Shown one piece after another: positions 1 through 41,089 of a stretch of DNA of 41,089 nt (within the stretch, counting starts at the first letter, position 1; the number at the start of each line of letters is the position of its first letter). A model generated the notes under the pieces. That model was given only the letters and a program-made list of their open reading frames with translations, searched no databases and had not been told where the DNA came from. Source of the DNA: Bacteroidota bacterium (GTDB taxonomy: Bacteria > Bacteroidota > Bacteroidia > Bacteroidales > UBA5342); NCBI GenBank assembly GCA_003249935.1, contig QKHT01000087.1, forward strand, positions 1 to 41,089. The letters are read 5' to 3'. The position numbers and the translations under genes are program-made.

Positions 1-38
1 GTTGTGCAACTCATCGATACAAGTTGCGCAACTTTTTT
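1..38 (+). terminator. Rho-independent terminator of a gene upstream of the window
   Basis: The arms 1-11 and 22-32 pair over 11 positions with a single G-U, enclose a loop of about 10 bases, and are followed by six T (33-38). This is a standard intrinsic terminator for a plus-strand gene ending left of the window. The right arm with its flanks (21-34) is itself a perfect palindrome. Confidence 0.7.
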
Positions 39-409
39 ACCTTGGAAAAACCAGTGTTGATTGTAAGAACAGAGACTGAAAACAGAAGCCCGGTACTTTG
101 GGATTATGTGAGAAAAAAATGTTTTTGCTTTAAGGCAATCATGCCCAAGCCCATCCTTGCATTTCTCTATGTCTGGCAGGGGTTTGCAACCTTTACAGAG
201 ACCCACGCGAGAAAGCCCACATCTTCACATTTCTCCCGAAGGGATGCCTTCGGCACACATCTTCGTGGTTAATCCCGCTCGCAATTTGAATTATAACAAC
301 TAAGACGCTACCCTGATAAAAATTGATTTCGTCGCACTATTTACTCACCTTCGAACGGAATTGCCATATTTATGTATTGACAGTGCAGGCTCGTATATAT
401 AATGTTTTT
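39..409. other. Gene-poor stretch, no supported gene
   Basis: An 82-codon reading frame at 24-272 overlaps the terminator, has no ribosome-binding site and resembles no family I know, so I do not call it a gene. A small hairpin (236-242 with 247-253, GATG loop) is the only structure visible. The last part before 485 carries the promoter of the next gene. Confidence 0.5.
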
Positions 410-417
410 TAGCTTTG
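410..417 (+). promoter_or_regulatory. Promoter -7 element (TAGCTTTG) of the GH49-like gene
   Basis: TAGCTTTG matches the Bacteroidota -7 consensus TAnnTTTG at all fixed positions and lies 68 bases before the start codon at 485. No clear TTTG is present at the -33 distance, so the promoter is supported by one element only. Confidence 0.45.
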
Positions 418-484
418 GCTCACGACAATTTCAATATAACAAAATCTAAGTTAGTCGCCACTTTAAATAAAAAACATAGTTACA

Positions 485-2800
485 ATGAAAATTAAAAATC
501 CTTTTTTACTCTTATTACTATCGGTATTAACCCTATTTACGGTAAATGCTGAAATCACAAACTATCCCTGGCCACAAAAATCCGAACTTATTTCCAATGC
601 CAGATACACGATTCGCGCAAGGTCGTACGATGACACAAATAAAACATACGGCGACTGGCAGGATATTACAACGTTTCTTTCGACGCAACGCTTTTATGCC
701 AACCACTGGAAGGTTGGGGATGATGCGGGATCCGATTTTATGGCCGACCGATCGTTGTCTTTCGGTTCGTTCGCATTTACCGGAACGATCGAAGTGGAAG
801 TCACTCAGAATTATTCCTCGTTAAATGCCGTAAGTGTTGAACTGGCCCCAAAGGCCTTTGGTTTTGTTCCAAACTTTTTCGATGGCAAAAAAGTTCGATT
901 TATGATGGACCGCCCCGAATATGTGAGCGTAAACTTTAGCTTTGGTTCGGCCGATAAAACCATAAACCGCGACGATAACCGCACTGGCGGAACCGACATT
1001 CGGCATGGATTAATGATTTTTACCGAAGTACCCGAATCGCAATACGGCTACAACATTCCCAAACCCACCGACCCCGGCGTGGTGGTTTGGAGCAACGACA
1101 CGCCTCTGTCGACCATCAGAGCAGCCAATATCATCTACTTTCCGGCAGGCGAAACCGAACTAAGGACACATCCGGGCCGTTGGGAGAAAAACTCATCGTG
1201 GGACAAAGCCGATGCCGCAGGAAACTGGGTAACTACGCAGGCCGAATACGATAATGCCCCACTCTACCGTGGCAAATTAAATTTAGCGAAAGCCGGACAA
1301 AAAGTTTACCTTGCTCCGGGAGCTATTGTTTATGGCGGATTTCATGCCAATGGGAATGCCAATTGCTGGATTTACGGCACGGGCATTGTAACCGGACACC
1401 GCCACCTGATGCATGAGATTGTTCGTCCCGAAGCCTCAAAACCCATTGCCGTGGATCAGCCATACAACCTTATTACCGCGACTAAAGAGGCCTTTTGCGA
1501 GTTTAGTGACGGTGCCGTTTACCATGGTGTTACCTTTCTCGAAGCATGGCATCACACTTGTCCAAGCGGAAAAAATTCGACATACAAACGAACCAAACTC
1601 CTCGGTTGGTGCTCCAATAACGATGGCATCCGTCCCGCTTCGGGCAGCTTGGCCGACCGTATATTTATAAAAACCAGCGACGACTACGATTATGCCCGCG
1701 ACCAGCACGATGTAAAAAATGCCGTATTCTGGCCCATGACCAATGGCGGATTGGGTCAGCTTGGTTGGAACAATCTCGGTACGGGATACGCCAAATACTA
1801 CAATATGTACGTTATTAACAGCGAATGGAACGAAACATCGCTCGCCAACAAAGGTAATGTGGGCGTTATAAATGGCGGAATGGCCGATGCAGGCATTAAA
1901 CTTACCGACGATGTATTTCAGGATATTGTCGTAGAAAACCGAACCAATATCCTCGTTGGCGTAAAACTCTCGGGTACCGGCACCGGCTATCTTAAAAACT
2001 TCCTGGTTAAGAATGTCACTACCGAATATCCACTCTCCAACCCGGCCGGTGTCATTGTAAAACAAGACCTGTCGGGCATCAGCGATACCTGGGTCGATAG
2101 CTGGAAATTCACCAACGTGTTTATCGATGGTGTTTTGCTTACCTGGGACAATTACAAGAATTATTTCAACCTGAATCTTGTAGGAACTAATGGCGCAAAT
2201 ACCGACAATACAGCAAAAGCCAAGAACATTACATTTAACACCGAAGGCACAATTTACACCGTAAAATGGACCAAATCCGGCAATGGCAACATCAGACCCA
2301 ATGGTTCGGGCGGATCGGTGAGTATTGCTTCGGGTATGACGCAAACCATTTATATTGAACCCAATGATGGGAACCGGATTAAAACCATCGCCATTGATGG
2401 TGAACTGACTTACGAAAGAGGCAACCAATTACTTAACAAACGTACGCCTACGGTTCAGTTTAAAAATATTTCGGCAAACCATACCGTAGATGTGGTGTTT
2501 GAACCAGGTGTGGATTATTACAATTTTTCGGATATTGCCGATAATATCACTACCACAGCCGCATCGGGAAAGCAATACACCATATATCCCAATCCGGTAA
2601 ACAACAAACTTTTTATTGCTGAACCATTGGAAAGTAAAACCTTGCTTACTATATCCAATCTGCAAGGCGCACCACTCCGTACCGCAACAGTTGCCGAAAC
2701 CAAACAAGGCATCGATACATCACAACTTAGCCCCGGTTTGTACCTGCTAACCATTGACCGACAGGGACACAAAAACACCCTCAAATTTGTAAAAAACTAA
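485..2800 (+). CDS. Secreted GH49-like beta-helix glycoside hydrolase with type IX secretion sorting domain
   Basis: A 771-residue exported enzyme that probably cleaves alpha-glucans or another polysaccharide at the cell surface. Residues 1-22 form a signal peptide. Residues of about 200-590 look like a right-handed beta-helix. D380 in the segment NNDG, followed by D399 and D400, has the 19/20-residue spacing of the catalytic aspartate triad of GH49 dextranase and isopullulanase as I remember them. GH28 uses a similar but not identical arrangement. Residues of about 610-695 resemble a divergent InlB B-repeat domain. Residues of about 697-771 are a Por secretion (T9SS) C-terminal sorting domain, with a YPNP motif near the start and a GLYLL motif near the end. 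The gene is single, with its own promoter and a terminator behind it. Beta-helix fold and secretion route are well supported; substrate is inferred. Confidence 0.75.
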   Translation: MKIKNPFLLLLLSVLTLFTVNAEITNYPWPQKSELISNARYTIRARSYDDTNKTYGDWQDITTFLSTQRFYANHWKVGDDAGSDFMADRSLSFGSFAFTGTIEVEVTQNYSSLNAVSVELAPKAFGFVPNFFDGKKVRFMMDRPEYVSVNFSFGSADKTINRDDNRTGGTDIRHGLMIFTEVPESQYGYNIPKPTDPGVVVWSNDTPLSTIRAANIIYFPAGETELRTHPGRWEKNSSWDKADAAGNWVTTQAEYDNAPLYRGKLNLAKAGQKVYLAPGAIVYGGFHANGNANCWIYGTGIVTGHRHLMHEIVRPEASKPIAVDQPYNLITATKEAFCEFSDGAVYHGVTFLEAWHHTCPSGKNSTYKRTKLLGWCSNNDGIRPASGSLADRIFIKTSDDYDYARDQHDVKNAVFWPMTNGGLGQLGWNNLGTGYAKYYNMYVINSEWNETSLANKGNVGVINGGMADAGIKLTDDVFQDIVVENRTNILVGVKLSGTGTGYLKNFLVKNVTTEYPLSNPAGVIVKQDLSGISDTWVDSWKFTNVFIDGVLLTWDNYKNYFNLNLVGTNGANTDNTAKAKNITFNTEGTIYTVKWTKSGNGNIRPNGSGGSVSIASGMTQTIYIEPNDGNRIKTIAIDGELTYERGNQLLNKRTPTVQFKNISANHTVDVVFEPGVDYYNFSDIADNITTTAASGKQYTIYPNPVNNKLFIAEPLESKTLLTISNLQGAPLRTATVAETKQGIDTSQLSPGLYLLTIDRQGHKNTLKFVKN

Positions 2801-2826
2801 TTCGTACCAATACTTTTGCAAAAGCG

Positions 2827-2864
2827 TGCCGCAGATATTTTAAAATATTTGCGGCGTTTTTTTT
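2827..2864 (+). terminator. Rho-independent terminator after the GH49-like gene
   Basis: A near-perfect 14-bp stem (GCCGCA... with ...TGCGGC, one G-U pair) is followed by eight T at 2857-2864. The end of the T tract merges into the TTTG that looks like the -33 element of the arsR promoter. Confidence 0.85.
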
Positions 2865-2891
2865 GTTTTGAACCGAAAAGCGTTACCTTTG
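2862..2891 (+). promoter_or_regulatory. Promoter of the ars operon
   Basis: TTTG (2862-2865), an 18-base spacer and TACCTTTG (2884-2891) match the Bacteroidota -33/-7 consensus. Transcription would begin near 2896-2898, inside the inverted repeat described next and only some 17 bases before the arsR start codon. Confidence 0.7.
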
Positions 2892-2914
2892 TTCGTAATT
2901 CTACGAACTACGAA
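2892..2914 (+). promoter_or_regulatory. Probable ArsR operator
   Basis: TTCGTA-N4-TACGAA (2892-2907) is a perfect inverted repeat of the kind ArsR/SmtB repressors bind. A second copy of the right half, TACGAA (2909-2914), runs into the start codon. The site covers the expected transcription start, so bound repressor would block initiation directly. Confidence 0.65.
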
Positions 2915-3240
2915 TGGAAACCATCATTTTTACATCAGAACAAGAAAAAACAGCACGCTACGCCCGTGCATTGGGGCATCCGGTAAGGGTGTACATTTTG
3001 GAACTGCTATCGCAACAAACCTGCTGTTACAGCGGAAATCTGAGCGATATTCTGCCGGTGGCCAAATCCACACTATCGCAACATCTTAAAGAGCTGAAAT
3101 CGGCCGGACTCATTCAGGGCGAAATCGAAGGTCCCAAAATAAGGTATTGCCTGAACCGCGACAACTGGCAGGAAGCCAAAATGCTGATGACGGCGCTTTT
3201 TGCGGTTCAACCAAAAGACGAAAATTGTAACACATTATAA
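2914..3240 (+). CDS. arsR: ArsR/SmtB-family metalloid-responsive repressor
   Basis: A 108-residue winged-helix repressor and first gene of a six-gene operon. Helix-turn-helix residues of about 41-66 contain a recognition helix of the form STLSQHLKELKSAGLI, and the wing is near residues 70-80. A vicinal pair C37-C38 sits where classical ArsR proteins carry metal-binding cysteines (ELCVCDL) and could bind a trivalent arsenical or sense thiol redox state. Length is normal for the family. The ATG at 2914 is the only start compatible with the promoter, which leaves a very short leader. Autoregulation is expected because the operator-like repeat overlaps the start site. The inducer is inferred, not shown. 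Confidence 0.88.
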   Translation: METIIFTSEQEKTARYARALGHPVRVYILELLSQQTCCYSGNLSDILPVAKSTLSQHLKELKSAGLIQGEIEGPKIRYCLNRDNWQEAKMLMTALFAVQPKDENCNTL

Positions 3241-3248
3241 AAAAACAC

Positions 3249-3488
3249 ATGATGGAAATAAAAATTTTAGGTACAGGCTGTGCAAAGTGTAAAACACTCG
3301 AAAAACTTACCCGCGATGTGGTGGCCGAAAACAACATTAACGCCAACATTACCAAGGTAGAAGATATTATGGACATTATGAAAATGGGCGTAATGGCCAC
3401 GCCGGCATTAGTGGTCGATGGCAAAATAGTAATGAAAGGGCGTCTGCCGTCGTCGGATGAGATAAAACAAATGATTTTAAATGCATAA
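3249..3488 (+). CDS. arsE: Small thioredoxin-like protein, ArsE candidate
   Basis: A 79-residue thioredoxin-fold protein of the TM0996/MTH895 'redox-active disulfide protein 2' type. The active site GCAKC (C11, C14) follows the first beta strand, and a cis-proline loop is seen as ATPALVVDG. There is no signal peptide, so it works in the cytoplasm. It starts 8 bases after arsR. In bacteria that resist nitroaromatic arsenicals, a protein of this kind precedes ArsF and ArsG and is called ArsE. I assign the name on the basis of order and family. An equally possible role is generic disulfide transfer to the neighbouring membrane proteins. Confidence 0.75.
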   Translation: MMEIKILGTGCAKCKTLEKLTRDVVAENNINANITKVEDIMDIMKMGVMATPALVVDGKIVMKGRLPSSDEIKQMILNA

Positions 3489-3500
3489 CAACTGTTTATC

Positions 3501-3911
3501 ATGAAAAAGCAACTCACCATATTACTCCTGATGGTTTTTTCGTTGGGTTCAATTACGGCCCAAAACGAACCAAAACCGGCTGCAATCAATACCATCGAAG
3601 TGTACTATTTTCACTTTACCCGCCGGTGTGTAACCTGCAATGCCGTAGAAACCGAAACGGTAAAAGCACTTAATACGCTTTACGCTAAGGAAATGGCAAA
3701 CAAAACAATCAAATTTACCACAGTAAATCTCGACGAAAAACAGAATAATGCATTGGCTAAAAAATGCAAAGCCGAAGGTCAGGCACTTTTAATTATAAGC
3801 AACAACACACGGACCGACCTCACCGAACAGGGTTTTATGTATGCCCGTTCGTCGCCCGAAAAGCTGCAAGCAGCCATAAAAGCAGCCATCGACAAGGTTC
3901 TGAAAAAGTAA
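3501..3911 (+). CDS. arsF: Exported thioredoxin-like protein, ArsF family
   Basis: A 136-residue protein with a signal peptide (residues 1-20, cleavage near TAQ), followed by a thioredoxin-like fold whose redox pair is C43-V-T-C46 in the segment RRCVTCNAVE. Later segments (KFTTVNLDEKQN, a basic C-terminal helix) fit the ArsF family, described as a nitrophenyl-compound nitroreductase subunit acting with ArsE. It begins 12 bases after arsE. The signal peptide places it in the periplasm or anchored to the membrane, opposite ArsE, with the CcdA-like ArsG between them. This layout suggests an electron or disulfide relay across the membrane. The family name is reasonably sure; the reaction is from memory of the family. 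Confidence 0.75.
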   Translation: MKKQLTILLLMVFSLGSITAQNEPKPAAINTIEVYYFHFTRRCVTCNAVETETVKALNTLYAKEMANKTIKFTTVNLDEKQNNALAKKCKAEGQALLIISNNTRTDLTEQGFMYARSSPEKLQAAIKAAIDKVLKK

Positions 3912-3918
3912 GAACAGC

Positions 3919-4620
3919 ATGAATTTTCTGCAACAGATTCTCGAAAATTCGCCGTACGCTTTTGTCACAGCCATAGTGCTCGGACTCATGACCGCTATTA
4001 GTCCGTGCCCGTTGGCTACCAACATTACGGCTATCGGGTTTATAGGCCGACACATAGAAAACCGGCGGCGGGTGTTTATTAGTGGTTTGGTATATACGCT
4101 GGGCCGCGCCATAAGCTATACCGGGCTTGCACTGCTTATTTATGCCGGAACCAGCAAAATGCACCTCTCAATGTTGTTTCAGGGTTGGGGCGAAAAGTTG
4201 CTGGGCCCGGTGATGATTGTCATTGGCCTGTTTATGCTTGATATGATTAAAATACCGTTTCCGGCACTGGCCAATCTCACCGAACGCATTGGACAAAAAG
4301 CACAAAACAGCTATTGGAGTACACTGCTTTTGGGAATGGCTTTTGCGCTGGCCTTTTGCCCGTACAGTGGTGTACTCTATTTTGCCATGCTCATTCCCAT
4401 TACGGTAAGTAGTGCGGGCGGACTCTATCTGCCCGTATTGTTTGCCATTGCCACAGGCGTTCCGGTAATAATTTTTGCATGGTTGCTGGCTTATGCCGTA
4501 GGCAATGTGGGTGTGCTTTACAGTCGCATAAAAACATTCGAACTTTGGTTCCGGCGCATTGTGGCCACGCTGTTCGTAAGCGTGGGTATTTACTACGTCG
4601 TTATATTTTTCGTTAATTAA
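3919..4620 (+). CDS. arsG: CcdA/DsbD-like membrane protein, ArsG family permease
   Basis: A 233-residue polytopic membrane protein with six probable transmembrane segments, related to the CcdA/DsbD transmembrane domain. Two cysteines lie next to prolines in transmembrane segments: C30 (AISPCPLATN) and C147 (LAFCPYSG). These are the positions that carry electrons across the membrane in CcdA. The ArsG branch has been assigned to efflux of trivalent aminobenzyl arsenicals. It lies 7 bases after arsF and 11 before the ferredoxin-like gene. Either efflux, or delivery of cytosolic reducing power to ArsF, would fit the cysteine pair. I cannot choose between them from the sequence. Confidence 0.75.
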   Translation: MNFLQQILENSPYAFVTAIVLGLMTAISPCPLATNITAIGFIGRHIENRRRVFISGLVYTLGRAISYTGLALLIYAGTSKMHLSMLFQGWGEKLLGPVMIVIGLFMLDMIKIPFPALANLTERIGQKAQNSYWSTLLLGMAFALAFCPYSGVLYFAMLIPITVSSAGGLYLPVLFAIATGVPVIIFAWLLAYAVGNVGVLYSRIKTFELWFRRIVATLFVSVGIYYVVIFFVN

Positions 4621-4631
4621 CCGCACAAAAT

Positions 4632-4859
4632 ATGGATCCAATCATTTGTTACTGCAACAACGTGGCTCAATCGACCATCGAAAAAGCCATTGCCGATGGG
4701 GCCAAAACATTAGCCGACATTCGCACCACAACCACTGCCGGCGATGGCAACAATTGCAAAAAAATGCATCCGAAAGGCATTTGCTGTACCGGCGACATCA
4801 AACGGATACTCAACAATAAAAAAAGTAACGAATCGGGCCATTGCAGCTGTTGCTCATAA
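4632..4859 (+). CDS. BFD-like [2Fe-2S]-binding protein with cysteine-rich tail
   Basis: A 75-residue protein of the bacterioferritin-associated-ferredoxin-like type. CYC at residues 7-9 opens the domain, and NNCKKMHPKGICC supplies the later cysteines that complete a [2Fe-2S] site; the spacing is a variant of the classical C-x-C...C-x2-C. The last seven residues, GHCSCCS, add three more cysteines that the BFD fold does not need and that could bind a metalloid. It sits inside the ars operon, 10 bases before the permease start. A role in passing electrons to ArsE/ArsG or in handling arsenic is inferred from position only. Confidence 0.7.
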   Translation: MDPIICYCNNVAQSTIEKAIADGAKTLADIRTTTTAGDGNNCKKMHPKGICCTGDIKRILNNKKSNESGHCSCCS

Positions 4860-4869
4860 CACAAATAAA

Positions 4870-5889
4870 ATGACAAACACAAAACTATTTGGTATTCCGA
4901 TAATTATACTCACGTTACTGCTCACGCTATATCATTTTTTACAGCCTTTAACCAATTGGCTAATAGATTCGGTACTGAACCTCGAAAAAGGGTCGCATTT
5001 AACTGAGGCCATCCGATTCTTTGTTTTCGAGTTTCCCAAAGTAATGATTTTGCTCACAATCATTATCTTTTTTGTGGGTATTATTCGTACATTTTTTACG
5101 GCCGAACGCACCCGCAAAGCACTCGAAGGCAAAAAAACCTTTACGGGCAACGTTATGGCTGCATCGCTGGGCATTGTTACGCCATTTTGCTCCTGCTCGG
5201 CCATCCCGCTCTTTTTGGGTTTTGTTGAATCGGGTGTACCACTGAGCGTTACGTTTTCGTTTCTGATTGCGGCCCCAATGATTAACGAAGTGGCTATTAT
5301 TTTGCTCTATGGCCTCTTTGGGTGGCAAGTAGCGGCCATTTATGTGGGTACAGGATTAATGGTCGCCATTGTGGCAGGCTATTTAATTGGCAAGTTGAAA
5401 CTCGAAAAATGGGTAGAACCCTGGGTATATGCCGTAGAAATGGGCGATACCGGTTCAACCGAAAACAAAATAAACCTCGAAAGCCGCATTACGCAAGGTT
5501 ACGAGGCCGTAAAAGAAATTGTATCCAAAGTTTGGCTTTATGTGGCATTGGGCATTTTGGTCGGTGCCGGCGCACATGGTTATGTACCCGAAGATTTTAT
5601 GGCCGCGCTCATGGGCAAATCGGCCTGGTATTCGGTGCCATTGTCCATTCTCATTGGTATTCCGCTCTATTCCAACGCCGCAGGTATTGTACCCATTGTT
5701 TCGGTACTCATCGAAAAGGGGGCCTCATTGGGCACTGCGCTGGCATTTATGATGTCGGTAATCGGCCTCTCGTTGCCCGAAATGGTTATCCTGCGTAAAG
5801 TGCTTAAAATGCCACTTATCATTACATTTATCGCCATTGTGGGCTCGGGCATCATGCTGGTGGGGTTCTTGTTTAACTTTCTTATGTAG
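4870..5889 (+). CDS. arsP: ArsP-type permease (DUF318/PF03773)
   Basis: A 339-residue membrane protein with about eight transmembrane segments and the DUF318 permease signature. The key motif is TPFCSCSAIPLF with C107 and C109. Residues further on (AAPMINEVA, and a second half containing IPLYSNAAGIVP) fit the family. Characterised ArsP proteins export trivalent organoarsenicals such as methylarsenite and reduced roxarsone. An upstream in-frame extension exists to 4744, but it overlaps the ferredoxin gene and encodes a basic non-membrane stretch, so the ATG at 4870 is preferred. It is the last gene of the operon, with a hairpin behind it. Confidence 0.82.
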   Translation: MTNTKLFGIPIIILTLLLTLYHFLQPLTNWLIDSVLNLEKGSHLTEAIRFFVFEFPKVMILLTIIIFFVGIIRTFFTAERTRKALEGKKTFTGNVMAASLGIVTPFCSCSAIPLFLGFVESGVPLSVTFSFLIAAPMINEVAIILLYGLFGWQVAAIYVGTGLMVAIVAGYLIGKLKLEKWVEPWVYAVEMGDTGSTENKINLESRITQGYEAVKEIVSKVWLYVALGILVGAGAHGYVPEDFMAALMGKSAWYSVPLSILIGIPLYSNAAGIVPIVSVLIEKGASLGTALAFMMSVIGLSLPEMVILRKVLKMPLIITFIAIVGSGIMLVGFLFNFLM

Positions 5890-5917
5890 TTATCATTACG
5901 CCCTACTACTCTTCTTT

Positions 5918-5952
5918 TGGCTGAACCATGGGTGCACCGGTTCAGCCATTTA
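5918..5952 (+). terminator. Terminator of the ars operon
   Basis: A perfect 10-bp stem (5918-5927 with 5939-5948) encloses an 11-base loop and is followed by a short T/A tract. The T tract is weak, so termination may be incomplete. Confidence 0.6.
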
Positions 5953-6174
5953 ATTGATATACAAGCTGTGCTTTGCTTTGTTACAAACCCAAACTAATAC
6001 CTTCATTTTACATCATTTTTATAACTTTTTAATTCGCAATTGTTTTAAATTACAACAAAAAGTGACAAATATCAGCAAATCGTTATGTTAATATACAACT
6101 ATTCGTTATTTTGCAGCCGTTTTTAAAATCGGATTAAAATTCCGCAAGGTATTTTGCACACAGGGAGTACACAT
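5953..6174. other. AT-rich spacer upstream of chorismate mutase
   Basis: No gene is visible. Two TATTTTGC elements (near 6106 and 6151) are one base short of the TAnnTTTG consensus; the first is the more likely promoter. A good Shine-Dalgarno-like GGGAG (6163-6167) precedes the ATG at 6175. Confidence 0.4.
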
Positions 6175-6483
6175 ATGACAAGCGAAAGAGTAGTAATTGC
6201 ACCCGACGAATGCAATTCGAAGGAGGAAATAAGGGCAGAAATCGACCACATCGACCAGCAAATTATATCGCTTTTGGCCGAACGGCTCGAATACGTGAAG
6301 GCCATAGTGAAATTTAAAAAGACGGCCGATGATGTGGTGGCGCAAAAACGTTTCGATGCCGTAATTGCCACCCGCCGGCAATTGGCCGCCGCGAAAGGAC
6401 TCAACCCCGATGTTATTGAAACCATATACCGCACATGGCTCGGCTACTGTATCGAGGAGGAGCACAAACTCATTGAGGATTAA
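6175..6483 (+). CDS. Chorismate mutase, AroQ class, PchB-like
   Basis: A 102-residue all-helical enzyme that rearranges chorismate to prephenate, or may act as an isochorismate pyruvate-lyase. R20, R37 and K48 have the same spacing as active-site residues R14, R31 and K42 of Pseudomonas PchB, and the surrounding segments (EIDHIDQQIISLLAERLEYV; VKFK) fit helix 1 of the fold. A TTG seven codons upstream is possible, but the GGGAG at 6163-6167 points to the ATG at 6175. It is cytoplasmic. The next gene begins 14 bases later in the same direction, so the two are probably cotranscribed. Mutase versus lyase activity cannot be told from sequence alone. Confidence 0.82.
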   Translation: MTSERVVIAPDECNSKEEIRAEIDHIDQQIISLLAERLEYVKAIVKFKKTADDVVAQKRFDAVIATRRQLAAAKGLNPDVIETIYRTWLGYCIEEEHKLIED

Positions 6484-6497
6484 AATAAACAACTGAT

Positions 6498-7448
6498 ATG
6501 TATCGCAAAGAGATTAAAATTATGGATTGCACCGTGCGCGACGGTGGTCTGATGAATAAGTGGCAATTCAGCGACGATTTTGTAAAATCGGTTTACAACG
6601 CTTGCGTAGAAGCCGGTGTGGATTATATGGAAATTGGCTACAAAAGCAGCGAAACCGCCTACTCGCGTACCGAAAACGGCGCATGGAAATTTTGTGAAGA
6701 AGACGACTTGCGCCGTATTGTGGGCGATAACCCCAGCAACACCAAACTTTCGGCCATGCTCGACATAGGCCGTATCGAACTCAACCAAATAAAACCGAAA
6801 AAAGAGAGTGTCATAGACATGATGCGGGTGGCCTGTTATGTACACCAGATGGATAAGGCCATTCAGCATGCCGAATATTGCATGGATCTGGGCTACGAAG
6901 CCACCATCAATCTCATGTCGGTTTCTACAGTTAACGAACGCGATTTGGACGAAGCCCTCAACGACGTAGCCAAATCGAAAGTACCGGTATTTTATTTAGT
7001 AGACAGCTTCGGCAACATGTATTGCGAACATATTGAAGCCCTTGCCACAAAATATAAAGATGCTTTGCCGGGCAAAACCATCGGCATTCATGCACACAAT
7101 AACATGCAATTGGCCTTTTCGAACACCATTACCGCTATAATGAATGGTGTAAATATGCTCGACAGTACATTTCTTGGCTTGGGGCGTGGTGCAGGCAACT
7201 GCCCTACCGAATTGCTTGTCGCATTTCTTAAAAACCCAAAATATCGGTTACTGCCAATATTGCAATCCATTCAGGATTATGTATTACCATTGCAACAACA
7301 AATCGACTGGGGCTACCACATTCCCTACATGGTGTCGGGTTCACTCAACGAGCACCCCAAACGTGCCATGGAATGGATGGATTCTGAACGCAAAAACGAT
7401 TTCGTGGCTTTCCTTAAAGATATGCACGACAAAGAAATTCTCGAATAA
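6498..7448 (+). CDS. DRE-TIM metallolyase (HMGL-like aldolase domain) enzyme
   Basis: A 316-residue TIM-barrel enzyme of the HMG-CoA lyase/2-isopropylmalate synthase/4-hydroxy-2-oxovalerate aldolase superfamily. The first strand carries MDCTVRDGG (D10 and R13), the usual metal and catalytic site. HAHNN near residue 199 supplies the two histidine ligands of the divalent metal, and GLGRGAGN fits the usual late glycine-rich loop. It is shorter than isopropylmalate synthases and lacks their regulatory C-terminal domain. It directly follows a chorismate mutase, so its substrate may be aromatic, for example a phenylpyruvate-type 2-oxo acid. That is inference. An intrinsic terminator follows. Confidence 0.8.
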   Translation: MYRKEIKIMDCTVRDGGLMNKWQFSDDFVKSVYNACVEAGVDYMEIGYKSSETAYSRTENGAWKFCEEDDLRRIVGDNPSNTKLSAMLDIGRIELNQIKPKKESVIDMMRVACYVHQMDKAIQHAEYCMDLGYEATINLMSVSTVNERDLDEALNDVAKSKVPVFYLVDSFGNMYCEHIEALATKYKDALPGKTIGIHAHNNMQLAFSNTITAIMNGVNMLDSTFLGLGRGAGNCPTELLVAFLKNPKYRLLPILQSIQDYVLPLQQQIDWGYHIPYMVSGSLNEHPKRAMEWMDSERKNDFVAFLKDMHDKEILE

Positions 7449-7470
7449 TTAACAAAATGTTTAAATATAA

Positions 7471-7499
7471 AAATCCGGCTTAATTGCCGGATTTTTTTG
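7471..7499 (+). terminator. Terminator after the aldolase-like gene
   Basis: AAATCCGGC (7471-7479) pairs with GCCGGATTT (7486-7494) around a TTAATT loop and is followed by a T tract. The T tract ends in TTTG, which serves as the -33 box of the next promoter. Confidence 0.9.
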
Positions 7500-7526
7500 T
7501 TTATAACAATATACATTCTAAGTTTG
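7496..7526 (+). promoter_or_regulatory. Promoter of the arsC-like pseudogene and downstream redox gene
   Basis: TTTG (7496-7499), a 19-base spacer and TAAGTTTG (7519-7526) form a complete Bacteroidota promoter. It remains perfect although the first gene it serves is broken. Confidence 0.75.
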
Positions 7527-7551
7527 CAATAACAATAAAACATGAGTCAGA

Positions 7552-7861
7552 ATGAAAATGCTTTTTCTTTGCACGGGCAACAGTTGCCGCAGCCCAATGG
7601 CCCATGGCTTTTTACAATTGTTCGATGCACGCATAACGGTTTGTTCAAAAATATTTGGCTGAACCTTGGGATTACGTCATTACCGTTTGTGGCGATGCCA
7701 ACGAAGTCGGCCGTGCTTTCTTTGGCACAGTAACCCACCGGTTACACATGGGCTCCGATGATCCGAGCCAGACCATCGGTACCGACGATTTTATATGGTG
7801 TGAGTTGATGCGTGTGCGCGACGAAATTAAGGCAGGATTTTACGAAATTTACAACAAATAA
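7552..7861 (+). pseudogene. arsC: Broken arsenate reductase (low-molecular-weight phosphatase type)
   Basis: The 5' piece, from ATG 7552 to a TGA at 7660, encodes the start of a thioredoxin-coupled arsenate reductase, including the catalytic loop CTGNSCRS, then runs into a stop. The 3' piece, in the next frame and readable from about 7637 to the stop at 7861, encodes the other end: QKYLAEPWDYVITVCG, then HRLHMGSDDP and RVRDEIKAGFYEIY. The two join near 7637. About 33 codons that normally lie between them (the AG...P...GIDI...HTSK region) are missing, and the frame is shifted. The second redox cysteine of the ANENC motif is also replaced (ANEVG). The gene is therefore dead unless the junction is a sequencing or assembly error. 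Its promoter and the following gene are intact. Confidence 0.82.
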
Positions 7862-7875
7862 ATAAAGACACAACG

Positions 7876-8283
7876 ATGAATCAAGGAGATAAAGCGGTAG
7901 AATATTTCTGTAACGGAAACAACTGTGCCCAATCGGTTCTTGCAGCTTGCAACCGAAATCCCGAAGTTTCGGAAGCAGCCTGTTTGCGTATAGCCTCTGC
8001 ATTTGGTGCAGGCATAGCACGCCGGCAACTCACCTGCGGTGCGGTAACCGGCGCACTAATGGCCATTGGATTACAGTATGATAAAGCCGAACTACTATCC
8101 AAATCCAAAATCCTGATACACCAGTTTATTGAGATTAATGGATCCATCAACTGCAAAACATTGCTTAAAGAATTCGACATAAACGACCCCGATGACTACA
8201 AAATAATGGTCGACGAAAAAATGTTCGACACTTATTGCCAAAAGTACGTCCGCGATGCAGCCAATTTGTTAGAAAAGCTCTGA
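7876..8283 (+). CDS. C_GCAxxG_C_C family redox-active protein
   Basis: A 135-residue cysteine-rich cytoplasmic protein. The signature NNCAQSVL (C17), then FGAGIARRQLTCGAVTGALMAIGL (C54), then NGSINC (C93) and a late C121 before VRDAANLL fit the C_GCAxxG_C_C family. One feature is unusual: the glycine-rich stretch reads FGAGIARRQ rather than the more common FGGG..R.G. No function has been assigned to the family that I can name. It begins 14 bases after the broken arsC and probably shares its promoter. A role in arsenic or thiol chemistry is suggested only by this position. Confidence 0.8.
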   Translation: MNQGDKAVEYFCNGNNCAQSVLAACNRNPEVSEAACLRIASAFGAGIARRQLTCGAVTGALMAIGLQYDKAELLSKSKILIHQFIEINGSINCKTLLKEFDINDPDDYKIMVDEKMFDTYCQKYVRDAANLLEKL

Positions 8284-8424
8284 ATAGTTGTTGCAACTAA
8301 CTAAATCAGGGTGTAATCATGACTTTTTAGCTTACGATGAGGTTTTCATGATGTCGTAATGATTCGTTTTAGCAGGGATTAAACTATTTTCGAATCCGAA
8401 TGTAAAATAAAAAATAACAGATCC

Positions 8425-10599
8425 ATGAATATTTTCAAAAAATCAGCCACTTTAGCCATGATTGTTATGGTTTGTTCGCTCAATGCCCAAAATCATACCG
8501 ATGCAAAAACCGAAAAGAGGATTGCAAATCTGATTAAACAGATGACACTCGAAGAAAAAGTGTCGCTTTTACATGGCAATTCAAAATTTTACGTTTCGGG
8601 AATTAAACGGCTCGGCATTCCTGAATTTGCACTATCCGACGGGCCACATGGCGTAAGAGCCGAAATGAACCTGCACAATTGGAAATACGCCGGTTGGACG
8701 ACCGATTCGGCTACATGTTTCCCTCCCGGCACCTCTCTGGCGGCTTCATGGAATCCCGATCTGTCTTTTCAGCGCGGCGAAGTATTGGGCGAAGAGGCAC
8801 GGTTCAGAAAAAAAGATATACTCCTTGGTCCGGGCGTTAACATTATTCGTTCGCCACTTTGCGGACGCAACTTCGAGTACATGAGCGAAGACCCTTACCT
8901 CATAAGCGCACTAACGATACCTTATATTAAAGGTTTGCAATCGAAAGATGTAGCAGCCAGCGTAAAACATTATCTGGCCAATAATCAGGAAGAAAATCGA
9001 ACCACCATCGATGTCTCCATGAGCGAACGCGCTCTGCGCGAAATTTATCTACCCGCCTTTAAAGCAGCAATAGTCGATGCCGGTTCGTATACCGTTATGG
9101 GCGCATACAACAAATTCAGAGGCGAATGGTGTACAGAAAATAATTATATCAGCAGAACAATTCTGCGTAACGAATTTGGTTTTAAAGGCATATACATGAC
9201 CGACTGGAACGCCTGCCACAGTACAGTAAAGGCCGCAATGGCAGGCCTCGACCTCGAAATGGGCACCGAAAATAAGGATTACAAAGATTGGTATTTTGCC
9301 GACCCATTGATTAAAGCCGTAAAAAACAACGATGTTCCAATGGCAATTGTCGACGAAAAAGTGGGCAATATGCTACGAATTATGTTCAAACTCAAAATGA
9401 TTGATGGCAAAAACCGTACAATCGGCAGCATGAATACCTCTGAGCATCAACAGGCGGCCTACCAATCGGCGGCAGAAGCCATTGTATTATTGCAAAACCA
9501 AAACAACACTTTACCGCTGAATTTTTCGGCACTTAAATCGGTAGCCGTTATCGGCGACAATGCCACACGCAAGCACGCTGCCGGCGGCCTAAGCAGCGAG
9601 ATAAAAGCACTTTACGAAATTACACCATTGGAAGCAATTACCAAAAAATTTGGTTCAACCGTAAAAATAAACTTTGCTCAAGGGTACACCAAACAATCGG
9701 CTTTTAAAGAAAATTCTAATGTAGGACAAACCGTAAAATCGGGCACCGACTGGAAACTCATCGATAAAGCAGTCGAAACCGCTTCGATAAGCGATGCCGC
9801 CATTATTTTTTGCGGGCTGAACCACGATTTCGACACCGAATCGGCCGACAAAATTGATATGTCGTTACCATATGGACAGTTGGAGCTAATACAAGCAGTG
9901 GCCAAGGTAAATCCAAAAACTATCGTCGTGCTTATTGCAGGTTCACCGGTAGAACTTGCCGGCGTTGTAAACCGTGTGCCTTCGATCGTTTGGGCCGGTT
10001 ACGGCGGCATGGAAGCAGGCAACGCCATTGCAGATGTACTTAGCGGCAAAGTGAATCCATCGGGCAAACTGCCATTTACAATACCGGTATCGTTACAACA
10101 ATCGCCTGCTCATGCTTTGGGCAACTTCCCCGGTCGAAATTTAAAAGTAAACTACGAAGAAGATATTTTGGTAGGATACCGATGGTTCGATACAAAAAAC
10201 ATAATGCCTCAGTTTGCGTTTGGTCATGGTTTATCCTATACCCAATTTTCTATTACTAACTTTAAGGCCGATAAAAATACGGTAGTGGCTACCGACAAGA
10301 TTGAAGTCACTTTTACAATCCAAAATACCGGAACATCCTTTGGTGGCGAAGTCGCCCAACTTTATGTGAGCGACCCTGTGGCTTCGGTTCTGCGACCTAA
10401 AAAAGAATTAAAGGCATTTAAAAAGGTATTTCTGAACCCCGGTGAATCGAAAATAATTTCGATGCCACTCAATGTATCCGACTTTGCATTTTTCGACGAA
10501 AAAGTAAACAACTGGCGGGTTGAACCGGGAGAATTTATCCTAAGTATTGGCAATGCATCGGATAATATTTTAGAAAAGTTAAGTATTATAGTAAAATAA
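8425..10599 (+). CDS. Glycoside hydrolase family 3 beta-glucosidase
   Basis: A 724-residue exported exo-glycosidase that releases glucose or a related sugar from the non-reducing end of oligosaccharides. Residues of about 1-21 form a signal peptide (cleavage near LNAQ). The N-terminal TIM barrel contains LSDGPHGVR (70-78), the K181-H182 pair of GH3 barrels, and the catalytic nucleophile D260 in YMTDW. The alpha/beta sandwich domain runs from about residue 350 to 560 (AVIGDNA, WAGYGGMEAGNA). A fibronectin III-like domain closes the protein (PKKELKAFKKV, DFAFFDEK). Size and domain order are normal. It is probably periplasmic and could finish the digestion begun by the GH49-like enzyme, but it is not in the same operon. 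Confidence 0.9.
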   Translation: MNIFKKSATLAMIVMVCSLNAQNHTDAKTEKRIANLIKQMTLEEKVSLLHGNSKFYVSGIKRLGIPEFALSDGPHGVRAEMNLHNWKYAGWTTDSATCFPPGTSLAASWNPDLSFQRGEVLGEEARFRKKDILLGPGVNIIRSPLCGRNFEYMSEDPYLISALTIPYIKGLQSKDVAASVKHYLANNQEENRTTIDVSMSERALREIYLPAFKAAIVDAGSYTVMGAYNKFRGEWCTENNYISRTILRNEFGFKGIYMTDWNACHSTVKAAMAGLDLEMGTENKDYKDWYFADPLIKAVKNNDVPMAIVDEKVGNMLRIMFKLKMIDGKNRTIGSMNTSEHQQAAYQSAAEAIVLLQNQNNTLPLNFSALKSVAVIGDNATRKHAAGGLSSEIKALYEITPLEAITKKFGSTVKINFAQGYTKQSAFKENSNVGQTVKSGTDWKLIDKAVETASISDAAIIFCGLNHDFDTESADKIDMSLPYGQLELIQAVAKVNPKTIVVLIAGSPVELAGVVNRVPSIVWAGYGGMEAGNAIADVLSGKVNPSGKLPFTIPVSLQQSPAHALGNFPGRNLKVNYEEDILVGYRWFDTKNIMPQFAFGHGLSYTQFSITNFKADKNTVVATDKIEVTFTIQNTGTSFGGEVAQLYVSDPVASVLRPKKELKAFKKVFLNPGESKIISMPLNVSDFAFFDEKVNNWRVEPGEFILSIGNASDNILEKLSIIVK

Positions 10600-10615
10600 T
10601 ACGCACCCAAATACC

Positions 10616-10655
10616 ATAAAAATGCCCTTTCGGCTTACCGAACGGGCATTTTTAT
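10616..10655 (+). terminator. Terminator after the GH3 gene
   Basis: AATGCCC (10621-10627) pairs with GGGCATT (10643-10649), extended inward by TTCGG/CCGAA with one mismatch, around a CTTA loop. T-rich sequence follows on the plus strand and A-rich sequence precedes the stem, so it could also act on the other strand. Confidence 0.8.
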
Positions 10656-10824
10656 TTTGCATCATCAACCATTTTGTTGCAATGCATTAATGGCGTATTT
10701 CAGAAATCATAGGTACCATGGTTCATTAAAAATAAATAATTGTACAAAATACACCTGACAGTGAACACAATAACAGAAATCGTCAGAAAGAAACAATGAA
10801 TCAAGGATTTAGAAATATCGAACT
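10656..10824. other. Gene-free spacer
   Basis: I see no gene, promoter consensus or strong hairpin here. A 28-codon plus-strand frame from 10796 runs through the hairpin of the small-RNA candidate and has no ribosome-binding site, so it is not called. Confidence 0.4.
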
Positions 10825-10912
10825 AAAAAGAAAGAGAGAATGCTTGGCAGCATTCTCTCTTCAAAACAAACCTAAACCTTAACCTATGAAAAAATTACCT
10901 ATGAGAAGTATG
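10825..10912 (-). ncRNA. Candidate small RNA, about 85-90 nt, minus strand
   Basis: Reading leftwards, a complete promoter (10948-10918) is followed by about 50 unstructured bases. Then comes a perfect 11-bp hairpin (10860-10850 with 10843-10833, six-base loop) and a T-rich tail (TTTCTTTTT, 10832-10825). This is the layout of an independent small RNA with an intrinsic terminator. The unstructured part contains TCATAGGT twice, 15 bases apart (complement of 10882-10889 and 10897-10904). The second copy read is set in TTTTTTCATAGGTT, the complement of AACCTATGAAAAAA, which resembles a Bacteroidota translation start. No protein frame is convincing. I do not recognise it as a known RNA family. Confidence 0.6.
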
Positions 10913-10917
10913 TGATG

Positions 10918-10948
10918 CAAATATAGACACATTTTTATTGCATCCAAA
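10918..10948 (-). promoter_or_regulatory. Minus-strand promoter of the small-RNA candidate
   Basis: On the minus strand, TTTG (10948-10945), a 19-base spacer and TATATTTG (10925-10918) match both Bacteroidota promoter elements exactly. The expected start is near 10912. No coding sequence follows on that strand before the hairpin terminator. Confidence 0.7.
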
Positions 10949-11112
10949 AATTATAAGATTAAAATTTCGGCCATTAACTCAATTTAACATATTATTCGTT
11001 TTAAACAGGTTCGTTATCATATTCAAATGCCAAAATATGACAAGAATGACATATAACAACGCCCTACACCTCTGAAAAAATAATTATCTTAGCAAAAAAA
11101 ATCAGATTAATT
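10949..11112. other. Leader region of pyrH
   Basis: AT-rich, with no gene. TATCTTAG (11085-11092) is one base from the TAnnTTTG consensus and is the likely -7 element for pyrH, giving a leader of only about 15 bases. Confidence 0.45.
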
Positions 11113-11823
11113 ATGACACGGTTTAAACGCATTCTACTAAAATTAAGTGGCGAATCGCTGATGGGCGAACAAGGATACGGGATTGACACAAAAAGACTAA
11201 GTGATTATGCCAATCAAATTGCCGAACTGCAAGCCATGGGTGTACAAGTAGCCATTGTAATTGGTGGAGGAAATATATTTCGTGGTCTCTCGGGTGCTTC
11301 AAAAGGTTTCGATAGGGTAAAGGGCGACCAAATGGGAATGTTGGCCACCGTAATTAACAGTCTGGCCTTGTCGTCGGCACTTGAAGCCATCAATTGCGAT
11401 GTACGCGTACTTACAGCCATAAGAATGGAGCCTATTGGCGAAATATATGCAAGCCATAAAGCCATTGAGTACCTCAAACAAGGTAAAGTGGTTATTATTT
11501 CGTGCGGAACCGGCAATCCGTTTTTTACAACCGATACCGGCAGCGCACTGCGTGCCGTTGAAATCGGTGCCGACGTGTTCTTAAAGGGAACCAGGGTAGA
11601 TGGCGTTTACACTGCCGACCCCGAAAAAGATTCATCGGCTTCAAAATATAACGACATTACTTTCGACGAAATATACAGGCAAAACCTAAAGGTGATGGAC
11701 TTAACCGCCACAGCACTTTGCAGAGAAAACAACATGCCGGTATATGTTTTTAATATGGATATTGTGGGTAATGTAAAAAGAGTGGTTACGGGCGAAGAAA
11801 TTGGCACCTATGTGCATGTATAA
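11113..11823 (+). CDS. pyrH: UMP kinase
   Basis: A 236-residue cytoplasmic hexameric kinase of the amino-acid-kinase fold that phosphorylates UMP to UDP with ATP. Signature segments are KLSGESLMG near the start, VIGGGNIFRG (residues of about 51-60), a GTGNPFFTTDT nucleotide/UMP-binding loop (about 132-142) and VDGVYTADPEKD (about 160-171). Length is normal. In many bacteria pyrH lies between tsf and frr; here frr follows as usual, but rpsB and tsf are not in front. Confidence 0.96.
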   Translation: MTRFKRILLKLSGESLMGEQGYGIDTKRLSDYANQIAELQAMGVQVAIVIGGGNIFRGLSGASKGFDRVKGDQMGMLATVINSLALSSALEAINCDVRVLTAIRMEPIGEIYASHKAIEYLKQGKVVIISCGTGNPFFTTDTGSALRAVEIGADVFLKGTRVDGVYTADPEKDSSASKYNDITFDEIYRQNLKVMDLTATALCRENNMPVYVFNMDIVGNVKRVVTGEEIGTYVHV

Positions 11824-11855
11824 TCACAGAATTAGGGCTTTTAAAATATAATTAT

Positions 11856-11863
11856 TAATTTTG
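11856..11863 (+). promoter_or_regulatory. Promoter -7 element (TAATTTTG) of frr
   Basis: TAATTTTG matches TAnnTTTG exactly, 22 bases before the frr start codon. The -33 position has TTAG rather than TTTG. frr may thus be transcribed from its own promoter as well as from pyrH. Confidence 0.5.
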
Positions 11864-11885
11864 CGAAAAATAAAACACTTGAAAT

Positions 11886-12449
11886 ATGTCGGCAGATTAT
11901 AAAGAGCATGTAGATGCAGCTTCGGATAAAATGGCAAAAGCAATTAGCTTTCTCGAAGAGGCTTTGGTACATATCAGAGCCGGAAAGGCATCGCCAAAAT
12001 TGGTTGACGCAGTAATGGTTTCTTATTATGGTTCAATGGTTCCACTCGGGCAGGTTGCGAATATTTCGACCCCCGATGCCCGCACCATTGCCATTCAGCC
12101 TTGGGAAAAAAAATTGATAAAAGATATCGAAAAAGCAATTATTAACTCCAACCTCGGGTTCAACCCCGATAATAACGGCGAATTTATTCGTATTTCAATT
12201 CCACCACTTACCGAGGAAAGACGACGCGAATTAACCAAACAGGTTAAACACGAAGGGGAAGACACAAAAATTATTATTCGTAACATTCGTCGCGACACGA
12301 ACGATGCGCTTAAAAAGCTGGTTAAACTTGGTTTGGCCGAAGATTTGGAAAAAGATGCTCAGGATCAGGTTCAAAAGCTAACCGATAAATTTATTAAGAA
12401 TATTGATGAACTTGTAGCAATAAAAGAAAAAGAGATACTTACAGTATAA
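11886..12449 (+). CDS. frr: Ribosome recycling factor
   Basis: A 187-residue factor that, with EF-G, splits post-termination ribosomes. It has the expected two-domain build. The long three-helix bundle is broken by the inserted beta domain (VANISTPDARTIAIQPWEK, residues of about 58-76), and the C-terminal helix carries ERRRELTKQVK and NIRRDTNDALKK. Length is as in other bacteria. It follows pyrH after 62 bases and is followed by an intrinsic terminator. Confidence 0.96.
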   Translation: MSADYKEHVDAASDKMAKAISFLEEALVHIRAGKASPKLVDAVMVSYYGSMVPLGQVANISTPDARTIAIQPWEKKLIKDIEKAIINSNLGFNPDNNGEFIRISIPPLTEERRRELTKQVKHEGEDTKIIIRNIRRDTNDALKKLVKLGLAEDLEKDAQDQVQKLTDKFIKNIDELVAIKEKEILTV

Positions 12450-12458
12450 CTCACCATA

Positions 12459-12486
12459 AAGGCCCGGTTTTACCGGGCTTTTTTTT
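12459..12486 (+). terminator. Terminator after frr
   Basis: GCCCGG (12462-12467) pairs with CCGGGC (12473-12478), flanked by AAAG/CTTT, and is followed by a run of eight T. It ends only six bases before the next start codon. Confidence 0.85.
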
Positions 12487-12492
12487 ACAATT

Positions 12493-13557
12493 ATGCTTAG
12501 AATATTACTGTTAATCACAATTCAGATTTTTGCCATTACAACTTTTGGCCAAAACGACTCCACAAAACGCCGCAATATTCTGGCAATTCCCTATGCCTAT
12601 TACACACAGGAAACCAGTTGGGTTGGCGGAATTGGCGGGCAATACTTCTTTTGGAAAAAAGATCCCACTCAAAAGGTCTCGACCGTAAATACCAACATTG
12701 CATATACGTTTAATAAGCAAATTATTGTCGATTTTTCGGGTCGAATTTTTGATAAAGACCAATCGTTGATTAATTTCAAGTTTAACTGGCAAAAATTTCC
12801 GGATCGTTTTTATGGTATTGGCCCTGATGCAAGCTATAATATTTATGAAAAATATACACCCATCAAATTTAATACCCGTTTCGAAAGGCTATACTATGTG
12901 CGAAAAGATATACTTTTTGGCCCATCCCTGTTTTTTAGGGCCGACCATTTACAAAAACGCAGCGAAAACAGTATCGATCTGTTGAAAAAGATCTCAGGAA
13001 CCGAAGATTTTCATCTTTTAGGTGCTGGCGCGGTTTTTATGGTTGAACGCCGCAACAATCTGTTTTATGCCACAAAGGGTAGTTTTTTGAAACTTACACT
13101 GGAAGGTTCACCCAAAATAACCTCGACGTTAGGAAATATGCTGTTTTTTGAAAGTGATTACCGCAAGTATTTCAGCATATCACAGAAAAGTGCAATTGCG
13201 GTTCAGACCCTGATACGAATTACAGCCGGGGATGTACCTTTTCAAATGATGCCAACCCTTGGTGGTCAGGATGAATTAAGAGGGATACGGCGGGGCATTT
13301 ACCGCGATAAATGCGAATGGCTACAACAAGTGGAGTATCGGTTCCCAATATACAAAGACCTTAAAGCAGCGGCATTTGGCTCGGTTGGCAGTGTTGGCCA
13401 TACGCCGGCTGAAATACTTAACTCATCGGTAAAAAGTGCACTCGGCGGCGGATTAAGACTAAAAGCCAACAAAACCAATGTGCATTTACGGCTCGATTAT
13501 GCCATAGATCACGAGGGTCAAACGGGTTTTTATTTTACGGCAATCGAGGCATTTTAA
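12493..13557 (+). CDS. BamA/TamA-family outer-membrane barrel protein
   Basis: A 354-residue exported protein. Residues 1-19 form a signal peptide ending in FGQ. The rest consists of alternating amphipathic strands with aromatic residues, as in a 16-strand barrel of the bacterial surface antigen family (PF01103). GGQDELRGIRRGIYRDK (about residues 257-273) corresponds to the conserved RGxxxGxYRD segment of loop 6. It has no POTRA domain, so it is shorter than BamA and is probably not the core assembly factor. The C-terminus ends in an aromatic residue (EAF), typical of barrels. The substrate is unknown. The start codon directly follows a terminator hairpin, which leaves little room for a promoter. 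Confidence 0.78.
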   Translation: MLRILLLITIQIFAITTFGQNDSTKRRNILAIPYAYYTQETSWVGGIGGQYFFWKKDPTQKVSTVNTNIAYTFNKQIIVDFSGRIFDKDQSLINFKFNWQKFPDRFYGIGPDASYNIYEKYTPIKFNTRFERLYYVRKDILFGPSLFFRADHLQKRSENSIDLLKKISGTEDFHLLGAGAVFMVERRNNLFYATKGSFLKLTLEGSPKITSTLGNMLFFESDYRKYFSISQKSAIAVQTLIRITAGDVPFQMMPTLGGQDELRGIRRGIYRDKCEWLQQVEYRFPIYKDLKAAAFGSVGSVGHTPAEILNSSVKSALGGGLRLKANKTNVHLRLDYAIDHEGQTGFYFTAIEAF

Positions 13558-13562
13558 ACAAC

Positions 13563-13592
13563 AAAAAGGCAGATCCGAAGACCTGCCTTTGT
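13563..13592. terminator. Bidirectional terminator between the barrel gene and lysC
   Basis: AAAGGCAG (13565-13572) pairs with CTGCCTTT (13583-13590) around a 10-base loop. On the minus strand the hairpin is followed by five T, so it ends lysC; on the plus strand the T run is short. Confidence 0.7.
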
Positions 13593-13610
13593 ATCGAAAT
13601 ATTTTTGATA

Positions 13611-14927
13611 CTATTCGAAGAGTTGAGCACTTAAAACGTTAAGTGCCTTTACCTTATCTTTAGCATTGATGACCACCGAAATATTATACATACTACCGCC
13701 ATAAGAGATCATTCGCACGGGAATATCGGCCAGGGCATGGGTGATGTTATGCACAAAACCTGTATTTTCGATAGAAAAGTCGCCCACCACACAAACAATG
13801 ACCTGATCGGTATCTACGGTTACGGTGCCATAATCGTTGAGTTGTTCGAGAATTTTATCGAGGTTTTTATTATTATCGATGGTAAGTGAAACACCCACTT
13901 CGGATGTGGTAACCATGTCGATGGGTGTTTTGTGTTGCTCAAAAATTTCAAACACTTTACGTAAAAATCCATAAGCCAGTAACATACGACCACTTTTTAT
14001 TTTTATCGCTGTAATACCGTCTTTGGCTGCCACCGCTTTTATTTTGTTACGTTCAGTTTGCGTAGAGATGCAAGTACCATACGCTTCGGGATCGAGGGTG
14101 TTGAGCAAACGTACAGGAATTTGCCTTAATTTTGCAGGTAAAACACTGGTTGGATGCAGAATTTTTGCGCCAAAGTAGGCCAATTCGGCAGCCTCATCGA
14201 ACGAAAGATTTGCAATAGGTTTTGTATTTTCGACAATACGCGGGTCGTTGTTATGCATCCCGTCAATATCGGTCCATATTTGTATTTCGCTTGCCAAAAT
14301 TGCCGCACCAACCAACGAAGCCGAATAATCGCTGCCCCCTCGTTGTAAATTGTCGATTTCTCCTTTTGGATTACGACATATAAAACCCTGTGTAATAAAC
14401 AATTCGGTATCAGCAGCCAATTTTTCCATTTCGGTTTTTATGGCAATTTCTATATTTGACAAAATCGGCTCACCATCTTCATCAATAACCATATAGTTTA
14501 ATGCCGGCAATAAGGCCGATTTTACCCCCTGTTCCTCGAGGTAGTAGTGCATTAAAGCGGTTGAAATTAATTCGCCCTGAGCCAAAATTGCTTTTTCGTC
14601 GGCAACACTAAAATCAGCGGCTTTAAATGATTTAAGATAATTGAAGTGATTGGTAATAAGCAAATGACCTTTCTGCTTCGACTGATCGTTGGAATAGAGT
14701 TCATCCACAACGATAACGTATTTTTGATAAAGATTTGATATTACTTCTGCAGCGGCTTTTTCGTCGTTATTGTACAGTGCTTTGCTAATTTCGACTAAGC
14801 TGTTTGTAGTACCGGACATAGCCGAAAGCACAACAATCTTTTGTTCGCCATCACGAACCAATGCGGCCACATTTTTTATTCTTTGTGCTGAACCAACCGA
14901 AGTTCCGCCAAATTTTAATACCTTCAT
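13611..14927 (-). CDS. lysC: Aspartate kinase, monofunctional
   Basis: A 438-residue cytoplasmic enzyme that phosphorylates aspartate, the first step towards lysine, threonine and methionine. The start MKVLKFGGTSVG carries the K-F-G-G-T-S kinase signature. The kinase domain continues with QGFICRN and RGGSDYSASLVGA. The C-terminal part has two ACT domains (DMVTTSEVGVSLTID, and VCVVGDFSIENTGFVHN), the usual site of feedback control. The frame is open to 14951, but the ATG at 14927 puts the signature at the N-terminus as in the family. A -7 element lies about 60 bases upstream. There is no fused homoserine dehydrogenase. Confidence 0.93.
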   Translation of the reverse strand: MKVLKFGGTSVGSAQRIKNVAALVRDGEQKIVVLSAMSGTTNSLVEISKALYNNDEKAAAEVISNLYQKYVIVVDELYSNDQSKQKGHLLITNHFNYLKSFKAADFSVADEKAILAQGELISTALMHYYLEEQGVKSALLPALNYMVIDEDGEPILSNIEIAIKTEMEKLAADTELFITQGFICRNPKGEIDNLQRGGSDYSASLVGAAILASEIQIWTDIDGMHNNDPRIVENTKPIANLSFDEAAELAYFGAKILHPTSVLPAKLRQIPVRLLNTLDPEAYGTCISTQTERNKIKAVAAKDGITAIKIKSGRMLLAYGFLRKVFEIFEQHKTPIDMVTTSEVGVSLTIDNNKNLDKILEQLNDYGTVTVDTDQVIVCVVGDFSIENTGFVHNITHALADIPVRMISYGGSMYNISVVINAKDKVKALNVLSAQLFE

Positions 14928-14986
14928 ATACAGTGTTTTAATTATATCCAATCTATTTCAGAAAATACTTACCTTTTTTCAGCGCG

Positions 14987-14994
14987 CAAAGATA
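14987..14994 (-). promoter_or_regulatory. Promoter -7 element (TATCTTTG) of lysC
   Basis: On the minus strand TATCTTTG matches TAnnTTTG exactly and lies 60 bases before the lysC start codon. No clear -33 TTTG is present at the right distance. Confidence 0.5.
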
Positions 14995-15039
14995 TTGAAA
15001 AAACATGACATAATGCATTGTTTCTCAACCTGTACCATA

Positions 15040-15076
15040 AAAAAAGCAGCAATCGAATTCGGATTGCTGCTTTTTT
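15040..15076. terminator. Terminator of the small DNA-binding protein gene
   Basis: A perfect 15-bp stem (15040-15054 with 15062-15076) has A/T runs on its outer edges, so it can act on both strands. Functionally it ends the minus-strand gene at 15095 and insulates lysC. Confidence 0.88.
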
Positions 15077-15094
15077 ATGTATAAAACCTGTTGT

Positions 15095-15361
15095 TTACAC
15101 CTGGTTGTGTTGACGAGACTCTGAAACCATTTTTTCGGCCAGCTCGAGAATTGTGGTATCATCCAATTCCACAATACCACCATCGGGCCCCTGCTCATAA
15201 TGTACACCTAAGCTACGCCCTTCCCTAAAATTTGCACCTCCAAAATAATTCCGAACGGTTTCATCCCTTAACTCTAACTCTGAGGCAATTTTGTGAATGC
15301 TTCCTTCAGGCAGACTATCCTTAATCTTCCTGAGTTCGTTGAATGTGAGTGTTCTAGTCAT
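15095..15361 (-). CDS. Small helix-turn-helix DNA-binding protein
   Basis: An 88-residue protein (from the ATG at 15361) with a basic N-terminal helix-turn-helix: GSIHKIASELELRDETVRNY looks like a helix, turn and recognition helix. An acidic C-terminal half follows (ELDDTTILELAEKMV). Proteins of this kind occur as 'DNA-binding protein' in Bacteroidota; I know no specific function. The frame is open to 15403, but the extra 14 residues are not needed for the fold, and GGTT precedes the inner ATG. It is single, with a strong terminator. Confidence 0.65.
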   Translation of the reverse strand: MTRTLTFNELRKIKDSLPEGSIHKIASELELRDETVRNYFGGANFREGRSLGVHYEQGPDGGIVELDDTTILELAEKMVSESRQHNQV

Positions 15362-15517
15362 AACCAAAGCATGTTTTAAAGTTATTGACATAAAAATAGA
15401 CAAAATATTTGTGAGAAAAAATTATTCAATTCAAAATGTTTGTTAATTTAATGTCATAAATCTCATCAAAATATATCGAATGAAGCACCACCAAAGGATT
15501 GTACAACGTTATATGTT

Positions 15518-16195
15518 TTACGACATAATTACAGGAAGAACAGAAGCTGCAATAAGAATAAGGAAGAGTACAGCGGAAAACAGCACTAAAGGCAAATATA
15601 CAGGTATCTGGAAATTAAGCGATTCGCTTGAAGCATACCGGGAAATATAAATTTTTAAAAGGCCGCGATAGACCAAAGTACCGGCAAGAATACCCCATGC
15701 CATACCTGCCAAAATATCAAAAGGAAAGTGTACGCCAATATAAATTCTGCTGTACGAAAGCAACGCAGCCCAAATAAACAGCGTTACAGAGATTATTCGT
15801 TTTCGGAAAACCAAACTAATCAAAGTGGCTAAACCAAAAGTATTGGCTGCATGAGCCGAAAAAAAACCGAATTTTCCGCCCCTGTAACCATTTACAATAT
15901 GCACATCGTACATAAGTGACGGATCGCGTGACGGGCGCAGCCGTTCGACAAAATTTTTAACCACATTTGCCCCCTGATCGCACAAAATGACCACAGCAAC
16001 AATTGCCAATACCAGAAATAACCATTCGCGCCATGGGCGTTTAAATACTGCAAACAACAAAACAATGACAAAAGGAAGCCATGATTTGGGATTTGTAATC
16101 AGATACATTACACCGTCGAAGAACGGCGAATGAAAACTGTTTAACCGGAGAAGCAGTGATTTATCTAAATCGTTAATACTGTGAATTAATGACAT
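15518..16195 (-). CDS. PAP2-family membrane phosphatase
   Basis: A 225-residue integral membrane phosphatase with five or six transmembrane segments. All three motifs are present: KxxxxxxRP (K80 to P88), SAH in place of PSGH (S113-H115) and SRxxxGxHFPxD (S149-D160), which bring together the catalytic histidines and phosphate-binding arginines. Substrates in the family include undecaprenyl diphosphate, phosphatidylglycerol phosphate and lipid A phosphates; the sequence does not decide which. It is single, and divergent from the following operon. Confidence 0.88.
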   Translation of the reverse strand: MSLIHSINDLDKSLLLRLNSFHSPFFDGVMYLITNPKSWLPFVIVLLFAVFKRPWREWLFLVLAIVAVVILCDQGANVVKNFVERLRPSRDPSLMYDVHIVNGYRGGKFGFFSAHAANTFGLATLISLVFRKRIISVTLFIWAALLSYSRIYIGVHFPFDILAGMAWGILAGTLVYRGLLKIYISRYASSESLNFQIPVYLPLVLFSAVLFLILIAASVLPVIMS

Positions 16196-16348
16196 AACGA
16201 GATTCTAAATATGATGAAGTGTCAGCGAAGATAATAAAAACAATAAAGGTTCACCACTATTCATCTTAAATAACCCCAAATATTGCAATTTGCAGTTTTA
16301 AATCGGATACAAATATTGTAAAAGGTTTCAGTAACCAAAAAATCAAAT

Positions 16349-16356
16349 TATCTTTG
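16349..16356 (+). promoter_or_regulatory. Promoter -7 element (TATCTTTG) of the TPR-NfeD-FloA operon
   Basis: TATCTTTG matches TAnnTTTG exactly, 24 bases before the start codon at 16380. TTTC (16326-16329), 19 bases upstream, is a one-mismatch -33 element. Confidence 0.6.
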
Positions 16357-16379
16357 GGATATAAAAACGCAGTATTATT

Positions 16380-18851
16380 ATGAATTTTAGGCATTTCGCA
16401 CTCTTAGGTTTATCAATTGTTTCAGTTATTGCATTCTCGCAGAATAAAACTGTGGCCGAAGCAGACAAACTTTACAAACAGGAGAACTACCTTAAGGCAT
16501 TACCTATTTACGAAAAACTTACAAAATCGTATTCATCAAATACAACATTTCTGTATCGCTATGGAACCTGCATTTTAAATACCGGTGGAAATATTGAGAA
16601 TGCAGAACAACAATTTGAAAAAGCGTATAAAAAAGGGCTAAAAACTGCCGCTCTCCCATTGGCCGAAGCGCAAATGAAAGGCTACAAGTTCGAAGAAGCC
16701 ATATCCAGCTACAATAACTATTTAAAATCGCTACCACGAAAAAACAATGAAGCCGAAAACATTCAAAAAAGAATCGATTTAGCGGTTCTTTGCCAGGGCT
16801 ATCTCGAAACAATAACCCCAATCGAACTGATTGGCTACAAAGTAGTCGATTCAACCACTTTTTTCCAAAATTATACCATTTCGCCCGAATGCGGTTCTAT
16901 TACCTCGGGCGAAGACAAGAACCTCACATCATTTGGTACAGTGTTCACCCCGGAAAAAGGAGATCGCATGATTTATGCAAAAACAAAGGATGATGCAAAA
17001 AATGCAGACCTGGTAGAGCAATTAAAATTTATAAATACATGGTCTGAACCAAAAATATTACCGGGGGATATTAACAGTAAATCGAACGAATCGTTTCCGT
17101 TTCTTCAGGCCGATGGAAGAACACTCTATTTTTCATCGGACAGAACCGGAGGAATTGGCCAGACAGATTTGTATATGAGCCGACTTAATAGTTCTTCGGA
17201 TGCGTATCTTATGCCAAGAAACATGGGTTTTCCATTCTCTTCGTTCGATAATGATTATCTTCTGGTGGTCGATGACTTAGCCAATATTGGCTATTTTGCA
17301 TCGTCGCGAGGTTGTGTTCCCGGAAAACTCGTTGTTTTTGCATACCGGCCAAACCCAACAAAAAAACTAAAACCCCTTGAATCCATTACAAAAAAAAGGC
17401 TTTGGGCCAAATTGTATCCATTTAACGATTTAATCCCGGATTCGCTCAACAATTTTCCGGCAAATATTACAGCATTGCCTGCCCAAAAGCCGGGTCCAAC
17501 ATTGTCTCAATCCACTGGTTCGCAACCCCTTTTTGTGGTGAATGATACGATAGTTTACTACGATGAAAGAGAATTTATAAGCGACAATGCACTTAAACTT
17601 TTTAGAGAAAGTAACAGTAAACTGTCGCAGCACGACTCTCTGAAAACCTTGTTATTACACAAGCGAAACAAATATGAAATGAGTAACGATGCCGCCGAAC
17701 GGAATGGTTTGGTGAGGGATCTTACATCTTTGGAAAGCCAGATAATTAAGGCTCAGGAGGTGTCGAAGCAACTACTACTTGAGGCACGCTATCTCGAAAT
17801 ACAGAGCATCCTTAAAAGTGGCATTCAAACAAAACCAGCCAAGCAGGTTCAACTAAAAACCAACACAAATACAACCATATTGCCGGCAGTAATAACCCCG
17901 GCAGTTTCGGTTCAACCCAAAAGCACCGACATTAAGATACCATCACGAAATGATATTGTATTTCAGACACTGGCCTTTCGCGAAGTATATCAATCAATAC
18001 TCACACCAGAGCAAATCATTCAAATGTCGCGTTTCAGTACGAACCAACAAACTGGTGAAAAAGGTAATCTTGCTGTGGATATGCTCCTCGAAAACGTATT
18101 CACAACGCCCGATGTGAAACTGACAAGTGACGATTGGGCCAGAATAAAAGAAATTGATCCAACCTGTAATACGGCATTTCCAAACAGTGAAATAGTATCG
18201 AGACTTAAACGAATTCAGGCTTTGAACCTCAACGACAAAATGGAGGCACTTCAAAACAGATTTCAATTACTCGACGATGTTGCACGCAATTTTTACACCA
18301 CAGAAGGGAGAACACTAACACAAAATTCGACCAAATTATTGAACGACGGGCGTATTCTGGTTCAGAACGCGAAAATGCGTCCCTTGTCGCAATACCGTAC
18401 TCTCGACGAGGCTATTGGCGACTATCGCAATAAATATCAAATGTACGAACAGGGTATCGAAAAGGTTGAAAATGCCATTATGGACTCATATATGGCTATG
18501 CTCAACACCCCCCGAAACGAACCAATGCAGACAGCTGTTACTAATTTGCCAAAACAAAATACAACGACAACACCGGTTAAATCAAAGCCTGCTACGACCC
18601 CGGAAGTTACCGGAAAGGTAGTTTACAGAATACGCTTTGGACTATTCTCAAAATCGCCCGACGAATCGAAATTTCCGGGGTTCACACCCTTATATATCGA
18701 ACCGTTAGGCAAAGGGTTAAAACGTTATTATTCGAGAAGTTATGCAAGTTTTGAGGAGGCCCGATCGGCGCTTGAAAACACAGACAGAACCGAATATCCT
18801 GATGCGTTAGTTGTAAAATTTGTAAACGGGGTAGCCCAAAAATCAAAGTAG
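16380..18851 (+). CDS. Exported TPR / PD40 propeller protein with SPOR-like C-terminus
   Basis: An 823-residue envelope protein of unknown function. Residues 1-20 form a signal peptide (cleavage near AFSQ). Residues of about 24-130 form tetratricopeptide repeats (ADKLYKQENYLKALPIYEKL). Residues of about 230-310 carry PD40 beta-propeller blades (LQADGRTLYFSSDRTGGIG). A long, charged, probably coiled-coil middle follows (about 390-700). Residues of about 740-823 look like a SPOR-type domain (RIRFGLFSKSP...RYYSRSYASFEEARSAL), which in other proteins binds denuded peptidoglycan. The TPR-propeller front resembles PorE-type proteins of the type IX system, but the OmpA domain is absent and SPOR takes its place. 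It is the first gene of a three-gene operon with 2-base gaps. Confidence 0.7.
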   Translation: MNFRHFALLGLSIVSVIAFSQNKTVAEADKLYKQENYLKALPIYEKLTKSYSSNTTFLYRYGTCILNTGGNIENAEQQFEKAYKKGLKTAALPLAEAQMKGYKFEEAISSYNNYLKSLPRKNNEAENIQKRIDLAVLCQGYLETITPIELIGYKVVDSTTFFQNYTISPECGSITSGEDKNLTSFGTVFTPEKGDRMIYAKTKDDAKNADLVEQLKFINTWSEPKILPGDINSKSNESFPFLQADGRTLYFSSDRTGGIGQTDLYMSRLNSSSDAYLMPRNMGFPFSSFDNDYLLVVDDLANIGYFASSRGCVPGKLVVFAYRPNPTKKLKPLESITKKRLWAKLYPFNDLIPDSLNNFPANITALPAQKPGPTLSQSTGSQPLFVVNDTIVYYDEREFISDNALKLFRESNSKLSQHDSLKTLLLHKRNKYEMSNDAAERNGLVRDLTSLESQIIKAQEVSKQLLLEARYLEIQSILKSGIQTKPAKQVQLKTNTNTTILPAVITPAVSVQPKSTDIKIPSRNDIVFQTLAFREVYQSILTPEQIIQMSRFSTNQQTGEKGNLAVDMLLENVFTTPDVKLTSDDWARIKEIDPTCNTAFPNSEIVSRLKRIQALNLNDKMEALQNRFQLLDDVARNFYTTEGRTLTQNSTKLLNDGRILVQNAKMRPLSQYRTLDEAIGDYRNKYQMYEQGIEKVENAIMDSYMAMLNTPRNEPMQTAVTNLPKQNTTTTPVKSKPATTPEVTGKVVYRIRFGLFSKSPDESKFPGFTPLYIEPLGKGLKRYYSRSYASFEEARSALENTDRTEYPDALVVKFVNGVAQKSK

Positions 18852-18853
18852 AT

Positions 18854-19324
18854 ATGGATATATTGATTATCGTTTTATTATTAATTTTCGCCATCATTCT
18901 GTTGATACTTGAAATATTTGTATTGCCCGGGTTTGGCATTGCAGGTATCGCAGGCATTTTATTTTCTGTTGGCGGCATTTATTACGCATTTCGCGATTTT
19001 GGAACAACAGGTGGCGTAGTTACCATTGTTTCGATGCTGGTTGCCTTTGCAGTAACCATTGCCGTTTCACTTAAATCGGGCACCTGGCAACGCATCTCGC
19101 TTAAAGCCGATATCAATGGAATTAATGACCCATTGAAAGATACAGATATAAAACCGGGCGATGTAGGTATGACCATTGGCCGGTTGGCCCCAATGGGAAA
19201 AGTCACCATTAACGGATCTATTGTCGAGGCTAAATCGATTGGGGGTTATATTAACCAAAAAACCCCGGTTGAAGTTGTAAAAATATTAAACACAAATATT
19301 GTTGTTAAACCAATAAATTCTTAG
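18854..19324 (+). CDS. NfeD-like membrane protein
   Basis: A 156-residue short NfeD protein. The first 75 residues form two or three transmembrane segments ([19 protein letters not shown]; then [14 protein letters not shown]). The C-terminal OB-fold domain begins around residue 90 and includes [20 protein letters not shown]. Short NfeD proteins without a ClpP-like protease domain are usually encoded next to flotillin-type proteins and interact with them. Here the flotillin gene starts 2 bases after the stop, which strongly supports the pairing. Confidence 0.85.
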
Positions 19325-19326
19325 TT

Positions 19327-20307
19327 ATGCAAGATCTTCAAGGATTTGGAACGATAGGGCTATTTGCCATTGGCATTGTCGTCTTTATTATGTTCCTGTA
19401 TTATGTACCTGTGGTACTGTGGGTTTCGGCCCTTGTATCTAATGTACGTATTTCGTTGCTTCAACTTGTGTTGATGCGTATACGTAAAGTGCCGCCAACG
19501 GTGATTGTGCGGGCCATGATTGAAGCCCATAAAGCGGGCATTGTATCGTTAAAACGTGATGATCTGGAAGCTCACTACCTCGCAGGAGGCCATGTAGAGC
19601 AGGTTGTACATGCATTGGTATCGGCTAGTAAAGCCAATATCGATCTGTCGTTTAAAATGGCTACCGCCATTGACCTTGCCGGCCGCGATGTATTTAATGC
19701 GGTGCAGATGTCGGTAAACCCTAAAGTGATCGACACCCCACCGGTAACCGCAGTGGCTAAAGATGGTATTCAGCTCATTTGCAAAGCCAGGGTAACGGTT
19801 CGTGCCAACATAAAACAATTGGTAGGTGGAGCCGGCGAAGAAACCATTCTGGCGCGTGTAGGCGAAGGGATTGTTTCGTCGATTGGTTCGAGTGCAAGCC
19901 ACAAAACAGTGCTCGAAAATCCGGATTTTATTTCGAAAGTGGTTTTGGACAAGGGCCTCGATGCCGGAACGGCGTTCGAAATTCTATCGATTGATATTGC
20001 CGACATTGATATAGGCAAAAACATTGGTGCGGTACTTCAGACCGACCAGGCCGAAGCGGATAAAAAGATTGCACAAGCCAAAGCCGAAGAACGCCGTGCC
20101 ATGGCGGTGGCACTCGAACAAGAAATGGTTGCCAAGGCACAGGAAGCCAAAGCAAAGGTTATATTGGCCGAAGCCGAAATTCCGATGGCCATTGCCGAAT
20201 CGTTTCGATCGGGAAATCTTGGCATTATGGACTATTACAAACTCCGTAATATACAAGCAGATACCAACATGCGCGATGCTATTGCAGGGGATGGCAAAAA
20301 AGAATAA
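19327..20307 (+). CDS. floA: Flotillin-like protein FloA
   Basis: A 326-residue membrane-anchored scaffold protein of the FloA (YqfA) type that organises membrane microdomains. The N-terminal hydrophobic hairpin (residues of about 8-40) is followed by the conserved [18 protein letters not shown] segment, the SPFH-type domain, and a C-terminal alanine/glutamate-rich coiled coil ([18 protein letters not shown]). Length matches the family. It is cotranscribed with NfeD and the TPR/SPOR protein, suggesting that the latter also acts at the microdomain. Confidence 0.92.
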
Positions 20308-20323
20308 CCCTTATTGAAGATAA

Positions 20324-20357
20324 TAAAAAAAGACGGCCTGATGGTCGTCTTTTTTTT
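20324..20357. terminator. Bidirectional terminator between floA and the E1 fusion gene
   Basis: A-rich and T-rich flanks surround GACGGCC-TGAT-GGTCGTC (one G-U pair). The stem lies between two convergent genes and has seven or more T on either strand. Confidence 0.88.
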
Positions 20358-20386
20358 ATGCTGAATCACCCGTGTGAAATCCACCA

Positions 20387-22819
20387 TTAATAAATCGCAG
20401 GAAACTTATCGGGGTTGAATTCGTGCATCATGGCATAAATTTTTTCGAATAAGTCCTCACTATTTGGATTTGAGAAATAATCGCCATCGGTACCATAAGC
20501 CGGCCGGTGGGCTCGGCCGGTGAGTGTTGCCGGCGGTTGATCGAGGAAATAGAATGCTTTTTGCTCCTCTACCACCTTGTGCATCATATAACCGGTAGCT
20601 CCACCGGGCACATCTTCATCAAAAAACAACACCCGACCGGTTTTTTTAACCGAAGCAGAAATGATGTGATTTAAATCGAATGGTAATAATGTCTGCACAT
20701 CAATAATTTCGGCCGAAATGCCAAATTCTTTCAATTGGGGCAACGTTTCTAAGGCAATACGCACACATGCACCATAGGTAACCACCGTAATATCACTACC
20801 TTCAACCAAAATTTCCGGTTCACCCAAAGGAAGGGTAAAATGGCCAAGATTTGCAGGCACCGACTCTTTAATTCTATAACCATTAAGTGGTTCGATGACC
20901 ACCGCCGGGTCATTTCCACGAAGTAACGTATTGTAAAAACCGGCGGCACGTGTCATATCGCGCGGCACACAAATATGCAATCCTCTCAAACTATTAATTA
21001 GAATGCCCATGGGCGAACCCGAATGCCAGATACCTTCGAGACGATGTCCACGGGTACGTATAATAAGAGGTGCCGATTGACCTCCCACTGTACGCCACGA
21101 TAATGTAGCCAGATCGTCGGAAAGTGTTTGAATGGCGTACATGAGGTAATCGAGGTATTGAATTTCGGCCACAGGTCGTAATCCACGCATGGCCAGACCA
21201 ATACCCTGACCTACAATGGTTGTTTCGCGTATACCGGTATCGGTTACACGCCATTCGCCATATTTTTCCTGCAAGCCTACAAGTCCCTGATTTACATCGC
21301 CAAGTTTGCCGCTATCTTCGCCAAAAATAACGATACGGGGATCGAGATCGAGCAACACATCAAAATTACGCCGTATAATCTCGCTGCCGTTAACCAATTC
21401 GGGTGTTTGTGAAAAGCGTAAAACCTCGCGGACCACATTTAGGGGTGAATTTTTTTCGGAATACAAATGAGAAGAATATATTTTGTTATTCTCTTCCATT
21501 TTTTCTGCAATCCATTCCGACAACTGCGAACGGAGATTTTTCGGGGCAGTACAGGTGTTGCAAACGTAACGCAATATCTTTTTTGCAGCACCTAAAATAT
21601 CCTTTTTCGAAGGTTCGGGCAAAGTAAGTACCTGTGCCAGAATTTCGTCGAGTTTTGCATCTTTTCCATTCGGACATGCACAGTTTTTTTTGTGTACAAT
21701 TTGCTCTAATTCTGATAGATAAACATTAAAATGAGCCCGATGAAGTTCGAACGATTCCCTGCGTGCCTGTCTCACTATTTCGTGGGCTTCCGATTCGATT
21801 TTTTCGAGAATTTCTTCGGTAGCAATTCCGTTTTCAATAATCCATTTGTGCATTTTTAAAATGCAATCGTGGTCTTTTTCCCAGTTCAGTTGTTCGGCAG
21901 ATTTGTATCTTTCGTGCGAACCGGAAGATGAATGACCCAATGGTTGGGTTAGTTCTTCGACATGAACCAACACCGGGATATGATGTACCCGGGCCTTTGA
22001 CACTGCATTTTCGAAAGCTTTGCAAAGACCCGGATAATCCCAGCCTTTTACACTGATGATATGAATGCCATTGGAATGGGGTGTTTTTTCGAACCCCGAC
22101 AAAATTTTGGAGATACTTTCCTTGGTAGTTTGTAATTTTTTTGGGACAGAAATACCGTAACCATCATCCCAAACAGCCATAACAAGCGGTATTTGCAAAA
22201 CGCCTGCGGCATTAATTGCTTCCCAAAAATGGCCTTCTGAAGTACTGGCATCGCCAATAGTTCCGAAGGCGACTTCGTTGCCATGGTTACTAAGTCGATT
22301 ATATACAAATAATTGCGGATTTTCGCGAAACAATTTCGATGCGTAAGCCAAACCAATCAAGCGGGGCATTTGTCCTGCCGTACACGATATATCTGATGCC
22401 GAATTTTTTTGCGTTGTAAGATTCTTCAATTCACCCTGAATATCGAAGAGCCGGGTTCCATAATGGTTATTCATGCTCCGTCCGCCATTATCCGGGTTTC
22501 TTACCAAATCGCAATCGCCATAAAGTTGGGCGAAGAAATTCAACGGATTGCTCATTCCTGTTGCAAACATAAAGGTTTGATCGCGATAGTAGCCCGAACG
22601 CCAGTCGCCTGCTTTAAACACATGCGACATTGCAATTTGTGCCAACTCCTTTCCATCGCCGAAAATGCCAAACTTTGCTTTTCCGTTAAGAACCTCGCGC
22701 CGCCCAATAATACTGCAATACCGGCTAATCCAGGCAAGTTTAAAATCGTTTAAAACCTGCTTGCAAAAAGATTCGAAAGTTATATTTGAAGCCTGTATTT
22801 TACTATTCGAACTATTCAT
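20387..22819 (-). CDS. 2-oxoacid dehydrogenase E1, fused alpha and beta subunits
   Basis: An 810-residue thiamine-diphosphate enzyme that decarboxylates a 2-oxo acid and passes the acyl group to lipoyl E2. The alpha half (residues 1 to about 400) contains the cofactor site GTIGDASTSEG (about 187-196) with WDDGYGIS (217-224). The beta half starts near residue 465 and contains FGEDSGKLGDVNQG, TDTGIRETTIVGQGIGLA with the activating glutamate, and IRTRGHRLEGIWHSGSP. Two-subunit E1 enzymes are normally encoded by two genes; this fused form is common in Bacteroidota. No E2 or E3 gene is nearby, so pyruvate versus branched-chain substrate is open. It lies 63 bases behind the transporter genes and may share their transcript. 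Confidence 0.85.
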   Translation of the reverse strand: MNSSNSKIQASNITFESFCKQVLNDFKLAWISRYCSIIGRREVLNGKAKFGIFGDGKELAQIAMSHVFKAGDWRSGYYRDQTFMFATGMSNPLNFFAQLYGDCDLVRNPDNGGRSMNNHYGTRLFDIQGELKNLTTQKNSASDISCTAGQMPRLIGLAYASKLFRENPQLFVYNRLSNHGNEVAFGTIGDASTSEGHFWEAINAAGVLQIPLVMAVWDDGYGISVPKKLQTTKESISKILSGFEKTPHSNGIHIISVKGWDYPGLCKAFENAVSKARVHHIPVLVHVEELTQPLGHSSSGSHERYKSAEQLNWEKDHDCILKMHKWIIENGIATEEILEKIESEAHEIVRQARRESFELHRAHFNVYLSELEQIVHKKNCACPNGKDAKLDEILAQVLTLPEPSKKDILGAAKKILRYVCNTCTAPKNLRSQLSEWIAEKMEENNKIYSSHLYSEKNSPLNVVREVLRFSQTPELVNGSEIIRRNFDVLLDLDPRIVIFGEDSGKLGDVNQGLVGLQEKYGEWRVTDTGIRETTIVGQGIGLAMRGLRPVAEIQYLDYLMYAIQTLSDDLATLSWRTVGGQSAPLIIRTRGHRLEGIWHSGSPMGILINSLRGLHICVPRDMTRAAGFYNTLLRGNDPAVVIEPLNGYRIKESVPANLGHFTLPLGEPEILVEGSDITVVTYGACVRIALETLPQLKEFGISAEIIDVQTLLPFDLNHIISASVKKTGRVLFFDEDVPGGATGYMMHKVVEEQKAFYFLDQPPATLTGRAHRPAYGTDGDYFSNPNSEDLFEKIYAMMHEFNPDKFPAIY

Positions 22820-22882
22820 TTTAACTACAATATCGTATGTTCTCCGTGTAAATAAACCGCGAAACGGGTTCGGATGTTCAAA

Positions 22883-23638
22883 TCAGAAAGTATCTTTAAT
22901 CCGCCGATACAAATTGGAGGCAAAAACAAAGTTATTAAGATCTTCATTATCACTTTTAAAAACCTCTTCTTTGGTTCCCTCCCATGCATTACGACCTTCG
23001 TTAATAAACAAAATCCGGTCGCCTATCTCCATTACTGAGTTCATATCGTGGGTATTTATTATCGTGGTCATATTATATTCCTCGGTAATATCATGGATTA
23101 ACTGGTCTATTACCAGCGATGTTTTAGGGTCGAGGCCACTATTTGGTTCATCGCAGAACAAATATTTTGGATTAAGTGCAATAGCCCTTGCAATGGCAAC
23201 ACGCTTTTGCATGCCCCCGCTAATTTCTCCGGGCATAAGCTTATGTGCATGTTGCAGTTTAACCCTTTCGAGACAAAACTCCACCCTTTTACGCTTTTCG
23301 GCATTGGTCATAGAGGTAAACATATCGAGCGGAAAACGAACGTTCTCCTCAACCTTCATCCAGTCGAAAAGTGCACTGCCCTGAAAAAGCATACCAATTT
23401 CACGACGGATAAGAATCCGGTCCTTTTGTGAACCGTGCAACGAAAAATCGCGACCATCGAACAATATTTTACCTTCGTCGACATTGTGTAATCCCACAAT
23501 ACTTTTAAGCAAAACGGTTTTGCCCGATCCGCTTCGGCCTATAATCAGATTCGTTTTTCCTTCGAGAAACTTTACACTGATGTTTTTCAGAATTGGTTTA
23601 CCATCGAACGATTTGGAAGCATTAATTACATCTATCAT
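22883..23638 (-). CDS. mlaF: ABC transporter ATPase, MlaF-like
   Basis: A 251-residue cytoplasmic ATPase. Walker A is GRSGSGKT (34-41), the signature is ISGGMQKR (139-146), Walker B is YLFCDEP (159-165), and the switch histidine is in NTHD. The segment following Walker B, NSGLDP, is typical of MlaF/Mkl ATPases of lipid-transport MCE systems. Its start overlaps the permease stop by 4 bases (ATGA), so the two are translationally coupled. The MCE substrate-binding protein is not in this window. Confidence 0.87.
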   Translation of the reverse strand: MIDVINASKSFDGKPILKNISVKFLEGKTNLIIGRSGSGKTVLLKSIVGLHNVDEGKILFDGRDFSLHGSQKDRILIRREIGMLFQGSALFDWMKVEENVRFPLDMFTSMTNAEKRKRVEFCLERVKLQHAHKLMPGEISGGMQKRVAIARAIALNPKYLFCDEPNSGLDPKTSLVIDQLIHDITEEYNMTTIINTHDMNSVMEIGDRILFINEGRNAWEGTKEEVFKSDNEDLNNFVFASNLYRRIKDTF

Positions 23639-24378
23639 GTGAGCAACATTTGTGTTAAAAGCAGGTTGGAGATAAGAATAAGAATGGTACTGTTAACCAC
23701 GGCTCTGGTACTCGACTGACCCACATCCAAAGCCCCACCCGAAGTATAGTATCCGTAATACGACGAAACAGAAACAATGATAAATGCGTAAACCTCTGAT
23801 TTAATAACCGAATAAATAATATAGTGCGTTTTTAACGAAAACTGGATGCCATAAATGTAGTTTTCGGGGGTTACAGCATGTGTCATGACTACGCCACCAA
23901 CATATCCTCCTACAACGCCTAAAAACATACTGAATAACACAAGGAAAGGGATAATAAGCAAAAACGCCACAATCTTAGGAAGAATGAGAAAATTTGCACT
24001 ATTTACCCCCATAATCTCTAACGCATCAATTTGTTCGGTAACCCGCATCGTACCAATTTCTGAAGCCACATTAGAGCCAACCTTTCCTGCAAGAATAAGG
24101 CAAACAATAGTGGAAGAAAATTCCAGAAACATGGTATCGCGGGTAACATAACCAACCGTATACCGCGGCAAGAAAGGACTTTCCATATTATATGCCGTTT
24201 GAATAGCAATAACAGCACCAATAAACACCGAAATAATGGCTACAATGCCACCCGAATTGAGCCCAAGTTGCTCAATTTCGCGTATCAATTGCTTAAAAAA
24301 AACTTTTGATTTATCGGGTTTCGAGAAGGTTCGTCCTACCAAAATCCCATATCTGCCTAAATGATCGAAAAAATGCAT
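23635..24378 (-). CDS. mlaE: MlaE-family lipid ABC transporter permease
   Basis: A 247-residue inner-membrane permease of the MlaE family, moving phospholipids between membranes together with MlaF. Conserved segments are GAVIAIQTAYNM, SNVASEIGTMRVTEQIDALEIMGVN and a C-terminal set of transmembrane helices. The open frame extends to a TTG at 24495, but a complete promoter (24430-24399) lies inside that extension. The ATG at 24378 gives the usual length with a start of the form MHFFDHLGRYG. I therefore call 24378. Confidence 0.85.
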   Translation of the reverse strand: MHFFDHLGRYGILVGRTFSKPDKSKVFFKQLIREIEQLGLNSGGIVAIISVFIGAVIAIQTAYNMESPFLPRYTVGYVTRDTMFLEFSSTIVCLILAGKVGSNVASEIGTMRVTEQIDALEIMGVNSANFLILPKIVAFLLIIPFLVLFSMFLGVVGGYVGGVVMTHAVTPENYIYGIQFSLKTHYIIYSVIKSEVYAFIIVSVSSYYGYYTSGGALDVGQSSTRAVVNSTILILISNLLLTQMLLT

Positions 24379-24398
24379 CGGATTCTCTGCTTTTGCCA

Positions 24399-24430
24399 CA
24401 AAAATAGCTTCTTTTAGGGTCAATACCAAA
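24399..24430 (-). promoter_or_regulatory. Promoter of mlaE-mlaF
   Basis: On the minus strand TTTG (24430-24427), a 20-base spacer and TATTTTTG (24406-24399) match both consensus elements. The start codon follows about 20 bases downstream, giving a leader of roughly 15 bases. Confidence 0.65.
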
Positions 24431-24839
24431 AAGCGTGGGGATTTAAGATTTATTATTTCCCTTTCTCTAATCCGAAACAGGCCTTTTACCTTCAATAAAA
24501 TTGGATGCCAATTTCAATTCAGCTAAAATTTGATTACAAACTTCCTTAAATCGTGAGATTTAAGATGTCTTCCAAAATTTAAACGACTCATATCCTGTGA
24601 TTTATAAAAACACACATTATTATAAGATATTTTTAAAATCAATAGATCGTTAGATTTTCGACGGTCGACGTTCGACAAAATTTAACAGAATAATATACAG
24701 TAATTTACAAAAACATGCGATTATGAAATCATCTGAATATCTATGTATTATTTAAGTTTAAAAAGCTTATTAAAGTAAAGATGTTATAAAAAACAGATGA
24801 TCCGGAATAGACTCTAAACAGGAAAAAATCAAAAAAGCC
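24431..24839. other. AT-rich spacer between mlaE and the acyltransferase remnant
   Basis: I see no intact gene. The only repeat is three near-identical 7-mers (TTCGACG, GTCGACG, TTCGACA) at 24657-24677. A minus-strand frame at 24770-25003 is antisense to the acyltransferase remnant and is not called. The stretch looks like decayed sequence left by a deletion. Confidence 0.4.
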
Positions 24840-25223
24840 CATGAAAGCAGAAAAAATGGTTTTGGGTGCAGTATTTCCTTAGTTTTACCTAACATTGCGG
24901 CAACGTGGGTATTCAATGTGTCGCCAACGGTATATGGTTTACTCTTCTCTATAATCATTCTAACAACATTACCGGCTACCAATGCCCTTAAAATATCCGA
25001 CAATTTATGGATTTCGAAATTGCGTATTTACACCTACGGGCTCTATTTATATCACAGTATTGTTGTAAATTTGGTGCTTCAACTACAAAAACAGTTACCA
25101 TTCGAAACAGGATGGCTCTTTATTGCGGGAACTTCATTAACGCATAGCATAGGAGTGAGCCTGTTATCCTTTCATCTGTTCGAAAACCGGTTTTTAAAAT
25201 TTAAACGATATTTTTACAATTAA
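24840..25223 (+). pseudogene. C-terminal remnant of an acyltransferase 3 (OafA/YrhL-like) gene
   Basis: The open frame can be read from about 24801, after a stop at 24798, and has recognisable content from about 24860. It shows two or three hydrophobic segments, then SKLRIYTYGLYLYHSIVVN, then VSLLSFHLFENRFLKFKRYF. These are the last transmembrane helices and the closing signature of acyltransferase-3 membrane proteins, which transfer O-acetyl or similar groups to cell-surface sugars. Family members are about 350-400 residues; only the last 120 or so remain and there is no proper start. A GTG at 24918 could start a short protein, but function is unlikely. It ends 6 bases before the beta-lactamase start codon. 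Confidence 0.65.
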
Positions 25224-25229
25224 TGAGCT

Positions 25230-25973
25230 ATGAAGTGGACTTTCGTATTATTAATGGCCATAATAAGGGGCAGTATTATTGCACAAGCCGAATATCAGCA
25301 CATCCGGGTTTCGGACGATATTGAACTTATTAAACTTTCGGACCATGCATTTGTGCATGTCTCGTGGTTTGAAACAACAAGCTACGGCCGCGTATCATCA
25401 AACGGACTCATCTATATACAAAATTCAAACGCTTTTTTGTTCGACACGCCTATGTCTGAACCACTAACAAAAGATTTAGTCAAATGGATTACAGATTCGA
25501 TGCATCTCAAAATATCGGGATTTGTAGCGAACCATTGGCATGAAGACTGCATGGGTGGATTATTTTATCTTCAATCGTTAAACATTCCAACCTACGCCAA
25601 CAAACGCACCATTGCCATTGCTCAATCTAAACAACTAGCAGTTCCGGCAAATGGGTTCGACCAAAAACTACGGATTATATTCGGGAGCAGAACCATCGAA
25701 TGCTATTATCCCGGTTCAGCCCATACCACCGACAATATTGTTATTTGGTTAAAGGACGAAAAAATACTGTTTGCCGGATGTATGGCAAAAACCATCGATG
25801 CAAAAACGCTGGGGAACACAGCTGATGGCAATTTAAACACTTATCCGTCAACTATTCGCAAAGTAATTCGTCGGTATCCCGAAGCCAAAATCGTTATTCC
25901 GGGTCATGGTAGTTTTGGAGGAACCGAATTACTGAGGCATACTTTAGAGCTAACGAAAAAAAAGCAGTCGTAA
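25230..25973 (+). CDS. Subclass B1 metallo-beta-lactamase
   Basis: A 247-residue exported zinc hydrolase predicted to open beta-lactam rings, including carbapenems. A signal peptide covers about residues 1-20 (cleavage near AQA). All six B1 zinc ligands are present: H102, H104 and D106 in NHWHEDCMGG, H165 in PGSAHTTDNIV, C184 in LFAGCMAK, and H226 in PGHG. K187, three residues after the cysteine, and the N196 region (LGNTADGNL) match the substrate-binding lysine and asparagine of B1 enzymes. The zinc-site cysteine excludes subclass B3 and non-lactamase relatives such as glyoxalase II. It is similar in layout to chromosomal enzymes of Bacteroidota (BlaB/IND/CcrA type). There is no integron or transposase beside it. 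Activity is inferred. Confidence 0.85.
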   Translation: MKWTFVLLMAIIRGSIIAQAEYQHIRVSDDIELIKLSDHAFVHVSWFETTSYGRVSSNGLIYIQNSNAFLFDTPMSEPLTKDLVKWITDSMHLKISGFVANHWHEDCMGGLFYLQSLNIPTYANKRTIAIAQSKQLAVPANGFDQKLRIIFGSRTIECYYPGSAHTTDNIVIWLKDEKILFAGCMAKTIDAKTLGNTADGNLNTYPSTIRKVIRRYPEAKIVIPGHGSFGGTELLRHTLELTKKKQS

Positions 25974-26008
25974 ACCTATTGCAAATAATTTTTGTTATCC
26001 GAAATAAA

Positions 26009-26878
26009 ATGAAATTTACAGTAAAATATTTTTTATTTATAATACCCGCTATGCCTTTTTGGGCCTGTACAACCGAATTGGGCAGTACCGACAACTATCC
26101 CCATACGATAACGCACGCCCAAATATTCGAAAAAATGGCTTCGGATTATGTGCAAATGCCCGAAAAACAGATTGCAGAATGGACAACCAAAACAACTTAT
26201 GCACAATATGCCATGCCAACCGAAAGATATACACACGGTGCACTTGGCGACCAAATTGAAGCCGGCCAGCTCGTAGTGTTTTCGCGGGGGGTATTTATGA
26301 ACCTGATTTTGCCTGAGGCATATGTTTTTGAAGATATAAGACCGAGGTTGGCCGACGTTGATGGCGATAAAGTACCAGAAATAATAACCATCCGATCGAA
26401 AATTGGTGCAGGTGCAGGCATTGTAGTTTACAAAATAGAGAATAACAAAATTGAAGAGTACGGCTTTGTAAAAGAAATAGGCACACAAAACAGGTGGCTA
26501 AATATTGCGGCCATACAAAACATGGATGCCGATAGCCTTACCGAACTTTTGTGGATAGAAACGCCACATATTGGTGGTATTCTGAAAGTAGCAAAAATCA
26601 CAAAGGGCGAAATAAAACCAATAGATTCGGTTCAGCAATTCAGCAACCATCTTTTCGCATCTCTAAATTTATGTCTCTCCGCCGTAACGTTCGAACAGAG
26701 CAAATACCGGTGTTATGTACCGAACCAAAACAGAGACAAAATTGCAGGATTTACATTTTCTGACGGCAAACTCACCAATGTTGAAGAAATAAACCAAATT
26801 GTTGACTTTTCAATTCCATTATACAAACAATATGCATTTAAAAATTTAATACCGGATTTGGTAAATTGTATAGAATAG
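26009..26878 (+). CDS. Lipoprotein with VCBS/FG-GAP-like repeats
   Basis: A 289-residue predicted lipoprotein. The N-terminus (MKFTVKYFLFIIPAM, then PFWAC) is a lipoprotein signal with the lipidated cysteine at residue 20. Two segments, ADVDGDKVPEIITIRS and QNMDADSLTELLWIE, have the D-x-D-x-D/S...E/P-E pattern of VCBS/FG-GAP propeller blades that often bind calcium. I do not recognise a function. The frame is open to a TTG at 25979, but the ATG at 26009 gives the clean signal peptide. It lies 35 bases after the beta-lactamase and may be cotranscribed. Confidence 0.6.
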   Translation: MKFTVKYFLFIIPAMPFWACTTELGSTDNYPHTITHAQIFEKMASDYVQMPEKQIAEWTTKTTYAQYAMPTERYTHGALGDQIEAGQLVVFSRGVFMNLILPEAYVFEDIRPRLADVDGDKVPEIITIRSKIGAGAGIVVYKIENNKIEEYGFVKEIGTQNRWLNIAAIQNMDADSLTELLWIETPHIGGILKVAKITKGEIKPIDSVQQFSNHLFASLNLCLSAVTFEQSKYRCYVPNQNRDKIAGFTFSDGKLTNVEEINQIVDFSIPLYKQYAFKNLIPDLVNCIE

Positions 26879-27215
26879 AATCTGTTTGACTTGGCGATAG
26901 AAATACTTTCAAACAACTTATTTACTGCCCATTAAAAGCAAAACACAACGTTTAAATCAAACTATTTAAATATTTTTATGTTTTTTAAGACATCGGAACG
27001 AACCATCAAGCAATTTAAAAGATTAAATTGCCTTTCCTAATTACAAAAGGATTTTTTATTTTTTTTTACAACTTTACGTATTGCAAAATTAATAGATTTC
27101 TAATGACAACTTTCGCATAAACATTCGTAATATTGCTGCGTTTTTTGTAAAACAACAGATAAGGATAAAAAAGGGAAATAATATATTTCGAAATACAACA
27201 AAATAATATAGCGTC
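26879..27215. other. Intergenic region upstream of the V-ATPase operon
   Basis: AT-rich and without genes. A weak stem CCTTT/AAAGG (27031-27035 with 27046-27050) followed by a long T tract (27052-27067) could be a terminator for the lipoprotein gene. TATATTTC (27182-27189), one base from the -7 consensus, is a possible operon promoter 34 bases before the first start codon. Neither is strong. Confidence 0.35.
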
Positions 27216-27815
27216 ATGGAACAACGATTGCAGGATCTCACCGAAAAATTATACAATGAGGGCGTAGAAAAAGGCCGGGAGGAGGCCGAACGCTTAATTT
27301 TCGAAGCCATAGAAAAAAGCAAGAGTATCGAAAATATGGCTAAGTTAGAAGCAGCAAATTTGCTCGATAAGGCCACAAACGAAGCTGAAGAACTTAAAAA
27401 AAACAGTTTAACCGAACTGAAACTTGCGGCCAGCCAGATGATGTCGGGACTTAAAGCCGAAGTAGCCAATCTTGTAGCCAATGCCATCACAACCGATGCC
27501 GTAAAACCGGCAATAACCGATATAGAATTTATTAAAAAAACCATTCTCGAATTAGTAAAAAACTGGAATCCCGACGAAGGAATCCATATTTCGGTATCGG
27601 AGGCCGACGAAAAAGAGCTTGTAGCGTTTGTAGGCTCGATGGCACAAAAAACATTCAGCAAAAAAATAACCGTAACTGCGGTAAATAATATTAAATGCGG
27701 CTTTGTGGTTCAACCCGAAAGCGGTTTGTTTAAACTCAGTTTTACAGATAACGATTTCGAAGCTTTTTTCAAAGAGTTTCTGCGTCAGCGTATTGTTGAT
27801 GTAATTTTCAAATAA
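27216..27815 (+). CDS. ntpE: V-type ATPase subunit E (peripheral stalk)
   Basis: A 199-residue stator subunit of the V/A-type ATPase. The N-terminal half is a long charged helix (EQRLQDLTEKLYNEGVEKG onwards, residues 1 to about 100), as needed for the peripheral stalk coiled coil. The C-terminal half is a mixed domain that would contact subunit B. Similarity is weaker than for A or B, as usual for E, and the call rests partly on being first in the operon. It starts after a 336-base gap and is followed 12 bases later by the DUF2764 gene. Confidence 0.78.
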   Translation: MEQRLQDLTEKLYNEGVEKGREEAERLIFEAIEKSKSIENMAKLEAANLLDKATNEAEELKKNSLTELKLAASQMMSGLKAEVANLVANAITTDAVKPAITDIEFIKKTILELVKNWNPDEGIHISVSEADEKELVAFVGSMAQKTFSKKITVTAVNNIKCGFVVQPESGLFKLSFTDNDFEAFFKEFLRQRIVDVIFK

Positions 27816-27827
27816 ACATCATCGACC

Positions 27828-28679
27828 ATGGCGCAATACGAATGTATGCTGGCGGGCCTTCCCGAACTGCATTACGACGACAATAAAAGCAAGCTAACCC
27901 TTGGCGCGTTTATCGAGGAGTTTAACTATTACGGTTCAGCCAGCGATAAAAAGCTCATCGAATCGTTTTATTTGGCTTACGACAATCAGAATCTCCTGCA
28001 ATTTTTTCGCGATCGCGAGGCCGCATTCAATCCGTTGGGCGTGTATTCGCACCACGACATCGAAACGTTGTGGGAATCGTTAAAACAGGAAGAACAGTTT
28101 GACCAAAGTAAATACAGGCCATATATTATTGACTTTGTTAAGGCTGTGGTTGAACCTTCGGAGGAGCGATCGGCACTTTCGACCGAAGACCAGTTGGCCT
28201 CAGCCTATTACAACGAAAACATCAAAAATCGCAACACCTTCATCAGCCACTGGTTTCGGTTCAACCTTAATATCGTTAACATTTTTGTTGCGCTTAACTG
28301 CCGCAAATACGGGCTCGAACCGGCACAATACATCGTGGGCAACAATGCCATAGCCAAGAAATTACGCACAAGTACAGCACGCGATTTCGGCGTTTCGGGT
28401 TTGTTTGAACCGTATGCCGAGGTAGCCAAAATTTGGGAGGAACCCGATTTTATGCAAAGGGAAAAGAAACTCGATATGCTGCGATGGAATTATATTACAG
28501 AAGCATCACTACCCTACTTGTTTTCTATCGAAAAGGTATTTACCTACCTTATTCAGCTTTCGATTCTGAACCGCTGGGCCATACTCGATATAGAATCGGG
28601 TAACCATAAGTTTAAAACCATGGTACACCAATTAAGTACCGATGCAGGTTTAACCAACGAATTTTTAACACGCAAATAA
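27828..28679 (+). CDS. DUF2764 protein of the V-ATPase operon
   Basis: A 283-residue, mostly helical cytoplasmic protein found in V-ATPase operons of Bacteroidota, spirochaetes and chlamydiae between subunits E and A. Visible segments are YECMLAGLPELHYDDNKSKL at the N-terminus and LDMLRWNYITEASLPYLFS near residue 220. There is no signal peptide or transmembrane helix. The operon has no recognisable subunit C or F, and a helical protein of this size here may replace the C socket subunit. This is inference; I see no direct sequence signature of subunit C. It begins 12 bases after ntpE and ends 16 bases before ntpA. Confidence 0.8.
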   Translation: MAQYECMLAGLPELHYDDNKSKLTLGAFIEEFNYYGSASDKKLIESFYLAYDNQNLLQFFRDREAAFNPLGVYSHHDIETLWESLKQEEQFDQSKYRPYIIDFVKAVVEPSEERSALSTEDQLASAYYNENIKNRNTFISHWFRFNLNIVNIFVALNCRKYGLEPAQYIVGNNAIAKKLRTSTARDFGVSGLFEPYAEVAKIWEEPDFMQREKKLDMLRWNYITEASLPYLFSIEKVFTYLIQLSILNRWAILDIESGNHKFKTMVHQLSTDAGLTNEFLTRK

Positions 28680-28695
28680 GTAAAGGCAAAAGATA

Positions 28696-30459
28696 ATGAC
28701 GACAAATGGTATAGTTTACGGAATTATAGCGAATCTCGTGGTGGTAGAGGTCGACGGACCGGTATCGCAAAACGAAATTTGCTATATCGTACTTGGCGAA
28801 ACCCGTTTAATGGCCGAGGTAATAAAGGTTATAGGGAACAAAGCATACGTTCAGGTTTTCGAAAGCACGCAGGGATTAAAAGTGGGCAGTAAAGTGCACT
28901 TCGACGGGCATTTGCTCGAAGTAACCCTTGGGCCGGGCATTCTGTCGAAAAACTACGACGGCTTGCAAAACGACCTCGACAAAATGACCGGCGTTTTTCT
29001 TAAACGTGGCGAATATACTTTTCCGCTGGACCAAGGCAAGTTGTGGGCGTTTAAACCCATAGCAAAACCGGGCGATGTGGTTGAGGCCGGCGATTGGATT
29101 GGCGAGGTGGACGAAAATTTTCAACCACACAAAATAATGGTGCCTTTTGTTTTTAAAGGTTCTTACATTGTAAAATCGGTTATTGCCGCCGGCAAATATA
29201 CCATCGACGATAACATTGCGGTACTTACCGATGCCGATGGCAATGATGTAACCATTACGATGGTTCAGAAATGGCCTGTAAAAAAAGCCATTACCACATA
29301 CAAATCGAAGCCACGTCCGTTTAAACTGCTCGAAACCGGGGTGCGCACCATCGACACCATAAACCCGATTGTTGAGGGTGGAACCGGCTTTATTCCCGGA
29401 CCGTTCGGCACCGGAAAAACAGTTTTGCAGCATGCCATTTCGAAACAGGCCGAAGCCGACATTGTAATTATTGCCGCATGTGGCGAACGGGCCAACGAGG
29501 TGGTAGAAGTATTTACCGAATTTCCGGAACTGGACGACCCGCATACCGGCCGTAAGCTGATGGAACGAACCACTATTATAGCCAATACCAGTAACATGCC
29601 GGTGGCCGCCCGCGAAGCGTCTGTTTACACGGCCATGACGATTGCCGAATATTATAGGGCTATGGGTTTGCGCGTATTACTTATGGCCGACTCCACTTCG
29701 CGCTGGGCACAGGCACTGCGCGAAATGTCGAACCGGCTTGAAGAACTACCCGGACCAGATGCATTTCCAATGGACCTTGCTGCGGTTATCGCCAACTTTT
29801 ATGCCCGTGCAGGTTATGTTTTCCTGAATAATGGTGCCACTGGATCAATTACGTTTATAGGTACAGTATCGCCGGCGGGAGGTAACCTCAAAGAGCCGGT
29901 AACCGAATCGACCAAAAAGGCGGCCCGCTGCTTTTTTGCCTTACAACAATCGCGTGCCGACAGCAAAAGGTATCCGGCTATTAATCCAATTGACAGCTAT
30001 TCGAAATATCTCGAATATCCCGAATTTCAGGAATATATACTTAAACGTATCGGTCCCGACTGGATACCGATGGTGAACGAGGCGAAAACGATTCTGCAAC
30101 GCGGCCTCGAAGTGAACGAGCAGATTAATATCCTGGGCGACGATGGTGTTCCGGTGGCGTACCACATTACATTCTGGAAATCGGAAGTCATCGACTTTAT
30201 TATTCTGCAACAGGATGGTTTTGATGATATCGACAGCCAATGTTCCATTGAAAGACAGGAATATATGCTTAAAAAAGTGATGAATATTTGTCACGGTTCA
30301 TTCGAATTCGACAATTTTGCAGAAGTAGGTCCTTGGTTCAAAAAAATAATCAACATCCTGAAACAGATGAACTACTCAGAATTTCATTCCGAGAAGTTCA
30401 AGGCATTTGAAGTTGAACTTGAAACGGCTCTGAGCGAAAAAATGTTGGTAACCGCTTAA
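28696..30459 (+). CDS. ntpA: V-type ATPase catalytic subunit A
   Basis: A 587-residue catalytic subunit that hydrolyses or makes ATP. Walker A is GPFGTGKT (235-242), preceded by the non-homologous insertion characteristic of A subunits (residues of about 110-200). AACGERANEVVEVF and MADSTSRWAQALREMS provide the catalytic glutamate region and Walker B. Length is normal. Spacing to the next gene is 11 bases. Confidence 0.96.
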   Translation: MTTNGIVYGIIANLVVVEVDGPVSQNEICYIVLGETRLMAEVIKVIGNKAYVQVFESTQGLKVGSKVHFDGHLLEVTLGPGILSKNYDGLQNDLDKMTGVFLKRGEYTFPLDQGKLWAFKPIAKPGDVVEAGDWIGEVDENFQPHKIMVPFVFKGSYIVKSVIAAGKYTIDDNIAVLTDADGNDVTITMVQKWPVKKAITTYKSKPRPFKLLETGVRTIDTINPIVEGGTGFIPGPFGTGKTVLQHAISKQAEADIVIIAACGERANEVVEVFTEFPELDDPHTGRKLMERTTIIANTSNMPVAAREASVYTAMTIAEYYRAMGLRVLLMADSTSRWAQALREMSNRLEELPGPDAFPMDLAAVIANFYARAGYVFLNNGATGSITFIGTVSPAGGNLKEPVTESTKKAARCFFALQQSRADSKRYPAINPIDSYSKYLEYPEFQEYILKRIGPDWIPMVNEAKTILQRGLEVNEQINILGDDGVPVAYHITFWKSEVIDFIILQQDGFDDIDSQCSIERQEYMLKKVMNICHGSFEFDNFAEVGPWFKKIINILKQMNYSEFHSEKFKAFEVELETALSEKMLVTA

Positions 30460-30470
30460 TTAGTAAAACA

Positions 30471-31793
30471 ATGGCAACAAAAGCATTTCAAAAAGTATAT
30501 ACGCAAATTACCCAAATCACTAAAGCGACCTGTTCGCTTAAAGCAACGGCCGTAGGTTATGGCGAATTGGCCACCATTGGCGAAAAACTTGGCCAGGTAG
30601 TAAAAATTATTGGCGACGAGGTTACGCTTCAGGTTTTTGGCGGAACCGAGGGCATTCCTACTAATGCCGAGGTAACGTTTTTGGGCAAAGGGCCAACATT
30701 AAAAGTTGGCGACCAGCTCTCGGGCCGATTCTTTAACGCACTTGGGATTCCGATTGACGGCGGCGGCGAAGTGGATGGTGAAGAGCGCGAGATTGGCGGG
30801 CCCAGTGTAAATCCGGTGCGTCGCAAGCAACCTTCGGAACTAATTGCTACCGGTATTGCCGGTATCGACCTTAACAATACGTTGGTATCGGGCCAAAAAA
30901 TACCATTTTTTGCCGACCCCGACCAACCTTTTAATCAGGTAATGGCCAACGTGGCCTTACGTGCCAAAGCCGACAAAATTATTCTGGGCGGTATGGGTCT
31001 TACCAACGACGATTACCTCTATTTTAAAAATGTATTCGACAATGCCGGGGCACTCGATCGCATCATCAGCTTTGTAAACACTACCGACAACCCGCCGGTA
31101 GAGCGTATTTTGGTGCCCGATATGGCACTAACTGCGGCCGAATATTTTGCCGTAGAAAAAAACGAAAGCGTACTGGTACTGCTTACCGACATGACACTGT
31201 ATGCCGATGCACTCTCCATTGTATCGAACCGTATGGATCAGATTCCATCCAAAGACAGTATGCCGGGTTCGCTGTATAGCGATCTCGCTAAAATATACGA
31301 AAAAGCGGTACAATTTCCATCCGGCGGTTCAATTACCATTATTGCTGTTACAACACTTTCGGGTGGCGATATCACCCATTCGATCCCCGACAACACGGGT
31401 TATATTACCGAAGGACAGTTGTTTTTACGTAAAGATACCGACGTAGGTAAAGTTATAGTGGATCCGTTCCGAAGCTTATCGCGTCTTAAACAGTTGGTTA
31501 TAGGAAAGAAAACGCGCGAAGACCATCCGCAGGTGATGAATGCCGCCATCCGGTTGTTTGCCGATGCAGCCAATGCAAAAACAAAACTCGAAAACGGGTT
31601 CGACCTTTCGGATTACGACGAACGCAGTCTGGCCTTTGCCCGCGATTATAGCGAGAAACTCTTGGCCATAGATGTAAATATTGCGATTGAAGAGATGCTT
31701 AATACGGCATGGCGATTGTTCCGCAAACATTTTAAGCATGAGGAAATTGGTATTAAACAAGCTTTAGTAGACAAATACTGGGCCGAAGCATAA
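30471..31793 (+). CDS. ntpB: V-type ATPase regulatory subunit B
   Basis: A 440-residue nucleotide-binding subunit that alternates with A in the hexamer. It lacks a Walker A loop, as B subunits do: the region reads SGQKIPFFADPDQPFNQ. It keeps LTDMTLYADALSIVSNRMDQIPSKDSMPGSLYSDL, typical of this subunit. A gap of 37 bases separates it from ntpD. Confidence 0.95.
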   Translation: MATKAFQKVYTQITQITKATCSLKATAVGYGELATIGEKLGQVVKIIGDEVTLQVFGGTEGIPTNAEVTFLGKGPTLKVGDQLSGRFFNALGIPIDGGGEVDGEEREIGGPSVNPVRRKQPSELIATGIAGIDLNNTLVSGQKIPFFADPDQPFNQVMANVALRAKADKIILGGMGLTNDDYLYFKNVFDNAGALDRIISFVNTTDNPPVERILVPDMALTAAEYFAVEKNESVLVLLTDMTLYADALSIVSNRMDQIPSKDSMPGSLYSDLAKIYEKAVQFPSGGSITIIAVTTLSGGDITHSIPDNTGYITEGQLFLRKDTDVGKVIVDPFRSLSRLKQLVIGKKTREDHPQVMNAAIRLFADAANAKTKLENGFDLSDYDERSLAFARDYSEKLLAIDVNIAIEEMLNTAWRLFRKHFKHEEIGIKQALVDKYWAEA

Positions 31794-31830
31794 TGAATAA
31801 GTTTTGGTTCAACAACAATAAAAACGGATA

Positions 31831-32433
31831 ATGGCAATAAATTATCAGTTCAATAAAACATCGCTTCAGCAAGTAGAAAAACTCCTTAAAGTAAGAGTTA
31901 GGGCACTGCCCACCATCAAAAACAAGGAGTCGGCACTACGCATTGAAGTAAAACGTGCCAAGGCCGATTACGAATCGTATCTGCAACAACTTAACAGAAA
32001 ATACGACGACTACAAAACCATGGCCATGCTTTGGAATGAATTCGACGCTACATTATTGAGGGTGAGTGACATTAAACTTTCGGCACGAAAAATTGCCGGG
32101 GTGCGCATTCCGGTTTTTGAAGGACTCGAATTTGAAACACGCACTTTTAGCCTTTTCAACAGCCCGCAATGGTATTTTGAAGGGATGCAGCTACTTAAAG
32201 AACTTGCAGACTTGTCGCTACGAGCCGAAGTACTTCTGCAAAAAATGCAATTACTGGAATTTGCACGTAAAAAAACCACACAAAAGGTAAATCTTTTCGA
32301 AAAAGTACAAATTCCGGGATACGAAGATGCGATACGCAAAATCAAGCGTTTCCTCGAAGATGAAGACAACCTGAGCAAGGCTTCGCAAAAAATTGTGAAA
32401 GCCCGCCAACAAAAAGCGGAGGAAGAGAAATGA
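31831..32433 (+). CDS. ntpD: V-type ATPase subunit D (central stalk)
   Basis: A 200-residue subunit, mostly two long antiparallel helices, that forms the rotating axle inside the A3B3 hexamer. The N-terminal helix (FNKTSLQQVEKLLKVR) and the C-terminal helix (KKTTQKVNLFEKVQIPGYEDA...RKIKRFLEDED) carry the pattern of the family. Its stop codon overlaps the ntpI start (ATGA), so translation is coupled. Confidence 0.9.
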   Translation: MAINYQFNKTSLQQVEKLLKVRVRALPTIKNKESALRIEVKRAKADYESYLQQLNRKYDDYKTMAMLWNEFDATLLRVSDIKLSARKIAGVRIPVFEGLEFETRTFSLFNSPQWYFEGMQLLKELADLSLRAEVLLQKMQLLEFARKKTTQKVNLFEKVQIPGYEDAIRKIKRFLEDEDNLSKASQKIVKARQQKAEEEK

Positions 32434-34229
32434 TTGTAAAAATGAGGAAATACGGCTTCTTAGTGTTTCACAAAGACCATACCGAATTTCTTGAAACCAT
32501 AAAAAAGGCCGGGGTTCTGCATATTGAGACCAAATCGAAGGATATACCCGAAGGCGATATTGCTGCACGAAAGGTTGAGCGGCTGCTTCGATATAACACT
32601 GCCCTAAAAGGGTTAAAACATATTACGGCTGAGGAGAACACCGAAATTGCAGACCATAATGAAATTGCGGACTTGTTAGTCTGGCTCGAAACCCGGCTCG
32701 AAACCCGCAATGACCTGATTGCCAGACAACAGCAACTACACCGCGAAAAGCTTTTGGCTGAACCATGGGGCACTTTTTCGACTGAAACAATAGATAAACT
32801 GACTTCCAACGGGCTAAAACTTTGGTTTTTCAGCAGTAGTAGGGCAAGGTTCGAAAATGGTTTTGATACCTCATTTCCGGTTTTCGAGATAGGCAATGCA
32901 GCGTCGAAGGTATATTTTGTAGTAATTACCAATGGCGAAAAACCCGAAATTGAGGCAGAACCGCACAAACTACCTTCGGAGGATATGGCTGCGGTTCAGG
33001 CAAAAAATGAAGCCAACCATGCAGCCATTACGCAAAATGAAGCCGAACTCTTGTGGTTCAGCCGAAATATGATGCCAAAAGTAGAGGCCGAAATAGCCGA
33101 TTTACACAGCCACATTGAATTTTCGAAAGCAATACACGGATCGAAACGGGAAGCTAACGGCAAGTTATTGGTGATTGATGGTTGGGTACCACTCGATAAA
33201 GAAGCTGAATTAGTGGCGGCGATTGAACCGGCAAAGGTTTATTACGAAGCCTTTGATGCCACCATGCAGGATAATGCACCAATTATCTTGAAGCAGGATA
33301 AATTTTCGAAACTCTTTCAGCCCATTGCCGATTTGTACACCCTACCCGATTACCGCGAATTGGACATCACACCGTTTTTGGCACCATTTTATATGATGTT
33401 TTTTGGCTTTTGTCTCGGCGATGCAGGTTATGGGCTGATGTTGCTTGCAATATTGACTTTAATTAAACACAAGGTAAAACCGGAATTACGCCGGTTTGTA
33501 TCATTAGGACAGGTACTGATGGCCTCAACTACGGTGATGGGATTTATTAGCGGCACATTTTTTGGCATCAATCTGATAGATGCCAAAATTCCGTGGCTCG
33601 AGGCATACAAAGGAATAATGCTCGACCAGGACAAACTGATGGTTTTTGCACTCATTTTGGGCTATGTTCAAATACTTACAGGCATGGTAATAAACACGAT
33701 AAACGTGGGATTAATGAACGGCGCAAAATACGCTGTGAGTAAACTCGGTTGGGTGTTGGTGGTACTTGCCGGTGGTTTGTTTTATTGGATTACAAAAGGT
33801 AAAACCGACAATTTGACTTCGGTATCACAAATTATTTTAGGCGTTGGTGGTATCGGATTTTTGGCGGCCATTTTTTATAACTCGCCGGGTAAAAATCCAT
33901 TTGTAAATTTTGGCGTGGGTCTTTGGGAAACTTACGGAATAGTAACCGGTTTTTTGGGAGACATTCTGAGTTACATCCGGTTGTTTGCATTGGCGTTATC
34001 GGGTGCTATATTGGGCAATGTATTTAACCAATTAGCCGTACAATTTAGTCCCGATTTGCCTGTGGCGCATGAGTTGGTAATGATTATAATTCTCATTATC
34101 GGACATGCCATTAATATTTTCCTTGCATCGCTGGGTGCGTTTGTGCACCCGTTGCGTTTAACATTTGTAGAATTTTATAAAAACGCAGGTTTCACCGGCG
34201 GCGGTGTGGCCTACAGTCCATTGAAATAA
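32430..34229 (+). CDS. ntpI: V-type ATPase subunit I (membrane subunit a)
   Basis: A 599-residue stator membrane subunit. Residues 1 to about 310 are cytoplasmic with coiled-coil stretches. The rest has seven or eight transmembrane helices, beginning near FLAPFYMMFFGFCLGDAGYG, a signature of the family. The conserved arginine helix is represented by GDILSYIRLFALALSGAILG, where R interacts with the ring carboxylate during ion transfer. It is shorter than many archaeal or eukaryotic homologues, mainly in the N-terminal half. Confidence 0.93.
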   Translation: MIVKMRKYGFLVFHKDHTEFLETIKKAGVLHIETKSKDIPEGDIAARKVERLLRYNTALKGLKHITAEENTEIADHNEIADLLVWLETRLETRNDLIARQQQLHREKLLAEPWGTFSTETIDKLTSNGLKLWFFSSSRARFENGFDTSFPVFEIGNAASKVYFVVITNGEKPEIEAEPHKLPSEDMAAVQAKNEANHAAITQNEAELLWFSRNMMPKVEAEIADLHSHIEFSKAIHGSKREANGKLLVIDGWVPLDKEAELVAAIEPAKVYYEAFDATMQDNAPIILKQDKFSKLFQPIADLYTLPDYRELDITPFLAPFYMMFFGFCLGDAGYGLMLLAILTLIKHKVKPELRRFVSLGQVLMASTTVMGFISGTFFGINLIDAKIPWLEAYKGIMLDQDKLMVFALILGYVQILTGMVINTINVGLMNGAKYAVSKLGWVLVVLAGGLFYWITKGKTDNLTSVSQIILGVGGIGFLAAIFYNSPGKNPFVNFGVGLWETYGIVTGFLGDILSYIRLFALALSGAILGNVFNQLAVQFSPDLPVAHELVMIIILIIGHAINIFLASLGAFVHPLRLTFVEFYKNAGFTGGGVAYSPLK

Positions 34230-34253
34230 ATTTAAAGTATAAACAGTAAATAA

Positions 34254-34721
<468 letters not shown>

Positions 34722-34742
34722 TCGTAAAAAAACAGATAAAGC

Positions 34743-34784
34743 AAAAGAGTAATGTTGCACAGCAGCATTACTCTTTTCTGTTTT
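34743..34784 (+). terminator. Terminator of the V-ATPase operon
   Basis: AAAAGAGTAATG (34743-34754) pairs with CATTACTCTTTT (34766-34777), and the loop can pair further (TGC/GCA). CTGTTTT follows. Confidence 0.85.
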
Positions 34785-34787
34785 ATG

Positions 34788-34795
34788 TATCTTTA
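34788..34795 (+). promoter_or_regulatory. Possible -7 element (TATCTTTA) of the SDR gene
   Basis: One base from TAnnTTTG and only five bases before the start codon at 34800. If real, the transcript would be nearly leaderless; the alternative is read-through from the V-ATPase operon. Confidence 0.3.
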
Positions 34796-34799
34796 CGCC

Positions 34800-35648
34800 A
34801 TGAAAGTATTGCATGAACCGGAGATTCGAACCATTTTGATTACGGGATGCTCGTCGGGCATTGGCAGAGGTATCGCCTCGGTTTTTATACAACAAGGCTG
34901 GAAGGTATTTGCCACAGCACGCAATCCGTTGGATATCATTGATTTTAGCCAAATGGGTGCCACAACACTGGCCCTTGACGTTACATCGGATGATTCGGTT
35001 AATGCGGCAGCAGAATATGTAACAAAAAAACATGGATCGCTCGATGTGCTTGTAAACAATGCCGGTTTCGGCATTTACGGCCCGCTCGAAGAGCTGCCTA
35101 TAGAGAAAGCTAAAAAACAGTTCGAAACCAATGTATTTGGTTTGGCCCGGGTAACCAATGCCTTTTTACCACTTTTGCGTCTGGGAAACCGACCCTTAAT
35201 CGTTAATATTTCGTCTGTTGCCGGATTGGCCGCCATGCCGCTTGGTGGTTGGTATTGTGCATCGAAATATGCTGTGGAGGCCCTTTCGGACACCTATCGA
35301 ACCGAGCTGCACAAGTTTGGCATTAAAACAGTTTTGGTTGAACCAGGACCGGTGGTAAGTAACTTTTCGAAAGTGGGGTTCAAATCGCTCGATTATTTGC
35401 CCAAAGAGAGCCAATATCCTGAATTGATGCAATTTATGGCCAATTGGAGACAACGGTCAAAATCGGGAAAGCCAAAAACGCCGGAAGATTTGGGACGACT
35501 GGTATTAAGAATTACAAGCCGAAGAAATCCCGGTGCACGTTATCTGTTTACAGGTACGGCATACCTTGTGTATTTTATGAGCCGGCTTTTGCCTGTGTGG
35601 CTGTTCGACAGAGTGATACTACATATTTTTAACAAAAAAACCAACTAA
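34800..35648 (+). CDS. Short-chain dehydrogenase/reductase
   Basis: A 282-residue NAD(P)-dependent oxidoreductase of the classical SDR family. It has the cofactor motif TGCSSGIGRG (about residues 15-24), LDVTSDDS, NNAGFGIYGPLEE, the catalytic serine in NISSVAG and the catalytic YCASK. The C-terminal extension fits retinol-dehydrogenase-like or lipid-modifying SDRs, but the substrate cannot be named. In-frame ATGs at 34752 and 34785 lie in the terminator hairpin or just after it, so 34800 is preferred. It ends one base before the methyltransferase start. Confidence 0.85.
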   Translation: MKVLHEPEIRTILITGCSSGIGRGIASVFIQQGWKVFATARNPLDIIDFSQMGATTLALDVTSDDSVNAAAEYVTKKHGSLDVLVNNAGFGIYGPLEELPIEKAKKQFETNVFGLARVTNAFLPLLRLGNRPLIVNISSVAGLAAMPLGGWYCASKYAVEALSDTYRTELHKFGIKTVLVEPGPVVSNFSKVGFKSLDYLPKESQYPELMQFMANWRQRSKSGKPKTPEDLGRLVLRITSRRNPGARYLFTGTAYLVYFMSRLLPVWLFDRVILHIFNKKTN

Positions 35649-35649
35649 C

Positions 35650-36408
35650 ATGAGCACATTCGATGCAGTTGCTGCCGATTGGGATATGCAACAACGCCAT
35701 ATTAACCGAACCAAAGCCATTACTGAGGTGTTTCGTAAAGCCACTACAACGCACAAAAGCATGCGGGCTTTGGAATTTGGTGCAGGAACCGGTTTGATGA
35801 GTTTTGAACTTGCTGCCGATTTTGCAGAAATTGTGATGATGGACAATTCGAAAGGCATGGTTGAAGTCATGCAAAAGAAAGTGGCCGAAAGTGGATTGAA
35901 CCACCTGAAACCGGTACTATTCGATATGGAAACCCATACACCCGAACTTGGGTTGTTTGACGTAATTTTTACGCAAATGGTGTTTCATCATGTGCATAAA
36001 ACCAACCACATGCTCGAAGCATTAGGAAAAATACTTAAACCAGGTGGAATTTTGGCGATTGCCGACTTGTATCCGGAAGATGGATCGTTTCATGGTTATG
36101 GGTTCGATGGTCACCTTGGCTTCGATCCTGAGAAATTAGGACAAGAAGCCCAAAAATTCGGGTTCAGCCAATATACACACCAACCATGTTACGAGCTACC
36201 TAAAGCAATGCCCGATGGTTCAACAAAAAACTTTCCGTTGTTTATGTTTGTGGCAACAAAAGCCGCCGGCGTATACTACCATTGCCTTAGTTGTGATTGG
36301 ACCGGCACGGCAGAGCAGGTTGAATTTGATGTAATTGAGACGTGTATGGGCCCCGACAAAACCGAAATGTGCCCTAAATGTGGCAGTTTAGATGTAAGGG
36401 AACGGTGA
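35650..36408 (+). CDS. SAM-dependent methyltransferase with C-terminal zinc ribbon
   Basis: A 252-residue protein. Residues 1 to about 200 form a class I methyltransferase domain with the SAM-binding LEFGAGTG (41-48), the acidic end of strand 2 in MMDNS (63-67) and KPGGILAIADLYPEDG after the active site. The last 45 residues hold two CxxC knuckles (C212, C215 and C241, C244) with one more cysteine (C232), a zinc ribbon or rubredoxin-like knuckle not usual in this methyltransferase family. The substrate is unknown. It overlaps functionally with the preceding SDR, which ends one base earlier. Confidence 0.8.
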   Translation: MSTFDAVAADWDMQQRHINRTKAITEVFRKATTTHKSMRALEFGAGTGLMSFELAADFAEIVMMDNSKGMVEVMQKKVAESGLNHLKPVLFDMETHTPELGLFDVIFTQMVFHHVHKTNHMLEALGKILKPGGILAIADLYPEDGSFHGYGFDGHLGFDPEKLGQEAQKFGFSQYTHQPCYELPKAMPDGSTKNFPLFMFVATKAAGVYYHCLSCDWTGTAEQVEFDVIETCMGPDKTEMCPKCGSLDVRER

Positions 36409-36421
36409 TTAAACTTATTAA

Positions 36422-38887
36422 TTACCCTTTTACATACACCCGTTTAACACGCTGAGAAATACCTGTAAGCACTTCGTAGGTAATGGTTTCCATTTGGTTG
36501 GCCACATCGTAAAGCGATATATTTGGTCCGAAAATTTCGACCTCATTGCCCACTTCGACTTCGATACCGGTAATATCTATCATACACAAATCCATACAAA
36601 TATTACCAACAAATGGAGCCAACTGACCATTTACCCATACACCACCACGCCGGTTACCCATTTTACGGTGCAAACCGTCGGCATACCCCACAGGCAAAGT
36701 GGCAATTACCGAATCGCGCATCAACAAACCTTTTCGGCCATAACCGACTGTTTCTGTTGCGGGCACATTACGAATTTGAGTTATCGTGGTTTTCCAGCAC
36801 CCAATAGGTTGTAATCCTTTGTCGGCCACAGCACTAATGCCATACAGCGCAATGCCGGGTCGCACCATTTCGTACTGATGGGCAGCAAATCGTTCAATAC
36901 CAGCTGAATTAAGAATGTGCCGATCGGGCAAATAGCCTACACAAGCCGAAATGGCCTGCACCATATTATCGAACCGTGCAATCTGGTTCATTGTAAATGC
37001 ATCTTTGTCGGCTTCGTCGGCGGCGGCAAGATGGCTGAACACCGAACTGATGCGCAAACCACTGCAATGGGTTATGGCATCGCACAAATCGTCGATCTGA
37101 TAAGATTCGAACCCAAGCCTGTGCATACCGGTATCGAGTTTTAGGTGAACCGGATAATTGGTTTGGCCATACGCTAAGGTGGCCTCGTTAAAGGCATACA
37201 ACTCTTCGAGGCTGTAAATACCCGGTTCGAGCCGATGATTCACCATAAGATCGAAACCAGCCACCTGCGGGGTCATAACCACTATGGGCATGGTAATACC
37301 GGCACGGCGCAACTCCACGCCTTCGTCGGCCACGGCAACCGCTAAATAATCGACACCATACCGCTGAAATAACCGCGACACCTCAAAAACGCCACTTCCA
37401 TAAGCAAAAGCCTTTACCATGGCCATAATTTTAGTCCCGGGTCGAAGCAAACTCCGAAGATATTGCAGATTTTGCAACAATGTATCGAGGTTCACCTCCA
37501 AAATCGTATTGTTACGGCGTGCTTCGAAACGTGCCACAATTTGCTCGAAACGAAAACGACGCGAACCTTTAATCAGGATAACCTCGTTGCGATAATCGGC
37601 CTCGCTGAATGCGTCGAGAAAATCGAGTGTATCGTTATAAAATAGCGTGCCTTGCGGAAGCAGGGGTGTCATTTCGGACAGAACAGAGCCAATGCAGATA
37701 ATGCGGTTTGGTTTGTGTGCATTAATAATACCGGCAATGCCGTTATTTTCCAAACTTAGCCCCGACACATCGCTAAGAATGAGTACTTCCTTTTTTGCCG
37801 CAGCTTTGGCTTGCTGATGTAATAATCCAAGGGCCAATTCGAGCGAGGCCGGATCGGCATTGTACGAATCGTCGATAATCAGGCAATTATTAATACCTTC
37901 CTTGAGTTCCAGCCGCATCGCAACAGGTTCAAGTTGGGCCACAACCTGCGCCACTTTTTCAACATCCAAACGAAGGAAAGAGGTCAGCGCAAGGCAGCCA
38001 AATACATTTTCGAGACTACCTTTATCGGTAAACGGTATTTTGTACTTAACCGGTTCGCCACCACGAAATGAGGTTTCGACCAAAGTAAAAACCTCGGGAT
38101 TTTCGATTGAAACGATCTGCAAATCGGCTGCATTGGAATAACCCCACGACACTTTTTCGCATCCGGCCAAAGGCATTTGTTTCAGTGCTTCAACCATATA
38201 TGTGTTGTCGAGTGGATAAATCAGCACCTTACTTTGCGCAAAAAGTTTAAGTTTTTCGCATGCTTTATGAGTGTACGATTCAAAATTTTCCTGATGTGCC
38301 GCCATAATATTGGTAATAATCCCAATTTCGGGCTGAACCATAGCAAAAAGCCGCTCCATTTCGCCGGGTTTTGAGATGCCGGCTTCGATAATGGCATATG
38401 AAGCACTTTCGTCGATATACGATAGCGATAGCGGTACGCCGATTTGCGAGTTATAGCTCTGTGGCGAGCGGTAAGTATTGGCAAAATGGTTCAGAATCCG
38501 AAACAACCACTCCTTAACAATTGTTTTACCGTTACTTCCGGTAATGCCGATAACTGTACCATGATAATTGAACCGAAAAACAGTGCCAATGGTTTGCAGC
38601 GCGGCCTGTGTATCGGCAACCACGGCAAAAATCTCATCCGGATCAACGGCCCCGACTATTTGCATATCACTTACAATAAAACACTTAACACCGCGACTGC
38701 GCGCCTCGCCAATATACCTGTGCCCATCGCGATTTGGACCTTTAAGTGCTACAAACACGCCATTTTTCGGATCGATAATGGTACGCGTGTCGATAAGGAC
38801 ATTCGAAATCTCCATATTTTGGGGATTGCCGATAACCTTTGCCCCAATGGCTTCAGCCACTACTTTAAACAACAACGTTTGCCGCAT
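36422..38887 (-). CDS. murF-alr: MurF-Alr fusion: D-Ala-D-Ala ligase of the UDP-MurNAc-tripeptide and alanine racemase
   Basis: An 821-residue bifunctional cytoplasmic enzyme of peptidoglycan synthesis. Residues 1 to about 455 are MurF, which adds D-Ala-D-Ala to UDP-MurNAc-tripeptide; the ATP loop is GITGSNGKT (114-122), followed by EAGISKPGEM and DDSYNADP. Residues of about 460-821 are alanine racemase, which makes D-alanine; the pyridoxal phosphate lysine is K492 in MVKAFAYGSG, and the second catalytic tyrosine lies in TVGYGRKG. This fusion is typical of Bacteroidota. It is the last gene of a four-gene operon, 5 bases after the GSCFA gene. Confidence 0.95.
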   Translation of the reverse strand: MRQTLLFKVVAEAIGAKVIGNPQNMEISNVLIDTRTIIDPKNGVFVALKGPNRDGHRYIGEARSRGVKCFIVSDMQIVGAVDPDEIFAVVADTQAALQTIGTVFRFNYHGTVIGITGSNGKTIVKEWLFRILNHFANTYRSPQSYNSQIGVPLSLSYIDESASYAIIEAGISKPGEMERLFAMVQPEIGIITNIMAAHQENFESYTHKACEKLKLFAQSKVLIYPLDNTYMVEALKQMPLAGCEKVSWGYSNAADLQIVSIENPEVFTLVETSFRGGEPVKYKIPFTDKGSLENVFGCLALTSFLRLDVEKVAQVVAQLEPVAMRLELKEGINNCLIIDDSYNADPASLELALGLLHQQAKAAAKKEVLILSDVSGLSLENNGIAGIINAHKPNRIICIGSVLSEMTPLLPQGTLFYNDTLDFLDAFSEADYRNEVILIKGSRRFRFEQIVARFEARRNNTILEVNLDTLLQNLQYLRSLLRPGTKIMAMVKAFAYGSGVFEVSRLFQRYGVDYLAVAVADEGVELRRAGITMPIVVMTPQVAGFDLMVNHRLEPGIYSLEELYAFNEATLAYGQTNYPVHLKLDTGMHRLGFESYQIDDLCDAITHCSGLRISSVFSHLAAADEADKDAFTMNQIARFDNMVQAISACVGYLPDRHILNSAGIERFAAHQYEMVRPGIALYGISAVADKGLQPIGCWKTTITQIRNVPATETVGYGRKGLLMRDSVIATLPVGYADGLHRKMGNRRGGVWVNGQLAPFVGNICMDLCMIDITGIEVEVGNEVEIFGPNISLYDVANQMETITYEVLTGISQRVKRVYVKG

Positions 38888-38892
38888 ATGCC

Positions 38893-39858
38893 TTATTCTT
38901 CAATATCGTTAAATATAACGCCCGGATGTTGCAATTCAAAATCACGGATTCGTTTTATTGTATTTGCCCTGTATGCCTTAAACTCATCAGATTCGCCATG
39001 CAGTGGCCTGTGATTAAGAGCCTGAACTAATTTTGAGACTTCATTCAAGCATTGCATGGTTTTGTCCGACATATACGTACTTTGCACTTTTTCCCAAATA
39101 TACGCCACAGCCAGGTCGTTGGGGTGAGCCAAATCCGTGTCATAAAATCGGTAGTCGCGTAAATCGTCCATAATAAGCTCGTAGGCTTCAAAATAGTGTG
39201 CATACGGCAACTGCCGGCAAAGCGATTCCACCGCCAGCAACAAAACCGACTTACTCAGTTGGTTTTCATGCGCACCATCCTTGAGGTGCCGCACCGGACT
39301 GACGGTAAAAACTACTTTAAGATTTGTGTTTTTAGTACGAATTTTTTGCAAAAGGTTCAACCAAACGGAAACAATTGCTTCGACTGTTAAGCGGTATCGG
39401 GTGAACCGGTCTTCGGGCAGTTTGTGGCAATTGGCCACTATTTTACCGCTTTTGTTTTCGCGATAAACCCAGGCTGTACCAAAGGTTACAAATAGCACAC
39501 TACACTGGTTCAACCAAAAATGCCCCCTTTGGTGTGCCGCAATCATATTTTCATACAGAACCTCCTTCGAAGGGGACGAAAACGAACCATGATGCGCCAA
39601 AGAGTACCATAAACCTTTGTGTTCACCAATTATTTCAGAGTAATCGGGGCAATTTGGCTGAGCCAGATCGTACAGCATATTGGCCACCGATACCGGATTG
39701 AACATTACACCATATGGATTAATTTGGGTGTTAAAGCGGCTCATTACAAAGCGATCGCCAATATTTTCGGCAAAACACGACCCCACAAACATGAGATGAT
39801 CGGAATAATCGATACCAAATGCCGATTTTGCCGGAATAATTTCGAATCTGAACTTCAT
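38893..39858 (-). CDS. GSCFA-domain protein
   Basis: A 321-residue cytoplasmic protein with the name-giving motif MFVGSCFAENIG (GSCFA at 26-30) near the N-terminus, an SGNH-hydrolase-like block with the nucleophile serine or cysteine in GSC. Later segments (FVTFGTAWVYREN, VFTVSPVRHLKDGAHENQLSK, YFEAYELIMDDLRDYRFY) follow the family. Homologues occur throughout Bacteroidota beside cell-wall genes, but the reaction is not known to me. It lies between a methyltransferase gene and murF-alr, with gaps of 3 and 5 bases. Confidence 0.88.
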   Translation of the reverse strand: MKFRFEIIPAKSAFGIDYSDHLMFVGSCFAENIGDRFVMSRFNTQINPYGVMFNPVSVANMLYDLAQPNCPDYSEIIGEHKGLWYSLAHHGSFSSPSKEVLYENMIAAHQRGHFWLNQCSVLFVTFGTAWVYRENKSGKIVANCHKLPEDRFTRYRLTVEAIVSVWLNLLQKIRTKNTNLKVVFTVSPVRHLKDGAHENQLSKSVLLLAVESLCRQLPYAHYFEAYELIMDDLRDYRFYDTDLAHPNDLAVAYIWEKVQSTYMSDKTMQCLNEVSKLVQALNHRPLHGESDEFKAYRANTIKRIRDFELQHPGVIFNDIEE

Positions 39859-39861
39859 TAA

Positions 39862-40653
39862 TTATATCATTTTAAAATGATTTCTGTTCCAATCGCTGTT
39901 TAAAAATACAATACCCATACTCCATAAATCTATGGTTACAAATACTTTGGAATGCGCCTTTATTTCGCGCCAGGCTTTTTGCATGCCTTCGGACCAGTAA
40001 ATATCGTCGACTATTATTACGGTGTGCTTATCTGCAAACTGCAACACTTCGTTAAAGTATTGCATTACAGGTTCGTATTGGTGATTTCCATCGATAAAGA
40101 CCATACCGGCAGTGCCCAGTTCTACTAACAACGGGTGCAATTCGGAACTGATATTGCCATTGATAATTTGAATGTTATTGAAATGGTTGGCTCTAAAAAT
40201 CGAACCGGCAAATCGGGCCACATGCGGACAGCCTTCGATGGTGTATACCGGAATGCCCGAATCGGCTTTGGCCATATGCATGGTGCTCAAACCCAACGAT
40301 GTACCTAATTCAATTACATTTACAGGCTTTAGGTATTGAACCATACGAAAAAACATACGGGCGTAACGCTTTGGCTTGGCCATTCGTCGTGCGATTTGCG
40401 AAATCGTATCGCTTTTAACGGCTCCAACAGCACTTCCAGCACCAAAATCGGTGACCGTTATCGGCGTATTGTCGCTGCGGAGTCGTTTGCGCATTTCGTC
40501 GAGAAATCCCCATGCATAATATTCCGAACGGTTGTATACAACCTTATCCACAAAATCGTAGACATTGGCCGACTGCACGCCATATCCGCGCGTATTTTTG
40601 GCTGATAATACAAATTTAAGCAGTGAAATTCCTTGTTTTAATAATTTAATCAT
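39862..40653 (-). CDS. Class I SAM-dependent methyltransferase
   Basis: A 263-residue methyltransferase. The SAM motif is NVIELGTSLGLSTMHMA (about residues 107-123), followed by YTIEGCPHVARFAG for strand 2, MVFIDGNHQYEPV, and VIIVDDIYWSEGMQKAWRE. The pattern IELGTSxGxST and the DDIYWSEGM segment resemble O-methyltransferase-type or sugar methyltransferases. The substrate is unknown. The open frame extends to a TTG at 40674 that would overlap the upstream gene; the ATG at 40653 avoids the overlap and is preferred. It is second in the operon with GSCFA and murF-alr. Confidence 0.78.
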   Translation of the reverse strand: MIKLLKQGISLLKFVLSAKNTRGYGVQSANVYDFVDKVVYNRSEYYAWGFLDEMRKRLRSDNTPITVTDFGAGSAVGAVKSDTISQIARRMAKPKRYARMFFRMVQYLKPVNVIELGTSLGLSTMHMAKADSGIPVYTIEGCPHVARFAGSIFRANHFNNIQIINGNISSELHPLLVELGTAGMVFIDGNHQYEPVMQYFNEVLQFADKHTVIIVDDIYWSEGMQKAWREIKAHSKVFVTIDLWSMGIVFLNSDWNRNHFKMI

Positions 40654-40666
40654 ATTCAGGATGGTT

Positions 40667-41050
40667 TTATTCAAATAGCGTTTCGTCGCGAATAAGCATC
40701 AAAATTGCAGAATGCGGCACGATAAGATATCTTTCATTATTAAATTCAATTTCGTGTGCAGCATTTTGCAGAAATATGGCAAGGTCGCCTACCCTTGCCT
40801 GAAGTGGCACATACCTTGCTTCGTCGCGTTGCTTTCTCCAAACCTCATCGTCATCGTTATTTGATGGGATTGCGTATCCGGGACCAATTTTTACAATATA
40901 CCCATTTTGGAGTTTTTCTTTTTCCTGAACCGAAGGCGGTAAAAACAGGCCCGATTTGGTTCTGCTGTCGGGATTTTTTGGCTTTATAAGCACTCGGTCT
41001 CCAACAATTACAAACTTACCTAAATCCTTTTCGTCAATTCTGATAGCCAT
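40667..41050 (-). CDS. GroES-like co-chaperone family protein
   Basis: A 127-residue protein with a Cpn10-like beta barrel: FVIVGDRVLIKPK near the N-terminus, SGLFLPPSVQEKEKLQNG at the position of the mobile loop, and GDLAIFLQNAAHEIEFNNERYLIVPHSAILMLI at the end. It is longer than true GroES (about 97 residues) because of an insertion with a WRKQRDE segment, and it is not next to groEL. It is probably a paralogue with its own role. It is first in the minus-strand operon. Confidence 0.8.
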   Translation of the reverse strand: MAIRIDEKDLGKFVIVGDRVLIKPKNPDSRTKSGLFLPPSVQEKEKLQNGYIVKIGPGYAIPSNNDDDEVWRKQRDEARYVPLQARVGDLAIFLQNAAHEIEFNNERYLIVPHSAILMLIRDETLFE

Positions 41051-41075
41051 AATAATAAAAATCCAAATTGTGATG

Positions 41076-41083
41076 CAAATATA
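41076..41083 (-). promoter_or_regulatory. Promoter -7 element (TATATTTG) of the GroES-like to murF-alr operon
   Basis: On the minus strand TATATTTG matches TAnnTTTG exactly, about 25 bases before the start codon at 41050. The -33 region lies beyond the end of the window. Confidence 0.55.
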
Positions 41084-41089
41084 ACGACT

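Follow-up and report, generated by a model that had tools for sequence, protein, structure and literature searches.

Organisation of the operon

The window analysed here is a stretch of 41,089 nucleotides from a Bacteroidota bacterium (contig QKHT01000087.1). Its ORF list contains six ORFs on the plus strand between positions 2914 and 5889, which are arranged as one operon with intergenic gaps of 7–12 bases (11, 12, 7, 11 and 10 bases in the order from arsR to arsP; Table 1). Five of the six genes fit described kinds, namely an ArsR-type repressor, ArsE, ArsF, ArsG and an ArsP_1 permease; the sixth, located between arsG and arsP, encodes a short iron-sulphur protein. The initial annotation proposed six genes served by a single promoter and operator, and this is borne out: the ORFs, their order and position, the promoter element and the operator are all present. 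The promoter element matches TAnnTTTG, the Bacteroidota -7 consensus; this motif was found in 60 of 78 related arsR upstream regions, and it abuts or just precedes the operator in 53 of the 78. The perfect inverted repeat is the probable, still putative, ArsR site; the pattern TTCG-N6..8-CGAA occurs in 66 of the 78 related arsR upstream regions, versus 0.27% of shuffled upstream regions, and in 20 of the 22 iron-sulphur loci with arsR in view.

Table 1. Features of the operon and its surroundings in the window
Feature	Position	Strand	Description	Match or evidence
-7 promoter element	2884..2891	+	TACCTTTG	Matches TAnnTTTG, presumed Bacteroidota consensus
Operator (putative)	2891..2908	.	GTTCGTAATTCTACGAAC	Perfect inverted repeat, arms GTTCGTA and TACGAAC around ATTC
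arsR	2914..3240	+	ArsR/SmtB-type repressor, 108 aa; Cys37, Cys38, Cys79	NF033788, 61.2 bits (cut-off 55)
arsE	3252..3488	+	Cytosolic thioredoxin-like protein, CxxC	TIGR00412, 119.1 bits (cut-off 62)
arsF	3501..3911	+	Exported thioredoxin-like protein, CxxC	NF040494, 107.7 bits (cut-off 60)
arsG	3919..4620	+	CcdA/DsbD-like membrane protein; Cys30, Cys147	NF040495, 296.1 bits (cut-off 200); DsbD_2, E 1.1e-19
Iron-sulphur gene	4632..4859	+	75 aa; CopZ-N-type [2Fe-2S] domain (putative cluster), CSCC C-terminal tail	Fer2_BFD (PF04324), 38.6 bits (cut-off 26); 2HU9
arsP	4870..5889	+	ArsP_1 permease, 339 aa; TPFCSC motif	PF03773, 238.1 bits (cut-off 32.3)
Hairpin 3' of arsP	5919-5927/5939-5947		9-base arms	By eye
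arsC remnant, broken	7552..7860	+	Two frames, middle stretch missing	61% and 75% identical to the L120 ArsC

Repressor, thiol proteins and permease

Among the 78 relatives compared, Cys38 and Cys79 of the repressor are present in all and Cys37 in 60. The first cysteine of the ArsE CxxC motif is conserved in 86 of 86 relatives and the second in 85, and a hydrophobic N-terminus was found in three of the 86; ArsF relatives all retain CxxC (83/83) and have a hydrophobic N-terminus in 81 cases, the N-termini of both proteins having been judged by a hydropathy measure. Both cysteines of ArsG are kept in 89 of 89 relatives, and the best PDB fold match of this protein is CcdA (5VKV, probability 0.96, E 0.16), obtained with a low-confidence model (pLDDT 60). 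Hydropathy and the invariant cysteines uphold the original assignment of ArsE to the cytosol, ArsF to the exported proteins and ArsG to CcdA-like proteins with two cysteines. The genes arsE, arsF and arsG are adjacent in that order and their products all score above the NCBIfam cut-offs, as in an ArsEFG system; they also comprise the parts of a CcdA/DsbD-type relay, that is, a DsbD_2/CcdA-kind membrane protein with cytosolic and exported CxxC partners, and they probably constitute such a thiol relay.

The PF03773 domain and the C(S/T)C motif place the permease in the ArsP family, and the CxC is conserved in 81 of 81 ArsP relatives. In PMC4435449, a C(S/T)C motif is described for the family and clusters 1 and 2 are told apart by motifs; going by TPF before CSC, the window protein falls in cluster 2. 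Both clusters are represented among the ArsP_1 permeases encoded behind the iron-sulphur gene, the TPF motif occurring in 20 and the LAV motif in three of them. Identity with the SaoE or SO_0444 permeases was rejected, the scores (119.4 of 325 and 99.7 of 300, respectively) being below the NCBIfam cut-offs.

Iron-sulphur protein

The iron-sulphur protein contains Cys6, Cys8, Cys42, Cys51 and Cys52, with the spacing CxC-x33-C-x8-CC. Its description as BFD-like holds at the Pfam level only but fails for the cysteine pattern, which is that of the CopZ N-terminal domain. The Bfd ligand pattern is CxC ... CxxC; a true Bfd was rejected because the second pair (CxxC) is absent, and Bfd structures score lower than CopZ-NT. 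With the family profile, the closest structure is CopZ-NT 2HU9 (E 6.3e-8), the N-terminal domain of CopZ from Archaeoglobus fulgidus, and the predicted fold resembles it as well (Foldseek probability 1.00, 1.7 Å, E 0.04). The residues C75, C77, C109 and C118/C119 of 2HU9, which presumably hold the cluster, have counterparts in the alignment. By its cysteines and predicted fold, the protein thus appears to be a [2Fe-2S] domain of the CopZ N-terminal kind, with a putative cluster. A domain search with the 75 residues returned Fer2_BFD only, with no HMA and no zf_CopZ match, and its identity as a full CopZ chaperone was rejected on that ground; the scores for the NCBIfam models Csac_0668 and CopZ_Nterm_CC, both covering a longer protein, were also far below cut-off (35.4 of 190 and 22.9 of 100). 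Of the 23 proteins encoded directly before an ArsP_1 permease, 18 retain the Cys-rich tail and five lack it (L108, L128, L131, L132 and L133).

Distribution and gene neighbourhoods

A search for the same six-gene order in other Bacteroidota, proposed in the initial annotation as a check, was positive: the order arsR, arsE, arsF, arsG, iron-sulphur gene, arsP was found at 20 loci in 19 genomes, every one of them from Bacteroidota, and since 19 loci besides that of the window share it, the arrangement is not due to chance. The full gene set is present in Prolixibacter denitrificans DSM 27267 (L127), arsG, the iron-sulphur gene and arsP lie at a contig edge in L117, and in L102 and L130 the order is arsR, arsE, iron-sulphur gene, arsP, with arsF and arsG absent. 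Altogether, 31 loci with the short iron-sulphur protein were read. The gene stands directly before an ArsP_1 permease in 23 of them and directly after arsG in 21, and no locus among the 31 with the gene beside arsG lacks the permease; 21 of the 23 genes preceding arsP also adjoin arsG, and the two that do not follow it (L102 and L130) retain the permease. In L051, a gene for a whole CopZ (HMA, zf_CopZ and Fer2_BFD) directly precedes arsP, arsE, arsF and arsG.

Among 393 genomes of the host's order, arsG is found in 210, six of which contain the iron-sulphur gene; the version of the arsG operon with this gene is a minority form, most arsG operons being without it, and the remaining genes are those of a common Bacteroidota arsenic operon. 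All 21 ArsG loci with the iron-sulphur gene have a permease nearby, compared with 51 of the 67 that lack the gene (Fisher p 0.0098, or 0.018 after dropping two loci cut off after arsG, both uncorrected for kinship); a kinship-aware test contained only three independent pairs.

In the other eight of the 31 loci (L071, L107, L134, L135, L136, L137, L138 and L139), the gene is not directly before a permease, and the iron-sulphur domain is therefore not tied to arsenic. No ars gene is in view in L071, L107, L134, L136, L137 and L138 (the upstream region of L134 is cut by the contig end, and the contig of L137 ends just after the gene), and in L139, outside Bacteroidota, ArsM, Acr3, ArsE and the iron-sulphur protein are encoded in a row. 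The refuting case named in the initial annotation, the iron-sulphur gene with arsP and no ars genes, has one arguable instance, L135, where an ArsP_1 permease is encoded 0.6 kb on from the iron-sulphur gene.

Possible function of the operon

The operon very probably detoxifies arsenic compounds, and the sequence comparisons indicate that arsenic is, in all likelihood, the substrate; organoarsenicals are the most likely targets. Relatives of acr3, arsC or arsM were found in 7 of the 23 loci with the iron-sulphur gene and permease, the broken arsC of the window being one, and arsM and acr3 are near the gene in L139; the arsenic setting supposed initially is thereby supported. It is improbable that the operon serves another thiophilic metal or metalloid (copper, mercury, antimony or organomercury) and that the ars names are misleading. 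Among named permease models, SaoE and SO_0444 Cu/Zn come closest, albeit below cut-off, the iron-sulphur domain is CopZ-like, no above-cut-off model fixes the metal of the repressor, and in L135 the gene and the ArsP_1 permease are accompanied by a gene of the 2-hydroxyglutaryl-CoA dehydratase type, with none of arsE, arsF and arsG in view. These points are opposed by the seven loci just mentioned, by ArsC, Acr3 or ArsM relatives in 25 of 67 ArsG loci without the iron-sulphur gene, by a Prevotella nigrescens plasmid on which an arsFG relative precedes genes annotated arsC and ACR3, and by the arsC remnant, which lies outside the operon, 1.7 kb downstream, and probably stems from the same former arsenic island.

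The best explanation for the whole, with somewhat less than an even chance, is an ArsR-controlled arsenical operon with a thiol relay and an iron-sulphur chaperone at ArsP. Electrons from the thiols of cytosolic ArsE would pass to the cysteines of ArsG, which would carry them through the membrane to the CxxC of ArsF, and ArsP would export the trivalent arsenical; on the cytosolic side of ArsP, the iron-sulphur protein would serve as a redox-active metalloid chaperone that binds or reduces the arsenical and passes it on to the CSC site. Control by ArsR, directed against thiol-binding arsenicals, is proposed tentatively, and the chaperone role at ArsP is possible; the more specific version, where a [2Fe-2S] chaperone with a Cys tail takes up or reduces organoarsenicals in the cytosol and delivers them to ArsP, and ArsE, ArsG and ArsF keep the periplasm reducing, is somewhat unlikely. 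The recurring slot before an export pump in a number of related bacteria suggests a hitherto unstudied accessory protein in arsenic export.

On the view taken from the initial annotation, the iron-sulphur protein would feed electrons to ArsE or ArsG for the reduction of a nitroaromatic or pentavalent arsenical, which is rather unlikely. In its favour, the gene immediately follows arsG in 21 of the 31 loci and arsE in L102, L130 and L139, and BFD/CopZ-N domains are of a redox nature (2HU9 and Bfd matches), but ArsE is already equipped with the CxxC that feeding a CcdA-like protein requires, just 6 of 210 arsG genomes contain the gene, the whole CopZ of L051 adjoins arsP and not arsG, and L102 and L130 retain the gene with arsR, arsE and arsP but without arsF and arsG, so that membership of the relay is poorly supported. 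ArsP is, by a modest margin, the likelier partner, given 23 versus 21 adjacencies, L102 and L130, and L051; because 21 of the 23 genes before arsP also adjoin arsG, the preference for ArsP over ArsG depends on these three loci. The protein could also be a cytosolic reductase passing electrons one at a time to a nitroaromatic or pentavalent arsenical, so yielding the trivalent ArsP substrate with no chaperoning. The [2Fe-2S] ligand pattern and the 5 of 23 operonic proteins lacking a Cys tail to hold a metalloid agree with this, as does the report, in PMC6205960, that ArsP does not extrude arsenite or pentavalent organoarsenicals; the idea is nevertheless improbable, as 18 of 23 proteins retain the tail, enzymatic activity would be unusual in a ferredoxin-like domain of 75 residues, and no evident reductase that could drive it is encoded among the six genes.

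If the chaperone reading is true, a redox-active helper protein is added to organoarsenical export, as an iron-sulphur counterpart to ArsD, and ArsG is recast as an electron carrier instead of a pump, giving a genomic reason to re-test ArsG in these two capacities; the presence of the full set in the named strain P. denitrificans DSM 27267 makes the system testable.

Comparison with known systems

The ArsEFG system, reportedly described by Chen, Zhang and Rosen in 2019, is defined by the reduction of nitroaromatic arsenicals and the export of the resulting amine. The window shares the adjacent ArsE, ArsF and ArsG in that order but adds the iron-sulphur gene and arsP. In the names of the NCBI models, ArsG is called an efflux permease and ArsF a subunit of a nitroreductase, whereas the hydrophobic N-terminus of ArsF and the CcdA-like ArsG fit a membrane thiol relay instead. 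The N-terminal [2Fe-2S] domain of A. fulgidus CopZ, said to have been characterised by Sazinsky et al. in 2007, shares its cysteine spacing and fold, the latter as predicted, with the window protein, which differs in lacking the HMA copper domain and zf_CopZ and in ending in the CSCC tail.

The relay idea is not new, having been printed in 2010: in PMC2963123, Castillo and Saier described CcdA, thioredoxin and redox-active disulphide protein 2 in ars operons, the same three protein kinds as ArsE, ArsF and ArsG of the window, and raised a DsbD-like flow, although the trio was linked to ArsC and transmembrane flow was judged less likely; the term "iron-sulfur" is absent from the main text. The selenocysteine-assisted organometal (SAO) system, with its Csac_0668-type (seleno)proteins, resembles the operon in a SaoE-like permease score and in CopZ-N-like (CU/UC) iron-sulphur relatives, according to the review PMC13188914; it differs in that the SaoE and Csac_0668-type models are far below cut-off for the window proteins, and the NCBIfam model search named none of the six as another SAO component. 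With the ArsP methylarsenite permease family, the window protein shares the ArsP_1 domain, C(S/T)C and the TPF of cluster 2 (PMC4435449), but its gene sits behind an iron-sulphur gene and its transport of organoarsenicals is putative.

Operon Layout and Regulation

The initial annotation had read this region as an extended ars operon with an iron-sulphur gene and a permease gene, and its coordinates and gene calls were correct: six plus-strand genes lie where it placed them, with profile matches above the cut-offs. The intergenic gaps measure 7–12 bases and the six genes form one operon.

Features of the operon and of the adjacent downstream region in the window
Feature	Position	Strand	Assignment or location
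TACCTTTG element	2884-2891		upstream of arsR
perfect inverted repeat	2891-2908		upstream of arsR
arsR	2914-3240	+	ArsR-type regulator, above curated cut-off
arsE	3252-3488	+	ArsE profile, above curated cut-off
arsF	3501-3911	+	ArsF profile, above curated cut-off
arsG	3919-4620	+	ArsG profile, above curated cut-off
iron-sulphur gene	4632-4859	+	Fer2_BFD, above curated cut-off
arsP	4870-5889	+	ArsP_1, above curated cut-off
broken arsC (arsenate reductase gene)	7552-7860		match to ArsC of locus L120; 1.7 kb downstream of operon
gene for C_GCAxxG_C_C redox protein	7876-8280		PF09719 (90 bits); immediately follows the broken arsC

Of 78 related arsR genes, 66 are preceded by the pattern TTCG-N6..8-CGAA, compared with 0.27% of shuffled upstream regions containing it, and it is present in 20 of the 22 iron-sulphur loci with arsR in view. 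There is good support for a putative common operator and for a regulator that carries cysteines, since the inverted repeat recurs and ArsR Cys38 and Cys79 are invariant (78/78; Cys37 is kept in 60/78). The best NCBIfam profile matches of the ArsR-type repressor of the window do not fix its metal, and the permease scores below the cut-offs of the two NCBIfam permeases that it resembles, SaoE and SO_0444.

Identity of the Iron-Sulphur Protein

The iron-sulphur protein comprises 75 residues, with the motif CxC-x33-C-x8-CC and a C-terminal CSCC. Its top PDB match was CopZ-NT of Archaeoglobus fulgidus (2HU9), with an E-value of 0.002 for the single sequence and 6.3e-8 with the family profile, the latter better than that of Bfd (about 1e-4). 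The predicted structure (pLDDT 84) also matched 2HU9 best (probability 1.00, 1.7 Å, 55 columns, E-value 0.04), Bfd structures ranking behind it; sequence, profile and structure searches, all favouring CopZ-NT, rule out Bfd as the identity of the protein. Pairwise alignment places Cys6, 8, 42 and 51/52 against CopZ Cys75, 77, 109 and 118/119, the residues that hold the cluster in CopZ. No HMA or zf_CopZ domain match was found in the window protein, and position 37, commonly a cysteine in the family, is a glycine here.

In a relative from Peptacetobacter (L138, 4924-5160), a TGA codon stands in frame where the CC pair has its first cysteine, and Cys comes next; the TGA possibly encodes selenocysteine, and a GxUC form given in PMC13188914 resembles this arrangement. 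The same CxC-C-CC domain also occurs in longer proteins of about 160 residues at L109 (5004-5483) and L110 (4986-5480), around which the five ars profiles found no match.

Distribution of the Gene and of the Gene Order

ArsG was detected in 210 of 393 genomes drawn from the order to which the window belongs (E-value ≤ 1e-40), and the short iron-sulphur protein in eight of them (family profile, at least 69 bits). The next profile matches were longer proteins, with 57 bits, and then the CopZ protein encoded at L051, with 49 bits; those below 49 bits are mostly short and confined to the first ~40 positions of the profile. The gene lies between arsG and arsP in six of the eight genomes (that of the window, G707, G895, G899, G919 and G728); G869 has arsR-arsE-iron-sulphur gene-arsP with a separate arsG elsewhere in the genome, and in G1014 the gene does not lie near ars genes. 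A family-motif scan of 84,980 species, one genome each, returned 26 loci, four of them repeating loci of the earlier collection; its patterns were derived from the family itself, so that these loci are a biased sample and the figures for the 393 genomes are the unbiased ones. Five of the 26 (L134–L138) lack an operon of this kind and L139 has a different arsenic arrangement.

The six-gene order, which the initial annotation proposed to look for in other Bacteroidota, is present there: arsR-arsE-arsF-arsG-iron-sulphur gene-arsP was found in 20 loci from 19 genomes, a single metagenome-assembled genome contributing both L118 and L119. At L117, which lies on the edge of its contig, arsG, the iron-sulphur gene and arsP are seen; the order at L102 and L130 is arsR-arsE-iron-sulphur gene-arsP; L114, L115, L123 and L129, second copies of L104, L105, L103 and L102, respectively, were removed before the orders were counted. 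All 23 loci in which one run holds both gene and permease belong to Bacteroidota, as judged from record titles or relatedness to the genome of the window, one named strain among them being Prolixibacter denitrificans DSM 27267 (L127). In 20 of these loci the permease has the TPF motif of ArsP cluster 2, and in three (L106, L126 and L128) the LAV motif of cluster 1. At L105 (3059-5626), a tandem second ArsP and a second ArsR immediately follow the six-gene set. The 20 loci with the full order rule out a one-off in the genome of the window; a universal part of arsEFG operons is ruled out as well, the motif and profile scans finding the gene in few of them.

On the ArsG tree, the presence of the gene requires nine changes, of which starred branches force at least three; on the ArsP tree it requires eight, at least four of them forced; the slot is identical in all 21 loci where the gene adjoins arsG. 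Plasmid searches with the iron-sulphur gene gave no useful relative, only two Paraclostridium sordellii records, and the annotated neighbours in one of these include no ars gene.

The ArsE, ArsF and ArsG Proteins

Among the loci collected, the first cysteine of the ArsE CxxC is kept in 86/86 and the second in 85/86, the ArsF CxxC in 83/83, and ArsG Cys30 and Cys147 in 89/89. Hydropathy analysis, run over residues 1 to 45 for ArsF and over start positions 1 to 30 for ArsE, indicated a hydrophobic N-terminus in 81/83 ArsF and 3/86 ArsE proteins; the two ArsF exceptions are long ORFs (L016, 188 aa; L083, 207 aa), in which the true start may be internal. ArsG of the window matches DsbD_2, and its low-confidence model (pLDDT 60) had its best PDB match in CcdA (5VKV, probability 0.96, E-value 0.16), the other matches shown reaching a probability of at most 0.30. 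The anatomy of the trio is that of a split DsbD, with ArsE as a predicted cytosolic thioredoxin, ArsG as a membrane carrier and ArsF as an exported thioredoxin; the NCBI model names are efflux permease for ArsG and nitroreductase subunit for ArsF. L024 and L015, from the class of the window, hold decaying arsEFG-arsP copies, in which ArsG is interrupted by several stops in G185 and by one in G039.

Arsenic-Related Neighbours

As raw counts, seven of the 23 loci that have both gene and permease contain relatives of ArsC, Acr3 or ArsM, as do 25 of the 67 ArsG loci without the gene. The search (phmmer, E-value ≤ 1e-15, within the stretches read) used proteins of L120 and L139 as queries, of which L120 Acr3 and L139 ArsM score above the NCBIfam cut-offs and L120 ArsC below (136 of 174), all other matches being assigned by E-value alone. 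The window is counted among the seven because of its broken arsC, the parts of which show 75% and 61% identity to L120 ArsC in two frames, with the middle stretch absent; an acr3 above the cut-off lies elsewhere in the same genome, on contig C21. Relatives of the C_GCAxxG_C_C redox protein occur in only two others of the 107 loci compared (L009 and L106). L139 (1314-9402, Sedimentisphaerales) is an arsenic island with ArsR, a long ArsP, ArsM, Acr3, ArsE and an iron-sulphur protein in a row, and it further holds an FmdE-like protein and a distant ArsG-like protein.

Partner and Proposed Role of the Iron-Sulphur Protein

The 23 operonic loci are defined by having gene and permease within a single run, and position counts therefore use all 31 short-protein loci. 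Excluded from this set are L051 with its whole CopZ, L084 and L085, which are Bfd-like, and L109 and L110 with their longer proteins. The gene is immediately before the permease in 23 of the 31 and immediately after arsG in 21; two loci lacking the latter adjacency retain the permease, and none has the arsG adjacency without it. No ars gene is in view at L071, L107, L134, L136, L137 and L138, L134 being cut off just upstream and L137 just downstream. At L135 (3689-7800, Oscillospiraceae) the gene is flanked on one side by a 2-hydroxyglutaryl-CoA dehydratase-type gene and on the other, at a distance of 0.6 kb, by an ArsP_1 permease. The last of the 31 is L139, the arsenic island described above. 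At L051, a whole CopZ-type protein (HMA, zf_CopZ and Fer2_BFD; 6967-7620, minus strand) immediately precedes arsP-arsE-arsF-arsG, and the ArsG of this locus groups with that of L047 in the ArsG tree.

A permease lies within 1.5 kb in 21/21 ArsG loci with the gene versus 51/67 without it (n = 88; Fisher p = 0.0098, kinship ignored, with L060 and L156, which end right after arsG, scored as having no permease). Removal of these two loci gave p = 0.018, kinship again ignored; the kinship-aware test, from which they were also omitted, had only three pairs. The ArsG counts refer to matches above 250 bits and omit the split or decayed L015, L023 and L024 and the distant L139, with L051 kept apart as 'copz'. 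By a modest margin, the likelier partner of the iron-sulphur protein is ArsP, with ArsE second, and metalloid handling is by the same margin the likelier trade of the domain; the balance does not point to strict arsenic specificity.

The conserved operator, the invariant redox cysteines in proteins that fit their compartments, the CopZ-N-like domain and the recurring position before the permease are as a whole best explained, tentatively, by an ArsR-controlled arsenical operon, in which electrons would pass from ArsE through ArsG to ArsF, the substrates would be arsenicals and the iron-sulphur protein would serve ArsP as a redox-active chaperone. The initial annotation had instead suggested that this protein could take part in the electron relay, as a donor to ArsE or ArsG, in keeping with the gene directly following arsG in those 21 loci; we consider this rather unlikely, a chaperone being favoured over a plain electron carrier because of the kinship with CopZ and the cysteine tail that 18 of the 23 operonic proteins carry. 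The chaperone role at ArsP itself calls for caution, since five members are tail-less, many operons are without the gene and arsG is also adjacent in 21 of the 23.

Comparison with Known Systems

The literature searched (titles, abstract beginnings and passages, subscription papers being mostly outside) covered arsEFG, ArsP with 2Fe-2S or CopZ, roxarsone, BFD-like, and CcdA with arsenic, partly among the matches listed; no arsEFG-arsP operon that includes an iron-sulphur gene was recognised in it, and BFD-like with arsenic gave no match. The trio and the permease are of known kinds. For ars operons, Castillo and Saier (2010; PMC2963123) describe CcdA together with thioredoxin and redox-active disulphide protein 2. 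They consider a DsbD-like flow, which they judge less likely, and the idea of the relay is already in print there.
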